NCBI GenBank assembly: GCA_903875605.1
Contig: CAIQWT010000032.1
Span: 1 to 64,000, forward strand
DNA length: 64,000 nucleotides
Direction of reading: 5' to 3'
From: an uncultured Geobacteraceae bacterium
GTDB lineage: Bacteria > Desulfobacterota > Desulfuromonadia > Geobacterales > Pseudopelobacteraceae
Shown here: one piece after another, positions 1 to 64,000 of the stretch
How positions within the stretch are numbered: position 1 is the stretch's first letter
How the letters are laid out: the number at the start of each line of letters is the position of its first letter
Notes under the pieces: model-generated
Told to the model about the DNA's origin: nothing
What the model saw: the letters and a program-made list of their open reading frames with translations, nothing else
Databases searched by the model: none
Program-made: the position numbers and the translations under genes

Positions 1-44
1 GAAGAAGTTTTCAGCGGGTATTATTGGCACCGAGTCATCCTGCA

Positions 45-488
45 TTAGTAAACTGGGGGCGAAAATGCCTCATGATTCTTTTGGCCTAAAAAATAGTCCA
101 CTGTGACTGCAGGAGTTGGGGCATGAAACTGCATGGGATTACGAGAAAAATATTCTGGGGTGCCGTATTGGGCAATTAGTTGTGCTGATTCTTGATCATA
201 ATAGTTGTTTCCATTGCTAGGTAAGTATCCACGAGCATATTTAACAACAGTATCGAAATGTGCTTGTTCATCTACATTATTGAATAAGGGAAATGCTGCA
301 GTATAAATAAATATTCGAACAAGAGCGATGACGCAAAATACTATTATTAATTGTTTCTCGTATTTTTCTAATAACGGCTGAAAAGATACCCCATTATTTA
401 TTTTATTAAATTCTATATTATGGTTGTCGATGGTCATGTTAATGTGGCCCCATATCTGCTTTTTACAAGGTTTCGTTGTGTTGTACAC
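45..488 (-). pseudogene. N-terminal remnant of a polytopic membrane protein (glycosyltransferase-like)
   Basis: This 147-codon reading frame has a cytoplasmic N-terminus, one clear membrane helix (about residues 47-66) and then an FNNVDEQAHF segment. An acidic/His motif just after the first helix is usual in large membrane glycosyltransferase-like proteins. In that type of protein a loop such as NHEA..PPVYY leads on into many more helices, but here the frame stops directly after PPVY. The stop overlaps an ATG (TAATG) that opens a second frame running off the left edge (positions 45-1). So this is either a truncated or frameshifted gene or a short coupled gene. An alternative start is at 437. 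No good ribosome binding site is visible at either start. The function is not established. Confidence 0.35.
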
Positions 489-584
489 CCAAGAAAGCCA
501 TATAGATACAATCCGTTTAAGGATAGGTTTGGATTGTGAAAGTAATTCTACATTATCGAATGTCTAATTATGCCTGATTTACAT

Positions 585-621
585 AATAAAGAGCTTACGG
601 AAAACCCGTAAACTCTTTATT
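585..621. terminator. Bidirectional hairpin terminator
   Basis: The arms AATAAAGAG-c-TTACGG and CCGTAA-a-CTCTTTATT enclose the loop AAAAC. The stem is about 15 bp with one mismatch and is flanked by A/T runs on both sides, so it could end transcripts in either direction. It lies in the gene-poor stretch 489-786, where the only other structure I see is the hairpin at 735-764. Confidence 0.6.
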
Positions 622-734
622 TGTGGCGTGCTACAACATTAGCGAGGGGAGCGGACCAAGAGGTTTTGTTATAAGGCGCGTAAGTGCATATAAGAAGAAA
701 CAAATATACTGTTTACGTAATTGATAAGCGTAAT

Positions 735-764
735 AAGGTGAGGTCGTATATGCGACCTCACCTT
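735..764. terminator. Strong hairpin downstream of the 19-codon gene
   Basis: A perfect 12-bp inverted repeat, AAGGTGAGGTCG / CGACCTCACCTT, has a 6-nt loop. Read on the minus strand it lies 22 nt after the stop codon of the small peptide gene at 787-846 and is followed by TTATTA. On the plus strand it is followed by TTAATTT. It makes the small gene look like a discrete transcription unit or the end of the cytochrome operon. Confidence 0.6.
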
Positions 765-786
765 TTAATTTACATCTCATTTGGAA

Positions 787-846
787 TCAGCAGGGATGAA
801 CAACTGCACTACCTACGATCTTTGGTGTTACGTATCTTTTTTTCAT
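787..846 (-). CDS. 19-residue peptide, candidate precursor of a ribosomally made, modified peptide
   Basis: On the minus strand an ATG at 846 opens a 19-codon frame (MKKRYVTPKIVGSAVVHPC) ending in TGA at 787-789. A near-ideal Shine-Dalgarno sequence, AGGAGGTG (853-860), sits 6 nt before the ATG, and a 12-bp hairpin follows the stop. Such a strong signal ahead of so short a frame is unlikely by chance. The basic N-terminus and the short C-terminal end with a single terminal Cys recall tiny precursor peptides of radical-SAM or similar modification systems; the resemblance is inference. No maturase is visible in the window. If the TGA were read as selenocysteine the frame would continue for more than 40 codons, but I see no evidence for that. 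It lies 84 nt after the giant cytochrome gene and may be cotranscribed with it. Confidence 0.6.
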   Translation of the reverse strand: MKKRYVTPKIVGSAVVHPC

Positions 847-852
847 GGTCGG

Positions 853-860
853 CACCTCCT
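853..860 (-). promoter_or_regulatory. Consensus ribosome binding site of the 19-codon gene
   Basis: Read on the minus strand the sequence is AGGAGGTG, complementary to the 16S rRNA tail over eight bases, with 6 nt to the ATG at 846. It is among the strongest ribosome binding sites I found in the window and is the main reason for calling the short gene. Confidence 0.75.
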
Positions 861-930
861 TTCAGAAATAATAACTTCTTTATAACCTATTGTTAACTAA
901 CATGCACTTTAAAGGCACTCTGCTCATTTG

Positions 931-3900
931 TTACCACGCAGATTTTTTGTTCCAGCGCTGTGTCCATGGGTCATACGTGGCTCCACCAGCATTTGCAGTA
1001 TTGTGACAGCTTGTGCTGTACACAGGGGCGGTTACAGCACCGCCTTGCGCTATATTGAACCACCAACCTCCAGGGTTCTTTGCAGAGCCGGGTGAGTTCG
1101 AATAGTTGGCACCACCACCAGGGAAACGACCGGCTCCCATTGCAGAAGTAGTTAAAGTGCTCTGGATAATGTTGCCAGGTGTGGTTGTGCCGACGGCTGT
1201 GGCCGGGATGCTCCCTGATACCTTCTGTAGGATGTGACGCTGGTCTAGGCAGTTAGTAACCAGCAGTCGTGGAAGCCTGGAGACGTGTGGTGCATGGCAC
1301 TTGGCACAGGTGTAAGCATGAATGGCATTATTTATATTTGTTCCTGCAGCACCGGCAGTCGGCCCCCATCCGGCGACAGACTGATGCACTCGCTCTTTTG
1401 TCTGCCATCCCTTGGATGTGGTAGCGGCTGCAGCACCGGTAAGGGTTGTCTGGTTGTGGCATTCAAGGCAGAGACCAGCAAAGTTGCTAGGTGCCAGGAG
1501 ATTCGTGACGCTCGGCATGTTGGTACCCGTTTTTGCATTTGTAGCGGAGAGCAGTGCGGCAAAGTTTTGGCTTCTCTTGTCGCCCTTGGTTGCCGTCGCA
1601 GATGCGCCAGTCGAAACCATAGTCTGTGTGGGCATAAAAGTGTTCTGATCAATGTGGTAACCTGCAGCACTACCACCGGCAGTGACGCCTGCAAACCTGG
1701 AACCGCCCCCACGTATGACAGGTTTGTCCGCTTTATCTTCACGGTATGGAGTGGTTACCCAGGTGCCCTTGAGTAGCGGCACGCCGTGGTCTCTGTCCGT
1801 TCCTAGGGCATTGGATACGCCGTGAGGATCATGGCACGGTGTACAGAGGCCGTTAATATCACCAGTGTGTGCCGCTGAACCTACGCCTGCGACATTGCCG
1901 GGGCCGGCACTGTTGATGCTGGAGCCAAAATGGCCACCCATCGGCTTGCGATAATCTTTCATTCCGGCAACAGGTCCGCCGGCCTTGTATGCAGTACGTT
2001 TAGCGGAGTTAGCGGTGTAGTTATCAAAGTATGGTGTACTCCAATAGCCGCCAACTGATCTGCCACCGACAGAGCTGAATGTGCTCTGGATACTCCAAGG
2101 CTTGGTAAGTGTTGCACCTCTTGGGTTTGAATTGTTATGGCAATCGTTACAGAGACTGGCACCAGCATTAAAAGGAGCGGCCGTTGTAAGATTGGTACTG
2201 TAGTTCTTGTAATTTACGGTTCTTGATGCAGGGGTGTAACTTACGGCATAGCCACCCACATTAGCAGTAGTGCTCTTTAATAGGCCACCTTTGTAGCGAC
2301 CGGTTGCGCTTGAGTATGAGCTGGTAATGCCGGCTGCCGGTGTGCCATGGGAGTTGTGGCAGTCATAGCATAGAACGTTACGTGAGGTGTTGTTTCCGGA
2401 GTATGTGTAGTCTCTGTTAGTACCGGATGGTGAAGCAATGTCTTCACCGCTCACCGAATCCCAGCTCATCATCTGGTTTTTAGTGGCATTGCCATGTGCT
2501 GATAAAGCCTTGGTAATTTTGGCTTTATTGTTAGTGCCAAAGCGAGCAACGGCACCAGAGGCCGTCGAATAATTAGACAGACTCCAGGCAACAGTACGGG
2601 TACTTGAGTAGCGAGATAGAATACTTGTTGCCGCTTTTGGTATCGCCAGGCGTAATTCCGGTGAGTATTGGGAAGGCGTACCAGCGTCGTTAGCAAAAGT
2701 AGCTGTTGTCCTGTTTGTTTCATTATGACAGCCAAGACAGTGGTTATTGATCTTTTTGATTTGCGTACGGGATGTTGGTGCCGTTCCACCACTTATGTAT
2801 TCAACAGCAGTAGTATCGAGAGTATACGTAGTTGGCCGGGTGGTGCTGGCTCCCCATACGACAAGGTTTACAGGTGCTGTTCCTGATCTGGAGTGATATG
2901 TAGCGTTTACACTGCCGTCTGAATTAGCTTCCCAATGGCAGGAATAACAAACCGTCGTAGTGATAGTAGCAGTCCCCTGATAGTGGTGCGAATTGCTGTC
3001 TCCTGTGAACTGCTGAATAACATTTGTACGGGCAGCCTGAGTTTTAGAGTGACAACCGGTGCAACTGCCACCGGAAGCATCAACTGCTCCATTAATATGT
3101 AAGGAAGCATCAGTAAAGCCAGTGCCAGATGGGTTCACATGGGGGTGGCAGGAAACGCATTCTACTGCAATCTTTCCGGCATGGGTCGCAGTCATAGGTG
3201 GATAGCCATGGCATTGAGCACAGTCACCACTACCTGGTGTAGTGACACCGTCACCGACAAGACTCGATGCGCCACCTACCAGGAAGGGGGTATTCCAGGT
3301 AGGTGTCAAATTGCGAGATGATGGAGGGTTACTAACGTTACTGTCCAGGCCAGCACCGTGGCAATAGACATTTGTACAGGCACGAGTGGTGAAAGAGTAT
3401 GATGCCGAACCGCCGGCGGCGCTACTGTTGTTTGATGCCAGTGAACTAAAGACGAGTTCAGCGGGTGCTGCTGTGTCATAATGTCCCGCAGCACTTATAG
3501 AATCGGTTGCAAGTGCAATAGAAGCTGAATGGCAATCTTTACAGCTTAATGGATGCGAATATTTGTAAGTAGTAGACGAAATATGGTTGAAGTGAGCTCC
3601 CACTTTTAGGTCTGACGAACCGGTGGCGCCAGCAAGTGAATTCCAGTCAGAGCTGCGATAGCCGTGACACTTCTGACACGTTTGCAGGGATGTGGATGTC
3701 CCCCATGCCGGGCTTGAAGCACCGTGACAGTTGTTAGTACAGGTCTGGTAGCCCAGGCCGGGGTCAAAGCTGGTGCCCTTGATGTAGCCGGTACTTGAGG
3801 CCAAGTTGATTGTTTTGTCGACGTGGGTTGCAACTGTTATGCTTCCTGGTGTCGATGTGTAGCCGTCACCATGGCAGATAATGCATGTGGCTGCCTGGGC

Positions 3901-6900
3901 ATGTACGACATGGCTGCCAGTGCCGCTGTTAATCATGTCGTTGTGGCAAGAATTACATGGTAGGACGCCTGCTCCCCACACCTGGTTAGTGTATGTAGGA
4001 GCGCCAGTGCCACTTGCCCCCTGACCGGAGCTATGGCAGTAAATGTTGTTGCAGGAACCGTAAGTTGTACTTGGGGCGATGTTTCCGGTTGAACCGGCTG
4101 CTGCCTGTTTCCCGATGGTGCCATATACCGCATTTACACCAAGTTTGGGATTAGCGGTGTCAAGGTTCCAGGTTACATTACCATTTACATGATTGAAGTT
4201 TGTAATCACGCCGTGGCAGAGGTCGCAAGTCAAATTAAGAGCCGATGGTGAAGCGTGCTTTGGATGTGACGATGTTGTTGGTGCGCTCGATGCCCGAGCA
4301 AGCAAGGTCGTGGTATAGGGGGCATAGGCAGAAGAGCTGGCAATGTTTACGCCGTGGCAGTTGCCGCAGACCATTTTTGCACCACTGTCCCAAACCGGCT
4401 TGTCATTTGCGCCATAGCGTCCTCCGATTGTGGCAACTCCAGCAGCGTTAAGTCCGTGGCAGTACACGGCACATGTGTTCTGCTCTGTGCTGTTATTGGT
4501 CTGATATACCGTGGTGCCAGGACTCGAAGAGACGAAAGTTGTTAGCCCGTTACTCACTGTAGAGTATCCCCAGAAAGCGCCTGATGTTACCTTGCCGCCG
4601 AAGGCACTGAAGCCCATCTCCATGGTCATACTAGGCATAGTGCTGGTGTAGTTATTGTGACAGGTTGCACAATTTTTGCCGATTGCAGGCAGGTCTGCAT
4701 GAGCCTTATGAGCCCCCGGCTGTCCGGAAGCCAAGGCGCCGTTACTCTGAATTGCAAGCTCAGCCTGTGTATTTGGAGGTACGCCGTGACATGCATTACA
4801 ACCTTTATCAGTTTCTCCGTTAATATGAGCAGTTCCACTTATGAAGCCGCTGCCGTCAAGCTTAACATTGATGTGGCAACTGTAACACTGGTTTGGCTGC
4901 TTCAGTATTGCCACATCTAATCCACCTACAGTCGAATAATGCGAAAAGTGAGTGTACAGCTCTGTTGGTCCTGAAGGCGGATAGGAGTGGCATTTCGTGC
5001 AATCATAAATCGGGTTGCCATTAAGGAACGGAGTGTTCCATTTCGGAGTCATCGGATTACCGAGAGTTCCGCCATCTGCTACTACGGTGGCATACGCGCC
5101 CCGCCCGACGTTTGAATCCATAGCTGCGCCGTGACACCAGACATTGTTACATGTCTGATTCTGGCTGTTATAGTTTGCCTGTTTAGCGCCGCTGTATCCG
5201 TAGAGTACGGCTCGGTTAGCAATAGCGCCCGGTTGGAAGGTTACTTCGGCTGGGAGTGCAGTGTCGATATGCCCCGCATCGTAAGGACCGCTAGGCTTGA
5301 CATGGCATTCGGAACAGTCCTTAGCTTTAGAGTAGGAGGTATACAGCGTGAATGCTGAATTCTGCTGATGAATATGGGCATTATGTGCACCTACTATCGG
5401 GTCGGTGTTGTCGGCGGCAGTGCCGGGACCGGTGGTCGCGTAAAAGCCACCGGAAGAGCTCTGCGAGCCATGGCACTTATCGCAGAGAGGCAGATTTGAA
5501 GACGCACCCCAGGCAATAGTTCGCTTGCCGTGGCAATCGCTGGTTGAACAGGTGCCGAACGCCGTGCCAGGGGCAACGTTTGCGCCTGCCGAATAATCAG
5601 TGTTTGCTCCGTAACCGCTGAAATCCATATTGATAGTGCCGTTTGCATGATTAAGTGGATTAGTTGACCCTCCGCTGCCGTGACAGATACGGCAATCAAA
5701 CGGAGTAGCAAATCCCTGTGATGGCTGGGCATGCTGTTTGTGGCCGCCAGTTGCCGCTGCGCTGGTGTACATATCAACGTGGCAGGAACCGCACGTGGCT
5801 TTTGCACCCCAGACAGGTGTTTGGTATGCCGTAGGTCCACCGGTTCCGTCAGTTCCCTGAATATTCGAGTGGCAGTAAAGGTTGGAGCAGGTGCCGAATG
5901 TTGCCGAAGGCGCAACGCCTCCGGTTGTTCCGCTTACGCTGCCTTTATATGCCGCGTTGGCAGCAATAGCAGAAAGATCCCAGGCGACGTTGCCGTTGAC
6001 GTGTCGTGCTGATGAGTAACCACTGAAACTGCCGTGGCATTTATCACAGCTCATATTAATGCCGGCTACGGTAACGCCGTTATCAGTAAATTGACCACTG
6101 CTAGCATGTTTGAGATGGCTGCCAGAACTTGGTGGGGTGGCATTTGTGACATTGTGGCAGGTGCCGCATGCTGCCTGATAACTACCTACCCAGGTTGGAT
6201 TAGGGTTTGTTCCACCCCCCCCCTGCCAGCCGTGACAGTAGACGGTGCATGATGGTGCAGACTGGTTGGGGGACGAAACAATAGTTGTGCCGACGGAATT
6301 TGTGACCCAGTTGTAAAGCGTATTAAAGCTGCTGCTGACCGTAATAGTTCCATTGGTAACATTACCGGCAAAACCACGGTATGACGTGCTCCTGATTGCA
6401 AAGCCCATTTCAATTGCGGAGTTCCCCATCTGGATGCGGTTGTAGTTGTTGTGACAAACGTCACAAGTCATTTTGACAGCGTCATGCTTGGCATGGGCAC
6501 CATAATCTGTAGGATTATTTCCAAGAGCATTGATCGGAGGAGAAACCATCTCAATCCGCTGGGTTGGCGGGTTGCCATGGCAGGAAACACAATCTTCAGC
6601 ACCACCCACATATTTAAAACCGCTTTTGTGTGGATGACACACCATGCAGTCAGATCCGTTATGGTGACTGAGGCTGGTAACCTGCTTGACGGCACTGTAC
6701 TGATGAAATTTTGTGTCATGATGACAGGCTTCGCAGATGTTGGTGGAACTTGTTTTGTCAGTTCTCTGCTCGTTACCGAAAATACCAAGTGATAAGGTTG
6801 ATGACGAAGGAGTGCCGAATATGACCGGTCTTCGTCCCGTCGGAGTCAGAACGTTTTCTGTGATCAGTTTAATGTTGTTGCTCGATTCTTTCGGATTGAT

Positions 6901-9900
6901 ATGGCAATCATTACAGGTTGATCTGTTGCCCCACACGCCATGTTTTGTCCCGACACTATAGCTGCTGTGGAGCATGGGGCCAAAATCATTGACCGTAGCA
7001 GTAAGGGGAGACATTGTTGACGCAATATGATTAGTTCCGTTACCGGTAGCCATGAATGCAAGCGTCTCGCTCTCTCCCTGCTGGGCGGAGTCAAGAGATG
7101 TAACGGTTACCTTCACGTTGGCTCCGGAACCGTTAGAGTCTAGAGTTATGAAAGAAGGCGTAATCGTAGCAGGAGCAAAGTTGTCCACGTTTTGAGTGCC
7201 GTTCAGAGAGATGGTATATGTTACCGGCGGACAGTCACCGATGTCGTTGTTAATAATATTTACCCGATAATCAGCAGAGCCGCCGACTTTTGTATACTGA
7301 TTGGCAGAGTCGATAAAAGCGACAGTAGTTGCTTGATTGCATATCGATGGCAGTTTGGCGGCGGCAGAGCCAATAGAACCGCTGCTCCTGTTGCCTACGC
7401 CGTCAAGAGAACATACCCTGTAACCAAAAGTATACGAATGCCCATCAGTCAACCCGGTTGCATCAATCAGCTCTCTTTCCGCTCCCTGATAAACCGTTGT
7501 GCCGGAAGAACAGTCGGCCGGCGCAGGAGAGTTTGCAGAGCCTCGTACAACTTTATACAGTATTGCTGAATTGTTGCTGTTGGTATCAGTTACGGTGCTC
7601 CAACCCAGGTTTATTGCACCTGGTGTAGAACCGGTTGAAACAGAAAGTAAGGGGTCGAGAGGAGCTATGCCGTCAATGGTAACGGTGCCGCTGGTGCCGT
7701 CATTGTAGAACAGGGCATTGCTGGTTTGGACATGAGTAATGGCAGAAACCTGACCGGTAACATAAAAGGTACCGGCAACAGTTGTTTTAGGAGTTATTTT
7801 TACATAGTACTGGGTCGTCGTACTCGTTGCTGAAAGTCCCGATACAGTCAATCGCCAGGTATCGTTTGAAATTGGTGCAGTAGAAGTGCCATATACGGCG
7901 CCGGTTGCCCTGTTTACGATATCCACTTGCGCCACTGCGCCTGAAGTGCCTGTTGCAAGCTGAACGGTGATGGTGTTAATTGCGTCAGTTGGCCCGTTTG
8001 TATAAAGACCGAAAGCATCGAGGTTTGCAGCTGCAAAGCCGGGGCCGACAGAAACCGTAACCGGCTCAGTTGTGCCCTCGGTTACAACGGTTGAAGCAAT
8101 CACAGTCAAGCCGGCAGATGAGGTGTCGGCAATAATATCGGCAGTGGCCCCTGTAAAAGAAGTTACCAATCCGGATATTTTCTGGCCGACGACAGCAGTT
8201 CCAGCGATGTCATATACGACCAGATAGCGCGTTAGCGTAGTGCCTACGGCTTCATTAATAGTTACGACAGCTGATGTGCCGCTAAACGTTCCACTGCCGA
8301 TCAGACTGTCATCGTCGCCTAGTGTGCCGTAATCGCCTCCGGTCGGTTTGTTGTCTCGGTATATTTTTACCGCTGACACATTAGTTGCGTTAGCATTGGT
8401 GCCGGAAACGGTCAGAGTGGAAACAGACTTTGCAGACCCTGCCACCATGGTAAAAGAATTAACAGGTTTTCCGGTTAATCCCGCAGTAACAGTAGTATCC
8501 GCAATGACTTTACCGTCGCCGATACTGACTCCTGTATTGGCAGCAGCAGTTTCACTCATTACCAACTTGGCTCCGGCAGCGCTGTTAAGGCTGAGTCTTG
8601 CGGAAGCTCCAGTAACGGTGAGAGTCATGCCAAGTCTCGACCCTCTTGGTACGGCTGAAACATTGTAAGCGGCAGAGTCAAAAGTAATAGTTTTGAGTGC
8701 AAGAGTTGTGCTGGTGCCCAAGCTTAAGGACTCGGTACTGCTAGCAGGGAACGATACTTTCGTACCTGTTGGTGTAACGTAGAAAAGAGCTGCTTTCAGT
8801 GTGGAAGCTGTACCACTTGTGCCGGTTGCTCCATAAAAAATGAAAGTACCACCCTGGAGTTTGTCCATGACATTTGCATAACCGGGACCGTTAAAATAGA
8901 GGGTGATGCTGCCGGCTGTTGTCAAGGTATTGTAGTTAGTGGCTGCCGGTGCGGTACATGTATGGCTTGGGTAGTTAAGCAGTCCGTACACGGCTGTTGA
9001 GTAGGATACTGCGGTTGTTGTGCAGGATGTATTGGATGCTGTAATTCCGGTTGCAGGGAGCGGCGTAGTGAATGTTGTGCCGCTGTTAAAATCAACCTGA
9101 TACGTTTTTGAAATTGCAGTGCTGCTCGACAGAACCGACAGCATGCTGGATGCTCCTGAAAGCATCGGGTTCATATTATTCGCCCCGACGGTGAAGTATG
9201 TCTCGTCAAGAATCTGAGCGCCGATGGTGGTGCTGGAGGCAGCAGCAGGAGAGAGGTTGTACACGACAAAATAGCGCTGTGCCGTGGTTGTAATTGTCTG
9301 TGGAGTTACCAGAGTATACGCTTGTCCTGATGCCTGGCTGAATGAAACTTCATCAGAGATCTTGGTGTCGACTGATGGATTGAAGGAACCGTCATTGTTA
9401 GTGTCTTTGTATATGGTAAATGTTACGTCATCGGCGATGGCATTGGTGCCGATCTTGTCAAGTCTGCCACCACTCCAGACGGTGCTGGATGCGGCATTTG
9501 TTACCATCTGAAAGGACAACATGGCAACATTCTGCTGCCCTGGATTAACTCCGGTGATGTTGCCGCCGTTGTAATCGCTGAGATTTGCGACTGAGGTTGT
9601 ACTGGTCGGATAGTTTTCGCTGACCGTGAAATATGATGAGTTTGTGGCGCTGCTGTAGAAATAGAGACGACCGGCTGTAGTGGCATTATTTGTTGCAGAT
9701 ACAATAATCTTAACCCTATGACCATGTGGGATTGTATACGCGGTTGGTGTTGCAAAAGTCAGGTTGGTGTAGCCGGTGCTGGTAGCGGTATAGAGGGCGC
9801 CAGTGGCGCTCCAGATAGTGGTGTTAGTGCCGCTGACAGGGTCATGGTCAATTACGGTGGCAGAGGTCGTCTGTCCGGTAGCGGCACCAGCCCGCTGGGC

Positions 9901-10272
9901 AAGCCTTAGTACCGGTGCGGTTAAGACTGTGTCACCAGAGTATTTCGGGCCATACATGGTAACCAGAGCTGTCGTGGCACTCACAGGCACCGTGACATAA
10001 TTAGTTCCAGTGTAAGTGGGTATTGCCAGGGAGTATTTCCCGCCGACTGCCTGTCCAGCGGCCAGTGCTGTGGCCGTAGATCCATCAACTCCTACATTCA
10101 CTGCTACTGTATCAACGCTGAAGCGGTACGTATTCGTCGCCGAATCAGACAGGATCGGTGCAAACCAGCCGTTGTACATAAAGACCAGCAGCAAAAGGGT
10201 CACTACCGTGACAATGAAGCCCTTGGTCAACCGATTCATTCCCCTGAATTTTTTAGCGATAACCTTACCCAT
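931..10272 (-). CDS. Giant exported multihaem c-type cytochrome, about 39 haem motifs
   Basis: A 3113-residue protein. Residues 18-40 form a signal/anchor helix. Residues about 50-1100 are Ser/Thr/Ala-rich and beta-like, including a fibronectin-type stretch near residues 880-980, and have no haem motifs. From about residue 1119 to 2990 I count 39 CXnCH motifs: about 31 CX2CH, five CX4CH and three CX3CH. Haems 5-18 (from about residue 1270) and 19-32 (from about residue 1868) repeat the same order of motif types, so this is an internal duplication. The CX4CH...CX2CH pairs match the family described from G. sulfurreducens. The likely role is an outer-surface or extracellular electron conduit; the exact location is inferred. 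It is the last large gene of the left locus, 105 nt after the 29-haem gene. The ribosome binding site is GAGGT before ATG 10272; Met12 is an alternative start. Confidence 0.9.
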   Translation of the reverse strand: MGKVIAKKFRGMNRLTKGFIVTVVTLLLLVFMYNGWFAPILSDSATNTYRFSVDTVAVNVGVDGSTATALAAGQAVGGKYSLAIPTYTGTNYVTVPVSATTALVTMYGPKYSGDTVLTAPVLRLAQRAGAATGQTTSATVIDHDPVSGTNTTIWSATGALYTATSTGYTNLTFATPTAYTIPHGHRVKIIVSATNNATTAGRLYFYSSATNSSYFTVSENYPTSTTSVANLSDYNGGNITGVNPGQQNVAMLSFQMVTNAASSTVWSGGRLDKIGTNAIADDVTFTIYKDTNNDGSFNPSVDTKISDEVSFSQASGQAYTLVTPQTITTTAQRYFVVYNLSPAAASSTTIGAQILDETYFTVGANNMNPMLSGASSMLSVLSSSTAISKTYQVDFNSGTTFTTPLPATGITASNTSCTTTAVSYSTAVYGLLNYPSHTCTAPAATNYNTLTTAGSITLYFNGPGYANVMDKLQGGTFIFYGATGTSGTASTLKAALFYVTPTGTKVSFPASSTESLSLGTSTTLALKTITFDSAAYNVSAVPRGSRLGMTLTVTGASARLSLNSAAGAKLVMSETAAANTGVSIGDGKVIADTTVTAGLTGKPVNSFTMVAGSAKSVSTLTVSGTNANATNVSAVKIYRDNKPTGGDYGTLGDDDSLIGSGTFSGTSAVVTINEAVGTTLTRYLVVYDIAGTAVVGQKISGLVTSFTGATADIIADTSSAGLTVIASTVVTEGTTEPVTVSVGPGFAAANLDAFGLYTNGPTDAINTITVQLATGTSGAVAQVDIVNRATGAVYGTSTAPISNDTWRLTVSGLSATSTTTQYYVKITPKTTVAGTFYVTGQVSAITHVQTSNALFYNDGTSGTVTIDGIAPLDPLLSVSTGSTPGAINLGWSTVTDTNSNNSAILYKVVRGSANSPAPADCSSGTTVYQGAERELIDATGLTDGHSYTFGYRVCSLDGVGNRSSGSIGSAAAKLPSICNQATTVAFIDSANQYTKVGGSADYRVNIINNDIGDCPPVTYTISLNGTQNVDNFAPATITPSFITLDSNGSGANVKVTVTSLDSAQQGESETLAFMATGNGTNHIASTMSPLTATVNDFGPMLHSSYSVGTKHGVWGNRSTCNDCHINPKESSNNIKLITENVLTPTGRRPVIFGTPSSSTLSLGIFGNEQRTDKTSSTNICEACHHDTKFHQYSAVKQVTSLSHHNGSDCMVCHPHKSGFKYVGGAEDCVSCHGNPPTQRIEMVSPPINALGNNPTDYGAHAKHDAVKMTCDVCHNNYNRIQMGNSAIEMGFAIRSTSYRGFAGNVTNGTITVSSSFNTLYNWVTNSVGTTIVSSPNQSAPSCTVYCHGWQGGGGTNPNPTWVGSYQAACGTCHNVTNATPPSSGSHLKHASSGQFTDNGVTVAGINMSCDKCHGSFSGYSSARHVNGNVAWDLSAIAANAAYKGSVSGTTGGVAPSATFGTCSNLYCHSNIQGTDGTGGPTAYQTPVWGAKATCGSCHVDMYTSAAATGGHKQHAQPSQGFATPFDCRICHGSGGSTNPLNHANGTINMDFSGYGANTDYSAGANVAPGTAFGTCSTSDCHGKRTIAWGASSNLPLCDKCHGSQSSSGGFYATTGPGTAADNTDPIVGAHNAHIHQQNSAFTLYTSYSKAKDCSECHVKPSGPYDAGHIDTALPAEVTFQPGAIANRAVLYGYSGAKQANYNSQNQTCNNVWCHGAAMDSNVGRGAYATVVADGGTLGNPMTPKWNTPFLNGNPIYDCTKCHSYPPSGPTELYTHFSHYSTVGGLDVAILKQPNQCYSCHINVKLDGSGFISGTAHINGETDKGCNACHGVPPNTQAELAIQSNGALASGQPGAHKAHADLPAIGKNCATCHNNYTSTMPSMTMEMGFSAFGGKVTSGAFWGYSTVSNGLTTFVSSSPGTTVYQTNNSTEQNTCAVYCHGLNAAGVATIGGRYGANDKPVWDSGAKMVCGNCHGVNIASSSAYAPYTTTLLARASSAPTTSSHPKHASPSALNLTCDLCHGVITNFNHVNGNVTWNLDTANPKLGVNAVYGTIGKQAAAGSTGNIAPSTTYGSCNNIYCHSSGQGASGTGAPTYTNQVWGAGVLPCNSCHNDMINSGTGSHVVHAQAATCIICHGDGYTSTPGSITVATHVDKTINLASSTGYIKGTSFDPGLGYQTCTNNCHGASSPAWGTSTSLQTCQKCHGYRSSDWNSLAGATGSSDLKVGAHFNHISSTTYKYSHPLSCKDCHSASIALATDSISAAGHYDTAAPAELVFSSLASNNSSAAGGSASYSFTTRACTNVYCHGAGLDSNVSNPPSSRNLTPTWNTPFLVGGASSLVGDGVTTPGSGDCAQCHGYPPMTATHAGKIAVECVSCHPHVNPSGTGFTDASLHINGAVDASGGSCTGCHSKTQAARTNVIQQFTGDSNSHHYQGTATITTTVCYSCHWEANSDGSVNATYHSRSGTAPVNLVVWGASTTRPTTYTLDTTAVEYISGGTAPTSRTQIKKINNHCLGCHNETNRTTATFANDAGTPSQYSPELRLAIPKAATSILSRYSSTRTVAWSLSNYSTASGAVARFGTNNKAKITKALSAHGNATKNQMMSWDSVSGEDIASPSGTNRDYTYSGNNTSRNVLCYDCHNSHGTPAAGITSSYSSATGRYKGGLLKSTTANVGGYAVSYTPASRTVNYKNYSTNLTTAAPFNAGASLCNDCHNNSNPRGATLTKPWSIQSTFSSVGGRSVGGYWSTPYFDNYTANSAKRTAYKAGGPVAGMKDYRKPMGGHFGSSINSAGPGNVAGVGSAAHTGDINGLCTPCHDPHGVSNALGTDRDHGVPLLKGTWVTTPYREDKADKPVIRGGGSRFAGVTAGGSAAGYHIDQNTFMPTQTMVSTGASATATKGDKRSQNFAALLSATNAKTGTNMPSVTNLLAPSNFAGLCLECHNQTTLTGAAAATTSKGWQTKERVHQSVAGWGPTAGAAGTNINNAIHAYTCAKCHAPHVSRLPRLLVTNCLDQRHILQKVSGSIPATAVGTTTPGNIIQSTLTTSAMGAGRFPGGGANYSNSPGSAKNPGGWWFNIAQGGAVTAPVYSTSCHNTANAGGATYDPWTQRWNKKSAW
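3040..4689 (-). repeat. 14-haem module B of the giant cytochrome
   Basis: This segment encodes haem motifs 19-32, colinear with module A. The only type change I see is that the eighth site is CX3CH (CTNNCH) instead of CX4CH. Amino-acid similarity is clear around the CX4CH sites, each followed by a Trp-Gly and a CX2CH. The duplication is old enough for the DNA to have diverged. Boundaries are approximate. Confidence 0.65.
4690..6480 (-). repeat. 14-haem module A of the giant cytochrome
   Basis: This segment encodes haem motifs 5-18. The motif types run CX2, CX3, CX2, CX2, CX4, CX2, CX2, CX4, CX2, CX2, CX4, CX2, CX2, CX2. The module opens with CDVCHNNYNR and a following EMGF segment. Module B (3040-4689) opens with CATCHNNYTS and EMGF and follows the same order. 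Boundaries are approximate. Confidence 0.7.
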
Positions 10273-10331
10273 ATCAACCTCGCGTTTGTATCTATCTGAA
10301 AATTAAGTTTATTTTGTTTTGAAATCCCACA

Positions 10332-10357
10332 TGGACGAACCATCGGTGACTCGTCCA
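10332..10357 (-). other. Small intergenic inverted repeat
   Basis: TGGACGA and TCGTCCA (7 bp) are separated by 12 nt in the 105-nt gap between the 29-haem and 39-haem genes. There is no U-run, so it is more likely a processing or stability hairpin than a terminator. Confidence 0.3.
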
Positions 10358-10377
10358 GAGGGGTGATGTCTATTTTA

Positions 10378-13300
10378 CTAAAGAGATGTATGACAAATTG
10401 AACAGTAGCTGATCGGTTTGTCATCCCACTTGACCGTTTGACCCATGTGGCAGGAAACATTTGAACAGCCGCCGGAACCGTCATAGGTAGCACTGCCCCT
10501 CAAAGTCAGCTTGCTTGTATCGAAGGCAGACGAGGAGTTCTTGTAAATACCCAGGTTTCTGGTCCAGATTTTCCCAGAGTAAGCGGCGAAACTTGCCGGT
10601 CTCAGCTGAGCCTTGGATACGACTTTTGCGTCCATGAAGGAAATATTTACAGTTCCGTCTACGTGCAGTGAACGATTTACAATAACGGTGCTGTTTCCCT
10701 GGTTGTTATGGCAGAAAATGCAAGCGGTGTTTTTGTCATTGCGCCCGGATGTGACGGTATCAGCATGGCAGACGTTACAGTTTAGAGTGGTTGATTGATA
10801 CGCGACGCCATGTCCCACATTGCCGCTGGCTCCGGTTTTGAGATTGCCGAATCTGTCAGACACGTTGAGGGCATGAATGCCGACCACGTGAATGGCATGT
10901 GCCGGTGATCCAGGGATTGAGGTGTCAGGCGAATTGCCATGGCACATGGCACATCTGTCTGCACCGGTATAGCCGGTATACCAGTCAGGTGTGCTTGCAT
11001 AGGTGATAGTGCCGTTAGACCAGCCATTGCTGTGGCAGTAAATGTTGGCACATGTAAGAGTACGCGATGCTCCGGTTGTTACAGTTGTGCCGGTACCCGC
11101 GGCACCCGGTGCTCCGGCAGAGGTTATGAGATCGCTGTTTTTCGAACGCAGCGTGCTTACCTGATTTGTCGGCCTCATGTCGATGGCAACAGTACCATTC
11201 CTGTGGTCGATGTTTGACAACGGGTGGCAGTTAGCACAGCCGAAATTGTAGTTTGAAGCTGTTGATCTGTTTGAAGTCAGATTGCTATAGGATAGAGGCG
11301 CCTGTGTTGCCGTTATATGGTAACTGTGGCCAGTGCTCAAGTTTATCAGTGGGTGACAGGCACCGCAATCGGATGAAGGCAAAGAACCGCCCCAGGTTGG
11401 TGTAATGAAGTTGCCGCGGCCGTCGCTGTGGCAGGTTACGCTGGAGCAGCTTTTGGTGCCGCTCGTCCAGGCGGCGGTAAGGTTTGCGCTGTTGAAATTA
11501 ACCTCAACGTTTTTATTAATATGTGTGCCAGATGCGGTTAGCTGAGATGCCGTGGTGCCGTCAGCTGTTGAAGCGTGACACTTTGCACAGATAGTAGTTT
11601 CCTGTCCGGCGACGTGTGCCGAGTGACTGTTAGGCGTTCCGCTTGCAGAGATATAATCCGGCGCACCATTTATGGTGGTGGTACCGTGACAACCATTACA
11701 TCCAAGGGCTGAGTCACTGGTCCATGCCGGTGGATTGACATAAATCAGAGTGCCGTTGCTGCCGTTTGAGTGGCAGTAGACATTTGAGCATTGCTTAGTT
11801 GTGGCGTTGAAATTCCCGGTTTTTAAGCCTGAGTATTCAATAAATCCGTTGCTGTGTCTGGTTGCATCACTGAGGGTGCTGTTATCGCTCACGGTTCTGG
11901 CATGACAATCAACACAGTTCAAGCCGTTACCGGCACCGATCATTACGTTGGAATTGCTGTTCATATGTCGGTCGTGCTTGCCTGAAAGAGTTGTAGCTGT
12001 GGCACTGGTTTTTTTTGTATCGTGACAGCTGGTGCAGTTGAGAGTGGCTCCCCAGGATGCTGTGGCAAAAATGGTACCGGGTGTACTCTGGCCATTGCTG
12101 TGGCAGTAAATGGAACTACATGTTTTTGTCTCTGCAGTATAGTTCCCCGAAGTCTGGAACGCGATATCCCTGGTTTTGTTCAAGTGAGCCGAAGAGTAGT
12201 CTCTTAATTTGTTGGCAACGTTTCTGTCTACCGTAGTCGCGTGGCATATTGCGCAGCCGCGTGAATCTGTCAAGCCGGCATCAACGGTATGCTTTTTGTG
12301 GCTGTTTGCCGCTGGAATACCGTTATCATAATTCGGCGCACCGAAGCTGTTGTTCCAGGATGCTCCCGCTTCACTGCCGTGACACCCGTTACAATCAAAA
12401 CGCGCCGTGCCGCGCCAGGTTTTGCTGCCGGTCATGGTACGAAACACATTAATTTCCCGGCCTGAACTATGACAGTATACATTTGAGCACACCCCGGTTG
12501 CAGTGGCGTAGCTGTCGCTTCCGCCGGCCTTGACACCGGAATAATCTTTAAAGCTGTTAAGGTGATTGCCACGGGTTGTTATGACAGTATTGCTTGTCAT
12601 GGAAACAGTCTTTGCGTGGCATTCCGCGCACATAAAGTTGTTGCTGCGACCAAGTGTCGAGTAGTTGTTCATGTGTGAACTGTGCTTGCCGGTATTGATG
12701 ACGCCATAAGTGGGCGTTACCGTGGCGGCACCTCCATGGCATCCGGTACAGTCAGCCGGCATGGTGACTCCCCACAACGGTGTCGTAACACGTGTGCCGT
12801 TACCGTCAGAGTGGCAGGACGTCGAACAAGTGCCGGTATATGTGCCGGCAGTGTGCTTAGCTACAGGAGACGCCGTATAGCCGCTGGTCACTTCGACAGT
12901 GCCATTAGCATGAGTAACACCACCGCTGCTATTCTTTATCGCACCGGTATGACACTGCTCACAGAGCACATTGTTAAGAGCAAGATGTCTAGCATGACTG
13001 CCGGTTGCGGGTGCACCATCATCTGTAAAAGCTCCACCGGCGTTGTGGCAGGATATACATCCGCCTGATGAACCCCAGGTAGGCGAAGCCCCGGAGCCGC
13101 TGCTGTATGGATTGGAGTGACAGGTTGCGGCAGAGCATAAACCGTAAACACGACTATCTGACTGGCTGGGTAGGAAATTGTTGTTAGAGCCGGAATAGCG
13201 GTGTTGCGGTTTAATGTATAAAGGGCTGCCGACGGCATGGGCGTGTTGATACGGCGTAGCAGGGTCTGCAGTATGGTCGTTGTGACATAAAGAACAGGTT

Positions 13301-13860
13301 GTCAGGCTATTTCCGTATGAAGTTATGTGATTGGTATGCGAGCCTGTTATCGGTTTGGCACTGTGGCACAGACTGCAATTAGTCTCGGATGGGGCACCAA
13401 AGTTAGCGCTGCCCCAGCTTGGCGAAGTCTTCTCGAAATGACAATTAACATTGGAGCAGGTTCCCAGTGGCGTTGGAGGAACAGAAGTCTGATTGAAAAA
13501 AGATGGCCGGCTGTATGTTCCGCCTGCAGGGGCAGGGGAGCTGTTGATGTTTGCCTGCATCGGTATTTTCTTGTCACGGTGGCTGCTCATGTATGTTTCA
13601 ACCGAACTGCCGTGGCATTTTGCACACGATACGGCGGTAGCGCCCGCATGGCTCTGGTGGTTGCCCTTGACGGCGCCGGTGTACGGATCACGTGTTCCGT
13701 TGGCTGAGTCAAGCGGGGGCATGTGGTGGCAGTCACTGCAATTAAGATCATATTGCGGTGCGGCCTGCACGGTTGCCCCGGTGAAGAGTGCAATCCCGAG
13801 CGTAATCAGACATGCTGCCACTCGAGTATTTGACCAACCGAGTCTGCGGAAGCTCTTCAT
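10378..13860 (-). CDS. Exported 29-haem c-type cytochrome
   Basis: An 1160-residue protein with a Sec signal peptide (residues about 15-33, ending near QAAPQ). I count 29 motifs: 20 CX2CH, eight CX4CH and one CX3CH (CSTSCH). Typical units are a CX4CH followed by HSNG or HSSG, a Trp-Gly about 15 residues on, and then a CX2CH. The mature start, APQYDLNCSDCHHMPPLDS, matches the 27-haem protein at 13972-16941, so the two are tandem paralogues. The middle (around CAECHAKTVSM and NVYCHSSG) is closely related to the right-hand cytochrome at 60798-64000. It probably acts in the periplasm or outside the cell as an electron wire or reservoir; that is inferred from the family. The ribosome binding site AAGGAG lies upstream of ATG 13860. 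Confidence 0.9.
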   Translation of the reverse strand: MKSFRRLGWSNTRVAACLITLGIALFTGATVQAAPQYDLNCSDCHHMPPLDSANGTRDPYTGAVKGNHQSHAGATAVSCAKCHGSSVETYMSSHRDKKIPMQANINSSPAPAGGTYSRPSFFNQTSVPPTPLGTCSNVNCHFEKTSPSWGSANFGAPSETNCSLCHSAKPITGSHTNHITSYGNSLTTCSLCHNDHTADPATPYQHAHAVGSPLYIKPQHRYSGSNNNFLPSQSDSRVYGLCSAATCHSNPYSSGSGASPTWGSSGGCISCHNAGGAFTDDGAPATGSHARHLALNNVLCEQCHTGAIKNSSGGVTHANGTVEVTSGYTASPVAKHTAGTYTGTCSTSCHSDGNGTRVTTPLWGVTMPADCTGCHGGAATVTPTYGVINTGKHSSHMNNYSTLGRSNNFMCAECHAKTVSMTSNTVITTRGNHLNSFKDYSGVKAGGSDSYATATGVCSNVYCHSSGREINVFRTMTGSKTWRGTARFDCNGCHGSEAGASWNNSFGAPNYDNGIPAANSHKKHTVDAGLTDSRGCAICHATTVDRNVANKLRDYSSAHLNKTRDIAFQTSGNYTAETKTCSSIYCHSNGQSTPGTIFATASWGATLNCTSCHDTKKTSATATTLSGKHDRHMNSNSNVMIGAGNGLNCVDCHARTVSDNSTLSDATRHSNGFIEYSGLKTGNFNATTKQCSNVYCHSNGSNGTLIYVNPPAWTSDSALGCNGCHGTTTINGAPDYISASGTPNSHSAHVAGQETTICAKCHASTADGTTASQLTASGTHINKNVEVNFNSANLTAAWTSGTKSCSSVTCHSDGRGNFITPTWGGSLPSSDCGACHPLINLSTGHSYHITATQAPLSYSNLTSNRSTASNYNFGCANCHPLSNIDHRNGTVAIDMRPTNQVSTLRSKNSDLITSAGAPGAAGTGTTVTTGASRTLTCANIYCHSNGWSNGTITYASTPDWYTGYTGADRCAMCHGNSPDTSIPGSPAHAIHVVGIHALNVSDRFGNLKTGASGNVGHGVAYQSTTLNCNVCHADTVTSGRNDKNTACIFCHNNQGNSTVIVNRSLHVDGTVNISFMDAKVVSKAQLRPASFAAYSGKIWTRNLGIYKNSSSAFDTSKLTLRGSATYDGSGGCSNVSCHMGQTVKWDDKPISYCSICHTSL

Positions 13861-13912
13861 TTCCTACTCCTTATCCCTGACACCTGACGGTGGTGCTTTT
13901 TAAACGTACTGT

Positions 13913-13940
13913 CCGGTGAGGGATCTGCATCCCCCACCGG
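13913..13940 (-). other. Intergenic hairpin between two cytochrome genes
   Basis: CCGGTGAGGGAT and ATCCCCCACCGG form a 12-bp stem with one mismatch and a CTGC loop, inside the 111-nt gap between the 27-haem and 29-haem genes. It is not followed by a U-run on the minus strand. It may protect the upstream message end or set the ratio of the two products. Confidence 0.4.
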
Positions 13941-13971
13941 CGTTGTTATACGGATTTGCAGCAAGATGTTA

Positions 13972-16941
13972 CTATCGTTCTGTGCTCCAAGGTTTTGATG
14001 TCGCCATGTGGCAGCTGACGTTAAAGCAGCCACCTGACTTGTTAGCCCCACCACTAACCAGTTTTGCTCCGGTATAAACTATGAACGCGTCGTCGCTGAA
14101 GCGGAACTGTGGATCCACTTTTACAGTTACGTTTTCAACATTGTTGCTCATAGGCAGAGCTCTGGCATGATTTGCAGACCCGCCGAAATGACAGGGGGTA
14201 CAGTTTTTCCAGGCATCGCCGGGCTTGGCGTCTTTGGCTATATGGGCAGCTACAAGGTGCGCGCCGCCGCCGCCGGAGTAATCTTCGAAACGGGCAGAAG
14301 ACCACTGGCCCTGTGTGCCGAAAGCAAGACCGGAAACATTCTTTGGAGCCGGTGGATAACCGTGACAGGTATTGCAGGCACCGTTGGCAGCGAAGGCAAG
14401 ACCGGCCTCAGGGTTATGCTTGTGACATTCGAGGCAGTTTGTTGTGCTGTCAAGATGAGTTGTTGGTGTAACACCTGCCTTGGTGAAGTATTGTGTTGTA
14501 GTGTGGCAGGTCTGGCAAACGCCTGTCTGGGCTCCATTGGCAAAGGTAGTGTTCCCGGAGAAGGTTACTGCGGTGCCGTTAATGGTTGTGTTAACCATCA
14601 TGCTGTTAGCAGTCCCGTGTACATTATGGCAGTCGGCGCATTTGCTGCCGAGGCCTGTTGTCTGGTGGACTTTCATGTTGAGTGTACGTGCAGAAACTTT
14701 GGCAGCATCGTTATGGCAGCTGTTACAGCCAGCGCCAGCGGTGCTGGTGGTGAAGTTGCTGAAGAGACGCTTGGTGCCGCCTGTGCCGATGTGAGCACTG
14801 TCGTTGTTATGGCAGTCAATACATGCCTGAGCGATACCGGATTTGCCGTGACCGCTGGTTGCGGCAAGTGGTTTATCCGGTGCAGTTTTGCCGGCTATGA
14901 TTGAAGGTGCTGCAGTGTTGTGGCAGCTTTCGCAGGCAAGCCTTGCTCCTCCTACACTTGTTGAGCTCTTCCAGGCTGTGGATTGTGTATGGCATGTATC
15001 GCATTTTGCCGTTAAGCCACCATTGCCTAAGGCAAGCGTGAGCGAACCATTAGTGATGCCGGTTACTTTGCTGCCGTCCAGATTAATTGACAGGTTATCG
15101 TGATTTGCTGCATTTACGTCGGTAAAAGCATGGCAGGAAGCGCAACCAGATGCAGTGGCGCCAATTGTAATGTTCGGACCGTACGTGCCACCAAAGTGAA
15201 CATTGTGGAGAGCTGGATCGTCAGCATTGTATTGAGTGAAATTGGTCGCAAAAGGGGTGCCAACACTATGGCAAGTGCCGCAGACAGTACCTGCACCCGG
15301 ATTACCCCAGATAGGTGACTTGCCGTTATGACATACAGTCGTACAGTTTTTCTGACCATCGAAGGCTGTAACAATTCCGCCGCCTACACCGACGACGCCG
15401 TTAACATGAAGGGCACTTGACTTAATTGCAGTACTGCCGATAGCTGTGGCTGTATGGCAGTCTTCGCAGGTTATGCCGGCTTTGGCTAGGTGCTTAACGT
15501 GTGAGCCGGTAGCAGAGGTTGGGATATTGTGACAACCATTACATTCAAGTGTTGCCCCCCAAGCGGCTGGCGGTGCACTTGTGAATAAACCATTGCCGCT
15601 GTGGCAGCTTATGTTGGCGCAGGTTTTGTTGGCTTGTTTGCCAAAAGTGTTGCCGTTCCCGGAAGTGAAGTTAATAAAGCCGTTTGTATGCTGGCTGCCG
15701 GCTATGATAGCTGTGCCGGTTGTAGTTGTGTTTGAGTGACAGTTAACGCAGGTGCCAGCTGAAGTGGCGTGCTTTACGTGGCTATTGGCTGCGTCATTGC
15801 CAGCTCCTCCGTTGTTGTATGAAGGGGCGCCGAATGTTACAGCAGTACCGTGGCAGCCATCGCAGCCAAGTGTTGCTGACTGCGTCCAGGTTACAGGTTT
15901 CTGTGTCGTTTTTCCATCCCAGTGACAGGTGGAGACTGCGCAGGTAGCGCCGTCGGAAACGACACCGACTTTTGTTCCCACCAAGTTCACCGTCCCATCT
16001 ACGTGTTTGGCGAAATCGCTGATGGTACTGTTATTGCTGACCGTAGCAGAGTGACAGGTTACACAGCCGAAGTTTGTACCAATCACTGCGGCATTGTTTA
16101 CGTGGCTGGCATGTTTGCCGGACAGAGTGTTGCTGGTGGAATCACCGTGGCAGCCAGCGCAGGTTAAGGTTGAACCCCAACTTGGAGTGGTAAAAGTTTT
16201 TGTACTCTGGCCGTTACTGTGGCAGATGATGTTGGAACACTGCGCTGTACCAATATCAAAGCTACCGCCGCCTGCAAACTTTACTTCAATGCCACGCCCG
16301 GCGCTGGTTGCGTGGGCAAAAGGCTTCGAAGCAGCTGTGTGATCTGCATGGCATGTCGCGCAGGATGAAGTGCCGGTGCCGAAGTAGGCGGCGTGCTTTG
16401 ATCCGCTTACCGGGTGGTTACCGGTGGCAGGAGCAACAGCATGGCACTGGGAACAGTCTGTTATATTTGTAAAAGCCAAGCTGCCCCAGGCAGGCGTGAT
16501 TTTTATTGCGCCCTTACCATTACTGTGGCAGCTTGCGTTGTCACACGTTCCCAGGGGGGAGGGTGGCACTGAACTCTGGTTCATGAAGCCGGGAGTTGCC
16601 GGTTTACGGCCGTATTTAAGCGCATCGGAGAACTCGATTGTCTTGTTGCGGTGCGAGTTTACGTATGCTGTTACGTCGTTATTAGCTGTGCTGTGGCATT
16701 TAACGCAAGAAGTTACAGCAGCAGTTGCGTGTCCCTGGTGATTACCGGGGATAGCGCCGTTGTTCGGGTTTTTCTTCGCTGTGCCAGAATCAAGTGGAGG
16801 CATCGAGTGACACGAATTGCAGTTCAGGGCGTACTGAGGTGCGGCATCTGCCGTAACTGAGTACATCATAAAGATTCCGAGCGACAACATCAACATTGTC
16901 ACCTTTAGTGCCCCTGTGGTGAACCATCCCCATACTCTCAT
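13972..16941 (-). CDS. Exported 27-haem c-type cytochrome
   Basis: A 989-residue protein with a signal peptide (residues about 14-33, ending near ADAAPQ). I count 27 motifs: 21 CX2CH, five CX4CH and one CX3CH (CTTVCH). The N-terminus resembles the 29-haem protein. The last 350 or so residues resemble the 24-haem protein encoded just upstream; about 120 residues around CHGYPPAPKNVSGLAFGTQG are almost identical between the two. The gene therefore looks like a mosaic of its two neighbours. The ribosome binding site is AAGGAGG before ATG 16941, and only 36 nt separate it from the upstream gene, so cotranscription is likely. Role: exported electron carrier, by family. Confidence 0.9.
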   Translation of the reverse strand: MRVWGWFTTGALKVTMLMLSLGIFMMYSVTADAAPQYALNCNSCHSMPPLDSGTAKKNPNNGAIPGNHQGHATAAVTSCVKCHSTANNDVTAYVNSHRNKTIEFSDALKYGRKPATPGFMNQSSVPPSPLGTCDNASCHSNGKGAIKITPAWGSLAFTNITDCSQCHAVAPATGNHPVSGSKHAAYFGTGTSSCATCHADHTAASKPFAHATSAGRGIEVKFAGGGSFDIGTAQCSNIICHSNGQSTKTFTTPSWGSTLTCAGCHGDSTSNTLSGKHASHVNNAAVIGTNFGCVTCHSATVSNNSTISDFAKHVDGTVNLVGTKVGVVSDGATCAVSTCHWDGKTTQKPVTWTQSATLGCDGCHGTAVTFGAPSYNNGGAGNDAANSHVKHATSAGTCVNCHSNTTTTGTAIIAGSQHTNGFINFTSGNGNTFGKQANKTCANISCHSGNGLFTSAPPAAWGATLECNGCHNIPTSATGSHVKHLAKAGITCEDCHTATAIGSTAIKSSALHVNGVVGVGGGIVTAFDGQKNCTTVCHNGKSPIWGNPGAGTVCGTCHSVGTPFATNFTQYNADDPALHNVHFGGTYGPNITIGATASGCASCHAFTDVNAANHDNLSINLDGSKVTGITNGSLTLALGNGGLTAKCDTCHTQSTAWKSSTSVGGARLACESCHNTAAPSIIAGKTAPDKPLAATSGHGKSGIAQACIDCHNNDSAHIGTGGTKRLFSNFTTSTAGAGCNSCHNDAAKVSARTLNMKVHQTTGLGSKCADCHNVHGTANSMMVNTTINGTAVTFSGNTTFANGAQTGVCQTCHTTTQYFTKAGVTPTTHLDSTTNCLECHKHNPEAGLAFAANGACNTCHGYPPAPKNVSGLAFGTQGQWSSARFEDYSGGGGAHLVAAHIAKDAKPGDAWKNCTPCHFGGSANHARALPMSNNVENVTVKVDPQFRFSDDAFIVYTGAKLVSGGANKSGGCFNVSCHMATSKPWSTER

Positions 16942-16977
16942 TTCCCCTCCTTCTTCCTGCGGGTATAATACAAAGCG

Positions 16978-19680
16978 CTATCGTTCATAACTCCAGCGCG
17001 GTGATTGACTCATATGGCAGTTGATGTTGAAACAGCTGCCGGTTTTGTTTGCAACGGCACTTGTCAGTTTTGCACCGGTATAAACGGTGAATGTGTCTCC
17101 GCTGAAACGGATCTGCGGATCAATATTTATTGTTACATTTTCTACATGGTTACGCATAGGCAGTGCTCTGGCATGATTTGCAGACCCGCCAAAATGGCAG
17201 GGGGTGCAGTTTTTCCAGGCATCGCCGGGCTTGGCGTCTTTAGCTATATGGGCAGCCACAAGGTGAGCGCCGCCACCGCCTGAGTAATCTTCAAAACGAG
17301 CAGAAGACCACAGGCCCTGTGTGCCGAAGGCAAGACCGGAAACGTTCTTTGGAGCAGGTGGATAGCCATGGCAGGAATCGCAGGCGCGGTTGGCAGCAAA
17401 AGCAAGCCCGGTGGCAGGACTGTGCTTGTGACATTCGAGACAATTGGTGGAGCTATCAACATGGTTGGCCTGAACCTGGCCGGCCTTGGTGAAATAAACG
17501 GTTGGCGATGTATGGCAGACCTGACAGACTCCGGTCTGGGAGCCGTTGACAAAGGTGTTGATGCCGCTAAAGCTGACTGCAGTTCCATTAATTGTGGAAT
17601 TAACCATCATGCTGTTTGCGGTGCCGTGGGCATTGTGGCAGTCCGCACACCTGCTGCCGATGCCGGAAGCGCGGTGCGCCTTCACGTTGAGGGTTTGTAC
17701 TGAAACCTTGGCGGAATCAGTGTGGCAATAGTTACATTCGGCGTTGATAGACCCGGTCAAGCCGCTGAGAAGGCGCTTGTTATCGCCGAGAGTAGCACTT
17801 ATGTGTGAGCCTGAATTGTCATGGCAGGCGGTACATGCCTGAGCGATTCCTGCTTTGCCGTGCCCGCTTACAGCAGCGGAGCTCTTGTCGGGAGCGGTGA
17901 TACCACCAATTACGGAAAGTGCACCACCGGCGGTACTATGGCAGCTTTCGCAGGTGACACGGCCGGCAGTCCAGTTGGTTGCCTGTTTGTGACAGGTTGA
18001 ACAGGCGCCGGCAGCCATATCCACTTTGCCACTGACGTGGCTCGCGGCATTATTGGCTGTGTAAATATGGCAGATTGCGCAGCTGTTAACGCTGCCACCG
18101 GCAAGAGCGGGCCCGTATGCCGCAGCGAAGTGAGCGTTATGTCCGTTGCTTGCGATCAGTCCGTTTGCTGTTGTGGAAAGTGCTGCGTGGCAGCTGCCGC
18201 AGGCACCGCTGGCGCTTTTACTCCAGGCCGGTTTTGCTGCAAGGTGGCACGAGGTGGCGCAGGTTTTGTCAGATGCGGAAAAGTTGGTGATAGAGGCGCC
18301 TGCCACTTCAACTATAGAGTCACCATGCAGGGCGCCTTTTATGATGGTTGAATTACCGGAAACAGTTACTGCATGGCAGGTGTCGCAGCTGTATCCTCTG
18401 GTTTTAACGTGTGCAGAGTGGGCGTTGGTTACAAGGGTAGAGGCATCACCATGGCAAGCAGCACAATTTCCACCGGTGACCGAGAAGGATGATACGGAGT
18501 TATTGTGGGAATGGCAGACGTTACAAACATTTGGATCGTTACTGTTATGTAGTGCCGGTGCATTGGTGCCAGGTGCCGGAACGGCATGACAGCCCTGGCA
18601 AACGCCTGTACCGGTGCTGTTTTTGTATGCCCGCATACTGCCGGTCCGGGTAAAGAAGATGCTTGCGGCAGCGCCGGTGGCCGCATTTTTCACATTTCTG
18701 CGGATCAGGTAGGTGTTAATTCCTTTGCTGCCGGTCGGATCATTCGGGTCATATTCAACATGGGCGCCGTGGCAATCGTTACACTGAATATTTTGCCCTT
18801 TAGCGTTATGATTGGATTTTTTGGCGTGGCAATTAGTACAGATGTTCAGCTTGTCCGGCTGATTCGCGGCAACTTTGTCGCCATGGTGATCTGTGTGCAG
18901 CAGAGAACCGTCGCTGCTGCTGAGGTTTTCAAAGTTAGCTTTGCCGTCTACGGTAGAGCTGCGGGAATCGCTAAAATGTACCCCGTGGCATGTTGTACAG
19001 AGAAGATTTCCACCCGATACAGTAAGGCGGGATTTAAGGTCGGAACTGCTGTTAGCACTGTTGGCATTTAAAGGCGGCTGATTGAAAGCGCCGGGTTTTG
19101 CAGCGGCTAAAGAGTCGTAGCTGAACGAAACCGGATGGCTCCCCTGCAGATGGGATGATACATTACGCGAACGGTGACAATCCATGCAGAGCTGGTCCTG
19201 GTCGTTGGCAATGCGCAAAAACTTGCCCGGAACTGTAACAACACCGGACGCATCTTTAATGTCACCTTTGTTATGCTGGTCGTGACAACGAACGCATGCC
19301 AACTTGTTTCCGCTGCGGCTTCTCAGGTCGTTAGGATTCATGGCTGGCAACAGCGGTGCCTGTGCACCGGCGGCTGCCACGGTATCCGGGCCGTCCCAGC
19401 GATGTGACGTCTGGTACATGCTGCTATTGTAAGTAGAATGATTGTTGAATGGATCAGCAGCATCTGCGAGTGTAATAGCTGCTGTTTCGCCTGGGCGGTG
19501 GCAGCTGAGGCAGATATTATTGTAACCGGTGCTGCCAAGAGTCAGGTTCGACGTATGGCATGTGGCGCAGGCGTATCCGGCATCAGGATTGTAGTGCGGC
19601 GCATCAACAGCTTCGGCCGTAAACGGCAGGATAAGTACGTAGAACGCACAAACCAGTAACGCTGCTACCGATTTATTCAT
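16978..19680 (-). CDS. Exported 24-haem c-type cytochrome
   Basis: A 900-residue protein when started at ATG 19680, which has GGAG 8 nt upstream and begins directly with a signal peptide (MNKSVAALLVCAFYVL..., cleavage near AEAVDA). An in-frame upstream ATG at 19761 has no such support. I count 24 motifs: 22 CX2CH, one CX3CH (CATSCH) and one C-terminal CX4CH. The N-terminal part, with CHTSN, CLSCHRPG, CVRCHDQHN and CMDCHRSRN, aligns with the 27-haem protein of the right locus (57449-60730), so the two are paralogues across loci. Its C-terminal tail is nearly the same as that of the downstream 27-haem protein. It is the first cytochrome after the NHL and cohesin-like genes. Confidence 0.9.
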   Translation of the reverse strand: MNKSVAALLVCAFYVLILPFTAEAVDAPHYNPDAGYACATCHTSNLTLGSTGYNNICLSCHRPGETAAITLADAADPFNNHSTYNSSMYQTSHRWDGPDTVAAAGAQAPLLPAMNPNDLRSRSGNKLACVRCHDQHNKGDIKDASGVVTVPGKFLRIANDQDQLCMDCHRSRNVSSHLQGSHPVSFSYDSLAAAKPGAFNQPPLNANSANSSSDLKSRLTVSGGNLLCTTCHGVHFSDSRSSTVDGKANFENLSSSDGSLLHTDHHGDKVAANQPDKLNICTNCHAKKSNHNAKGQNIQCNDCHGAHVEYDPNDPTGSKGINTYLIRRNVKNAATGAAASIFFTRTGSMRAYKNSTGTGVCQGCHAVPAPGTNAPALHNSNDPNVCNVCHSHNNSVSSFSVTGGNCAACHGDASTLVTNAHSAHVKTRGYSCDTCHAVTVSGNSTIIKGALHGDSIVEVAGASITNFSASDKTCATSCHLAAKPAWSKSASGACGSCHAALSTTANGLIASNGHNAHFAAAYGPALAGGSVNSCAICHIYTANNAASHVSGKVDMAAGACSTCHKQATNWTAGRVTCESCHSTAGGALSVIGGITAPDKSSAAVSGHGKAGIAQACTACHDNSGSHISATLGDNKRLLSGLTGSINAECNYCHTDSAKVSVQTLNVKAHRASGIGSRCADCHNAHGTANSMMVNSTINGTAVSFSGINTFVNGSQTGVCQVCHTSPTVYFTKAGQVQANHVDSSTNCLECHKHSPATGLAFAANRACDSCHGYPPAPKNVSGLAFGTQGLWSSARFEDYSGGGGAHLVAAHIAKDAKPGDAWKNCTPCHFGGSANHARALPMRNHVENVTINIDPQIRFSGDTFTVYTGAKLTSAVANKTGSCFNINCHMSQSPRWSYER

Positions 19681-19761
19681 GATTAGCTCCTGAACAGCAA
19701 AGACAACTGCGGTAATGTTTTGAAACCGTGCATTGTCATGGATAGTGTTAAGTCGTTTCAT

Positions 19762-20271
19762 CTATCTGGTACCAAAAGTAACTGCGGTGCCGAGATCTAT
19801 CTGTCCAGTAAGATCCACCGGAACTCCGGTGGCAAATCCTTCCAACTGTTTGTCCTTGATTATTGTCGCTGCAGCAAACTCTGCCAAAGTATAGCTGATT
19901 GAAATGTCACACGTTAAATCAGCAAAAGTGCCAGTTTTGATTGGTGCAGAACTGGTTGTAAGTACGGCAAAGGTAACAGTATTGTTGTTGGCAGAGAATG
20001 CGCTGGCCGGATCATATTGCAGTTGACCGGCGTCATTGTGGCCACTAAGGGTACAGGTCTCTTTGGTAACGGTTACCCCGATCGGCAGCTGTACGGTTAA
20101 CTGAATGGCTCCTAAAGGGGCGGAAGGTTCCACTCCACCTGTGCTGACAGTGCTGAAGGTCAGTTTGGCTGTCTTTTGAACAGGAACGTCCGGTGTGCCT
20201 GTAGCCCCACCACAAGCGGTAAGGCCCAGAAGGAGAAGTGCCGCTAATGCTCTGTTTCTGATGGTTTCCAT
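19762..20271 (-). CDS. Small outer lipoprotein with a cohesin-like beta-sandwich
   Basis: A 169-residue protein from ATG 20271 (GGAGAGGG upstream). The signal peptide ends in the lipobox LTACGG. The mature part is all-beta in character: AKLTFSTVS, then AIQLTVQLPIGV, LQYDP, VTFAVLTT and a GTFADLTCDI strand. The order and the YDP and G-x-F-A-D-L motifs recall cohesin domains, but the match is by eye and not certain. The gene lies between the dockerin-tailed NHL gene (22 nt upstream) and the 24-haem cytochrome (81 nt downstream). That supports a role as a membrane-anchored receptor for the neighbour's dockerin; this is inference. Confidence 0.65.
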   Translation of the reverse strand: METIRNRALAALLLLGLTACGGATGTPDVPVQKTAKLTFSTVSTGGVEPSAPLGAIQLTVQLPIGVTVTKETCTLSGHNDAGQLQYDPASAFSANNNTVTFAVLTTSSAPIKTGTFADLTCDISISYTLAEFAAATIIKDKQLEGFATGVPVDLTGQIDLGTAVTFGTR

Positions 20272-20293
20272 TGTTTGTACCCTCTCCAGCTCT

Positions 20294-23026
20294 TTACTGG
20301 CCAAAGCCAACCGCTTTATGCAGAATAGTGATGACATCATCGAGGCGAATCCTGCCATCAGGTGTTTGTTTGCCGTTTGTCATTGTTACATCTGAATAGA
20401 GCTTGTCTTCATCAGATGCTTGTGCTGCGCCGAGCGAAAACTGCAGTACTTTCAGGGCATCTGAAATATCCACAGAGCCGTCGCGGTTGATGTCGCCGTC
20501 ACGACTGCTGCCGCCACCGGCGCCGAGAGCATAGATATTGAGGCTTGAAGCGTCGTATCCACTTAAATCAAGGGTGCCGCTGCCGCTGCCCGGGACAGGT
20601 ACAATCTTTCCGGAGCTGTCTTTGGCGTAAAGGATGCCGCCAAATTTTGCCTTGTATGTTTTTGCTGATTTGTTGATTTCGATGGTGGGTACTTTATCAT
20701 CGTAAACCAGGGTGCGATTGCTGGCAGAGGTGTTGCCGTTTGCGTCTGTTGCGCTGACTTCAACGGCATAACTGCCAACAGCAGTAAAGGCAACTGTCAC
20801 GGCAAAGTTTCCCGAGTTTGTCATGCTGACCGGGGTAGGGGAGCCGTTAACAAGAGCAGTTATTGAAACGCCCGGTGTTGAGGTGCCGACTAAAGTGTAG
20901 TTTTTTGCGGTGGTGGTTATAGTTTCAGACGGTGTTGTTATGCCGACGGACGGCATTTCAGAGCTGTAGGTAATCGATTTGGCGACTGTTGAAACCTTGA
21001 CAGGATCAGTCACGTCGGCGGCTTTAATTTCAATCTGATTTAAGCCTGACAAAAGGTTGTTGGTGGCCACTGTCCAGGTGATATCAGTAGAGGCGGGGAC
21101 GGCGGCCAAAACGGATTTGGCTAAATTCTTTTGCGATGTAACCGTTACCTGAATTCCATTTATTGTTACCGTAACCGTAAAGCCGGCCGGTGTTATAAAG
21201 GTGAAGGTATATTGTGGTTCAGAGGTGCCGGCTGCAGGGGGATTCACTACTGCATCACCCGGGATGGCGACAGTTATCTCTGCCACCGTTGGGTCATAGG
21301 TAAGAGCGCGTCGGTCAGGAATACTGATGTTACCGGCTATGTCTTTCGCGGTAATGATGATATCGTTCTTTCCCAGTGCCAGAATTACCGGCAGGCTGTA
21401 CAAGCCATTGTTGACCGGTACCTGCGCTTGTACACTCCCGTTGACAACAGCGGTTACTACAGTGGCACTGGCATCAGTGACGGTTCCGGATATCGATTGC
21501 ACCGGCGTCTGGCTGGTGCTGCCATCAGTAAGCGCATATACGGTTAGTAACGGTTTGATGTCGTCCAATAATACATTGATGCTGGTTATGGCGTCACTTA
21601 AACCCTCTTTTTTACCTATGACAAGAAGGTTGTTGGCCCCGGAAGCAAGTGTCACTATGCAACTCCAGGAACTGCCGGTAACTAAAGCAGATACGCCGTC
21701 AACGGTTACACTTGCACCGCTGGTTACGGTGCCGGACAGGGTAAGCACATTTTCACCGGTTGGCGATGGGAAGCTGCCAAAGGCCAGAACCACCGGCGTT
21801 CCTGTCTGGGAGATGACGTTGATGGTTATTGTTCTGCTGCTAGTGCCGGACGCATTGACAGCAGCAACTGTCAACACGTTTGCGCCTACATTTAAGGTAA
21901 GTGACGCTGTCCAGGTTGTGCCGGAAACAGCGGCATCAACACCGTTTACCCTGACGGCGGCTCCACTGGTAGTCGTGCCGGTAAGGGGCAAAGCTGTCAG
22001 ATTTGTTGCCAGAGGGTAACTGCCAATAGTTAGCGCTGGACCTGTTGATACAGCTCCTGCAGTTCCGCCGGAGATACCGAACAGGGTCAGAGAGCCGGAG
22101 CCATTGGCAACTATCAGGCGGCTGTTTGCTGAATCCGAACTGTCAAACAGCAGATCGGACGGCACTACCAGATTGCCGCTTTTCATGCCGTAGCCGCCAA
22201 TGTAACGCAGAAATCTCTCGTTGGCGGTCGCATCAAGTACCTGCACATTTCCCTGAAAGGTATCAACCACATACATACGCATCAGTTTTTGGCCATCAGC
22301 TGAATATTCAAAGGCGATTGACTGCGGCAGGGTGAATTGCAGCGGCCCGGATCCAAAGGCTCCTACAGTTTTCTGCCAGAGGCCGGTAGTGCTGAAAAAT
22401 TGTACTCTCCCGTTAAGCGTATCGACTACTGCGAGCTGATTCGATAGTTTTTCGTAACTGATTCCGCTTGGCTGCAGAAGCAAGCCGTTATCCCGGCCAG
22501 CGGATCCAAAGCTGTTCAGCGGCTTTCCGGATGCTGCCACACCGGTGGTGTGCGGGGTTAAATCTGAGTTAAATACCTGTACGCAATTATCGACTCCGTC
22601 AGCTATGTAAATTAAGCCGGCACTGTCTACAGCGATGCCGTTACTCTTTTTGAAGGAGCCAAAGCTCTTTTTTACGCTGCCGCTGTTAGCGTCAAGCACC
22701 ATCACAGAGTTGCCGCGACTCACCAGGATATCGCCGTTGGCTGCTACGGCAACCCCTTTTGGTGTAGTTGCGCTATGGAAACTGCCCATCAATTTCCCTG
22801 CATTGTTATATTTATTCAGCCCGCCACCGCGTGGATCTGTCACATAAATATCGCCACTCTGGCTGATAGCAAGCCGGACCGGTGTGCGTACGCCCTCTTT
22901 TATCGAGTTCAGGGTCCTGACTATTGGAGCTGTAACGCCGTACACACTGGGTGTCAACGGAGCCAGTCCCATAACCAGAAAGAGTGCGAGTCCGATGACG
23001 CGGGTACTACTGCTGCGAGTGGTCAT
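20294..23026 (-). CDS. Secreted NHL beta-propeller protein with Ig-like domains and dockerin-like tail
   Basis: A 910-residue protein from ATG 23026 (GGAGG upstream); the in-frame ATG at 23107 would add an implausible leader. The signal peptide ends near SVYG. Residues about 35-330 contain NHL-type repeats (PVRLAISQSGDIYVTD, NGIAVDSAGLIYIADG). Residues about 340-830 hold several Ig-like units with repeated NxIxxxAxDxxGN motifs. The tail has an EF-hand-like loop, GDINRDGSVDISDALKVL, and a second half ending in PDGRIRLDDVITILHKAVG, which together form the pattern of a type I dockerin. It is a paralogue, equal in length, of 53816-56548. It may act as a scaffold or docking protein for the exported cytochromes. 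Confidence 0.85.
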   Translation of the reverse strand: MTTRSSSTRVIGLALFLVMGLAPLTPSVYGVTAPIVRTLNSIKEGVRTPVRLAISQSGDIYVTDPRGGGLNKYNNAGKLMGSFHSATTPKGVAVAANGDILVSRGNSVMVLDANSGSVKKSFGSFKKSNGIAVDSAGLIYIADGVDNCVQVFNSDLTPHTTGVAASGKPLNSFGSAGRDNGLLLQPSGISYEKLSNQLAVVDTLNGRVQFFSTTGLWQKTVGAFGSGPLQFTLPQSIAFEYSADGQKLMRMYVVDTFQGNVQVLDATANERFLRYIGGYGMKSGNLVVPSDLLFDSSDSANSRLIVANGSGSLTLFGISGGTAGAVSTGPALTIGSYPLATNLTALPLTGTTTSGAAVRVNGVDAAVSGTTWTASLTLNVGANVLTVAAVNASGTSSRTITINVISQTGTPVVLAFGSFPSPTGENVLTLSGTVTSGASVTVDGVSALVTGSSWSCIVTLASGANNLLVIGKKEGLSDAITSINVLLDDIKPLLTVYALTDGSTSQTPVQSISGTVTDASATVVTAVVNGSVQAQVPVNNGLYSLPVILALGKNDIIITAKDIAGNISIPDRRALTYDPTVAEITVAIPGDAVVNPPAAGTSEPQYTFTFITPAGFTVTVTINGIQVTVTSQKNLAKSVLAAVPASTDITWTVATNNLLSGLNQIEIKAADVTDPVKVSTVAKSITYSSEMPSVGITTPSETITTTAKNYTLVGTSTPGVSITALVNGSPTPVSMTNSGNFAVTVAFTAVGSYAVEVSATDANGNTSASNRTLVYDDKVPTIEINKSAKTYKAKFGGILYAKDSSGKIVPVPGSGSGTLDLSGYDASSLNIYALGAGGGSSRDGDINRDGSVDISDALKVLQFSLGAAQASDEDKLYSDVTMTNGKQTPDGRIRLDDVITILHKAVGFGQ

Positions 23027-23155
23027 GTTAATATGCCTCCGGGCTGAAAGCTTGCTGACACAGGCTGACGAACTGATTTCATCTGTTCGATGATGTACAT
23101 TATTCATTTCGATCTCTTTTCCTGGTTGCTCGATCGCTTGCTCATACGGCTACTG

Positions 23156-24337
23156 TTACCAATCCTTTTTTTGAGTATGGCAGACGGCGTTACCCGCTAC
23201 CGTGCAGGATGGAGAAGCATAATTGAGATTGCTCCGGAGTGTGTTTTTTGCCGGCGGATTAAAGCCAACCGAAGAAAGGTTGCTGAAGTGCCCCGCTATA
23301 TTTGCCATATCCAGATGGCACACGGTACATGCCAGTTGCTCGTCGACAACGTGCCTGGTGTGTTGTCCAGACCAGTAACCATTGTACTGGGCAGTGCCTG
23401 CTGAGTGACATTCGCTGCAGGCAATTGTGACGTCAAGTGATGTCCCCCAGGCGGGGGTTGTTCTGCCGCCATGGCATTTAACACTACTGCAGGATTTGCT
23501 GTTCTTATTGTATGAGGCTGTCCCGCTTTTGGCATTGAAGACGAACAGGATGGAAGAAGTTGCATTACCGAACGTGCCTTTGTAGTGACCCAGAGAACCC
23601 ATGCCGCCTCCGCTGTGGCAAACCTGACAGTTATGTGACATTTCCGGCAGCAGCAGGTGAGCAGCATGTGATCCGCCAAGGTTTGGTAAGGTGATGCCAT
23701 TAGCGTGGCAGGAGGTACACATGCCGTTTTGTGGCAATTGTCCTGCGAGAAGGCCTATATGACAGCTTTTGCAGGAGGGTCCGCTTCCTCCGCCAAAGTT
23801 GACACCATGGCAGAGCGCGCATGCATTGGCCTGATTGCCGGCGTCTTTATGTGAGGTCCATAGTTTTGGATGCGCCATGTTGATGCTGTGACAACCGGAG
23901 CTTTCGCAGCCTGCGATCAGCGAGCCGATAGCTAGATTGAAACGGGGATTGCTTCCTGCAGTGCCAGCGACTCCATGGCATACATGACATTCCGCCAGAT
24001 CTTTTCTTGCGGCAACTCCGTGAAGCAGCGGATTGGTAAAAGGGAGCTGATGGGTGATTGTGCGGGGGCCATGCTTGTCCGCATGGCACTGTCCCAGGCC
24101 GGCCTGGTTGAAACAATCGACTTTAGTTATGCCACCTTTTAAGTCAATGCCGTGGCAATCGCGGCACTGATCTGGTGTCTGGCGATATGCGGAGCGATGC
24201 CCGGTTGACCAGTTATCCGGGTGCTTGCTGCTGCTGCCTAATGCCGGTGACTGGTCATTTACTTTGCCGCAGGCAAAGAGGGCGAGGCTGACGACTGTCA
24301 GGCAGAATATGTTTTTCAACGATGATCTTGAGGGCAT
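23156..24337 (-). CDS. Multihaem lipoprotein cytochrome of a porin-cytochrome conduit
   Basis: A 393-residue protein from ATG 24337; a GTG at 24346 is too close to the ribosome binding site. A lipobox (LFAC) ends the signal peptide. I count eight CX2CH and two CX4CH motifs, plus two stretches with longer spacing (CX8CH near residue 75 and CX7CH near the C-terminus) that could bring the total to 12. The gene follows a 5-haem lipoprotein and an outer-membrane barrel in the same orientation, with a 14-nt gap. Together they form the set expected of a trans-outer-membrane conduit like the ExtABCD-type complexes of G. sulfurreducens. The likely place is the outer face of the outer membrane. Assignment to a particular Ext subunit is not secure. 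Confidence 0.85.
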   Translation of the reverse strand: MPSRSSLKNIFCLTVVSLALFACGKVNDQSPALGSSSKHPDNWSTGHRSAYRQTPDQCRDCHGIDLKGGITKVDCFNQAGLGQCHADKHGPRTITHQLPFTNPLLHGVAARKDLAECHVCHGVAGTAGSNPRFNLAIGSLIAGCESSGCHSINMAHPKLWTSHKDAGNQANACALCHGVNFGGGSGPSCKSCHIGLLAGQLPQNGMCTSCHANGITLPNLGGSHAAHLLLPEMSHNCQVCHSGGGMGSLGHYKGTFGNATSSILFVFNAKSGTASYNKNSKSCSSVKCHGGRTTPAWGTSLDVTIACSECHSAGTAQYNGYWSGQHTRHVVDEQLACTVCHLDMANIAGHFSNLSSVGFNPPAKNTLRSNLNYASPSCTVAGNAVCHTQKKDW

Positions 24338-24351
24338 TTTATTCACCTCTC

Positions 24352-24828
24352 CTATTTATGACAGGCGACGCAGCGCTCATTATTGGCTCTTCCGTGGCAG
24401 CGATAGCAGCTGGCCGGATCAAGTTTTCCCTCAATTTTGTGCATGGTCATGAAGTTGCCGCGATGCTGCATTTCCCGGTCGGGACGGTCGCCAAAGCGGG
24501 TCGATGGTTTCATTTCGACTTTATTTGAGTGGCAGTCCGTGCAGAATGAGCTTTTGTGGCAGGTTGCACAGAGTCTGTCATCGGAGGCGGCGTAATATCG
24601 GTGGCTTTTAACGAAGGAGCGTGTGTGGTTGAAAGCATTGAAAGCCTTCATAGTGCCTTTTTGCTGGTCTTCATGACATTCAGCACAATTTACCTGCTGC
24701 CCGACTGCCAGCGCTTCAGGGTGCGATGCGGGGAGGCCTGGGATGGCTTTCATCTGGGCACAGGATGCAGCTATGGAGATAATTCCGGCTGCTGCCAGTA
24801 TCGCGAAGAGCGGTTTACTAAAGGTCAT
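24352..24828 (-). CDS. Small 5-haem lipoprotein cytochrome
   Basis: A 158-residue protein with a lipoprotein signal (IAASC at residues 19-23). It has five CX2CH motifs: CAECH, CATCH, CTDCH, CYRCH and CVACH. Its start overlaps the stop of the barrel gene by 4 nt, so translation is probably coupled. Size, haem number and position between a barrel and a larger haem lipoprotein resemble the small lipoprotein cytochrome of ExtBCD-type conduits. Role: to carry electrons on one side of, or through, the outer-membrane pore; inferred from context. Confidence 0.85.
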   Translation of the reverse strand: MTFSKPLFAILAAAGIISIAASCAQMKAIPGLPASHPEALAVGQQVNCAECHEDQQKGTMKAFNAFNHTRSFVKSHRYYAASDDRLCATCHKSSFCTDCHSNKVEMKPSTRFGDRPDREMQHRGNFMTMHKIEGKLDPASCYRCHGRANNERCVACHK

Positions 24829-26141
24829 TTTTTTACTCCAATACCGGGGTAGCTCATGTTGTAGGTCAAACGGAGCAGGGCTTTGGTTTCTTCGGTAAAT
24901 TGGGGGTTTCTGCCGTAGCTGAGGTCTCCTGACAGTGCCAGTGCCGGGGTGAAGTGATAGCCCAGTGAGGTGGTTCCTTCCCAGGCACTGCTTTTTCCGT
25001 AAATATTGTTTTTGAAAAAATCACCCAGGATGTCGATAGCAACGAAGTAGCTTTTGCTATCGCGCATGGTGTAGCAGCGCAGTTCGTGATAAGACGCTGG
25101 AGGGTTTACACCGACTGAGAATCCCTGCCCGGCATTCAGGTAATGATAACCGAAGCCGCCACGTATGGAATTTTCTTTATACTTTACGCGGACTTCTCCG
25201 CCAAAGCGGTCGGCACTGCCGAATTCCCGAGTGTAATGTTTGTAATCTGCGGCAACTTCAAGGTTTTTATCTACTTCAAAAGCTGCGCTTAGTCCTGTCT
25301 GAGTCGATCTGATGGCCATTTTACTGATATCATTCGGGAGTGGGCTCCAGGTGTATTGGTCCCCTTTTTCCCGGTACTGGTTGATTTCGCCCGTCAATAC
25401 CAACCGTTGACTCTGTTTGACATTGATCAGATAAGAATGTTCGGTAAACCGTGCAGTTTCTGGATTGAAGCTGCTGTGCCCGATGATGTCGATTGATTTC
25501 TTTGGGGTAAGCCAGATATCGGCACCGACTCTGCGGTACTCTTTGGTTGCCTGTGTGACCAGTGTGGGTGCGGCACTTTGGTAGATTCCGGAAAGGCCTG
25601 CTTCCAATAATCCAGTGTGACGGTAATTAATGCGGCCACCGTAGACCATGTCCCCTTTGCCGTCGCTGTTTTCGCCCTTGAGGTTGGTGCTGTGTACAGT
25701 AGCGCCGAGAAAGCCGGAGATGCCAATGCCCATAGGCAGGTCGGTGCGCGCGCTGACGCCGTCAATCTGCTCGTTGACAATACCTTCGCGGACTGAGAAG
25801 CGTCCGCCCCTGATAATGGCGTTTGCCTGGTCGAAACGATATTGAAGGTAACCGTAGTTGAGGCTGCCGGAAGTGGCGTTGTTATTGTAACTGTTGTCGC
25901 CAAGATCAGTCCGCCCCCAGCCGTAGAGGTGGAGCGACAGGTTGCCGTCGGCCAGTTTATCGGCTGTTAATCCAACAAATTGGGTTGCAGGGAGAAATGA
26001 TTCCTTTGACCCTCCGGAAACGTCACGCCGGGCTATGCCGAGGAACGTAGTGGAGTCAACGGTTACGTCGGCAGCCAGTACAGTGATCGGAAGAATCACG
26101 AGGCACACTAGCTGGAGCAGGCTTGGCCCGATTAATTTCAT
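24825..26141 (-). CDS. Outer-membrane beta-barrel of a porin-cytochrome conduit
   Basis: A 438-residue protein from ATG 26141, with TAAGGAG upstream and a signal peptide that ends near VLAADV. The in-frame start at 26189 lacks support. The mature protein shows alternating polar/apolar beta strands with Tyr/Arg/Gly-rich turns throughout (for example GYLQYRFDQANAIIRGGRFS), typical of a barrel, and no haem motif. It is translationally coupled to the 5-haem lipoprotein. In porin-cytochrome complexes the barrel surrounds a periplasmic multihaem protein; no separate periplasmic partner is encoded directly next to it. The 10-12-haem protein or one of the large cytochromes could fill that role. A promoter candidate lies at 26203-26231. 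Confidence 0.8.
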   Translation of the reverse strand: MKLIGPSLLQLVCLVILPITVLAADVTVDSTTFLGIARRDVSGGSKESFLPATQFVGLTADKLADGNLSLHLYGWGRTDLGDNSYNNNATSGSLNYGYLQYRFDQANAIIRGGRFSVREGIVNEQIDGVSARTDLPMGIGISGFLGATVHSTNLKGENSDGKGDMVYGGRINYRHTGLLEAGLSGIYQSAAPTLVTQATKEYRRVGADIWLTPKKSIDIIGHSSFNPETARFTEHSYLINVKQSQRLVLTGEINQYREKGDQYTWSPLPNDISKMAIRSTQTGLSAAFEVDKNLEVAADYKHYTREFGSADRFGGEVRVKYKENSIRGGFGYHYLNAGQGFSVGVNPPASYHELRCYTMRDSKSYFVAIDILGDFFKNNIYGKSSAWEGTTSLGYHFTPALALSGDLSYGRNPQFTEETKALLRLTYNMSYPGIGVKK

Positions 26142-26202
26142 GGTACTCCTTAGCCCTGCGAGTCTAAAAAATATGCTGATAAATACCAATACGAGGTGTG
26201 TC

Positions 26203-26231
26203 TTTATATTTAATTAAAATGGAAATTGTAA
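26203..26231 (-). promoter_or_regulatory. Candidate sigma-70 promoter of the porin-cytochrome operon
   Basis: On the minus strand TTACAA (-35) and TATAAA (-10) are separated by 17 nt, about 60 nt before the barrel start codon. A 6-bp inverted repeat, TCAGGA/TCCTGA (26233-26247), lies just upstream of the -35 box and could be a regulator site or the end of the NarL-type regulator transcript. No sigma-54 promoter is seen here. Confidence 0.4.
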
Positions 26232-26327
26232 GTCAGGAAAATCCTGAGGCGAGAAAAAACAAGTGGTTATTTTATTGAAAAAACGACAGTTGAGGCGAAC
26301 CGTGATACGGTGATGGGGCTTTGGTTT

Positions 26328-26969
26328 TCATATACTGGTTACTCCTTCACGAAGAGCATATTTGGTCAAAATTGCCACATTGAAAATATTCAGCTTCTTC
26401 ATGAGTTGCTGGCGATATGTTTCGACTGTCTTTGTGCCGATTCCGAGTGAAACGGCAATTTCCTTGGTGTTATTGCCACCGGTGATGAGTTTAAGCACCT
26501 CTTGTTCACGGGGTGTCAGCTCTGCTATGGGTTCCGGGTGGTTTTCTTTTTGTTGAACGTAACTATTGATAACACTTTCAACTAATTTAGAGCAGACATG
26601 TGTCTCGCCATTGGCAACGGCACGGATTGCACCCAAAAGTTCGTCGGAGTCGCACCCTTTTACAAGGTAACCATTAACACCTGCATTCAGTGCCTGTGTT
26701 ACAAAATGTTTATCTGAGTGCATGGACAACATGATAACCCTGCAAGCCGGTGCCTCTGACGCTATGAGGCGAGTTGCTTCGACACCGTTCATTTTCGGCA
26801 TACTCATATCCATCAGAATCACATCAGGTTGATGCTCTATCGCTAGCTGAACTGCTGACCGACCGTTGTCTGTCTGAGCAATAATAGTTATATCCTGCTC
26901 ACGCCCCAGAACATGGCAAATTCCTTCCCGCACTATATTGTGATCATCTGCCAGCAGAAGTCGTATCAT
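26328..26969 (-). CDS. NarL/FixJ-family response regulator
   Basis: The N-terminal receiver contains the acidic pair ADDH, the phosphoacceptor Asp in VILMDMSMPKMNG (residue 54 from this start), and the conserved Ser and Lys (MLSMHS; YLVKG). The C-terminal LuxR-type helix-turn-helix carries LTPREQEVLKLI and GTKTVETYRQQLMKKL. It has 213 residues from ATG 26969; an ATG at 26981 is also possible but its GGAG lies directly against the codon. The gene is 36 nt after the histidine kinase gene, and the pair is immediately upstream of the porin-cytochrome operon in the same direction. It therefore probably controls that operon; that link is inferred. Confidence 0.9.
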   Translation of the reverse strand: MIRLLLADDHNIVREGICHVLGREQDITIIAQTDNGRSAVQLAIEHQPDVILMDMSMPKMNGVEATRLIASEAPACRVIMLSMHSDKHFVTQALNAGVNGYLVKGCDSDELLGAIRAVANGETHVCSKLVESVINSYVQQKENHPEPIAELTPREQEVLKLITGGNNTKEIAVSLGIGTKTVETYRQQLMKKLNIFNVAILTKYALREGVTSI

Positions 26970-27005
26970 TTTTTTACTCATCTCCGGGCATACCTTTCTT
27001 GAATG

Positions 27006-28094
27006 CTATACAAATAATGGTGCCTGCAGCAAAACACGCGTGCCGCGCCCCGCTTCAGATTCCAGCATCATGGTCCCACCCATATGCAGGATTCTTTGGC
27101 GGATGCTGAAAAGGCCGAAACCATTTTTTTGTCCTTTTTGTCTATCGATCTGTTTAAGATCAAAACCAATGCCCGCGTCAGTGACTTCAACTTGTACCCC
27201 CTCGACATTATGGTTTAGAACCACCGACACTTGATCTGTTTTGGCATGCTTCACCACATTCACAAAAAGCTCGCGTATTACGTGAAAAAGAGCGGTGCTT
27301 GTCTCAATAGGAATGCTTTCCTGTTCAACTGCATTAAGGATTGTCACCTTTAAGCCGTGTTTTTCATTGAATTCGTCGCCCAGCCATTCAAGGGCCGCTT
27401 CAAGACCGAATTCATACAGGAGCGGCGGACTGATCTGTGTCGTAAGCGAACGCACGTCTTGAATTATCGTGCCCAGTACATCGTTTATTCCTTCAATTGA
27501 TGATTGGCACTTGCCGCATGAACTTTTACAGTTGAGATCATTCAGTTTCATCTTGGCGAAAATTAAATTCTGGCCGAGGTTGTCGTGCAGTTCGGTGGCA
27601 AAACGTCGCCTTTCTCGTTCTTCAGCGATGCATAGCTCTGTTGAGAGCGCCTGTAAATTGTTATTGGCGTTTATCAGCCCCAGTTCCGTCTGCATGTGCA
27701 TTTCAATTTCATTAGACAGGGATGCTGTTCGTTCCGTCACTAATATCTCAAGTCCATCCATGTAGAATCGCAGTTCCGACAAAATTAATGCAAAAGTTCC
27801 GTACACAAAGAGCCGGGAAGCTGCGTTCCAATAAACGACTATTCCATTAGTATACGTTATGTCCCACAAGGTATGGGCGTACGTAGCGAGAAAAACGCTG
27901 ACTATGGCGGCTGTCAACCCTTCATATTTTCCGGAGAACCAGACGATCAAGCCAATCGGCATAAGGTAAAATATGGATAACGAAACTTCCCAGCCGCTCG
28001 CACAGTCGATTATTCCTACAATAATAATTACCGAAAAACAGATTATATTTACGAACGATCTGGGCATTGCCACTTTGTTCACTCTGCGGAACAT
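27006..28094 (-). CDS. Membrane histidine kinase, HisKA_3 type, cognate to the NarL-type regulator
   Basis: A 362-residue protein. Residues about 14-110 form an integral-membrane sensor of about four helices. The dimerisation/phosphotransfer helix has EERERRRFATELHDNLGQN with His170. The ATPase domain includes a DAGIGFDL box and ends with RGTRVLLQAP. Just after the phospho-His helix there is a Cys group (Cys189, Cys193, Cys196; LNCKSSCGKCQ) that could bind a metal or respond to redox state; this is speculative. The membrane sensor resembles that of the nearby diguanylate cyclase at 28900-29775. Start ATG 28094; Met10 is an alternative. Confidence 0.88.
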   Translation of the reverse strand: MFRRVNKVAMPRSFVNIICFSVIIIVGIIDCASGWEVSLSIFYLMPIGLIVWFSGKYEGLTAAIVSVFLATYAHTLWDITYTNGIVVYWNAASRLFVYGTFALILSELRFYMDGLEILVTERTASLSNEIEMHMQTELGLINANNNLQALSTELCIAEERERRRFATELHDNLGQNLIFAKMKLNDLNCKSSCGKCQSSIEGINDVLGTIIQDVRSLTTQISPPLLYEFGLEAALEWLGDEFNEKHGLKVTILNAVEQESIPIETSTALFHVIRELFVNVVKHAKTDQVSVVLNHNVEGVQVEVTDAGIGFDLKQIDRQKGQKNGFGLFSIRQRILHMGGTMMLESEAGRGTRVLLQAPLFV

Positions 28095-28615
28095 ATTTTA
28101 GTTCTCCATGTGTTTTTGTTGGAGTCAGCGAAAACAGATGCTTATAGTAGGCAACAGAAAACCGGGTTTAATGAAATCTATGGCGAACATTACAACTAAT
28201 GTGCCATTCAAAAAATAAGATAAAAAGCAATAAAAACTGCATGTTATAAACACTATAATAAATGGCGTCAGTTCTGCCGTGGTGCAACATTAGTTGACAA
28301 AAAGTGTGATAAAACAGGGAAAAAGTTGTTAATACAGATAGTTAAGCGATGTAGACATAAGTTGCAGGCGCAACTTATGTCTTTGGCGGTGAAAAAGGCA
28401 GGTTGGAATGACTGTAAGATGCTGATAACAGCGTTAATGATGAGGTGGCTTTGACACGCTGTTAGAGAGTTTGATTGATTTCAAACGGTGACTCTGGTAT
28501 GTTAAATATCATTGTAACTATATAGCACTATGCAAAATATTGTTAATTCTGTGTGAGTTTCACACTGATTGCGGACGTGCCTAACAGTTGTAAGAGGCAG
28601 ACAGGGGAAACCGGG
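28095..28615. other. Noncoding divergent region with inverted repeats
   Basis: About 520 nt separate the histidine kinase gene (minus) from the small lipoprotein gene (plus). It is A/T-rich. It contains the 13-bp perfect hairpin at 28353-28382 and an 8-bp inverted repeat, TAACAGCG/CGCTGTTA (28426-28464). I found no convincing coding frame with a ribosome binding site. Promoters for both flanking genes should lie here but none is clear by eye. Confidence 0.4.
28353..28382. other. Perfect 13-bp hairpin in a gene-free stretch
   Basis: AGACATAAGTTGC and GCAACTTATGTCT are separated by AGGC and followed by TT on the plus strand. It could be the terminator of a small RNA starting somewhere in 28100-28350, or a protein-binding palindrome. 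No coding gene on either strand ends nearby. Confidence 0.45.
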
Positions 28616-28792
28616 ATGAAAATCGCGCTTATAATATTAATCACTTTGGTGGCGGGGTGTACCAAGGTAAGTGATGAGGAATTACAGGCGAAGATCAATG
28701 CCTGCTCTGCAGCCGGGATGAACTATTCATACCTGAATGACTTTAGAGGCAGGCCGTATGACGTGATGTGCGTTGCCAAAAGATTACGATAA
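28616..28792 (+). CDS. Small lipoprotein of unknown function
   Basis: A 58-residue product from ATG 28616. The signal peptide is MKIALIILITLVAGC, with a clear lipobox (LVAGC). The mature part has two further Cys residues (NACSAAG and VMCVAK) that could form a disulfide. The longer in-frame start at 28553 lacks a signal-peptide arrangement. I do not recognise the family. The gene stands alone on the plus strand, upstream of the diguanylate cyclase. Confidence 0.6.
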   Translation: MKIALIILITLVAGCTKVSDEELQAKINACSAAGMNYSYLNDFRGRPYDVMCVAKRLR

Positions 28793-28899
28793 ACAGTTAG
28801 TTAATACTATTATGCTGTTGCTTGTATCAAGGACATGCGCTATTCTGCCGATGATCTTTTCCTCATATAAGCGTGTTTACTGGCGTAGTGGTGCATAGA

Positions 28900-29775
28900 A
28901 TGTTCAGGCTCCTCCATAATAATATAGTTCGCAACTTTTCGACACGTAATCCAACTATAACACTGCTGTATTGTTCTGTTTTCCTTCTGTTTCTCGGTTG
29001 GCTCGATATCATTACCGGCGATTACTCGCTTATTGTTTTCTACCTCATTCCGGTCTCTCTTGCTGCATGGTTTGTCAGTCGGCAGAGCGGCCTGCTTTTT
29101 TGTCTGCTGGCCGTTGTCGTTCGTTTTGTTGCTGATGAATGGCCACGTTCGGCAATTTTTAGCCATTCTGTTCAGCATTACTGGAACGTTCTGATTGAAT
29201 TCCTCTTTCTGGTTATTATGAGTCTGCTCTTTTCAGCGCTGAAAAAGAATCTTGAAAACGAAAAAGAGCTGGCGCGCCGTGACCCACTTACAAATACGCT
29301 GAATCGTCGCTCTTTCTTCGACTTGGCTGAACATGAGATCAATCGCTCACAACGCTATGATCTGCCCTTGACGGTGGCGTATATTGATCTGGATAATTTT
29401 AAAGTTGTAAATGATCAACTTGGTCATAAAACCGGTGATTGTCTACTGATGGAAGTAGTTGCAACAATCCGGTCAAATATCAGGAGTTCAGATATTCTGG
29501 CTCGATTCGGTGGCGATGAATTTGTGATACTGCTGCCGAATACGCCAGGAGAAGCTGCGTTGGCGTTTCTGAATAAAGTACATGAAAGCCTTAATCAGTC
29601 AATGGAGCTGAAGGGGTGGCCGGTCAGTTTTAGTATCGGGGCTGCCACGTATGTTAAGTCTCCTCTAACGGTGGATGAAGTTATCCATCATGCTGATGAA
29701 CTCATGTACTCGGTCAAGCATGGCGGCAAGAACAGACTGCTTCACAGAGAGATAGGAGAGGACGCACATGGCTAA
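28900..29775 (+). CDS. Membrane diguanylate cyclase (GGDEF)
   Basis: Makes cyclic di-GMP. About 115 N-terminal residues form four membrane helices. The GGDEF domain follows DPLTNTLNRR and carries an intact active site (FGGDEF) and the inhibitory I-site RxxD five residues before it (RSSDILARFGGDEF). It should be catalytically active. ATG 28900 is chosen; an in-frame GTG at 28873 is possible, and neither has a strong ribosome binding site. The membrane part shares D-x-x-(T/S)-G, FYL-x-P and WF motifs with the histidine kinase at 27006-28094, so the two may sense the same signal. The gene overlaps the DoxX gene by 8 nt. Confidence 0.9.
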   Translation: MFRLLHNNIVRNFSTRNPTITLLYCSVFLLFLGWLDIITGDYSLIVFYLIPVSLAAWFVSRQSGLLFCLLAVVVRFVADEWPRSAIFSHSVQHYWNVLIEFLFLVIMSLLFSALKKNLENEKELARRDPLTNTLNRRSFFDLAEHEINRSQRYDLPLTVAYIDLDNFKVVNDQLGHKTGDCLLMEVVATIRSNIRSSDILARFGGDEFVILLPNTPGEAALAFLNKVHESLNQSMELKGWPVSFSIGAATYVKSPLTVDEVIHHADELMYSVKHGGKNRLLHREIGEDAHG

Positions 29776-30214
29776 GGGAAGTTTTGACGCTACGGGCTTG
29801 TTTGCCCCTTTGATGCTCCGTATTCCGCTTGGTCTGATCTTCATGGCACACGGTTCACAGATGCTGTTCGGCCTTTTCGGCGGGCAGGGATTAACCGGTA
29901 CGTTCAGGACTTTTGAAGATAAAATGGGTATTCCACCGATTTTTACGTTATTGGCAATCATCGCCGAATTTGGCGGAGGTTTCGGAATTCTCACCGGGTT
30001 CATGACGCGCCTCTCTGCCGCCGGTGTCTCGGCGGTTATGTTGGTTAGCATCTATAAAGTTCACTGGATTCACGGTTTTTTTCTTAACAGCAGCTGTGTT
30101 GCCGGTCGCGGCCACGGCATTGAATATAATATTGCTCTGCTCGGTATGGCGCTTTATCTGGTGATCGCCGGGGGCGGCAGATGGTGTCTTGACCGACTGG
30201 TATTCCGCTCTTAG
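29768..30214 (+). CDS. DoxX-family membrane protein
   Basis: A 148-residue protein with four predicted helices and the family's typical start ([22 protein letters not shown], shown here only in part as the first helix) and [16 protein letters not shown] segment. Members are small membrane proteins linked to thiol or quinone redox stress in some bacteria; the exact substrate is unknown. ATG 29768 lies inside the end of the diguanylate cyclase gene with GGAG upstream, so the two genes are cotranscribed. A GC-rich hairpin follows. Confidence 0.85.
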
Positions 30215-30241
30215 ATTCAATCTCATCGTTTTTAAATTCCT

Positions 30242-30262
30242 GGCGGGCTTGCCCGCCTTTCT
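30242..30262 (+). terminator. Hairpin terminator between the DoxX gene and prfC
   Basis: GGCGGG-CTTG-CCCGCC is a GC-rich stem followed by TTTCT. It lies 27 nt after the DoxX stop codon and only 12 nt before the prfC ribosome binding site. It probably ends the upstream transcript, but because it is so close to prfC it could also attenuate read-through into that gene. Confidence 0.65.
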
Positions 30263-30284
30263 ATTGTCTAAGGAGCTCTGCCCA

Positions 30285-31868
30285 GTGGAACTGTTCAACC
30301 AGAAAGAAGTTGAAAAACGCCGTACCTTTGCCATAATCAGTCATCCCGACGCCGGTAAGACAACTATTACAGAGAAACTTCTGCTTTTCGGCGGAGCCAT
30401 TCAGCAGGCCGGCGAGGTCCGTGCCCGCAAGAGCGCTCGCCATGCCACTTCAGACTGGATGGATCTGGAAAAACAGCGTGGTATCTCAGTGACTTCGTCG
30501 GTAATGAAGTTTACCTATGACGAAAGTGAAATAAACCTGCTTGATACTCCAGGCCACAACGATTTTTCAGAAGATACTTATCGTGTACTGACCGCCGTTG
30601 ACTCCGTACTGATGGTGATCGACTCAGTTAAAGGAGTAGAAAGTCAAACCCGGAAGCTGCTGGAAGTATGCCGACTGCGGCACACTCCGATCATGACTTT
30701 TATGAACAAGCTCGACCGGGAAGGACAGGAGCCGTTTGATCTCCTTGACGATATTGAAAAAAACCTCCACATGCAGACTGCGCCTATTACCTGGCCGATC
30801 GGTATGGGCAAAAGGTTCCGTGGCACTTATCATCTGTACACTAAAGAGCTGACTTTCTTTGACGCAGAAGCGGACAACGGCACCGGAGAAATAATTACTG
30901 TTAACGGCCTTAATGATCCCATTCTGGATGAACTTCTGGGGAGTCAGGTAGTAGAGTTGAGAAATGATATAGAGCTGCTGGAGGGAGCCGGCCATCCCTT
31001 CAATATGGCTGAGTATCTTGCCGGTCGCCAGACGCCGGTTTTCTTTGGCAGTGCTATCAATACGTTCGGCGTACAGCAGCTGCTCGACGCCTTTGTCCAG
31101 TATGCACCACATCCGCTGCCTCGCGAGAGCGCCACTCGCAGTGTCTCCCCATACGAAGAACCTTTTAGCGGCTTTACCTTTAAGATTCAGGCGAATATGG
31201 ACCCGGCGCATCGTGACCGCATCGCGTTCTTCCGGATCTGTTCCGGCAAGTTTACCCGTGGCATGAAGGTTCGCCATGTCCGTCTGGGGCGTGATGTTCA
31301 GATCGCCAATGCCACTATCTTTATGGCGCAGGATCGAACCAATGTTGAAGAGGCCTGGCCGGGTGACATCATCGGCATTCATAACCACGGCACAATCAAG
31401 ATTGGTGATACCTTCACCATGGGTGAAGATCTCAAATTCACCGGTATTCCGAGCTTTGCCCCCGAGCATTTCCGCAAGGTGCGACTGCTGAATCCGATGA
31501 AATCCAAAGCACTGGAAAAAGGGCTGGTACAGCTGGCAGAAGAGGGCGCCACACAGGTGTTCAAGCCGTTGATGGGCTCAGACTGGGTGATTGGCGCAGT
31601 TGGACTCCTGCAGTTTGAGGTAGTTATGCATCGCCTTGAACATGAATACAGCGTTAAAGTGGCTTTTGAACCGGTCAGTTATGTTACAGCCCGCTGGGTA
31701 AGTGGTGAAAAGAAGTATATCGAGGATTTTGAGAAGAAAGAGGCGATGCACGTTTATATCGATGGTGAAGGCAAACTGACCTATATGGCCGGCAGTCAGT
31801 GGCGCCTGGATAATACGATTGAAAGTTGGAAAATGCTGGAGTTTCATGAAACCAGTGAGCACAGTTAG
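30285..31868 (+). CDS. prfC: Peptide chain release factor 3
   Basis: A GTPase that recycles release factors 1 and 2 from the ribosome after termination. The 527-residue length from GTG 30285 (AAGGAG at 30270-30275) matches the 529 residues of E. coli RF3; the in-frame upstream start at 30189 lies inside the DoxX gene and is rejected. The G-domain motifs are intact: SHPDAGKTT (P-loop), [12 protein letters not shown] (switch I), [12 protein letters not shown] (G3) and NKLDREG (G4). The C-terminal domains match the RF3 pattern, including [16 protein letters not shown]. Confidence 0.95.
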
Positions 31869-32101
31869 TGAGGAAACCGACTACGGAGATGCGGGGGCGG
31901 AAAGGGAAAAGAGAATCATCCAACTTTAAAGCAACTGTGCAGGCCCTCGTAGGCATGTCATACAGCCATTTTCCGCTTATTCTGCCGGGTGTACATCCGC
32001 TGGTGGCACCGCTCATCATGTTTCGTCTTAAACGGCGCGGGTATTCAAATTGTCGTGTCGAGGTCTCAGGTTCAGGACTGGTAGTGTACGCAGACCGTTG
32101 A
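31868..32101 (+). CDS. Small hypothetical protein downstream of prfC
   Basis: A 77-residue frame starts with GTG on the last base of the prfC stop codon; an ATG at 31889 is an alternative. It is basic at the N-terminus, with a central hydrophobic stretch (YSHFPLILPGVHPLVAPLIMF) and a C-terminal VEVSGSGLVVYADR. The position and overlap suggest coupling to prfC. I do not recognise it, and the minus-strand frame over the same bases looks like a shadow. Confidence 0.45.
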   Translation: MRKPTTEMRGRKGKRESSNFKATVQALVGMSYSHFPLILPGVHPLVAPLIMFRLKRRGYSNCRVEVSGSGLVVYADR

Positions 32102-32115
32102 CGGTAAGTTTTTCA

Positions 32116-33204
32116 TTACATAAATTTTGATATTTCAAAGCCAATCTGCCCGAGCGGCAGTACTTCATCAGCAACGCCACCATCTACGCAGGCTTTAGGC
32201 ATGCCGTAAATAGTTGAGGTCGCTTCGTCCTGTGCGATCGTAACCCCACCCTTCTGCTTGAGCGTCTGCATCCCTTTAAAACCATCACTTCCCATTCCGG
32301 TAAGAATAACACCAAGCATGGCGCCTGCTGAAGCCTCTGCCATACTTGACATCATAAGGTCGATTGAAGGGATGTAGACATAGTGCGGATATGCACTGGT
32401 TGGTTGAGTCCGGACTACTAGGTGTGTCCCCTGGCGTACCAACGTTGTGTGCATTCCCCCCGGCGCAACCAGAGCCAGGCCAGGCTTGAGGATGTCGCCG
32501 TCGACCGCTTCACGAATAGTCATTGAGCATTTTGCGTTAAGCCGGTCGGCATAAGGCCCGGTAAAAGCTTTTGGCATGTGGATGCCGACCATGATGCCAT
32601 AGGGGAAGTTTACCGGGATACGCGATAGGACTTCCTGGAGCGCAACCGGTCCACCTGTGGAAGCTCCGATACCGACATACTGAATTTTTTTGCCGAGAAA
32701 TTTTGATGAAGTCGGTCGTTGAAGTACAGTGTTGCCGGTTGCTGCCGGGCGTGCCGACGGAGATGCCGTACCGTGTGAACGTCTTAAGTTTGATGCGAGC
32801 GCTTCCTTGATCTTGCGCATCAGTTCCTGGCGGAAAATATTCTGGGCATCTGAAGAGTCGGTAACATTTTTAGGAATGTAGTCAACAGCTCCGGCGTCAA
32901 GTGCTTCAAAAGTTGACGTAGCGCCTTCATTGGTCAGGGTAGAGACCATAATGATCTTAGTCGGTGCCTTGGCCATGATCTGTTTCAGGGCGGTAATGCC
33001 GTCCATACGCGGCATTTCGACGTCCATCGTGATGAGATCAGGCTTGAGGGCAATGGCCTTTTCTACGCCCTCTATGCCGTCACCCGCCGTGCCAACGATA
33101 TCAAAGGAAGGTTCTTTTGAAAGGACACTGCGGATAGCCATCCGCATAAATGAGGAGTCATCAACTATCAGAATACGGGTTTTTACTTGATGCGGCATTA
33201 TCAT
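32116..33204 (-). CDS. cheB: Chemotaxis response regulator protein-glutamate methylesterase
   Basis: Removes methyl groups from chemoreceptors when phosphorylated. The receiver domain (residues 9-125) has VDDSS and the phospho-Asp61 (ITMDVEMPRMDG). The esterase domain has the Ser of GASTGGP, the His of GIHMPKAFTGPYADRLN, and the Asp of GMGSDGFKG, which form the catalytic triad. The linker between the domains is Ser/Pro-rich. It is the last gene of the minus-strand cluster cheW-cheA-cheR-HDOD-cheB. No chemoreceptor or free-standing CheY lies nearby. Confidence 0.93.
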   Translation of the reverse strand: MIMPHQVKTRILIVDDSSFMRMAIRSVLSKEPSFDIVGTAGDGIEGVEKAIALKPDLITMDVEMPRMDGITALKQIMAKAPTKIIMVSTLTNEGATSTFEALDAGAVDYIPKNVTDSSDAQNIFRQELMRKIKEALASNLRRSHGTASPSARPAATGNTVLQRPTSSKFLGKKIQYVGIGASTGGPVALQEVLSRIPVNFPYGIMVGIHMPKAFTGPYADRLNAKCSMTIREAVDGDILKPGLALVAPGGMHTTLVRQGTHLVVRTQPTSAYPHYVYIPSIDLMMSSMAEASAGAMLGVILTGMGSDGFKGMQTLKQKGGVTIAQDEATSTIYGMPKACVDGGVADEVLPLGQIGFEISKFM

Positions 33205-33235
33205 CAGGGCGTCGCCTTTTAGCTGTATGTCAGCC

Positions 33236-34129
33236 TTAGAGAGGTGAGAAAATAGAGGCGACCAGTTCTTTTACATCTGGAATAGCATCATCAAGCTCAT
33301 AACAGAAGCGTTCCACATCCATCTGCTCAAGCGCAGGCGATTCATTTTTCAGTATCGTCCAGGCTTCTTCGTCACCCAGATTGAAGCTGATCCACTCCAG
33401 GCCTCCGTAGTTCAATTCGCGCACAGTACAGAATAGATCTGACAGATTGACGATGGCACAAAGAATCGGATCAACAACCGCCTCACCAGGGTTATGGTGA
33501 TGCGCTATGACATCGCAATAGGCTTCGGGAAAGTTCCATTTACGCGCCATGCTGAGACCGATCTCGCAGTGCGTAGTGCCGAGAAGTTCGGCCTCGGCCT
33601 CAACGAGTTTTACAGGATGGGTCTTGATGTATTCAAGGACATCTGAAAAAGGCTCACGCAGAAAGTTGCTTAAAAAAACTTCGCCCAAATCATGAATAAT
33701 ACCCGATATGTAGGCTTTCTCAAGATCCTGGTAGCCGATTTTTTTGGCGATGATTTTGGAAACCATACCTACTCCGAAGGAATGTTCCCAGAAGGCATTC
33801 AGTTCCAGCGCACCGGTTGTTCCGTCAAAAGCGTTGATAACAGACGTCGTTAGAGCCAGTTCGCGTACATGACGCAGTCCGAGGTAAACAAGGGCTCGTT
33901 TCAGTGACGTGATTTCCTGGGCAGGCTTATATACCGGCGAGTTAAGGAGTTTCATGATTCTGGCAGTCATAACCTGATCGGAAAGCATCAAATCAGCAAC
34001 CGCTTCGACGCTGACATCGGGGTCATCAAGCAGCTGCAGTACTTTGGTCGCGACAATCGGGATGGTCGGAAGATCGTCAACAGCTCCAACCAGTATTTCG
34101 GCCCGCTCTAACATTAGATTTTTATCCAT
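33236..34129 (-). CDS. HDOD-domain signalling protein
   Basis: A 297-residue protein. The HDOD region carries LPTIPIVATKVLQLLDDPD and the HD-like segment YISGIIHDLGEVFLSNFL, and later AHHHNPGEA. These domains are related to HD phosphohydrolases but often lack catalytic residues and work as scaffolds. It lies between cheR and cheB (18 nt after cheR) and therefore probably takes part in the same chemosensory pathway. Its output is unknown. Confidence 0.88.
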   Translation of the reverse strand: MDKNLMLERAEILVGAVDDLPTIPIVATKVLQLLDDPDVSVEAVADLMLSDQVMTARIMKLLNSPVYKPAQEITSLKRALVYLGLRHVRELALTTSVINAFDGTTGALELNAFWEHSFGVGMVSKIIAKKIGYQDLEKAYISGIIHDLGEVFLSNFLREPFSDVLEYIKTHPVKLVEAEAELLGTTHCEIGLSMARKWNFPEAYCDVIAHHHNPGEAVVDPILCAIVNLSDLFCTVRELNYGGLEWISFNLGDEEAWTILKNESPALEQMDVERFCYELDDAIPDVKELVASIFSPL

Positions 34130-34147
34130 ACAATTAAACCTCTTGGG

Positions 34148-34975
34148 TTATTTTTTGTAGCCAAAGCCGCCGGGAAAGTGGACCGTCTTGAACTTGTCGT
34201 TGACACCGTGCAGGGATTCCGACTGCCCGACAAAGAAGTGCCCGTAGGGCTGCAGGTTGTTGTAAAAGTGCTGTACGACTTTTGACTTCGAAGCGGTATC
34301 AAAATAGATCAGGACATTGGCGCAGAAGATAAAATCAAAACTCTTCATAAAAATCATTTTTGAATCTTCATACAGGTTGAGCTTGTTAAAGGTAACGAAT
34401 TTCTTTACTTCAGGAGACAGAATGAACTTACCGTTTTCCTCGCGGATATATTTTCTCTTGTACACTTCCGGGATGTTTCTCACCGAATAAGCGTTGTAAA
34501 TTCCTTCCTTGGCCTGTGCTATCACAGTTTCATTAATGTCGGTACCAATAATCTCGATAATCCAGTCTTTGAGCAGTGTGGAACGCTTTTCAAGAAGGAT
34601 CATCGCCATCGTATAGGCTTCCTCACCAGAAGATGATGCGGCGCTCCAGATGCGCAGTTTGCGGAAACCCATTTTGTTCTTCACGCTAACCAGTTCCGGA
34701 AGCAACTTGTTTTCCAGCGCCGCTAACTGAGGTACATTACGGAAAAAATAAGTTTCGTTGGTGGTGATTTCATCCATCAAAAACTTTAGTTCTTCAGATC
34801 CGCGAGCAGACTTCAGCAGGAGGTAATAGTCTTGACATGTTTTGGTGCCGGTGGCTTCCATGCGTCGCGTAAGTCTACTTTCCAAAAAATATTTTTTGGT
34901 AGTGTGAAAATACATGCCGCAAATGTTGTAAATAAAATCACGTAGTTGCTCAAAATCTTTATCGCTTATAGCCAC
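34148..34975 (-). CDS. cheR: Chemotaxis protein methyltransferase
   Basis: Transfers methyl groups from S-adenosylmethionine to receptor glutamates. The 275-residue protein has the N-terminal CheR helices and a Rossmann methyltransferase core: LRIWSAASSSGEEAYTMAM for cofactor binding, GTDINETVIAQAK, and FDFIFCANVLIYFD. It starts with GTG 34975, with AAGGAG 6 nt upstream. It lies 55 nt after cheA. Confidence 0.93.
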   Translation of the reverse strand: MAISDKDFEQLRDFIYNICGMYFHTTKKYFLESRLTRRMEATGTKTCQDYYLLLKSARGSEELKFLMDEITTNETYFFRNVPQLAALENKLLPELVSVKNKMGFRKLRIWSAASSSGEEAYTMAMILLEKRSTLLKDWIIEIIGTDINETVIAQAKEGIYNAYSVRNIPEVYKRKYIREENGKFILSPEVKKFVTFNKLNLYEDSKMIFMKSFDFIFCANVLIYFDTASKSKVVQHFYNNLQPYGHFFVGQSESLHGVNDKFKTVHFPGGFGYKK

Positions 34976-35030
34976 GTTTCACTCCTTAGGCGTCTTTACC
35001 AGTGCTCTGCTGCAGCAGTTGATAACTTGA

Positions 35031-36845
35031 TTATTCGCAGACTTCTGTCATTGCAACCGGGTCAATGATCAGGGCAACACGGCCATCACCCAGAATTGTA
35101 GAACCGGCAATGCCGGGGATGTTTGCCAGATAATTGCCAAGAGACTTGATGGCAACCTCTTGCTGTCCAACTAGACGGGTAACAACCAGTCCCATTCTTT
35201 TTTCGGCGGCACCTACTACCACAACATAACAAAAATCATCGGCGTCATCGCGCTGCTGGACATTAAACACTTTCTGCAAGCGGATCAACGGAAGAACGAT
35301 ATCACGCAGTTTCAGAACTTCCTGCCCGCCGATCAGGTGAAACTTCCGTTGATCTACTCTGAGCGTTTCCAATACCGATGAGAGAGGAATAGAGTATATT
35401 TCTCCCATGACTTCAACCAGAAGGGATTGAATGATTGCCAGCGTAAGTGGCAGGCGCAGTATGAATTCTGAACCCAATCCTTTAGTGCTTTTTATTTCGA
35501 TCAATCCATTCAGCTTTTTGATGTTGGTCTTGACCACATCCATGCCGACACCGCGGCCTGAAAGGTCGGTTGCTTTTTCCTTAGTGGAAAATCCGGGTAA
35601 AAACAGCAGGTCAAAAACCTCGCGCTGGCTCATGGCGGTGAACTGCTCTTCTGTTATCAGCCCCTTCTCAATTGCTTTCCGTCCAACACGCTCAGTATCG
35701 ATGCCGCGGCCGTCATCTTTGATGTTGATGATAATCTGATTGCCCTCGTGTATGGCAGCCAGCACAAGCGTCCCGTTACGTGATTTTCCGGCAGCCAGAC
35801 GCTCGTCGGGAGTTTCAAGGCCATGGTCCATGGCGTTACGGATCAAGTGGATCAGCGGATCGCCGATCTCATCGACAACAGAGCGATCAAGTTCCGTCTC
35901 TTCGCCGACAATCTGCAGATCAACCTCTTTACCTAAATCACGTGACATGCTCCGTACGATACGGGGAAACTTTTTAAAAACTTTCTCAACCGGAATCATG
36001 CGCATTTTGAGGACCTGCATCTGCAGTTCGGAGGTAACAAAGCTCATCCGTTTGGTAAGCTTTCCGAATTCCTCGTTAAAATCGGCACGATTTACATCAT
36101 TCTGCTGAAGATCCTGATTGATCTGGATCATGCGGTTGCGCTCAAGCACCAGTTCACCAACCTGATTCATCAGGTCATCAAGACGTTTTACATCCACTCT
36201 GACAGTTGAGTTATCGGAAAGGTCGTCGCCGCCCTTGCCTTCGACCGGTTTGGGGGGAACAGGCGCTTTTTTCGGCACAACATCGGCTGTCGGCTTTGGA
36301 ACAGGAACCGGAGCTGCAACGGGATTTGGGATCGAGTCGGCAGATTGTGACGGTGTTTCAAGCGGAGACGGTGCCGATTCAGTGTCAGGAGTTGTCACAG
36401 TGGGTGCTGCCGGTAGCGGCTGGATTGCTTCGGGTTTGGCAGCAGTTGCGGTGTCCAGCAGGAACGGTAATAACTTGTTGATAGTCCCGTCAGTTTCCCG
36501 TTCCTGAATATCACCGGCTTTTATGTCACTTACCAGAAGCTTGACAAGGTCGGTAGCTTCCAGGATGACGTCCATTATCTCAGGGTTGACAACAAGTTCA
36601 CCTTTGCGGAGACGATTCAGCACATCTTCAGTTTTATGGGCGACCTTGACCAGCAGATCAAAACCCAGGAAACTTGAAGCTCCTTTGATAGTATGAATCG
36701 AACGGAAAATGCGATTCATAAGCTCAGTGTCATCAGAGGATTTCTCAAGGGTTATAAGATCGTCGTCCAGTTTTTCGAGTAATTCGGTAGTTTCGGCAAG
36801 AAAACCGTCAAGTAGTTCCTGGTCTTCGCAATCAATTGGTGGCAT
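35031..36845 (-). CDS. cheA: Chemotaxis histidine kinase
   Basis: A 604-residue protein. The N-terminal Hpt domain has the phosphorylated His51 (RSIHTIKGASSFLGF). A Pro/Ala/Val-rich linker (about residues 135-205) takes the place of a recognisable CheY-binding P2 domain. The dimerisation, ATPase (HLIRNAMDHGLE; DDGRGID; GRGVGMDVVKTNI) and CheW-like regulatory domains follow in order. Together with the absence of a cheY gene in the cluster, the missing P2 suggests an unusual output. Ribosome binding site AGGAG, ATG 36845. Confidence 0.93.
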   Translation of the reverse strand: MPPIDCEDQELLDGFLAETTELLEKLDDDLITLEKSSDDTELMNRIFRSIHTIKGASSFLGFDLLVKVAHKTEDVLNRLRKGELVVNPEIMDVILEATDLVKLLVSDIKAGDIQERETDGTINKLLPFLLDTATAAKPEAIQPLPAAPTVTTPDTESAPSPLETPSQSADSIPNPVAAPVPVPKPTADVVPKKAPVPPKPVEGKGGDDLSDNSTVRVDVKRLDDLMNQVGELVLERNRMIQINQDLQQNDVNRADFNEEFGKLTKRMSFVTSELQMQVLKMRMIPVEKVFKKFPRIVRSMSRDLGKEVDLQIVGEETELDRSVVDEIGDPLIHLIRNAMDHGLETPDERLAAGKSRNGTLVLAAIHEGNQIIINIKDDGRGIDTERVGRKAIEKGLITEEQFTAMSQREVFDLLFLPGFSTKEKATDLSGRGVGMDVVKTNIKKLNGLIEIKSTKGLGSEFILRLPLTLAIIQSLLVEVMGEIYSIPLSSVLETLRVDQRKFHLIGGQEVLKLRDIVLPLIRLQKVFNVQQRDDADDFCYVVVVGAAEKRMGLVVTRLVGQQEVAIKSLGNYLANIPGIAGSTILGDGRVALIIDPVAMTEVCE

Positions 36846-36887
36846 GGTTGGTCAACTCCTGAAAAAAAATATGGGGAAACGGTGTTA

Positions 36888-37382
36888 TTACATTCCGGTA
36901 AAGAGATTCTTTTCATCCCTGGAAAACATCTTTTCAAGATTAAGTAAGACTAGCAGGCGTTCTGACTGGTTTATAACGCCGGCAATACATTCTTGATCTA
37001 TGCCGCCTGCAACCATTGCTGGTGATGGCTGGATTTCGCTGCCGGAAATTCGTATTACTTCAGAAACAGCGTCAACAATAAAGCCCATCAATTCACCGCC
37101 CATATCCATAACCATAATTCTGGTCTGTTTGTCGTTACCCGCCTCAATTAACCCGAACTTTTTTCTCATGCAGATTATCGGAACAACCTTGCCGCGTAGA
37201 TTGATGACGCCCTCTACATAATCAGGGGTATTCGGCACTCGGGTAACAATAGGCATACGGATGATTTCACGCACCTTCAGCACATCCACCCCGTATTCCT
37301 CCTGATCGAGGTTGAAGCTTACCAGCTGGATAAGTTCATCATGATTGTCGTCAGTCTTTATAGCCACCAGTGCATTCTGCAT
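36888..37382 (-). CDS. cheW: Chemotaxis coupling protein
   Basis: A 164-residue adaptor between receptors and CheA. The CheW fold shows VSFNLDQEEYGVDVLKVREI, then VEGVINLRGKVVPIICMRKKFG and a C-terminal LLVLLNLEKMF. ATG 37382 has GGGGAG upstream; a TTG one codon earlier is less likely. It is the first gene of the minus-strand cluster. The 253-nt region to the divergent sigma-54 activator gene holds four TGTCAA/TTGACA boxes. Confidence 0.93.
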   Translation of the reverse strand: MQNALVAIKTDDNHDELIQLVSFNLDQEEYGVDVLKVREIIRMPIVTRVPNTPDYVEGVINLRGKVVPIICMRKKFGLIEAGNDKQTRIMVMDMGGELMGFIVDAVSEVIRISGSEIQPSPAMVAGGIDQECIAGVINQSERLLVLLNLEKMFSRDEKNLFTGM

Positions 37383-37569
37383 CAATCGATCTCCCCGAAG
37401 TAAATGAATGTTAAATGCCGTTATAGAGAAGTATGCTCAAGTAAGTTCTGTCAATTTACCATGCATGTCAATCTATATCAAGCATACATGCAATAAACAA
37501 CCATCAAAAATAAGCGAATATACATTATTGATTGTTTTTTTTTGACATAAGAATATATAAGTCATTTTA

Positions 37570-37597
37570 TTGACATTTGCGTTAATAGCTGTAATAT
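37570..37597 (+). promoter_or_regulatory. Sigma-70 type promoter of the sigma-54 activator gene
   Basis: TTGACA (37570-37575) and TAATAT (37592-37597) are separated by 16 nt, about 40 nt before the ATG at 37636. The -35 box is a perfect consensus. Further TTGACA/TGTCAA boxes lie at 37542-37547, 37466-37471 and 37449-37454 in the same divergent region. Confidence 0.6.
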
Positions 37598-37635
37598 GTC
37601 TAAACGTAACATATTCTAAGGGGGTTCGTTCAGCT

Positions 37636-39045
37636 ATGCGCGAAAACGGCACAATTCTCATAGCAGACAATGATGTGAAAACCCGTGATCTGGTGTCGGC
37701 TTTTTTGACTTATCAGGGGTACGACATTGCTGCTGCAGAAGGAAATACCCCATTTTTTGAAACAATTGAAAATAATAATGTTGACATTATTATTGCTGAT
37801 TTGACTTACTTACGGCTGATAGACCCTGATTTTAAAGAACGCTGCGCCCTTATCAACCCGTTGCTTGTGCTTATCGGATACGGTGAAATAGACGGTGCCG
37901 AGCATGTGAAATCCGACAGTGACACCATTTTTACGCTTCCCAAGCCACTAAATCTGGATGAGCTGGAAAGTCTTGTCATGCGGGCACGCGAATACCAGTC
38001 GATGAAGATGTACGACCGTACGGTCGGGGACTCCGCTCAAAACAAGATTCTCTCGGCATCCATGATAGGCACGAGCCCGCCAATGCGGGCTCTTTTTGAA
38101 ATGATTACCAAAGTCGCTGCCTCAAATGCTACCGTTCTGATTCAGGGAGAATCCGGCACCGGCAAGGAACTTGCAGCAAGAGCTATACATCAACTGAGTA
38201 ACAGGAATGCTAAAAACTTTGTTCCGGTTAACTGTGCTGCTATTCCGGATGATCTGCTGGAGAGTGAGTTGTTCGGGCATGTTAAGGGCTCTTTTACCGG
38301 AGCCTACGCCAATCGTATCGGACGTTTTGAGATGGCTGACAAGGGGTCTCTTTTCCTGGATGAGATCGGCGATATGAAGGCCAATTTACAGGTGAAACTG
38401 TTGCGGGTTCTTCAAAACAGAGAGTTTGAGCCGGTTGGAGCATCAAAGTCACAAAAAGTAGATGTCCGTATTATAGCTGCAACCAATAAAAATCTTGAAG
38501 AGCTGGTGGTAAGCCGCGACTTCAGGGAGGATCTTTATTACCGGCTGTCGGTTATTCCTATCACCATCCCGCCGCTTCGAGAACGGCGAGAAGATATACC
38601 GGTGCTGATCCATACTTTTCTCGTCCGCTTTAATGCAGATAAGCGAAATACGGTAAAAGGATTTTCACGCGAAGTCCTTAGTATCCTTTGTAACTACGAA
38701 TGGCCGGGAAACGTCCGTGAACTTGAAAATCTGGTAGAACGGCTCGTTATTTTGAAGGGAAGTGGTTTGATAGTTCCTGATGACCTACCAGAAAAATATC
38801 TGTCGGGAAAACCTTCCAGAGCAATATTAGTTCAGATTCCGACTCTTCCAGCAGATAATCTGCTTCCTGAAGGGGGGATCTGTCTTAATTCTGCGGTTGA
38901 GGAGTTCGAAAACAATCTCATTGCACAGGCTCTTTCTCGTTCAGGGGGCAACAAGAAGGAAGCTGCTATCCTGTTGAATTTGAAACGCACGACTCTGATT
39001 GAAAAACTGAAGAAAAAGAACATGTCTTTCAATGAGGATCAATAG
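37636..39045 (+). CDS. Sigma-54-dependent response regulator (NtrC family)
   Basis: A 469-residue protein from ATG 37636; the longer frame from 37570 includes the promoter. The receiver domain is divergent: ADND replaces the usual acidic pair context, and the likely phospho-Asp lies in IIIADLTYLR. The AAA+ domain has a Walker A GESGTGKE, Walker B FLDEIGDM, and a sigma-54 contact loop written GSFTGA instead of GAFTGA. The C-terminal Fis-type helix-turn-helix is NKKEAAILLNLKRTTLIEKL. It is divergent from the che cluster and 2 nt from a lytic transglycosylase gene, so it may regulate motility or surface functions; inference. Confidence 0.9.
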   Translation: MRENGTILIADNDVKTRDLVSAFLTYQGYDIAAAEGNTPFFETIENNNVDIIIADLTYLRLIDPDFKERCALINPLLVLIGYGEIDGAEHVKSDSDTIFTLPKPLNLDELESLVMRAREYQSMKMYDRTVGDSAQNKILSASMIGTSPPMRALFEMITKVAASNATVLIQGESGTGKELAARAIHQLSNRNAKNFVPVNCAAIPDDLLESELFGHVKGSFTGAYANRIGRFEMADKGSLFLDEIGDMKANLQVKLLRVLQNREFEPVGASKSQKVDVRIIAATNKNLEELVVSRDFREDLYYRLSVIPITIPPLRERREDIPVLIHTFLVRFNADKRNTVKGFSREVLSILCNYEWPGNVRELENLVERLVILKGSGLIVPDDLPEKYLSGKPSRAILVQIPTLPADNLLPEGGICLNSAVEEFENNLIAQALSRSGGNKKEAAILLNLKRTTLIEKLKKKNMSFNEDQ

Positions 39046-39047
39046 GA

Positions 39048-39851
39048 ATGTCGATAACATTGGAAAAACTTTCTCTGCTGGGGTCACTGGCTCCGCTGCG
39101 ACTAAAAACGGATATTGTTGGCAGTCCGCAGGATAACGGTTTTGCCGGAAAACTCGATAAGGCACTGGGTAATGGAGAGCCTATAGTCTCTAGTGCCACT
39201 GACAAAGCCAGGGAATTGGCCGAGTCACTAACCCTGCAGATGCTGCAAAGTTCTCTTTCCCTGGGTGGTGATGCGCTCTCTAATTCATCAGTCTCTTCAC
39301 GCTCGACTCTTATTCCTTCTGCAAACGCGCTGCTGCAGGCTTATAGCGCCAACATTCCTGTAAGCGGAGAGTCATCATCTCCAGCAGTTCCGTCACCCCC
39401 TCCTGAGACCCTGAAGAATGTCTCTGCGGCAACTCTGGCAGGGTCATCACTCATTGCGCGTTCCGGTTCGGACTGGCTTGACCCTATTATTGCTAAAGCT
39501 TCTCAAAAGTACGGTGTTGAGGTCGGGCTTATAAAAGCGGTTATAAAAGCAGAGAGTGATTTTAAACCGCAAGCAATTTCACACGCCGGAGCTCGCGGCT
39601 TGATGCAGCTTATGCCTGCTACTGCACGTTCGCTGGGGGTCAGTGACTCTTTCGATCCTGAACAGAATGTTATGGGTGGAACCCGTTTTCTAAAAGATAT
39701 GCTGCAGCGCTACAACGGCGATGTCGATTCGGCTCTGGCGGCCTATAACTGGGGGCCTGGCAATGTCGACAAGCGACCGGACCGGCTGCCACGCGAAACA
39801 CGCGACTACCTGGTGCGAGTCAAGCAACTATACGCTTCGTACAGTAGCTGA
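39048..39851 (+). CDS. Lytic murein transglycosylase, SLT domain, no signal peptide
   Basis: A 267-residue protein. The C-terminal half is a Slt-type lysozyme fold with the catalytic Glu in AVIKAESDF, and AGARGLMQLMPATA and AAYNWGPGNV motifs. The first 130 residues are low-complexity, Ser-rich and lack a Sec signal. An N-terminal segment (ELAESLTLQMLQSSLSL) is vaguely like rod-binding regions of flagellar muramidases. Since it must reach the cell wall, export by another route, such as a flagellar or other secretion apparatus, is possible. It forms an operon with the sigma-54 activator. Confidence 0.85.
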   Translation: MSITLEKLSLLGSLAPLRLKTDIVGSPQDNGFAGKLDKALGNGEPIVSSATDKARELAESLTLQMLQSSLSLGGDALSNSSVSSRSTLIPSANALLQAYSANIPVSGESSSPAVPSPPPETLKNVSAATLAGSSLIARSGSDWLDPIIAKASQKYGVEVGLIKAVIKAESDFKPQAISHAGARGLMQLMPATARSLGVSDSFDPEQNVMGGTRFLKDMLQRYNGDVDSALAAYNWGPGNVDKRPDRLPRETRDYLVRVKQLYASYSS

Positions 39852-39881
39852 ACTTTTTATACACTGGCAATTTGACTAAAG

Positions 39882-39970
39882 CGACATCTTCGTAGGCTAG
39901 TCTCCGGCTCCTCAACGTACGAATAGTACGCCTCGTCGCCTCAATCCTTAGCCAACTTGATGTCATTTTT
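39882..39970. repeat. Long intergenic inverted-repeat element with terminator-like end
   Basis: The outer arms GACATC (39883-39888) and GATGTC (39959-39964), the next arms GGCTA and TAGCC, and a central hairpin CGTAC-GAATA-GTACG (39916-39930) form an imperfect cruciform-like structure of about 83 nt, followed by ATTTTTTA. I recall similar GAGGCGACGAGGCGTACT-type elements between genes in Geobacter genomes, but could not compare them here. It probably terminates the transglycosylase operon and may be a mobile palindromic element. No second copy is seen in the window. Confidence 0.65.
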
Positions 39971-40010
39971 TATTCAGAACTGGAATTACTAATTCCCACT
40001 GCGAGGCAAT

Positions 40011-42347
40011 ATGGCTCCACTTTACATCGTCGGCACCGGACCTGGTGACGTCTGTCATCTTACGGATGCCGCCAGGCAGGCCATTGCTGCATCTAATGTC
40101 ATCATCGGCTACGATAACTATGTAGAAATGGTTCGTCCACTGCTGGATGGCAAAGAGGTCATGTCCACCGGTATGATGAAAGAGGTACAGCGTTGTCGCG
40201 AGGCTATTCGCCTGGCGCGGAATGGGGAAACGGTGGCACTGGTTTCTGGCGGGGATTCCGGTATTTACGGCATGGCCGGTCTGGTTCTGGAGCTTGCGGA
40301 GCTCGATCACAAACATGACTCTGATTTAGCGCAACTTGATATTCAGGTAATACCGGGTATTTCAGCTGTTCAAGCTGCTGCCGCACTGCTCGGCGCGCCT
40401 CTTATGCACGATTTTGCTGTAATCTCTTTGTCAGATCTGCTGACGCCGTGGGAACTTATTAAAACAAGATTGAGAGCTGCTGCAGAGGCGGATTTTGTAG
40501 TTGCACTGTATAATCCCCGCAGTAAGAGTCGCCGGACACAGATAGAGGATGCGCGGGTGATCTTTTTGACGCATCGACCTCCGGAAACACCGGTGGGAAT
40601 TGTCCGCAATGCATACCGGGAAGGGCAATCAGTTGTCGTGACAAGCCTCGGCCAGATGCTGGATCATGAGATTGATATGACCAGTATAGTGTTGGTCGGT
40701 AACGCCAGCAGTTTTGTGGATGCTCAAGGACGCATTGTAACACCACGTGGTTATGCCGCTAAATACGGTCCTGGATCTACCTCCGCAGAATTAGTAACCG
40801 ACAGGGGGCCGCTCGCTCAGGCAGGGGCGGTCATGTTTTGCGGCACCGCTTCTGATGTCGGAAAATCGATTGTAACTGCAGGCTTTTGTCGGTTGCTTCT
40901 CAAGCGTGGCATGACTGTTGCCCCGTTCAAATCGCAGAATATGTCCCTGAATTCCTACGTTACTCCGGAAGGGGGCGAAATAGGTAGAGCCCAGGCGGTG
41001 CAGGCTCAGGCCTGTGACATTAACCCTCATACCGACATGAATCCGGTCCTTCTGAAACCTAATTCCGATACCGGAAGTCAGGTTATTGTACAGGGTAAAG
41101 CTGTCGCAAATATGTCAATTTCTGAATATGATGCATTCAAGACGACCGCTTTTGAAAAAATATGGGAAAGTTATGACCGCTTACGTCAGGCCTATGAATT
41201 TATCGTCATAGAAGGGGCCGGGAGTATCTCGGAAATCAACCTGAAAAAAAATGACATAGCCAATCTGAAGATTGCTACAATGGCACGTTGCCCGGTTATT
41301 CTAGTAGCGGATATTGATCGCGGTGGCGTTTTTGCCCAGATCATAGGTACGATCGAACTACTGGAGCCGTTAGAGCGTTCTTATGTCAAAGGGATAATCA
41401 TTAATAAATTTCGCGGTGATGTCACTATCTTGCAGCCGGGCATTGATTTCATTGAGCAGCGCACAGGGTTGCCGGTGCTTGGAGTCCTGCCCTGGTTAGC
41501 CGATATAAGCCTGCCCGCCGAAGACAGTGTCGCGCTCGGCCAGCGTTCCAAGGTTGTCAGCATCATGGCCGGGCATAAAAAGATTCATATCGGTGTTCTT
41601 AAGCTGCCGAGAATTTCCAATTTTACCGATTTTGATCCGCTGCAAAATGAGCCTGATGTTCATCTGGCCTATGTTGAGATGCCAGACCACCTGCAAGGTC
41701 TGGACATTCTTATTATCCCGGGAAGCAAGTCAACTATAGCTGATCTGTATTTCATTATGGAGCGCGGTCTTTACGATGCAGTCCGTGAGTTTAAAGGGCA
41801 TATTATAGGGATATGTGGCGGTTTCCAGATGCTAGGGACACAGGTGCTGGATCCGGACGGAGTTGAATCCTCTATTAAAGAGGCTCAGGGCCTTGATCTG
41901 CTCCCTTCTACTACGCTCCTTATGCTGCAGAAAGAGACTCATCAGGCATTATCTTATCTGGATGAAGCCGGATTGATGGTTGCCCCGGAATGTAACGGCG
42001 TCATGACCGGTTATGAGATCCATATGGGCGTAACGACTCTCGCCAAGGGATTGCGGCCGTTCTCCAAGATTTTCCGACGTGGCGATATGTCTGTTTCTGT
42101 TGAAGACGGCGCAGTTTCACCAGATGGCAGGATATTTGGTACCTACCTTCATGGTGTCTTTGAAAACGGTAGATTCCGCGAAATATACCTGAACAGTATC
42201 CGTCTTGAAAAAGGTATGCCACTCAGGCGCGGGGCCGATAAGCAACCACAGCACGACCCATTTGACCAACTGGCTGATCAGTTTGAAAAACACCTCGATC
42301 TACCACGCCTCATGACGATTTGCGGACTGGGCAGTGGCACCCCCTGA
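40011..42347 (+). CDS. Fused precorrin-3B C17-methyltransferase and cobyric acid synthase
   Basis: Residues 1-about 245 are a CobJ/CbiH-type corrin methyltransferase (LYIVGTGPGD at the start; VIPGISAVQAAAALLGAPL; VALYNPRSKSR). After a short linker, residues about 268-778 are CobQ/CbiP, the ATP- and glutamine-dependent amidase: P-loop-like GTASDVGKSIVTAG, FKSQNMSLNS, the amidotransferase Cys602 in GICGGFQMLG, and the His of GTYLHGVFEN. The frame is continuous with no sign of a sequencing join. The fusion joins an early corrin-ring methylation and a late side-chain amidation, steps that are not consecutive. It is followed by cbiB with a 14-nt overlap. Confidence 0.9.
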   Translation: MAPLYIVGTGPGDVCHLTDAARQAIAASNVIIGYDNYVEMVRPLLDGKEVMSTGMMKEVQRCREAIRLARNGETVALVSGGDSGIYGMAGLVLELAELDHKHDSDLAQLDIQVIPGISAVQAAAALLGAPLMHDFAVISLSDLLTPWELIKTRLRAAAEADFVVALYNPRSKSRRTQIEDARVIFLTHRPPETPVGIVRNAYREGQSVVVTSLGQMLDHEIDMTSIVLVGNASSFVDAQGRIVTPRGYAAKYGPGSTSAELVTDRGPLAQAGAVMFCGTASDVGKSIVTAGFCRLLLKRGMTVAPFKSQNMSLNSYVTPEGGEIGRAQAVQAQACDINPHTDMNPVLLKPNSDTGSQVIVQGKAVANMSISEYDAFKTTAFEKIWESYDRLRQAYEFIVIEGAGSISEINLKKNDIANLKIATMARCPVILVADIDRGGVFAQIIGTIELLEPLERSYVKGIIINKFRGDVTILQPGIDFIEQRTGLPVLGVLPWLADISLPAEDSVALGQRSKVVSIMAGHKKIHIGVLKLPRISNFTDFDPLQNEPDVHLAYVEMPDHLQGLDILIIPGSKSTIADLYFIMERGLYDAVREFKGHIIGICGGFQMLGTQVLDPDGVESSIKEAQGLDLLPSTTLLMLQKETHQALSYLDEAGLMVAPECNGVMTGYEIHMGVTTLAKGLRPFSKIFRRGDMSVSVEDGAVSPDGRIFGTYLHGVFENGRFREIYLNSIRLEKGMPLRRGADKQPQHDPFDQLADQFEKHLDLPRLMTICGLGSGTP

Positions 42348-43305
42348 CACGCTGATAATACTACTGGCACTGCTGCTAGACCTGACAATCGGAGATCCGC
42401 ATTGGTTGCCGCATCCGGTTGTCGCTATCGGTCGGCTAATTCATAAGCTTGATCAGGTTTTGCGCCGTGACTGGCTGAATGAAAGACTTGCCGGAGTTTT
42501 CCTCCTGCTGCTTGTTGTTTTTTGCTCCGCTGGCACGACATGGATTCTGCTCAGGGTTATAACCAATCTCCTACCGCTGGCCGGTTGGATCGCCGGCATA
42601 ATTATCTCAGCAACCTGCCTGGCCACCCGTTCCCTGCATAAAGAATCCTCCCGCGTTGCTTCTGCGCTTCTGGCAGGGGATCTTGCGGAGGCCCGTCTCT
42701 ACCTTTCTTATATTGTGGGGCGCGATACAGATCAACTGGAAGAACCCGAAATTTGGCGTGCGTTAGTGGAAACGGTTGCAGAAAACACCTCTGATGGTAT
42801 TATTGCCCCGCTTTTCTGGTTGACGCTCGGTGGTCCTGTCGGGGCGATGGCATTCAAGGCGGTCAGTACTCTGGATTCTATGGTCGGTTATAAGAGCCAG
42901 CGTTATCTGTATTTGGGGTGGGCGTCGGCACGTATGGATGATCTGCTTAACTATATTCCTGCCCGGATCTCAGCACTGCTGATTGTAATGGCGGCGCCAT
43001 TCTCCGGTTGTTCGGCGGCTGATGCTGCACGGATAACTCTGAGGGATTGCCTGAAACATCCTTCACCCAACAGCGGTCATCCTGAAGCTGCAGCCGCTGG
43101 TGCGCTGGGTGTGAGACTTGGCGGTGCTGCCACATACGGCGGTATTATATCTTGGAAAGAGTTTATTGGTGATCAACAGCAGTTGCTCGACGAACGCACG
43201 TATCGAAGTATGATCAAGCTGATGTATATATCAACCCTGCTTATGGCGATTGCCTGTTTATTCGTCGCTTTCTACCTGAGAGGATTCCATGTCCCGTTTA
43301 TATGA
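42334..43305 (+). CDS. cbiB: Adenosylcobinamide-phosphate synthase
   Basis: An integral membrane protein of 323 residues that attaches aminopropanol phosphate to cobyric acid. Conserved segments include DLTIGDPHWLPHPVVAIG at the start, AETVAENTSDGIIAPLFW (shown in part: VAENTSDGIIAPLFW), NSGHPEAAAAGALGVRLGG and FKAVSTLDSMVGYKS. It starts with GTG 42334 inside the end of the fused cobJ-cobQ gene, and its own end overlaps the next gene by 17 nt, so the three are translationally coupled. Confidence 0.93.
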   Translation: MAPPDTLIILLALLLDLTIGDPHWLPHPVVAIGRLIHKLDQVLRRDWLNERLAGVFLLLLVVFCSAGTTWILLRVITNLLPLAGWIAGIIISATCLATRSLHKESSRVASALLAGDLAEARLYLSYIVGRDTDQLEEPEIWRALVETVAENTSDGIIAPLFWLTLGGPVGAMAFKAVSTLDSMVGYKSQRYLYLGWASARMDDLLNYIPARISALLIVMAAPFSGCSAADAARITLRDCLKHPSPNSGHPEAAAAGALGVRLGGAATYGGIISWKEFIGDQQQLLDERTYRSMIKLMYISTLLMAIACLFVAFYLRGFHVPFI

Positions 43306-44365
43306 TCATGGCGGCAATATATTTACCGTTGCCCGGGCGCTTGGCCTTGCACCCGATCAGATTGTGGACTTTTCTGCCAGTATTAATCCGCTCGGCATGT
43401 CGCCAATGGTTAATAAAGCCTTAATCAGCTCAATTGTCAGCCTCATTCATTACCCCGATACCAGTCACATCGAACTTAAGCTGGCACTGGCTGAATTACA
43501 TGGCATTTCTCCGCATCACCTCACAATTGCCAACGGTTCAACCGAGCTGATTTATAACCTCCCCTTGCTGCTGCCAGGGAAAAAAGCCCTGATTATCTCT
43601 CCTTCATTCAGTGAATATACCAAGGCACTTGACCAGCATCGCTGGGATACACAGCATTTTGTCCTGACTCCTGAAAGCGGCTTTTCAATAGATCTGGGCA
43701 AGCTAGAGATAGCTCTGGCTGCTGGAGTGGATGCCCTTTTTCTCTGCAACCCCGGCAATCCCAACGGGACTCTATATCCGCAGCAGCTGATAGAGCATAT
43801 CTGTAGTCTATGCAAATCCTCTGGAACATTTGTAGTTCTGGATGAAGCGTTCATTGATTTTTGCGAGGAAGCTTCGTCCAAGCTGATAATTCTGCAAAAT
43901 GATAATGCTATTATACTTCGCTCGATGACTAAATTTTATGGAATTCCCGGACTACGCCTGGGCTATGCAATAAGTAACGGGGCTCTAGCCGAGCGGCTTG
44001 ATTTGTTGGGTGGTCCCTGGAGTGTTAACACGCTGGCATTAGCGGCAGGAGTCGCGGCCACTCAGGATGTCCGGCATAATCGGGAGACACTTGCATATAT
44101 AAGGCGTGAGCGGCAGATACTTTCTGATGGTCTGACCGACTTTTCACAGTTCAAGGTATATCCATCGAGTACAAACTATCTGCTGGTAGAGATTTCAGAG
44201 GGCATGACATCCGCCGAACTCAAAGAACACCTGCTGCTACAGCGGATATTGATACGAGATTGTGCCGGTTTTGTTGGGCTGACAGAGCGATTCTTCCGTG
44301 TTGCGGTGCGGACAGATGAGGAAAACAGACAGCTGCTCGGATGTCTGGCTGGATTGCTTGGATAA
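43289..44365 (+). CDS. cobD: Threonine-phosphate decarboxylase (HisC-like, PLP-dependent)
   Basis: A 358-residue class I/II aminotransferase-fold enzyme with the start HGGNIFTVARALG and DFSASINPLGMS that mark the CobD branch and not histidinol-phosphate aminotransferase. The PLP lysine is Lys215 (SMTKFYGIPGLRLG); NPGNPNGTLYP is also present. It supplies aminopropanol phosphate, the substrate of the CbiB step encoded just upstream. A bidirectional terminator follows, shared with the convergent glgC. Confidence 0.9.
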   Translation: MSRLYDHGGNIFTVARALGLAPDQIVDFSASINPLGMSPMVNKALISSIVSLIHYPDTSHIELKLALAELHGISPHHLTIANGSTELIYNLPLLLPGKKALIISPSFSEYTKALDQHRWDTQHFVLTPESGFSIDLGKLEIALAAGVDALFLCNPGNPNGTLYPQQLIEHICSLCKSSGTFVVLDEAFIDFCEEASSKLIILQNDNAIILRSMTKFYGIPGLRLGYAISNGALAERLDLLGGPWSVNTLALAAGVAATQDVRHNRETLAYIRRERQILSDGLTDFSQFKVYPSSTNYLLVEISEGMTSAELKEHLLLQRILIRDCAGFVGLTERFFRVAVRTDEENRQLLGCLAGLLG

Positions 44366-44369
44366 AAAA

Positions 44370-44401
44370 GTGGCGCAGAGAAAAGAATCCCTCTGCGCCA
44401 C
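44370..44401. terminator. Bidirectional terminator between cobD and glgC
   Basis: GTGGCGCAGAG and CTCTGCGCCAC form a perfect 11-bp stem with a 10-nt loop. A run of six A residues precedes it, which gives a T-run for the minus-strand glgC transcript. On the plus strand it is followed by GACATCTTTATT. It lies between the converging ends of the two genes. Confidence 0.75.
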
Positions 44402-44428
44402 GACATCTTTATTAATTAGAGTTTTGGA

Positions 44429-45670
44429 CTATTTATCTTTGCGCGGTACGACAACAATTCCGGATTCGGTTATAGTATAGCCGTTGCGCAGATCTGACTC
44501 GGTGTCGTAGCCGATCGTAGAGCCGTCTGTTATTACCACTCCTTTATCTATAATCGCACGTCTGATCTTTACATGACGCCCGACACTTACGTCTTCGAAC
44601 AGTATGGAATCCTCCACCAGGCTGTAGCTGTTAATTTTGCAGAGCGGGCCGAGAATCGAGCGCCTTACGGTACTGCCGCTGGTTATGCAGCCGGCACAAA
44701 CGTATGAATCAATATTCACGCCGCGGCGGTCACTATCGTCAAATACAGTTTTGGCAGGCGGTAGATTGCCCTGGTTGGTTAAAATAGGCCACTTGTAATT
44801 GTACAGATTCAGCTGTGGTGAAACGTTGATAAGATCCATATTTGCTTCATAATAAGAATCAATGGTTCCGACATCTTTCCAGTAGCCCCGCTCTTCCGCC
44901 CTCATACCTGGAATCTGATTGTCGCTGAAGTTGTAGGCAAAAACCCGGTCTCCGCCCTCAAGCATCATAGGGATCACGTGCTTGCCAAAGTCAAGATCCT
45001 CGTAATGTTTTTTTCCTTCGAGCAGTACGTCGATCAGTTTTTTGGTGGAAAAAATATAATTACCCATTGAGGCAAAGCAGGTATCTCGTCCCGGGATAGT
45101 TTGAGGTGTCTCAGGTTTTTCAGTGAATGCGGTTACCCTGGCGTCATCGTCTACAGAAAATACGCCGAAACGTTTTGCCTCTTCTGCCGGAACCTCAAGG
45201 GCGGCGATAGTGATGTCGGCCCTATTCATGCGGTGCGCATTAATCATCTGTGTTATGTCCATTTTATAAATGTGATCTCCACCGAAGATCGCCACATAAT
45301 CGGCATCCGAGGATTCCACAAAGCGCAGATACTGAAGGATGGCATCGGCAGTTCCCTTGAACCATTCTTCGCTTTCACTGCTGGTCTCCGGCGATATTGC
45401 TACATAAAACTCACCAAGTCCGGTCCATTTACCCCACGATTCGCGGATATGCTTGTTAAGGGAATAGGCGCGGTACTGCGTCAGGATGTAGACCTTCTTG
45501 ATGCCTGAGTTGAACAGATTGCTTAACACAAAATCAATGATTTTGTATTTGCCTCCAAAAGCTACAGAAGGTTTTGCCCGACGCAGAGTCAACGGACTGA
45601 GTCGTTCACCTTTTCCACCTGCTAAAACCATTGCAATTGTATTTCTGCCGACATTGTTCATAGAATACAT
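44429..45670 (-). CDS. glgC: Glucose-1-phosphate adenylyltransferase
   Basis: Makes ADP-glucose for glycogen. The 413-residue protein has the nucleotidyltransferase motif AMVLAGGKGERLSPLT, the KPSVAFGGKYKIIDF segment, the GDHIYKMD catalytic Asp motif, and C-terminal left-handed beta-helix repeats (SLVEDSILFEDVSVGRHV). ATG 45670 is chosen, with AGGGGG 5 nt upstream; an ATG at 45661 is possible. It is transcribed alone on the minus strand, divergent from murI. Confidence 0.93.
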   Translation of the reverse strand: MYSMNNVGRNTIAMVLAGGKGERLSPLTLRRAKPSVAFGGKYKIIDFVLSNLFNSGIKKVYILTQYRAYSLNKHIRESWGKWTGLGEFYVAISPETSSESEEWFKGTADAILQYLRFVESSDADYVAIFGGDHIYKMDITQMINAHRMNRADITIAALEVPAEEAKRFGVFSVDDDARVTAFTEKPETPQTIPGRDTCFASMGNYIFSTKKLIDVLLEGKKHYEDLDFGKHVIPMMLEGGDRVFAYNFSDNQIPGMRAEERGYWKDVGTIDSYYEANMDLINVSPQLNLYNYKWPILTNQGNLPPAKTVFDDSDRRGVNIDSYVCAGCITSGSTVRRSILGPLCKINSYSLVEDSILFEDVSVGRHVKIRRAIIDKGVVITDGSTIGYDTESDLRNGYTITESGIVVVPRKDK

Positions 45671-45812
45671 ACACACCCCCTAATGAAATGGTTTCAGTGC
45701 CGCAACACTACAGTATTACAGCACGATTGAACATAAATATTACGCTTTAACAGCGTTTTATCGCACAACACGGATCAGCTGGAACACCACTATTCTGATT
45801 CCAGTAATTGGC

Positions 45813-45840
45813 TTGCTTGAATGATACTAAAAAGTATATA
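45813..45840 (+). promoter_or_regulatory. Candidate promoter of murI-GerMN-metH
   Basis: TTGCTT and TATATA are separated by 16 nt, about 38 nt before the murI start. A short palindrome, ATACT-AAAA-AGTAT, overlaps the spacer and -10 box and could be an operator. No cobalamin or SAM riboswitch is visible upstream. Confidence 0.4.
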
Positions 45841-45877
45841 GTTTACAACCACTGTAGAAATTTATTTTTGTGAGGTA

Positions 45878-46705
45878 ATGATTTTTGTGACTTGGAAATC
45901 GATAGGTATATTTGATTCCGGGGTAGGCGGTTTAACTGTTCTGCGCGAGATAATGCAGGCTCTTCCCCAAGAGGATACGCTCTATTTTGGGGATACGGCA
46001 CGTGTACCGTACGGAACTAAATCACCGGAAACTGTGACGCGTTATGCTGGTGAAATTGCATCATTTCTGGTCAAGAGAGATATTAAGCTTCTTGTAGTGG
46101 CCTGTAATACCGCATCAGCAGTGGCATTGCCTTCTCTCAAACGTCAATTGACTATTCCTGTCGTTGGAGTTATCGAGCCGGGCGCCCGTCGGGCAATAGA
46201 AGTAACCCGCACCGGTCGGATAGGTGTTATTGGAACGACCGGCACTATCCGCAGTAGTGCTTATACCAGGGCGATCAAGCGCCTGAAACCGGATGCCGAG
46301 GTGCTGACGCGCGCATGTCCGCTGTTTGTTCCATTGGCTGAGGAAGGGTGGGTTGACAATCATGTTGCGCGTTTAACGGCACAAACCTATCTGCAGGAAC
46401 TAAAAGAAGCTGCAGTTGATACGCTGGTGCTAGGCTGTACTCATTATCCGCTACTCAAACAGATGATCGCCGATGTTATGGGGCCTGGCGTGAATCTGGT
46501 GGATTCTGCTGAGGAGACTGCCCGGACTGTTGCAGCCATACTAGCAGACAAAAAGTTACTCCGGCCTCGTGCCGAAAAGGGCAATCATAATTATTTTGTC
46601 AGCGACATACCGGCCGGTTTTGTACGGGTTGGTAATCGATTTCTGGGGGGGAAGCTGGGAGATGTTTTCCAGGTAAGCCTTGATGAAGAAGAGGAAAGTA
46701 TCTGA
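45878..46705 (+). CDS. murI: Glutamate racemase
   Basis: Supplies D-glutamate for peptidoglycan. The 275-residue protein shows GIFDSGVGGLTVLREI, FGDTARVPYGTKS, and the two catalytic cysteines Cys76 (VVACNTAS) and Cys187 (LGCTHYPLL). Start at ATG 45878; the GTG at 45887 has a better distance to GAGG and may be the true start. The stop overlaps the ATG of the next gene by one base. Confidence 0.93.
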   Translation: MIFVTWKSIGIFDSGVGGLTVLREIMQALPQEDTLYFGDTARVPYGTKSPETVTRYAGEIASFLVKRDIKLLVVACNTASAVALPSLKRQLTIPVVGVIEPGARRAIEVTRTGRIGVIGTTGTIRSSAYTRAIKRLKPDAEVLTRACPLFVPLAEEGWVDNHVARLTAQTYLQELKEAAVDTLVLGCTHYPLLKQMIADVMGPGVNLVDSAEETARTVAAILADKKLLRPRAEKGNHNYFVSDIPAGFVRVGNRFLGGKLGDVFQVSLDEEEESI

Positions 46706-47328
46706 TGTCTTTTAACCACCGGAAAAAAATCTCTGTTAGTTTACTTGTACCTTTTCTGGTTTTTGCACTTTTTTTCAGTATCATGATCTGGAAAAAATAT
46801 AACTCCAGTCGCGACGTGCCGGTTATAACGTCTCAACAGAATACTGAAGGTAACCGTTCAGTGATTCTTTTTTTTGCTGCTGATGGCACACGTCTGGCTC
46901 GTGAAGCCCGGGACATAGAGCCCTGTGAAAACGATAGTGCCTGCCTGAAAAGTATTCTTGACGAACTGCTGAACGGTCCGATTGGCGAATTAGGAGAAAC
47001 TCTGCCGGAGGGAACAACGGTGGACGGCTTGAGAATCGAAGGGGATACGGCCACAATTGATTTTAATCGTACTTTCTTTGAAGCAATGCTGCCGGGCAGT
47101 TCGTCCGAAATGCTGGCAGTTTATTCTGTTGTAAATACTGTTGCCACTAACTTTTCTCAGATACAAAAAATTAAAATAAACATTGATGGCCATGCCGTTG
47201 CGGCTCTTCATCATCTTGATCTGTCAGATCCCCTACCGCCGGATTATTCTCTGGAACAGATTCAGCGCCAGGATTCTGGTAATAAACCATCTGGAACAGC
47301 AACCAAAGATAAGGGGAAAGTTCAATGA
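46705..47328 (+). CDS. GerMN-domain protein with one membrane anchor
   Basis: A 207-residue protein with an N-terminal membrane helix (residues about 11-29). It has a GerMN (spore/sporulation-type) domain with LFFAADGTRLAREAR, ILDELLNGPIGELGETLPEGT, and VYSVVNTVATNF. Such domains occur in cell-envelope proteins, with or without sporulation. Overlaps with murI and metH (1 and 4 nt) imply coupled translation. The exact role is unknown. Confidence 0.85.
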   Translation: MSFNHRKKISVSLLVPFLVFALFFSIMIWKKYNSSRDVPVITSQQNTEGNRSVILFFAADGTRLAREARDIEPCENDSACLKSILDELLNGPIGELGETLPEGTTVDGLRIEGDTATIDFNRTFFEAMLPGSSSEMLAVYSVVNTVATNFSQIQKIKINIDGHAVAALHHLDLSDPLPPDYSLEQIQRQDSGNKPSGTATKDKGKVQ

Positions 47329-49745
47329 TTCCATTTCGCCAGGCAATCAAGCAGCGAGTGCTGATACTTGACGGTGCTATGGGCACAATGCTTCAGGAGC
47401 GCGGGCTTAAGCCGGGACAGTCGCCGGAGGAGCTTAATCTGACCATGCCGGAGGTGGTTGCATCAGTTCATCGCGACTATATAAAGGCCGGTGCAGATAT
47501 TATTATTACCAATACATTTGGCGGCACCAGATTCAAGCTGGATCATTACGGCTTGGCAGATCGGCTGGCTGAAATTAATATCCGTGCGGTTGAAATAGCC
47601 CGCGCCGAGGCTGGCTCCAGTGCCTATGTTGGCGCTTCTATGGGACCCACCGGTCAATTTGTCGAACCGCTGGGTGAAGTACCGTTCGATGAAATGAGGG
47701 AAGCTTTTCGTGAACAGGCTGAGGCGCTCGTCTCGGCTGGGGCGGATCTGATCAGCCTGGAAACTTTCCTTGATATTAAAGAGTGCCGTGCCGCAGTTAT
47801 AGCTATACGGGAAGTTTCGTCAACAATTCCTATTATTGCCATGCTGACTTTTGATGATAACGGCCGCTCTGTGCTGGGTACTCCGCCTGAAGCAGCTGCC
47901 ATCACATTGGCTGCAGCCGGAGCCGACATAGTTGGTTCAAACTGCGGACTTGGTGTTGATGGAATATACGACATTCTATGTCGAATGCGCCAGGTTACCG
48001 CTTTGCCACTGATTTCCCAGGCCAATGCCGGACTGCCGCAACTGGTTGGTGACCGCACAATATTCCCCGGCACTCCGGACGAGATGGTCGCATACCATGA
48101 GCGTATGATCGCTCTGGGCGTCCGCATTATTGGCGGTTGCTGTGGCACAACTCCGGATCATATCAGCGCTATGAAACGTGCGTTGACATCAAGACAGAAT
48201 GAATGGCTCCCCGAAGTTCAGCTGCATGGAGCCACATTACTTTCTAGCCGCTCCGGCTGGGCAACCATAGGAGCAGGAAATGCCACCGCCATTATCGGTG
48301 AACGGATCAATCCGACCGGTAAAAAGCTCTATTCACAGGAGTTGCAGGAGGGGAAAGTTACCTACATTCGCCGGGAAGCGTTGGAGCAGGTTCAAGCGGG
48401 AGCATCTATATTGGACGTAAATGTTGGTGCGCCCGGTATTGATGAGCCATTGTCCATGAAGCGGGCGGTGTTTTGTGCCAGCGTTGTTGTTAGTGTACCG
48501 CTGGTGCTGGATTCATCAAATCCAGCTGCACTTGAAGCCGGTTTGAAGGCTGCTGACGGTAAAGTGCTGATTAATTCTGTTTCCGGTGAAGCTAAAAGTC
48601 TCAAGTTTGTTCTGCCACTTGCTAAAAAATACGGTGCGGCGATAATCGGTCTCGCTTTGGATAAAAAGGGTATTCCTGAAACCGCTGAGGGCAGGGTGGC
48701 CGTGGCCAGACGTATCCGCAATGCTGCCCGGCGCCTCTGTATCCCTGATAGTGACATTATCATTGACTGCTTGACCTTGACGGTTAGCGCCGAGCAGAAA
48801 AGAGCGTCAGAATCACTGCGTGCGGTACGTCTTGTTAAAGAGAAGCTCGGACTTTCAACTGTGCTGGGAGTCAGTAACATTTCTTTCGGTTTGCCACAGC
48901 GCCCCCTGATCTCCTCGACTTTTTTTGCAATGGCGATGGAAGCCGGTTTGGATGCTGCAATCATTAATCCCAAAGACAAGCCAATGATGGACGCCTGGCG
49001 ATCTGCGATGGTGCTGCTTAACCGGGATCGTCAGGCGGCAGCTTACATCGAAGCCTATCGTGATCTGCAGTCAGCCATTGTGCCGGCTTTATCGCAGTCA
49101 GGCACCGGTTTTACAATTCTTGAGCTTCTTTCTCAAGCTATTATTGGCGGAGATCGTGACGGGATTGAGGTTTTGGTGGAGAAGGCTCTTGCAGAAGGCT
49201 TTGCTCCGTTGGAAATAAGTAACAAAGGTTTTCTGCCCGGACTGGAAGAGGTCGGTCGCCGCTTTGAGCGCAATATATTTTTTCTGCCTCAGGTAATGCA
49301 ATCAGCCGATACCATGCAGGCAGGTTTTGTTCGTTTAAAAGCAGAGATGCATGGTGAAAAATTCATAAGTCTTGGAAAAATCCTGATGGCAACAGTTGAG
49401 GGTGATATTCATGATATTGGCAAGAACATTGTCTGCACCCTGCTTGAAAACCATGGTTTTGAAGTTTTTGATATCGGTAAGAATGTTTCAGCCGCTACAA
49501 TTATTACCAAGGCAAAAGAGTTGGCGGTTGATGCAGTCGGACTCTCGGCACTGATGACAACAACCATGTCTGAGATGGACCGCGTAATTAAAAAACTGCG
49601 TGCCGCCGGAGTTAAAACTTTTACTATGGTAGGTGGCGCCGTTGTGACTCAAGAATATGCAGATCGAATTGGTGCTGACCTGTATGCAAAGGATGCGATG
49701 GAGGCCGTCGCAAAAATCAAGCTACTTTTAGGTGTTAATGACTGA
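47325..49745 (+). CDS. metH: Cobalamin-dependent methionine synthase lacking the reactivation domain
   Basis: An 806-residue protein. Order: homocysteine S-methyltransferase domain with zinc cysteines (SNCGLG and GGCCGTTPDH), a pterin-binding domain (GERINPTGKKLY; DVNVGAPGID), a cap helix domain, and a cobalamin domain with the lower-ligand motif DIHDIGKN (Asp694-x-His696). The C-terminal S-adenosylmethionine-binding reactivation domain of the 1227-residue E. coli enzyme is missing, as in several other bacteria, so reactivation must be done by another protein. It lies in the same region as the cobalamin genes. Confidence 0.93.
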   Translation: MIPFRQAIKQRVLILDGAMGTMLQERGLKPGQSPEELNLTMPEVVASVHRDYIKAGADIIITNTFGGTRFKLDHYGLADRLAEINIRAVEIARAEAGSSAYVGASMGPTGQFVEPLGEVPFDEMREAFREQAEALVSAGADLISLETFLDIKECRAAVIAIREVSSTIPIIAMLTFDDNGRSVLGTPPEAAAITLAAAGADIVGSNCGLGVDGIYDILCRMRQVTALPLISQANAGLPQLVGDRTIFPGTPDEMVAYHERMIALGVRIIGGCCGTTPDHISAMKRALTSRQNEWLPEVQLHGATLLSSRSGWATIGAGNATAIIGERINPTGKKLYSQELQEGKVTYIRREALEQVQAGASILDVNVGAPGIDEPLSMKRAVFCASVVVSVPLVLDSSNPAALEAGLKAADGKVLINSVSGEAKSLKFVLPLAKKYGAAIIGLALDKKGIPETAEGRVAVARRIRNAARRLCIPDSDIIIDCLTLTVSAEQKRASESLRAVRLVKEKLGLSTVLGVSNISFGLPQRPLISSTFFAMAMEAGLDAAIINPKDKPMMDAWRSAMVLLNRDRQAAAYIEAYRDLQSAIVPALSQSGTGFTILELLSQAIIGGDRDGIEVLVEKALAEGFAPLEISNKGFLPGLEEVGRRFERNIFFLPQVMQSADTMQAGFVRLKAEMHGEKFISLGKILMATVEGDIHDIGKNIVCTLLENHGFEVFDIGKNVSAATIITKAKELAVDAVGLSALMTTTMSEMDRVIKKLRAAGVKTFTMVGGAVVTQEYADRIGADLYAKDAMEAVAKIKLLLGVND

Positions 49746-49961
49746 AATGCCACTATTGTCCTGAAAATGGATTTTAAGCGGCTATAATAAAAAACGCTTG
49801 CTGCAGCCTGCGACAAGTCAATAAAAGCCGATAGACGTTAAAATGCGAAGCCTAAAATTTGTGCAATATATGACACAAAATTATCTGAATTAAGCTGACG
49901 ACGGTTTTATTAAGTGATATGATGCCGTCAAATAGCGTAATGAATTGCAAGGGTGTTATAA

Positions 49962-50483
49962 ATGGTCCTGGGTTATAATCACAACCTGATGTACAAAGGT
50001 GAGGTCTTTCACGTCCAGACTGAGGACAGTGGCGTCGCCAATCCACACATAGTAACTCTGCTCTATCGGGGCGGTGTGATCATTAGTTCAAAAAAAACCA
50101 GTTATTCTGATATTCTGAAGATGGATAATTTGGAGGTTGTTGTTGAAGAATTAATGAAAGAACAACATAAAGAGATAATGCGCCGTCTGAAGGCAGGAGA
50201 CTTTGATGAAAAAGCATTCTCATGTAAACCCCAATTGATTGAAAACTATGAAATTCCCACTTTAGCAGCGGAAGAAGATCCGATTGCCGGTCTCTTTTCA
50301 TCCTCATTATCTTCCGGCGCCTCTATCAAAGGGGATGTCTCTCTTCTGTTTGACTTGCCACAACACACAACAGTAAAAAAACCAATCCTTCAGGAAAGAA
50401 ACAGAGTACCTTCAGATCCCGCAAGCAAAGTTGTTAACCTTGATGAAGCCGTACTGTCATTCTTTGGCTCACGTGAAAAATAA
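49962..50483 (+). CDS. Conserved hypothetical protein
   Basis: A 173-residue soluble protein. The N-terminal 70 residues have a pattern (YNHNLMYKGEVFHVQTEDSG, LYRGGVIISSKKTSYSD) that I associate with uncharacterised proteins of deltaproteobacteria. The C-terminal half is variable. ATG 49962 has AAGGGTG upstream. It precedes the haem-containing sensor kinase gene by 47 nt in the same direction, so they may share a transcript. The function is unknown. Confidence 0.75.
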   Translation: MVLGYNHNLMYKGEVFHVQTEDSGVANPHIVTLLYRGGVIISSKKTSYSDILKMDNLEVVVEELMKEQHKEIMRRLKAGDFDEKAFSCKPQLIENYEIPTLAAEEDPIAGLFSSSLSSGASIKGDVSLLFDLPQHTTVKKPILQERNRVPSDPASKVVNLDEAVLSFFGSREK

Positions 50484-50530
50484 ATTTCATTGTCACACAT
50501 GCGCTATCGTAGCAGCAGAGGTAATCCGGC

Positions 50531-52024
50531 ATGCTTAACAGCCTCACTACTCGAGTAATTGCTACTACCATATCCCTGCTTGTGGCGGGCATTTTCCTTT
50601 ATACAACATTCAACGTTCGCCATCAGCAGAAAATGCTTATAGACACAGCCCGTGAAAGTACCGAGTTGCTACTGCATACTGTGGAAAGCAGTATTTACAA
50701 CACAATGCATCTTGGCAATGTACAGGATGTCGGTTCAATTCTGTCTATGGTTGGACAGCACAATCAGTTGGTAGGAGTAAGAATATTTCATCCTCATGGA
50801 GTTATACTACGCTCGTCAAACCCTGCCGAAGTCGGCAGGTCAGTAAGTGATAACGATTACAAAATTTATCAAAGCCCAAAAAACTATAGTATTTTCAATA
50901 TTCCCCAGTATGGTGAAGTTTTAGCAATGGTAAAGCCGATCTACAACGAGGCAGCTTGTCACGCCTGTCACGGAAGTAAAGCGCGGGTGATCGGGGTCCT
51001 GAACATTAATTATTCACTGAGTCGTACGAAAATGCAGATGCTTGATGCCTCGCGCATCTTTGTAGTATCTTCAATTACGATTACGGCTTTCTTAGCAATT
51101 ACAATTTCACTACTTCTGCTGCGCTTCGTTAAAAAGCCTCTTGATAACATGGTAGACACAATGCTGAAAGTTGAAAAAGGTGATTTTGCCGTTCGAATTC
51201 CTTACAAAGGAAAAGATGAGATTGGCAGGCTTATCGGCAGCTTTAATTCAATGGTTGATCGTCTTGATGTAACGCAAAAAGAGCTGGAAACGTTGCATTT
51301 TCAGCAGCTGGAACGAGCTGATCGCCTGGCTTCAATTGGTGAAATGGCAGCAGGTATAGCCCACGAAATAAAAAATCCTCTTGCTGGAATTTCGGCCGCT
51401 GTAACAATCATAAAAGATGATATGTCTGAAGATGATCCGCGTGGAGGTATTCTGGGTGAGGTTGTTGACCAGGTTAAGCGTCTTGACAAGACAGTTAATG
51501 ATCTGCTTTTCTTCGGTAAGCCATCTCTTCCAGAACTTACTTGTGTGGATATAAACACAATATTAACAACCACACTTAAATTTGCTTCACAGCACCGAGG
51601 TGGCGTTAACATAGAAAAACTGATTCAACTCTGCCCGGATCTGCCGCCGGTTTATGCCGATGACAAACAGATGCAGCAGGTTTTCCTTAATCTGGTGCTC
51701 AATGCGTATCAAGCGATGCCGTCCGGCGGCTTAATTACAATATCATCTTCGCTGACGGTAAGAAGCGGAACTGAATACGTCAGAATTGATATTTCTGACA
51801 CCGGGTCAGGGATCCCGCCACAGATTCTGGAAAAAATATTTACTCCATTTTATACAACTAAGGCACAAGGTACAGGTTTGGGGCTACCAATTTGTAACAA
51901 ACTGGTTAAATTACATAAGGGTGATATCCGCGTAACCAGCGATGACACAACGGGCACGATATTTACGGTTGAATTGCCTGCATGTCATCTTGGATCAATC
52001 AAAGCTAGTGAGGTAACAACTTGA
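50531..52024 (+). CDS. Sensor histidine kinase with a periplasmic c-type haem motif
   Basis: A 497-residue protein with a membrane helix near residues 8-26, a periplasmic sensor domain (about 30-172), a second helix (about 174-198), and a HAMP domain. The phospho-His is His278 in GIAHEIKNPLAG, and the ATPase domain ends the protein (DTGSGIPPQILEKIF; GTGLGLPICNKL). Inside the periplasmic domain lies Cys143-His-Ala-Cys146-His147 (AACHACHGSK), a CX2CH haem-attachment motif. Haem-containing periplasmic sensor domains are known in Geobacter chemoreceptors. The kinase gene overlaps its NtrC-type regulator gene and lies upstream of the right cytochrome cluster, which fits redox control of those genes. 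Confidence 0.9.
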   Translation: MLNSLTTRVIATTISLLVAGIFLYTTFNVRHQQKMLIDTARESTELLLHTVESSIYNTMHLGNVQDVGSILSMVGQHNQLVGVRIFHPHGVILRSSNPAEVGRSVSDNDYKIYQSPKNYSIFNIPQYGEVLAMVKPIYNEAACHACHGSKARVIGVLNINYSLSRTKMQMLDASRIFVVSSITITAFLAITISLLLLRFVKKPLDNMVDTMLKVEKGDFAVRIPYKGKDEIGRLIGSFNSMVDRLDVTQKELETLHFQQLERADRLASIGEMAAGIAHEIKNPLAGISAAVTIIKDDMSEDDPRGGILGEVVDQVKRLDKTVNDLLFFGKPSLPELTCVDINTILTTTLKFASQHRGGVNIEKLIQLCPDLPPVYADDKQMQQVFLNLVLNAYQAMPSGGLITISSSLTVRSGTEYVRIDISDTGSGIPPQILEKIFTPFYTTKAQGTGLGLPICNKLVKLHKGDIRVTSDDTTGTIFTVELPACHLGSIKASEVTT

Positions 52025-53394
52025 AACGAAGCAAACTATTAGTCGTGGATGACGAACATCTTATTCGCTGGTCACTTGAGCAGAATCTCAAAAAGCAGGG
52101 CTACGAAGTAATTACTGCAGCAAGTGGTGAAGACGCTCTACGTCTTGTGCGTGAAGAGCAGCCGGACATGGTGCTGCTCGACATTCAGTTGCCTGGTATC
52201 AGCGGCATAGAGGTGCTGGAAAAAATAAAGGACCATGATGATGATATTATTGTGATCATGGTTACAGCTAACAGTGGCCTTGAAAATGCCGTAAACGCCA
52301 TGCGACTCGGGGCACATGACTATGTAAGTAAGCCGTTTAATCTTGACGAGCTGTCAATGGTTGTCAAAAAAGCTCTGGAAACGTCAGACCTTAAACAGGA
52401 AGTTGTCCGGTTGCGCACCGAGACCAAAAAGAATGGTCCGCCTAATATTATCGGCGACAGCCCGCAGGTCAAATATCTGATGGGGGTTCTTGATAAGGTA
52501 GCCCGCAGCGAGGCCTCAACAGTTCTTGTGCAGGGCGAATCCGGTACTGGCAAGGAATTGGTGGCAAAGTGGATTCACTACAGCTCAAACCGCGCTGAAA
52601 AACCCTTTATCGCTATAAACTGCGCAGCGGTGCCTGCCACACTACTGGAAAGTGAGCTGTTTGGTCATGAAAAAGGTGCTTTCACCGACGCCAAAGCAAC
52701 AAAAAAAGGTCTTTTTGAACTAGCCGATGGCGGAACAGTCTTTCTTGATGAAATCGGTGATATGGAGATGGGAATGCAGGCAAAACTGCTGCGTTTCCTT
52801 GAGGATAGATCATTTCGACGCATTGGCGGTGGTCGTGTTTTTACCGTGGATGTCAGAATAATATCTGCAACAAACAAAGACCTGCAGAAATCGATTGAAG
52901 AAAAAACCTTCCGCAATGATCTTTATTACCGTCTACAGGTAATACCGATATTTCTGCCTTCGCTGCGCGAGCGAAAAGAGGATATTATTCCTTTAGCCAC
53001 CCATTTTATCAACTTGTATAATAAGGACTTCAACAAAAAAGTCCACGGTATTGCCGGGTTGGCTGAACAGATTATGACTGAATATAGCTGGCCGGGAAAT
53101 ATCAGAGAACTGAAAAACGTCATTGAACGGGCAATCATATTAGGAAATGACGAGAGCCTGCTGGTTGAGCACTTACCTCAGGAAATGGTTGCCAAGTCTT
53201 CACCACAATCTTCAGCTCCAGTATCCTCATTCCGTCTTCCACCGGAAGGAATAGATATTGAAGAAGTTGAAAAAGAGCTCATCAGGCAGGCGCTTGAAAT
53301 AACAGAATGGAATCAATCCAAGGCGGCTAAAAAACTGAATCTGGGTATCGATGCATTCCGCTACCGGATGAAAAAATTCGGTTATCTGAAGTAA
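52021..53394 (+). CDS. Sigma-54-dependent NtrC-family response regulator
   Basis: A 457-residue protein starting with TTG 52021, overlapping the kinase stop codon. The receiver has VVDDEH and phospho-Asp54 (MVLLDIQLPGISG). The AAA+ domain has GESGTGKELVAKWIH and FLDEIGDMEMG; the sigma-54 contact loop is GAFTDA and not the consensus GAFTGA. The C-terminus is a Fis-like helix-turn-helix (WNQSKAAKKLNLGIDAFRYRMKKFG). It is the natural partner of the haem-sensor kinase. A consensus sigma-54 promoter 323 nt downstream, before the NHL gene, is its likely target. Confidence 0.92.
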   Translation: MKRSKLLVVDDEHLIRWSLEQNLKKQGYEVITAASGEDALRLVREEQPDMVLLDIQLPGISGIEVLEKIKDHDDDIIVIMVTANSGLENAVNAMRLGAHDYVSKPFNLDELSMVVKKALETSDLKQEVVRLRTETKKNGPPNIIGDSPQVKYLMGVLDKVARSEASTVLVQGESGTGKELVAKWIHYSSNRAEKPFIAINCAAVPATLLESELFGHEKGAFTDAKATKKGLFELADGGTVFLDEIGDMEMGMQAKLLRFLEDRSFRRIGGGRVFTVDVRIISATNKDLQKSIEEKTFRNDLYYRLQVIPIFLPSLRERKEDIIPLATHFINLYNKDFNKKVHGIAGLAEQIMTEYSWPGNIRELKNVIERAIILGNDESLLVEHLPQEMVAKSSPQSSAPVSSFRLPPEGIDIEEVEKELIRQALEITEWNQSKAAKKLNLGIDAFRYRMKKFGYLK

Positions 53395-53431
53395 CTCAAA
53401 TTTAAATTTTATATTATGTCTGAAGTTATTA

Positions 53432-53459
53432 CGGCTCCTTGATTACATATCGGGAGCCG
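53432..53459 (+). terminator. Weak hairpin after the two-component genes
   Basis: CGGCTCC and GGAGCCG form a 7-bp stem with a loop of about 14 nt, 37 nt after the regulator stop codon. There is no clear T-run, so termination may be partial. Confidence 0.35.
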
Positions 53460-53555
53460 CAACTATAATAAGTCCTTTCATAATTAAACTCTCCTCCGAC
53501 ATGAGCATTTTTCTGCACGCAAGTACTGGTGACGGATTTGTCACGCAGTATCCTG

Positions 53556-53584
53556 GTATTAATAAAGAAAATATTTATTAATAC
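53556..53584. promoter_or_regulatory. Perfect inverted repeat, candidate activator site upstream of the sigma-54 promoter
   Basis: GTATTAATAAA and TTTATTAATAC (11 bp, perfect) are separated by GAAAATA. The repeat ends 132 nt before the -24 element of the sigma-54 promoter, a normal position for binding of an NtrC-type activator. A second small palindrome, GTGAC-GGATTT-GTCAC, lies at 53529-53544. The 420-nt gap 53395-53815 holds no gene. Confidence 0.55.
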
Positions 53585-53716
53585 TTCACCGGCATTTGCC
53601 TCCTAAATCCACCCACTAGAAAATAAAAGAATATCAGATAGTAACATTAAGTCAGAGAAAACTCAGTATTTACGTCGAGAATATTTGTTGTATACAATCT
53701 TAAAGTTAAGAATTAC

Positions 53717-53733
53717 TTGGCACTTTAATTGCT
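53717..53733 (+). promoter_or_regulatory. Consensus sigma-54 (-24/-12) promoter of the right cytochrome cluster
   Basis: TTGGCAC-TTTAA-TTGCT. The invariant GG (53719-53720) and GC (53731-53732) are 12 nt apart, exactly the required spacing. Transcription would start near 53744, about 70 nt before the NHL gene. It fits control by the NtrC-type regulator encoded just upstream. Confidence 0.8.
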
Positions 53734-53815
53734 CTTGTTATGTCAGTCGATCGCGAATTATATAATAATAAAATCATAATAATTCCAAAAACTCCACAAT
53801 AACGGAGGCATAGAG

Positions 53816-56548
53816 ATGCTAGTAAGAGCTAAAAAAATTGTAGCGTTGAGTGTTATGACACTGGTTGCAGCGGTTATTTCACTGCCAGTGGTTTCACTGG
53901 CAGCCACATCACCAGTAGTTACGGTTTTGAGCCCGCTTGCTCAGGGTCTCCGCGCTCCGGTAAAAGTGGCGCTTGATGCTGGGGGCAATATCTATGTCGC
54001 CGATCAGCGTATTGGCGGTGTTGTTCGTTATGATACCTACGGCACACAGTTACAGACAATTCGTACTTCAGCGATACCTTCCGGAATCACCTTTGCTCAG
54101 GATGGAGCCTTACTTGTCAGTCAGGCTTCGTTTGTAGCTCGGTATGATGTCAGCACTGGGTTGGAAACCGGTCGCTTGACGGGTGGCCAGCTTCAATCAC
54201 CAGTCGGAATCGCAGTCGATAACGTGACCGGTTTTTCTTATGTTGCTGATAGTGTTGCAAATCAGGTCGAAGTTTACACGGCGTCAGGGCAATTTGTTAA
54301 GGCTTTTGCAAAAGGTTCACTTTCTTCGCCAGCAGGAATCTCTTTTGAGAAAATCTCCCGCCAATTGGTAGTGGCCGACACTCTTAATCACAGAATTCAA
54401 TTTTTTGATGTAGACGGCAATCTTGTCAAAATCATGGGGACTTCGATACCATCAGGGGCAAATTCTTTCTATACCGGAAAAATTGTCCCTATGCAGTTTG
54501 ATGCACCAGTTGCAGTTGCATTTGAGTATAGTAAGGGTGCATCGCCAGTTCTTAGCAGAATGTATGTTGTCGATGCTTTTCAAGGTAATGTGCAAGCTAT
54601 AGACCCAACCGGTACAGGATCCGCCCTTATTTTAAGCGGATCAACAAATAACTTTATCGGTTCAGTTGGAACTGCAAACGGTCAGCTAATGGTTCCGTCT
54701 GATGCCGTTTTTGATTCAGCGTATTCCAGGCTATTGGTTGTTAACGGCTTTGGTAATGTTACAATATTTGGTATCGATGGTGGTACAAATCCGATCTATG
54801 TCGATGTTACCGCCCCTGCTTTTACGATTAACACGATTCCTGCCGAAGTTACTGTAAATACACTGTCAATTAGCGGAACTGTTGAAGCAGGTTCGACGGT
54901 TCAGGTTGTGTCCAACGGCTCTCTTGTAAATGGAGTCGTTGTTAATTCTTCATGGAGTGCTACAGTTACCGGTCTTGTTGCCGGAAATAACAGCATCTCC
55001 GTTACTGCAAAAGACACAGCCGGAAACATTGCAGTTCCTCAGATTGTAAACGTAAACTATCTGTTGCCTGCTCCAGTTCTCACAATATCCCCACTTTCAT
55101 CTCTGACTAAATTCGCAACAGTAACTATTACAGGTACAGTTGATGCCGGCGGAATTGTCGCTGTCAGCAATCAAACCACTTCTACCAGTGGCAATGCCCT
55201 TGTTTCAGGAACAACATGGAGTTTCGATGTTGCTCTGGTCGATGGAATAAACAATCTTAGCGTCACAGCGCAAAAGCCGCAAAGTGCAAAGTCGTTAGCC
55301 ACTGTTTCGACGACGCTGGATACAGTAGCACCGCTACTTACAGTTTCGGCTCTTGCCGACGGTCGATATACTAGTACGCAGGTACAGAATATTTCCGGAA
55401 CAGCCACTGACCTGAATGGCGCATCTGTAACAGTTAACGGAGTTGCTGCGGTACTTGCCGGCAATACTTTCAGCGTACCGGTTACTCTCCAGAATGGTGC
55501 GAATCAAATTTCAGTTATTGCTGTAGACTCTGCGAATAATTCAACTGTTAATAACAGAACTATCTATTTTGACTCAACAAAACCATACATCACTATACTG
55601 GTACCAGTTGATAACTCGGTAACGGCGAGTTCATTAGTTGTTCTAAACGGCTCCGTAGATAAAACCTCAGCAGTCACGGTTGCAGGTGTTCCTGCGAAAG
55701 TCGATGCCAACAGCTGGAGTGCATCTGTTGAGCTGATTTCTGGTGTTAATACCATAGAGATAGTTGCAACAGATCTTTACGGAAATAGTTCTTCTTTAAA
55801 ACGTTCAATCACTCTTGATACTGTCAAGCCTGAGCTCGCAGTTATTATTCCAGTTCAGGATATCGCAATAAACAAGCCTAATGTTCTAATCTCTGGAACG
55901 GTGTCTGACTCAACCACCCTTTCACTTGAATATTCAGTGAACGGAACAGTTACAGCTGTGCCCGTAGTTAGCGGAATCTATTCGTTCAACGTCGATTTTG
56001 CTACAGAGGGAAATTACCCAATATCGCTATCAGCAAAAGATGCTGCTGGAAACATTACTTCAGTCGTTCGTAACGTTATTTACGACATAACCCCCCCCGT
56101 TTTTACGCTTAATCAGGCCAACGGTGTTATGCCAGAAAAAATATCAGGAAATGTTGAATCAGGATCCTCAGTAGTTGTCAAAGACGGTACGACTCAGATT
56201 GGTTCAGTGAAAATTTCCAATAGCTCCTGGACAGCGGACCTTACCGGTACGTCCTATAACCCTGAAAATCTTCTGGTCATTGCTACTGATGCAGCCGGTA
56301 ACAGCACATCAAAAACTCTGACTTATAATTTCCCTGATGGAACACTGAATGGAAGTGGAAAGCCGACAGTTCAGGATGCATTACGCGCTATTCGTTTGGT
56401 AGTTAATCAAACAGCGCCAACTGCTCAGGAACTTGCACACTACGATATCGGACCACTGGTTAACGGCAAGCCTAACCCTAACGGTAAAATTGAAATTGTT
56501 GACGCTATTCTTATCCTCCGCAAAGCGCTTGGACTGAAAAGCTGGTAA
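53816..56548 (+). CDS. Secreted NHL beta-propeller protein with Ig-like domains and dockerin-like tail (right locus)
   Basis: A 910-residue paralogue of the left NHL protein, of identical length. The signal peptide ends near SLAATS. NHL-type repeats occupy about residues 35-320 (PVKVALDAGGNIYVADQ; PVGIAVDNVTGFSYVAD). Ig-like units with repeated TAKDTAGN-type motifs follow to about residue 830. The tail contains a degenerate first dockerin half (GTLNGSGKPTVQDALRAIRL) and a second half, NPNGKIEIVDAILILRKALG. GGAGG lies 8 nt before ATG 53816. It is the first gene after the sigma-54 promoter and is probably cotranscribed with the cytochrome genes. No cohesin-like lipoprotein is seen in this locus within the window. 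Confidence 0.87.
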   Translation: MLVRAKKIVALSVMTLVAAVISLPVVSLAATSPVVTVLSPLAQGLRAPVKVALDAGGNIYVADQRIGGVVRYDTYGTQLQTIRTSAIPSGITFAQDGALLVSQASFVARYDVSTGLETGRLTGGQLQSPVGIAVDNVTGFSYVADSVANQVEVYTASGQFVKAFAKGSLSSPAGISFEKISRQLVVADTLNHRIQFFDVDGNLVKIMGTSIPSGANSFYTGKIVPMQFDAPVAVAFEYSKGASPVLSRMYVVDAFQGNVQAIDPTGTGSALILSGSTNNFIGSVGTANGQLMVPSDAVFDSAYSRLLVVNGFGNVTIFGIDGGTNPIYVDVTAPAFTINTIPAEVTVNTLSISGTVEAGSTVQVVSNGSLVNGVVVNSSWSATVTGLVAGNNSISVTAKDTAGNIAVPQIVNVNYLLPAPVLTISPLSSLTKFATVTITGTVDAGGIVAVSNQTTSTSGNALVSGTTWSFDVALVDGINNLSVTAQKPQSAKSLATVSTTLDTVAPLLTVSALADGRYTSTQVQNISGTATDLNGASVTVNGVAAVLAGNTFSVPVTLQNGANQISVIAVDSANNSTVNNRTIYFDSTKPYITILVPVDNSVTASSLVVLNGSVDKTSAVTVAGVPAKVDANSWSASVELISGVNTIEIVATDLYGNSSSLKRSITLDTVKPELAVIIPVQDIAINKPNVLISGTVSDSTTLSLEYSVNGTVTAVPVVSGIYSFNVDFATEGNYPISLSAKDAAGNITSVVRNVIYDITPPVFTLNQANGVMPEKISGNVESGSSVVVKDGTTQIGSVKISNSSWTADLTGTSYNPENLLVIATDAAGNSTSKTLTYNFPDGTLNGSGKPTVQDALRAIRLVVNQTAPTAQELAHYDIGPLVNGKPNPNGKIEIVDAILILRKALGLKSW

Positions 56549-56581
56549 ATAAACAGTAATCTCACTTATGAGGACCTATAA

Positions 56582-57415
56582 ATGAACTCATTTTCTCAAA
56601 AACTGATTCTCCTGACTTTTTTAGCAACGGGTATTCTGTTTAGCTCACTTGCTATAGCTGCTGTCAATAATGTTGCCAACACCAAGCATAATTTTTCAGC
56701 GACAGCAGTCACCGGTGGTTCCGGAGTTTACAAGAGCAAAAGCATTGGGCAGGTATGTATCTTTTGCCATACGCCACATAACGCCGGTAAAACCAGACTG
56801 TTATGGAATAAGGCAAGTAATTCGGCACCGGCATTTAGGCTCTATACATCATCTTCGACTCTGACGACTGTTACTCGAAAACAATCTATTTACCTTACAG
56901 GTAATTCTACTTCACTGCTTTGCCTCAGTTGTCATGACGGAAAAACAGCTATGAACGTCCTGCATAACTCCAATGCAGGTTTGAGTGCTAGCGCTGCAGG
57001 AGACGGTTATGGTGCTGGCACAAAATATATTGATGCTGACAATGGTGTTTTGCCTCTGCCGATGCCAGGACCGCAGGATGGCAGCATGTACGGTTTCGCC
57101 GGTTTTATGCCAAGTATGAACCTTGGTAGGGCACCGGATGGAACTAATGATACGCTTGGTAACAACCTGACAGACGACCATCCAATTGGTTTCAGTTATT
57201 CAGATGTTTTGACGGAACGTTCGGCCGGACTCAATTCAATTGCATCTGCCAAGGCTGCAGGCGTCAGATTCTTTGGCACTAATAACGTTGTTGAGTGCTC
57301 AACTTGTCACGATCCACATGTTGATTATAGTGCAGCCGGTAATACTGCGCTCAAGCCGTTTTTGGTAATGAGCAACTCTGGCAGCGCGCTTTGTCTTTCC
57401 TGTCACAATAAATAG
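56582..57415 (+). CDS. Exported 4-haem c-type cytochrome
   Basis: A 277-residue protein with a signal peptide ending near AIAAVN. It has four CX2CH motifs in two pairs: CIFCHTPHN and CLSCHDGK, then CSTCHDPH and CLSCHNK at the very C-terminus. The pairing CHTPH...CLSCHDG is typical of paired-CXXCH domain proteins. The gene lies 33 nt after the NHL gene and 33 nt before the 27-haem gene. Compared with the left locus it occupies the place of the cohesin-like lipoprotein but is unrelated to it. Confidence 0.9.
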   Translation: MNSFSQKLILLTFLATGILFSSLAIAAVNNVANTKHNFSATAVTGGSGVYKSKSIGQVCIFCHTPHNAGKTRLLWNKASNSAPAFRLYTSSSTLTTVTRKQSIYLTGNSTSLLCLSCHDGKTAMNVLHNSNAGLSASAAGDGYGAGTKYIDADNGVLPLPMPGPQDGSMYGFAGFMPSMNLGRAPDGTNDTLGNNLTDDHPIGFSYSDVLTERSAGLNSIASAKAAGVRFFGTNNVVECSTCHDPHVDYSAAGNTALKPFLVMSNSGSALCLSCHNK

Positions 57416-57448
57416 AATGTCTTCTTATGATTTTTTTAGGAGTGTGCC

Positions 57449-60400
57449 ATGAACAAAAGTAAAATTAATTCACTGGTTATTGCGTTGGTGCTGCTTGTGC
57501 CCTATTTGGCATTTGCTCTACCTGGTGCCCATGATCCATTGTCCGGAAAAGGGTATGCCTGCAATTCATGTCACACCTCTGGATCAACAATCGGAAATAA
57601 TGAAGTTGGTTCTACAGGATACGCAACAAACGTCTGCTTACGTTGTCACTCAAGTTCAGGTGCTGTGCCTATAAAATCATCGAACAAATTTGCGCCTGAA
57701 GATTATGCTAACCCATTTAATACCGTTAATACAACGAACCTGCCAAGAGCGAGTGCACTTCAGTCCTCTCATAAGTGGTTTGGATCTGATACGGTTCCTG
57801 CCGCCGGCGCCGTGGCTCCTGCTGATACCACCCTGAACGGTCTAAATAAAAACTCCTTTTTTCAAGGTTCACTCTTTTGCGCACGTTGTCACAATGTTCA
57901 TGGGACTTCTGGTGAGCAGTCACTTAGCGCACCATATCTCCGCTATGCTAACGATACTGACCAGATGTGCTTGAACTGTCACCGTCCGCGTGACACAAAA
58001 GATCACACTGTAGGTTCGCATCCAGTAAACGTTTCTTACACATCAGCTTCAGTTAAAGCTAAAATAACTGGTGGCTCTTTATTGGCTGCACCAGTTTATG
58101 ATAAAAATAAACTTACCGGCCAGGTTAAACTTATTGACAACAAGGTGGTTTGCTCAACCTGCCACCGCACCCACAATACCGATTCACGTACCTCAACTTT
58201 TGACCCTTACTCGTCTACACAGACTTTTGGCCAGCTTTCAAGTTCTAAAGGTTATCTGCTCAGAGTGGACGCTTATGGTAAATCTAAAGATGATATCAAT
58301 ATTTGTACAAACTGCCACTCTGCAAAAAAGAACCATAATTATGGTCTGAGAGGAGCTAAGCCTGCTGTACAGTGTAATGATTGCCATTCCGGACATGTTG
58401 AATATGATGCTGCTGGAACAGGTTCTTATGCTTCACCGAACATTTACCTTGTTCGTCGCTATCTCCAGTATACAACTGCCGGACGCGTAAGTAAGAGAAT
58501 TCTTTACAATTCAACAACAACGAAAAACTACTATAATGCCACTGATAAAGGTGTTTGTCAGAGTTGCCATAATCCACCTTCAGATCATCTAGTCGGATCA
58601 GCTGTAGAATCAAGCCATAGCGACTGTGCATCGTGCCATAGCCACAACGATTCAGCTGGCTCATTTAGTGTCAGTGCTGGTGGCTGTACTAGTTGCCATG
58701 GTCAGCCACCAACAACTAAAGCTGCAGGCGGTCCTACCGGCAAGGCTGCTGGCTATACGACTTTTAATGAATATTCGACACCACATGCTAGCCATGCCGG
58801 TGGAACACAGTACAATTATACCTGTACAGAATGTCACCAAGGTAATACACATAACTCCGGCAATACTTTTACTGATGTTTTTATTACAAAGTCTGGAATA
58901 AAGGCCGGCGCTTCAGCTGCTTATACTTCGCCAACATGTACAAATGTGTATTGTCACAGTAGTGGTAACGGAACCTATAAAGGCGGAGTAAATACAGTTG
59001 CATGGGGTAATAACAAAAACTCCATCATTGGACTTGCTAATCAGGCAACACGTTGTAACACATGTCATGATTCAACAACTTATTCAACGCGTCACACCAC
59101 GCATGTTACTACCTTTGCTTATGGATGTGTAACCTGCCATACTGCTACTGTCAGTAGCAATACTGCACTGCTTCCTGAGGCTAAGCTTGCCGGCGGAACA
59201 CACGTTAACGGTCTTAAAGATGTCCAGTTTTCTCAAGTCGCACCAGCTGTTGGTGCAACATGTGCGAATGTTTACTGCCACAGTAACGGTGCCGGTGTGT
59301 ATCCGGCAATAGCGCCGGACTGGGCAACTCCAGCCACAGGAACATGTAATACCTGTCATAAAACCGCTACCAATGTTTCAGGTATACTTTCTACCGGTGC
59401 CCACTTTACGCATCTTTCCAGTAGTTTTGGTCCAAAACTTAATAACAATACCCTCTGCAACAATTGTCACGTTTATACCGGCGAACTTGTTAGTACACAT
59501 GTTGACGGCACAATAAACAAGAACGGTGGAGGTTCCGGATCCGGACTAACCTGGTGTCAAAACTGCCACGGTGTTTCTGTACCGACTAATTGGGCTGCTA
59601 CTGGTACAAGTGTAACTTGCCAGTCCTGCCATAGCGGCAGAGGAAATGGATCAGTTGATATTCCTGCCAATCGTGCATGGTCGACCTACAATCAATCCGG
59701 TGGCGTTCAAGCTCCTTTTAAATCTTATACAACATTTACCAATCGAGGTCATGGCCAGGCGGCATCTCCATACAACGGCGCTATAGATTGTAAGGTTTGT
59801 CATGATGAGAAGAGCAAGCATATGTCTGGTGCACTAGGCGATTCCCGTCGTCTGCCTGCAGGTCAGGATACCGCAAGCACCAAAGGTTTTGTTGGTAGCA
59901 ATGCTCTCTGCGATACCTGTCACGTCGCCGGTCAGTCTGCCGCAAGTAAAGTTCGTCCGACACACGACTCTGTTCGTAACGAAGTTTCACCGACAATGCA
60001 ATGTGCTCAGTGCCATGATGTTCATGGTACAACCAACCAGCATATGGTTGCCAGATCCATTTCGTTCCATGCTAATTCTTCTGCATACAATGTTAATTAT
60101 ACAGCCGGTGTTTTTGTTCAAACAACGGCTCCGTATCGCGGTCTCTGTCAGGTATGTCATACCCTCACTAATCACTTCCGTCGTGGTCAGTCAAACTACA
60201 ATATTGGAGGAGGGGCTACTGATCATACTTCACTTACTACCAACTGCCTGAGCTGTCATCCTCATGGTGCTGGTGTAAGTGCGGCTGGCAATGTTGCCTT
60301 TAGGCCAGTAGGTGGAGGTTCTTGCGATGGTTGTCACGGTTATCCTCCCGTTCCGGATGTGACTCCTTTCGGACGCCAGAACAATTATTCATCGGCCAAA

Positions 60401-60730
60401 CTCGAGAACTATTCAGGTGGTGGTGGTGTCCATGCAATTGCCGGCCATCTTCCTGCAACCGTTAAAGCATCAAATGGCTGGAACTCTGATTGTAACAAGT
60501 GTCATTACAACACAACACATTCTATGGACGTCACTGTGTGGAATACTGGTAAAACCACCACACAAAACAAGGCGAACGTTAACGTAGTTGTTGATCCAAT
60601 TTACCAGTTCAACACTTCTAAGACACTTAATGAAGGCCGTTATGTCAAGCCCGCTCAGGATGCAACCGGCTCATGTTCCAACGTAAGTTGTCACTTCAAG
60701 CCGACCCCTGCTTGGTCGAACGATAAGTAG
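57449..60730 (+). CDS. Exported 27-haem c-type cytochrome (right locus)
   Basis: A 1093-residue protein with a signal peptide ending near AFALPG. I count 27 motifs: 24 CX2CH and three CX4CH. The N-terminal third aligns with the 24-haem protein of the left locus (CHTSG, CLRCHSS, CARCHNVHG, CLNCHRPRD, then CNDCHSGHVEYD). The C-terminal end, with CHGYPP, YSGGGGVH and a last CX4CH, also matches. The middle has additional CX4CH units. AGGAG precedes ATG 57449. Role: exported electron carrier, inferred. Confidence 0.9.
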   Translation: MNKSKINSLVIALVLLVPYLAFALPGAHDPLSGKGYACNSCHTSGSTIGNNEVGSTGYATNVCLRCHSSSGAVPIKSSNKFAPEDYANPFNTVNTTNLPRASALQSSHKWFGSDTVPAAGAVAPADTTLNGLNKNSFFQGSLFCARCHNVHGTSGEQSLSAPYLRYANDTDQMCLNCHRPRDTKDHTVGSHPVNVSYTSASVKAKITGGSLLAAPVYDKNKLTGQVKLIDNKVVCSTCHRTHNTDSRTSTFDPYSSTQTFGQLSSSKGYLLRVDAYGKSKDDINICTNCHSAKKNHNYGLRGAKPAVQCNDCHSGHVEYDAAGTGSYASPNIYLVRRYLQYTTAGRVSKRILYNSTTTKNYYNATDKGVCQSCHNPPSDHLVGSAVESSHSDCASCHSHNDSAGSFSVSAGGCTSCHGQPPTTKAAGGPTGKAAGYTTFNEYSTPHASHAGGTQYNYTCTECHQGNTHNSGNTFTDVFITKSGIKAGASAAYTSPTCTNVYCHSSGNGTYKGGVNTVAWGNNKNSIIGLANQATRCNTCHDSTTYSTRHTTHVTTFAYGCVTCHTATVSSNTALLPEAKLAGGTHVNGLKDVQFSQVAPAVGATCANVYCHSNGAGVYPAIAPDWATPATGTCNTCHKTATNVSGILSTGAHFTHLSSSFGPKLNNNTLCNNCHVYTGELVSTHVDGTINKNGGGSGSGLTWCQNCHGVSVPTNWAATGTSVTCQSCHSGRGNGSVDIPANRAWSTYNQSGGVQAPFKSYTTFTNRGHGQAASPYNGAIDCKVCHDEKSKHMSGALGDSRRLPAGQDTASTKGFVGSNALCDTCHVAGQSAASKVRPTHDSVRNEVSPTMQCAQCHDVHGTTNQHMVARSISFHANSSAYNVNYTAGVFVQTTAPYRGLCQVCHTLTNHFRRGQSNYNIGGGATDHTSLTTNCLSCHPHGAGVSAAGNVAFRPVGGGSCDGCHGYPPVPDVTPFGRQNNYSSAKLENYSGGGGVHAIAGHLPATVKASNGWNSDCNKCHYNTTHSMDVTVWNTGKTTTQNKANVNVVVDPIYQFNTSKTLNEGRYVKPAQDATGSCSNVSCHFKPTPAWSNDK

Positions 60731-60797
60731 CGGGGTGAATGACATGAATAAGCTAAATAATAAATGTATCTCCTACGAATTGAACAAGGAGTCTGAT

Positions 60798-63700
60798 ATG
60801 AAGAGAAGTCGGAGCATATACCTTACACTTCGGGCAACAGCCACGATGGCTATAGCACTGGCGCTGACCCTGCTGTCTGGTCTGTCCGCCCATGCCGCAC
60901 TCACCTGTGATGATTGCCACGGGACAAACGGTGCAGACATCCGACCCATCGACAGTGCCTACCGTAACCTTTCGACTGGTGGTTTTGTCGGCAACCACGC
61001 AACGCATAACGTTGCTCCTGTGACGCCTACAAACTGTGCGATCTGTCACGGCAGCAATGTTACATCGTATACCACGTCACATCGGAGTGGGTCGGTAAAT
61101 ATTGCATCAAAGCTAAACAGTTATTCAGCCGCTGGCAAAGGTCGCGCAAAGTACAATAAGGGTACCAGCTTTGTCCAATCACCGACTCCTGTAATGAGCA
61201 ACTGTTCAAACGTCAGTTGTCATTTTGAGACGGCTACCACAAACTGGGGTGGTGCCCCTCTCGGCGCCGCTTCATTGACAACCTGCAGTACCTGTCATAG
61301 CTCAGTCTCTCTTGCATCAGGTTCGCATGCATTACACATTGCCGATTATGGAAACGATCTTACAGCCTGTACGCAATGCCATAATAACCATGCTGGTGAT
61401 ATTGCACCGTATCAGCATGCCGTAAACGCCGGGACAACTCTTTATCTCGCTTCAGGTCTTGGCTACACCGGAGCTAAAAACAATTACTTCCCCAGCCAGT
61501 CAGCCAGCCGGGTTTTGGGTAGCTGCTCAACCGCTTCATGTCACGCTAACCCTTACAGCCCAACAGGAAGCATACCTACTCCTGTCTGGGGTGCCGGTGG
61601 CGGGTGTAGCTCATGTCACACCGGGGCAGGTGTTTTCACGGCAGATGGATCACCGGCAACTGGTAGTCACGCTTCTCACATGGCACTAGTCGGTTCTGCC
61701 TGTAATTTGTGTCATTCCTCAGCTACAAAAAATATATCAGGTGGTTCATCTCATTTAAACGGCAAGGTTGAAGTTCTAAATGGCTATATGACCTCACCGG
61801 TTACCAAGCATGCTGTTGGTAGTTCCTACAGCGCCTGTTTGTCAGCATCTTGTCATTCTGACCCATACAGTGCGAGCCCTCTAACATCACCAACCTGGGG
61901 TTCCGGTACTGGTTGCGTGTCTTGTCACACAGGAGCAGGTGTGTTTGCAACTGACGGGTCTCCTGCAACAGGTAGCCACTCTAAACATATGGCTCTTAAT
62001 GGCGCCCTTTGTAACCAGTGCCATAGCGGTGCCGTTAAGGATATCAGTGGTGGAAATACGCATACAAATACCACAGTAGAGGTAATTGGTTATAGTGCGT
62101 CTCCTGTTGCCAAGCATGCAATCGGATCTTACACCGGTACTTGTTCTACGGTTTCCTGCCATTCAGACGGTACCGGTGTGCAGGTAGCCTCCCCTAAATG
62201 GGGTGTCAGTATGCCTGCCAACTGTAGTGGTTGCCACGGCGGAGATTCCTCATCTGCACCTGCATCCGCTGTCATCAACACCAACAAGCACCGCGCTCAC
62301 ATGAACAACTACACAACCTTCGGTCGTGGCAATAACTTCAAGTGTGCTGAGTGTCACGCCAAAACAGTTTCCATGGCAAGCAATACGGTTATTACAAACT
62401 CAACTAATCATATTAACAGCTTGAAGGATTATTCCGGCGCTAAAGCCGGCGGCCCTGGAAAGTACGTAGCTGCAACAGGAGTATGCAGCAACGTATATTG
62501 CCACAGTTCCGGTCAGGCGACCCCGGTTTTCCGCAATATGACAGGTTCTAAAGCATGGCGTAGTACAGCCAAACTCGGATGCAACGGTTGTCACGGAAAC
62601 GAAAAAGGTGCAACCTGGTCCACCTCTTTTGGCTCTCCAAACTATGCCAATAAATACGACGCAACTCTGGCAACAGCCAACAGCCATGAAAAGCACACTG
62701 TCTTAGCGGGAATGGCTGATTCACGTGGCTGTGTAAATTGTCACAACACTACGGTTGATGGTGGTGTTGCTAATAAAATGAGAGATTACTCTTCAGCCCA
62801 CTTGAACAAAGTAAGAAATATAGATTTTGATATTACTTATGCCGGTTACTCAGCCAGCTACAAGAGTGCCACAAAAACCTGCAGCAACTACTGCCACAGT
62901 AACGTGCAGACACCTGGTGGTTTCGGCCCGGCTACCAAATATTCCAAGCCGGCCTGGGGTGCAAACGGTACGATGACTTGCGCCAGTTGCCATTCCGACA
63001 TGTCGACACTAACCGAACCGAGCGGTCTGGCTTCACCAGATCTTTCTCTGGGCAGTCACAAACGTCATGCTGTTGATGCTGGTTTCTCCTGCTCTGTATG
63101 TCATGGGACCGGATATTCACCAACAACAACTGTTGTGCCCACTCATGCCAATGGCAAAACGGAGATCTCATTTACTGGCAAAGGAATTAAGACTGTATAC
63201 TCCAAGGCCGTTAACGATATACCTGGAGATGCTTATGGTTCTTGTTCAACCAGCAAATGCCACGGTAGAGCTAACCGCAACTGGGGACTGAACACTACCA
63301 CTACACAGTGTGAAAAATGTCATGGCTCTGCTGCTACAGCACAGGCTGTGGATGGTTTGGGTAATAATGTCGGTATATTCCTTGATACTGCCGGTACGGA
63401 TGGCAGCGCGTACTCCGGGACTCACGTATCGCATCTTGCCGGCAAACACAACTACTCTGCTCCGATCACCTGCAATCAGTGTCACGTTGTTCCGGCCACT
63501 GTCACCAGTTTCGGTCATATGTCCAGCCTTCCTGCCAAACTGACCTGGGGGCCATTAGCAAACCACTCATCAGTTGTTCGCGCTTTGGGCGTTTCTCCCG
63601 GGACCGCTACGGCAATGGTGCCTTCTTATAATAATGTCAGCAGGCAGTGTTCAAACACTTACTGCCATGCCGGCATCAAGAACTATAATGATGTTTCATA

Positions 63701-64000
63701 TACTCAACAGGGTGCAGACCCCAACCCGACATGGGGCTCCCTCACTTATCTTGGTGGTTCCGGATGTAATAAATGTCACGGCTATCCACCAGCTGGCCAA
63801 CATACTACAAGTACAAGCTGCAACGCCTGCCACAACCATGTTGATCAGTCTGGAATCGCTTTTACTGATAAGAGTAAGCATATAAATGGTATCGTTGAGA
63901 CAACTGCTGATTCATGCCTGACATGTCATTCAACCGCTTGTCTACCAGGGGATACTTCCTGCACCAGTAAAGAACTTATCGGAGCACATTCAGCTCATAC
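60798..64000 (+). CDS. Exported multihaem c-type cytochrome, truncated by the window end (at least 27 haems)
   Basis: The frame is open for 1067 codons from ATG 60798 to the window end with no stop. This ATG has AAGGAG 6 nt upstream and is followed by a signal peptide (about residues 10-33, ending near SAHAAL); an in-frame ATG at 60744 is less well placed. I count 27 motifs: 19 CX2CH, seven CX4CH and one CX3CH (CSNYCH). It is a paralogue of the left 29-haem protein: the segments NNFKCAECHAKTVSM, GVCSNVYCHSSG and YSSAHLNK match almost word for word. Repeated units of about 90 residues, each with HTGAGVF.. and DGSPATGSH, appear near residues 275 and 380. Confidence 0.9.
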   Translation, partial: MKRSRSIYLTLRATATMAIALALTLLSGLSAHAALTCDDCHGTNGADIRPIDSAYRNLSTGGFVGNHATHNVAPVTPTNCAICHGSNVTSYTTSHRSGSVNIASKLNSYSAAGKGRAKYNKGTSFVQSPTPVMSNCSNVSCHFETATTNWGGAPLGAASLTTCSTCHSSVSLASGSHALHIADYGNDLTACTQCHNNHAGDIAPYQHAVNAGTTLYLASGLGYTGAKNNYFPSQSASRVLGSCSTASCHANPYSPTGSIPTPVWGAGGGCSSCHTGAGVFTADGSPATGSHASHMALVGSACNLCHSSATKNISGGSSHLNGKVEVLNGYMTSPVTKHAVGSSYSACLSASCHSDPYSASPLTSPTWGSGTGCVSCHTGAGVFATDGSPATGSHSKHMALNGALCNQCHSGAVKDISGGNTHTNTTVEVIGYSASPVAKHAIGSYTGTCSTVSCHSDGTGVQVASPKWGVSMPANCSGCHGGDSSSAPASAVINTNKHRAHMNNYTTFGRGNNFKCAECHAKTVSMASNTVITNSTNHINSLKDYSGAKAGGPGKYVAATGVCSNVYCHSSGQATPVFRNMTGSKAWRSTAKLGCNGCHGNEKGATWSTSFGSPNYANKYDATLATANSHEKHTVLAGMADSRGCVNCHNTTVDGGVANKMRDYSSAHLNKVRNIDFDITYAGYSASYKSATKTCSNYCHSNVQTPGGFGPATKYSKPAWGANGTMTCASCHSDMSTLTEPSGLASPDLSLGSHKRHAVDAGFSCSVCHGTGYSPTTTVVPTHANGKTEISFTGKGIKTVYSKAVNDIPGDAYGSCSTSKCHGRANRNWGLNTTTTQCEKCHGSAATAQAVDGLGNNVGIFLDTAGTDGSAYSGTHVSHLAGKHNYSAPITCNQCHVVPATVTSFGHMSSLPAKLTWGPLANHSSVVRALGVSPGTATAMVPSYNNVSRQCSNTYCHAGIKNYNDVSYTQQGADPNPTWGSLTYLGGSGCNKCHGYPPAGQHTTSTSCNACHNHVDQSGIAFTDKSKHINGIVETTADSCLTCHSTACLPGDTSCTSKELIGAHSAH

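Follow-up and report, generated by a model that had tools for sequence, protein, structure and literature searches.

The PQQ (PqqA/PqqD/PqqE) and mycofactocin systems both combine a very short ribosomal precursor with a PqqD-like protein and a radical-SAM/SPASM enzyme, and small radical-SAM target peptides, the geopeptides, are found in Geobacter. GeoRSP is a named, uncharacterised cassette for which NCBIfam has three models, TIGR04302, TIGR04303 and TIGR04304, describing a PqqD-family peptide chaperone, a radical-SAM/SPASM protein and a SPASM protein, respectively. Its peptide chaperone implies a peptide substrate; the cassette has so far been catalogued by its enzymes, NCBIfam holds no peptide model for it, and the open-licence papers searched included none that deals with GeoRSP or TIGR04302-04304 in this sense. 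In lasso peptide systems, discrete RREs bind a [Y/W]xxPx[L/V/I/F/A] motif (PMC13381572), and for several RRE groups, PqqD among them, recognition through W/Y/LxxP/L/I motifs has been reported (PMC12710340).

The subject here is a 19-codon gene at one end of the window, which is the whole stretch of 64,000 nucleotides analysed from an uncultured Geobacteraceae bacterium. The gene very probably encodes the precursor peptide of GeoRSP, which would thereby be a RiPP-type modification system. It is apparently uncatalogued, with no NCBIfam or Pfam model covering the peptide family and no description in the open-licence papers searched; a 2010 comparison of six Geobacter genomes does not mention a "small peptide" (PMC2825233), nor does a 2026 selenoproteome review mention Geobacter (PMC13188914). 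What is likely new is the identity of this probable precursor of GeoRSP and, in two phyla, its link with giant cytochromes. The case also illustrates that a key part of a widespread pathway may be encoded by a gene which ordinary gene finders miss for its shortness.

Like PQQ and mycofactocin, the peptide and GeoRSP together present a very short precursor, a PqqD-like protein and a radical-SAM/SPASM enzyme. However, the GeoRSP radical-SAM protein does not qualify as a linked PqqE or MftC, as it scores 109.7 bits against the PqqE model (cut-off 381) and 162 bits against the mycofactocin MftC model (cut-off 265). Further differences are the C-terminal VHPC residues, the multiple dispersed gene copies, the extra SPASM partner and the lack of evidence for release of a small-molecule cofactor from the GeoRSP peptide. 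With lasso peptides and related YxxP leaders the peptide shares the YxxPx[L/V/I/F/A] recognition motif (PMC13381572, PMC12710340), whereas it is only 17-21 residues long and linked to radical-SAM rather than lasso enzymes; none of the GeoRSP-locus proteins scanned matched the asparagine-synthetase-like cyclase or the B2 protease of lasso systems. Kinship with the geopeptides, which had been offered as an example when the gene was first noticed, found no support, since none of 18,950 NCBIfam models matched any of thirteen 20-residue family members up to E 10, a scan in which very short queries match poorly and which covered those members and not the 19-residue peptide of the window.

The peptide gene and its family

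The first-pass annotation had listed a ribosome binding site, an ATG, 19 codons with an HPC-TGA end and a hairpin 22 nt further on, leaving the strand unstated; all of these are present, on the minus strand (Table 1). The peptide gene lies 84 nt downstream of a giant multihaem cytochrome gene on the same strand. The hairpin behind it is a probable terminator only, as the T-run that follows is weak on the gene's own strand. On the plus strand, the RNA fold of the peptide region was no better than that of shuffled sequences, and no tRNA genes were found in the window or in the neighbourhoods L007 and L008. The ORF 3' of the peptide gene has no NCBIfam match, stops early near the contig start and resembles a fragment or a frameshifted gene; the proposal made here does not require it.

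Table 1. Features around the peptide gene, in window coordinates
Feature	Position	Strand	Remarks
Membrane-protein-like ORF, 147 aa	45..488	minus	3' of peptide gene; possibly a fragment
12-bp hairpin, probable terminator	735..764	minus	22 nt 3' of peptide stop; exact 12-bp inverted repeat AAGGTGAGGTCG-CATATA-CGACCTCACCTT at 764-735
Precursor peptide gene (probable), MKKRYVTPKIVGSAVVHPC	787..846	minus	19 codons + TGA; ATG at 846-844, TGA at 789-787, by direct reading of the sequence
Shine-Dalgarno, AGGAGGTG	853..860	minus	860-853 on the gene's strand; 6 nt 5' of ATG
Giant multihaem cytochrome, 3113 aa	931..10272	minus	31 CxxCH; TIGR01904 domains

The 19-codon ORF is a real gene. On its 109 contigs, the genome encodes the identical protein three times, in the window, at C63:16008-16064 and at C64:5977-6033, and it is these two further copies that place the ORF far beyond chance; together with the family-wide homologues, their 100% protein identity rules out a chance ORF. 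When the window copy is compared with its two counterparts, identity is 22/22 in the ribosome-binding-site region, the Shine-Dalgarno being the same in 3/3 copies, and 59/60 in the ORF (one synonymous change), and it falls to 23/42 in the upstream flank and 14/45 beyond the hairpin. Equivalent hairpins, diverged in sequence, stand behind the other copies, whose upstream neighbours are unreadable because on either contig no more than 64 nt precede the ATG.

The search for homologues in related genomes that the first-pass annotation had suggested revealed a conserved family: the single peptide had matches in 41/141 genomes of the order Geobacterales (E up to 1), and the family is found in 95/277 genomes and 39/82 genera of the class Desulfuromonadia, as well as in a second phylum, Nitrospirota. 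A profile built from 30 Geobacterales peptides (A1) separated matches sharply within the order, with 38 genomes at E <=7.4e-8 and the next match at 0.004. Absence of both homologues and a translation signal at 787-846, which had been named as grounds for giving up the idea, is thus not what was observed, as homologues and a strong Shine-Dalgarno are both there.

Among 154 distinct copies, encoding 17-21 residues, the amino acids are conserved while all synonymous codons are in use at conserved positions, and a strong Shine-Dalgarno precedes 150 of them. Folding of the 65 nt 3' of the stop is much stronger than in mononucleotide-shuffled controls (mean z -4.1; below -2 for 78% of the copies). 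A His and a Cys are conserved in the family peptides; the pattern used to collect the 154 copies demanded YxxP and a [HY]PC-like end, so that these columns are conserved partly by construction, a limit of which the profile matches are free. Reading of the stop as selenocysteine is unlikely given the stop codons of the family (TGA 98, TAA 45, TAG 11).

Giant cytochromes and other neighbours

Within the order, at least 200 nt of upstream sequence are available for 59 copies. If a direct 5' neighbour is taken to be a gene on the same strand no more than 260 nt away, this neighbour is a multihaem cytochrome for 29 of them, another ORF of at least 900 aa for 8 and a carboxypeptidase-regulatory-like gene for 5. 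Multihaem cytochromes of that family make up 60/744 ORFs in the peptide neighbourhoods, which are themselves already enriched. The same position, 3' of cytochromes with 11-42 haem motifs, recurs in other orders of the class and in Nitrospirota. Judged from gene order, this fits the earlier suggestion of a small redox-active peptide made together with the cytochromes. That the peptide gene repeatedly follows a giant multihaem cytochrome, and does so in two phyla, suggests that extracellular electron transfer has a previously unrecognised peptide component. No C-terminal motif is common to all giant proteins upstream of the peptide.

In several neighbourhoods (L066, L067, L060, L086, L298, L299 and L301), giant proteins of about 2000-3300 aa that have no haem motifs hold the place of the cytochromes upstream of the peptide. 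Other copies (L062, L090, L081 and L071) lie near cobalt/nickel ECF transporter-like genes (CbiM/CbiQ/CbiO-like, the sequence being judged by eye).

Association with the GeoRSP cassette

In the window's genome, the TIGR04302, TIGR04303 and TIGR04304 genes are adjacent on contig C43, all over their cut-offs, and stand apart from every peptide copy of the genome; the cassette is not at the window's left edge as far as this is visible, the contig beginning at window base 1. TIGR04303 is over its cut-off in 35/141 genomes of the order and has matches at E up to 1e-80 in 84/277 genomes of the class. Both peptide and GeoRSP were found in 82 class genomes, the peptide only in 13, GeoRSP only in 2 and neither in 180 (277 genomes; lists tallied by hand; Fisher p ~2e-53, relatedness ignored). 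The corresponding counts are 49, 8, 0 and 79 outside the order from which the profile was built (p ~6e-29, relatedness likewise ignored), 27, 1, 2 and 73 for genomes of the order that are >=90% complete and <=5% contaminated, and 14, 3, 0 and 229 in Nitrospirota (246 genomes). The peptide is present in 23/25 GeoRSP-positive Nitrospirota genomes. Because the p-values ignore relatedness, the better argument is that the co-occurrence is patchy and repeated: it is seen inside a single genus, over many families and again in another phylum.

The TIGR04303 radical-SAM protein is encoded in the window's genome and in 82/95 peptide-positive genomes of the class. Geomobilimonas luticola JCM 17780 and Pelotalea chapellei DSM 13688 are among the cultured carriers. 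Thirteen class and three Nitrospirota genomes carry the peptide without a detected GeoRSP radical-SAM gene; most are incomplete, but G007 and G210 are 97% and 96% complete. Conversely, G046 and G018, both complete or nearly so, have GeoRSP, and neither the profile nor a loose DNA pattern detected a peptide there. The giant cytochromes, common to both, could drive part of the co-occurrence.

In Desulfuromonadales, the peptide gene (e.g., MKKYMKPRIVGSSNVHPC) lies inside the GeoRSP operon, between the radical-SAM and SPASM genes; for most of the named records, its distance from the preceding radical-SAM gene is about 28-207 nt. In L286, the order is a PhnD-like gene, an unclassified 181-aa gene, a YedE putative selenium transporter, PqqD, the radical-SAM gene, the peptide (9421-9477), SPASM and a cysteine desulfurase family gene, with 95.4 bits for PqqD (just under the cut-off of 100), 455.9 for the radical-SAM protein (over its cut-off) and 82.1 for SPASM (below the cut-off of 300). 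Operon membership is thus a property of these Desulfuromonadales relatives, whereas the window's own genome has its copies elsewhere. The Geobacterales GeoRSP locus comprises beta-helix, carboxypeptidase-regulatory-like, OpuAC-like, ResB-like and permease genes, followed by PqqD, radical-SAM and SPASM genes; in several Geobacterales genomes the peptide gene lies about 6-9 kb upstream of the GeoRSP radical-SAM gene. Peptide and cassette share genomes and, in Desulfuromonadales, an operon, in contrast to most Geobacterales copies, which lie away from the cassette and beside giant cytochromes. The original idea of a radical-SAM target peptide is strongly supported by this co-occurrence and operon membership, which identify GeoRSP as the partner.

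In Geobacterales (L126 3130-5894, minus) as well as Desulfuromonadales (L286 5384-11660, plus), genes for a YedE putative selenium transporter and a PhnD-like binding protein accompany GeoRSP, joined in Desulfuromonadales by a cysteine desulfurase family gene. The linked transporter and desulfurase hint at sulfur or selenium chemistry, as a lead only.

Recognition motif, proposed maturation and alternatives

All 154 copies carry YxxPx[V/I/L] in the N-terminal half, the collecting pattern having demanded YxxP and left the hydrophobic residue free, and this agrees with the published RRE-binding motif (PMC13381572, PMC12710340). By analogy, the N-terminal stretch of the peptide would serve recognition, and its short C-terminal part, VGSAxVHPC, would be the target of modification. 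The GeoRSP radical-SAM protein has a CxxxCxxC motif and a cysteine-rich SPASM region.

In the proposed pathway, the peptide would be translated from its own strong ribosome binding site, its gene in most cases standing immediately behind that of a giant multihaem cytochrome or of the GeoRSP radical-SAM protein. The PqqD-like recognition protein (TIGR04302) would then bind the YxxPx[VI] stretch, and the radical-SAM/SPASM enzyme (TIGR04303) with its SPASM partner (TIGR04304) would modify VGSAxVHPC, probably via the terminal Cys or His. To these three steps belongs the high probability given above for a GeoRSP precursor. A fourth step, to which we give an even chance, is that the product works together with the giant multihaem cytochromes, within the envelope or beyond it, and could be a redox- or metal-binding peptide or a peptide-derived cofactor, to give two examples. 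More speculatively, the C-terminal VHPC might be what GeoRSP turns into a peptide-derived redox or metal-binding cofactor dedicated to the giant extracellular multihaem cytochromes of Desulfuromonadia and Nitrospirota. PQQ and mycofactocin would then be joined by a third cofactor system of the PqqD/radical-SAM kind with a short precursor; this we consider possible and rather doubtful. With a defined substrate of 18-20 residues, co-expression and mass spectrometry become a direct test of the GeoRSP system.

The repeated place 3' of giant cytochromes and the conserved His and Cys would also suit an unmodified small accessory peptide that is translated with the cytochromes and binds them or haem via these residues, while GeoRSP acts on something else. 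We regard this as improbable, as the gene sits inside the GeoRSP operon between the radical-SAM and SPASM genes, all copies carry the RRE-type YxxPx[VI] motif and the cassette has a PqqD-family chaperone. A regulatory leader peptide, in which short ORF, strong ribosome binding site and following hairpin form an attenuator of downstream genes, is very improbable, since amino acids are conserved with variable codons, the genes that follow are unrelated and in many cases run in the opposite direction, and the co-occurrence with GeoRSP would go unexplained.

Behind the C63 peptide copy, L008 (C63:8000-16128) holds at 112-7875 (minus), on one strand, a 701-aa membrane protein gene, three different radical-SAM/SPASM genes, a B12-binding radical-SAM gene and an epimerase-like gene, all below the NCBIfam equivalog cut-offs. 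That these physically linked radical-SAM genes, and not GeoRSP, encode the maturases has equally little probability and was dropped as the main reading: the enzymes fall below every NCBIfam cut-off and are not conserved beside the peptide, a comparable start being seen only in L073 (same membrane protein family, one radical-SAM gene) among the neighbourhoods compared, whereas the distribution of GeoRSP follows that of the peptide in two phyla.
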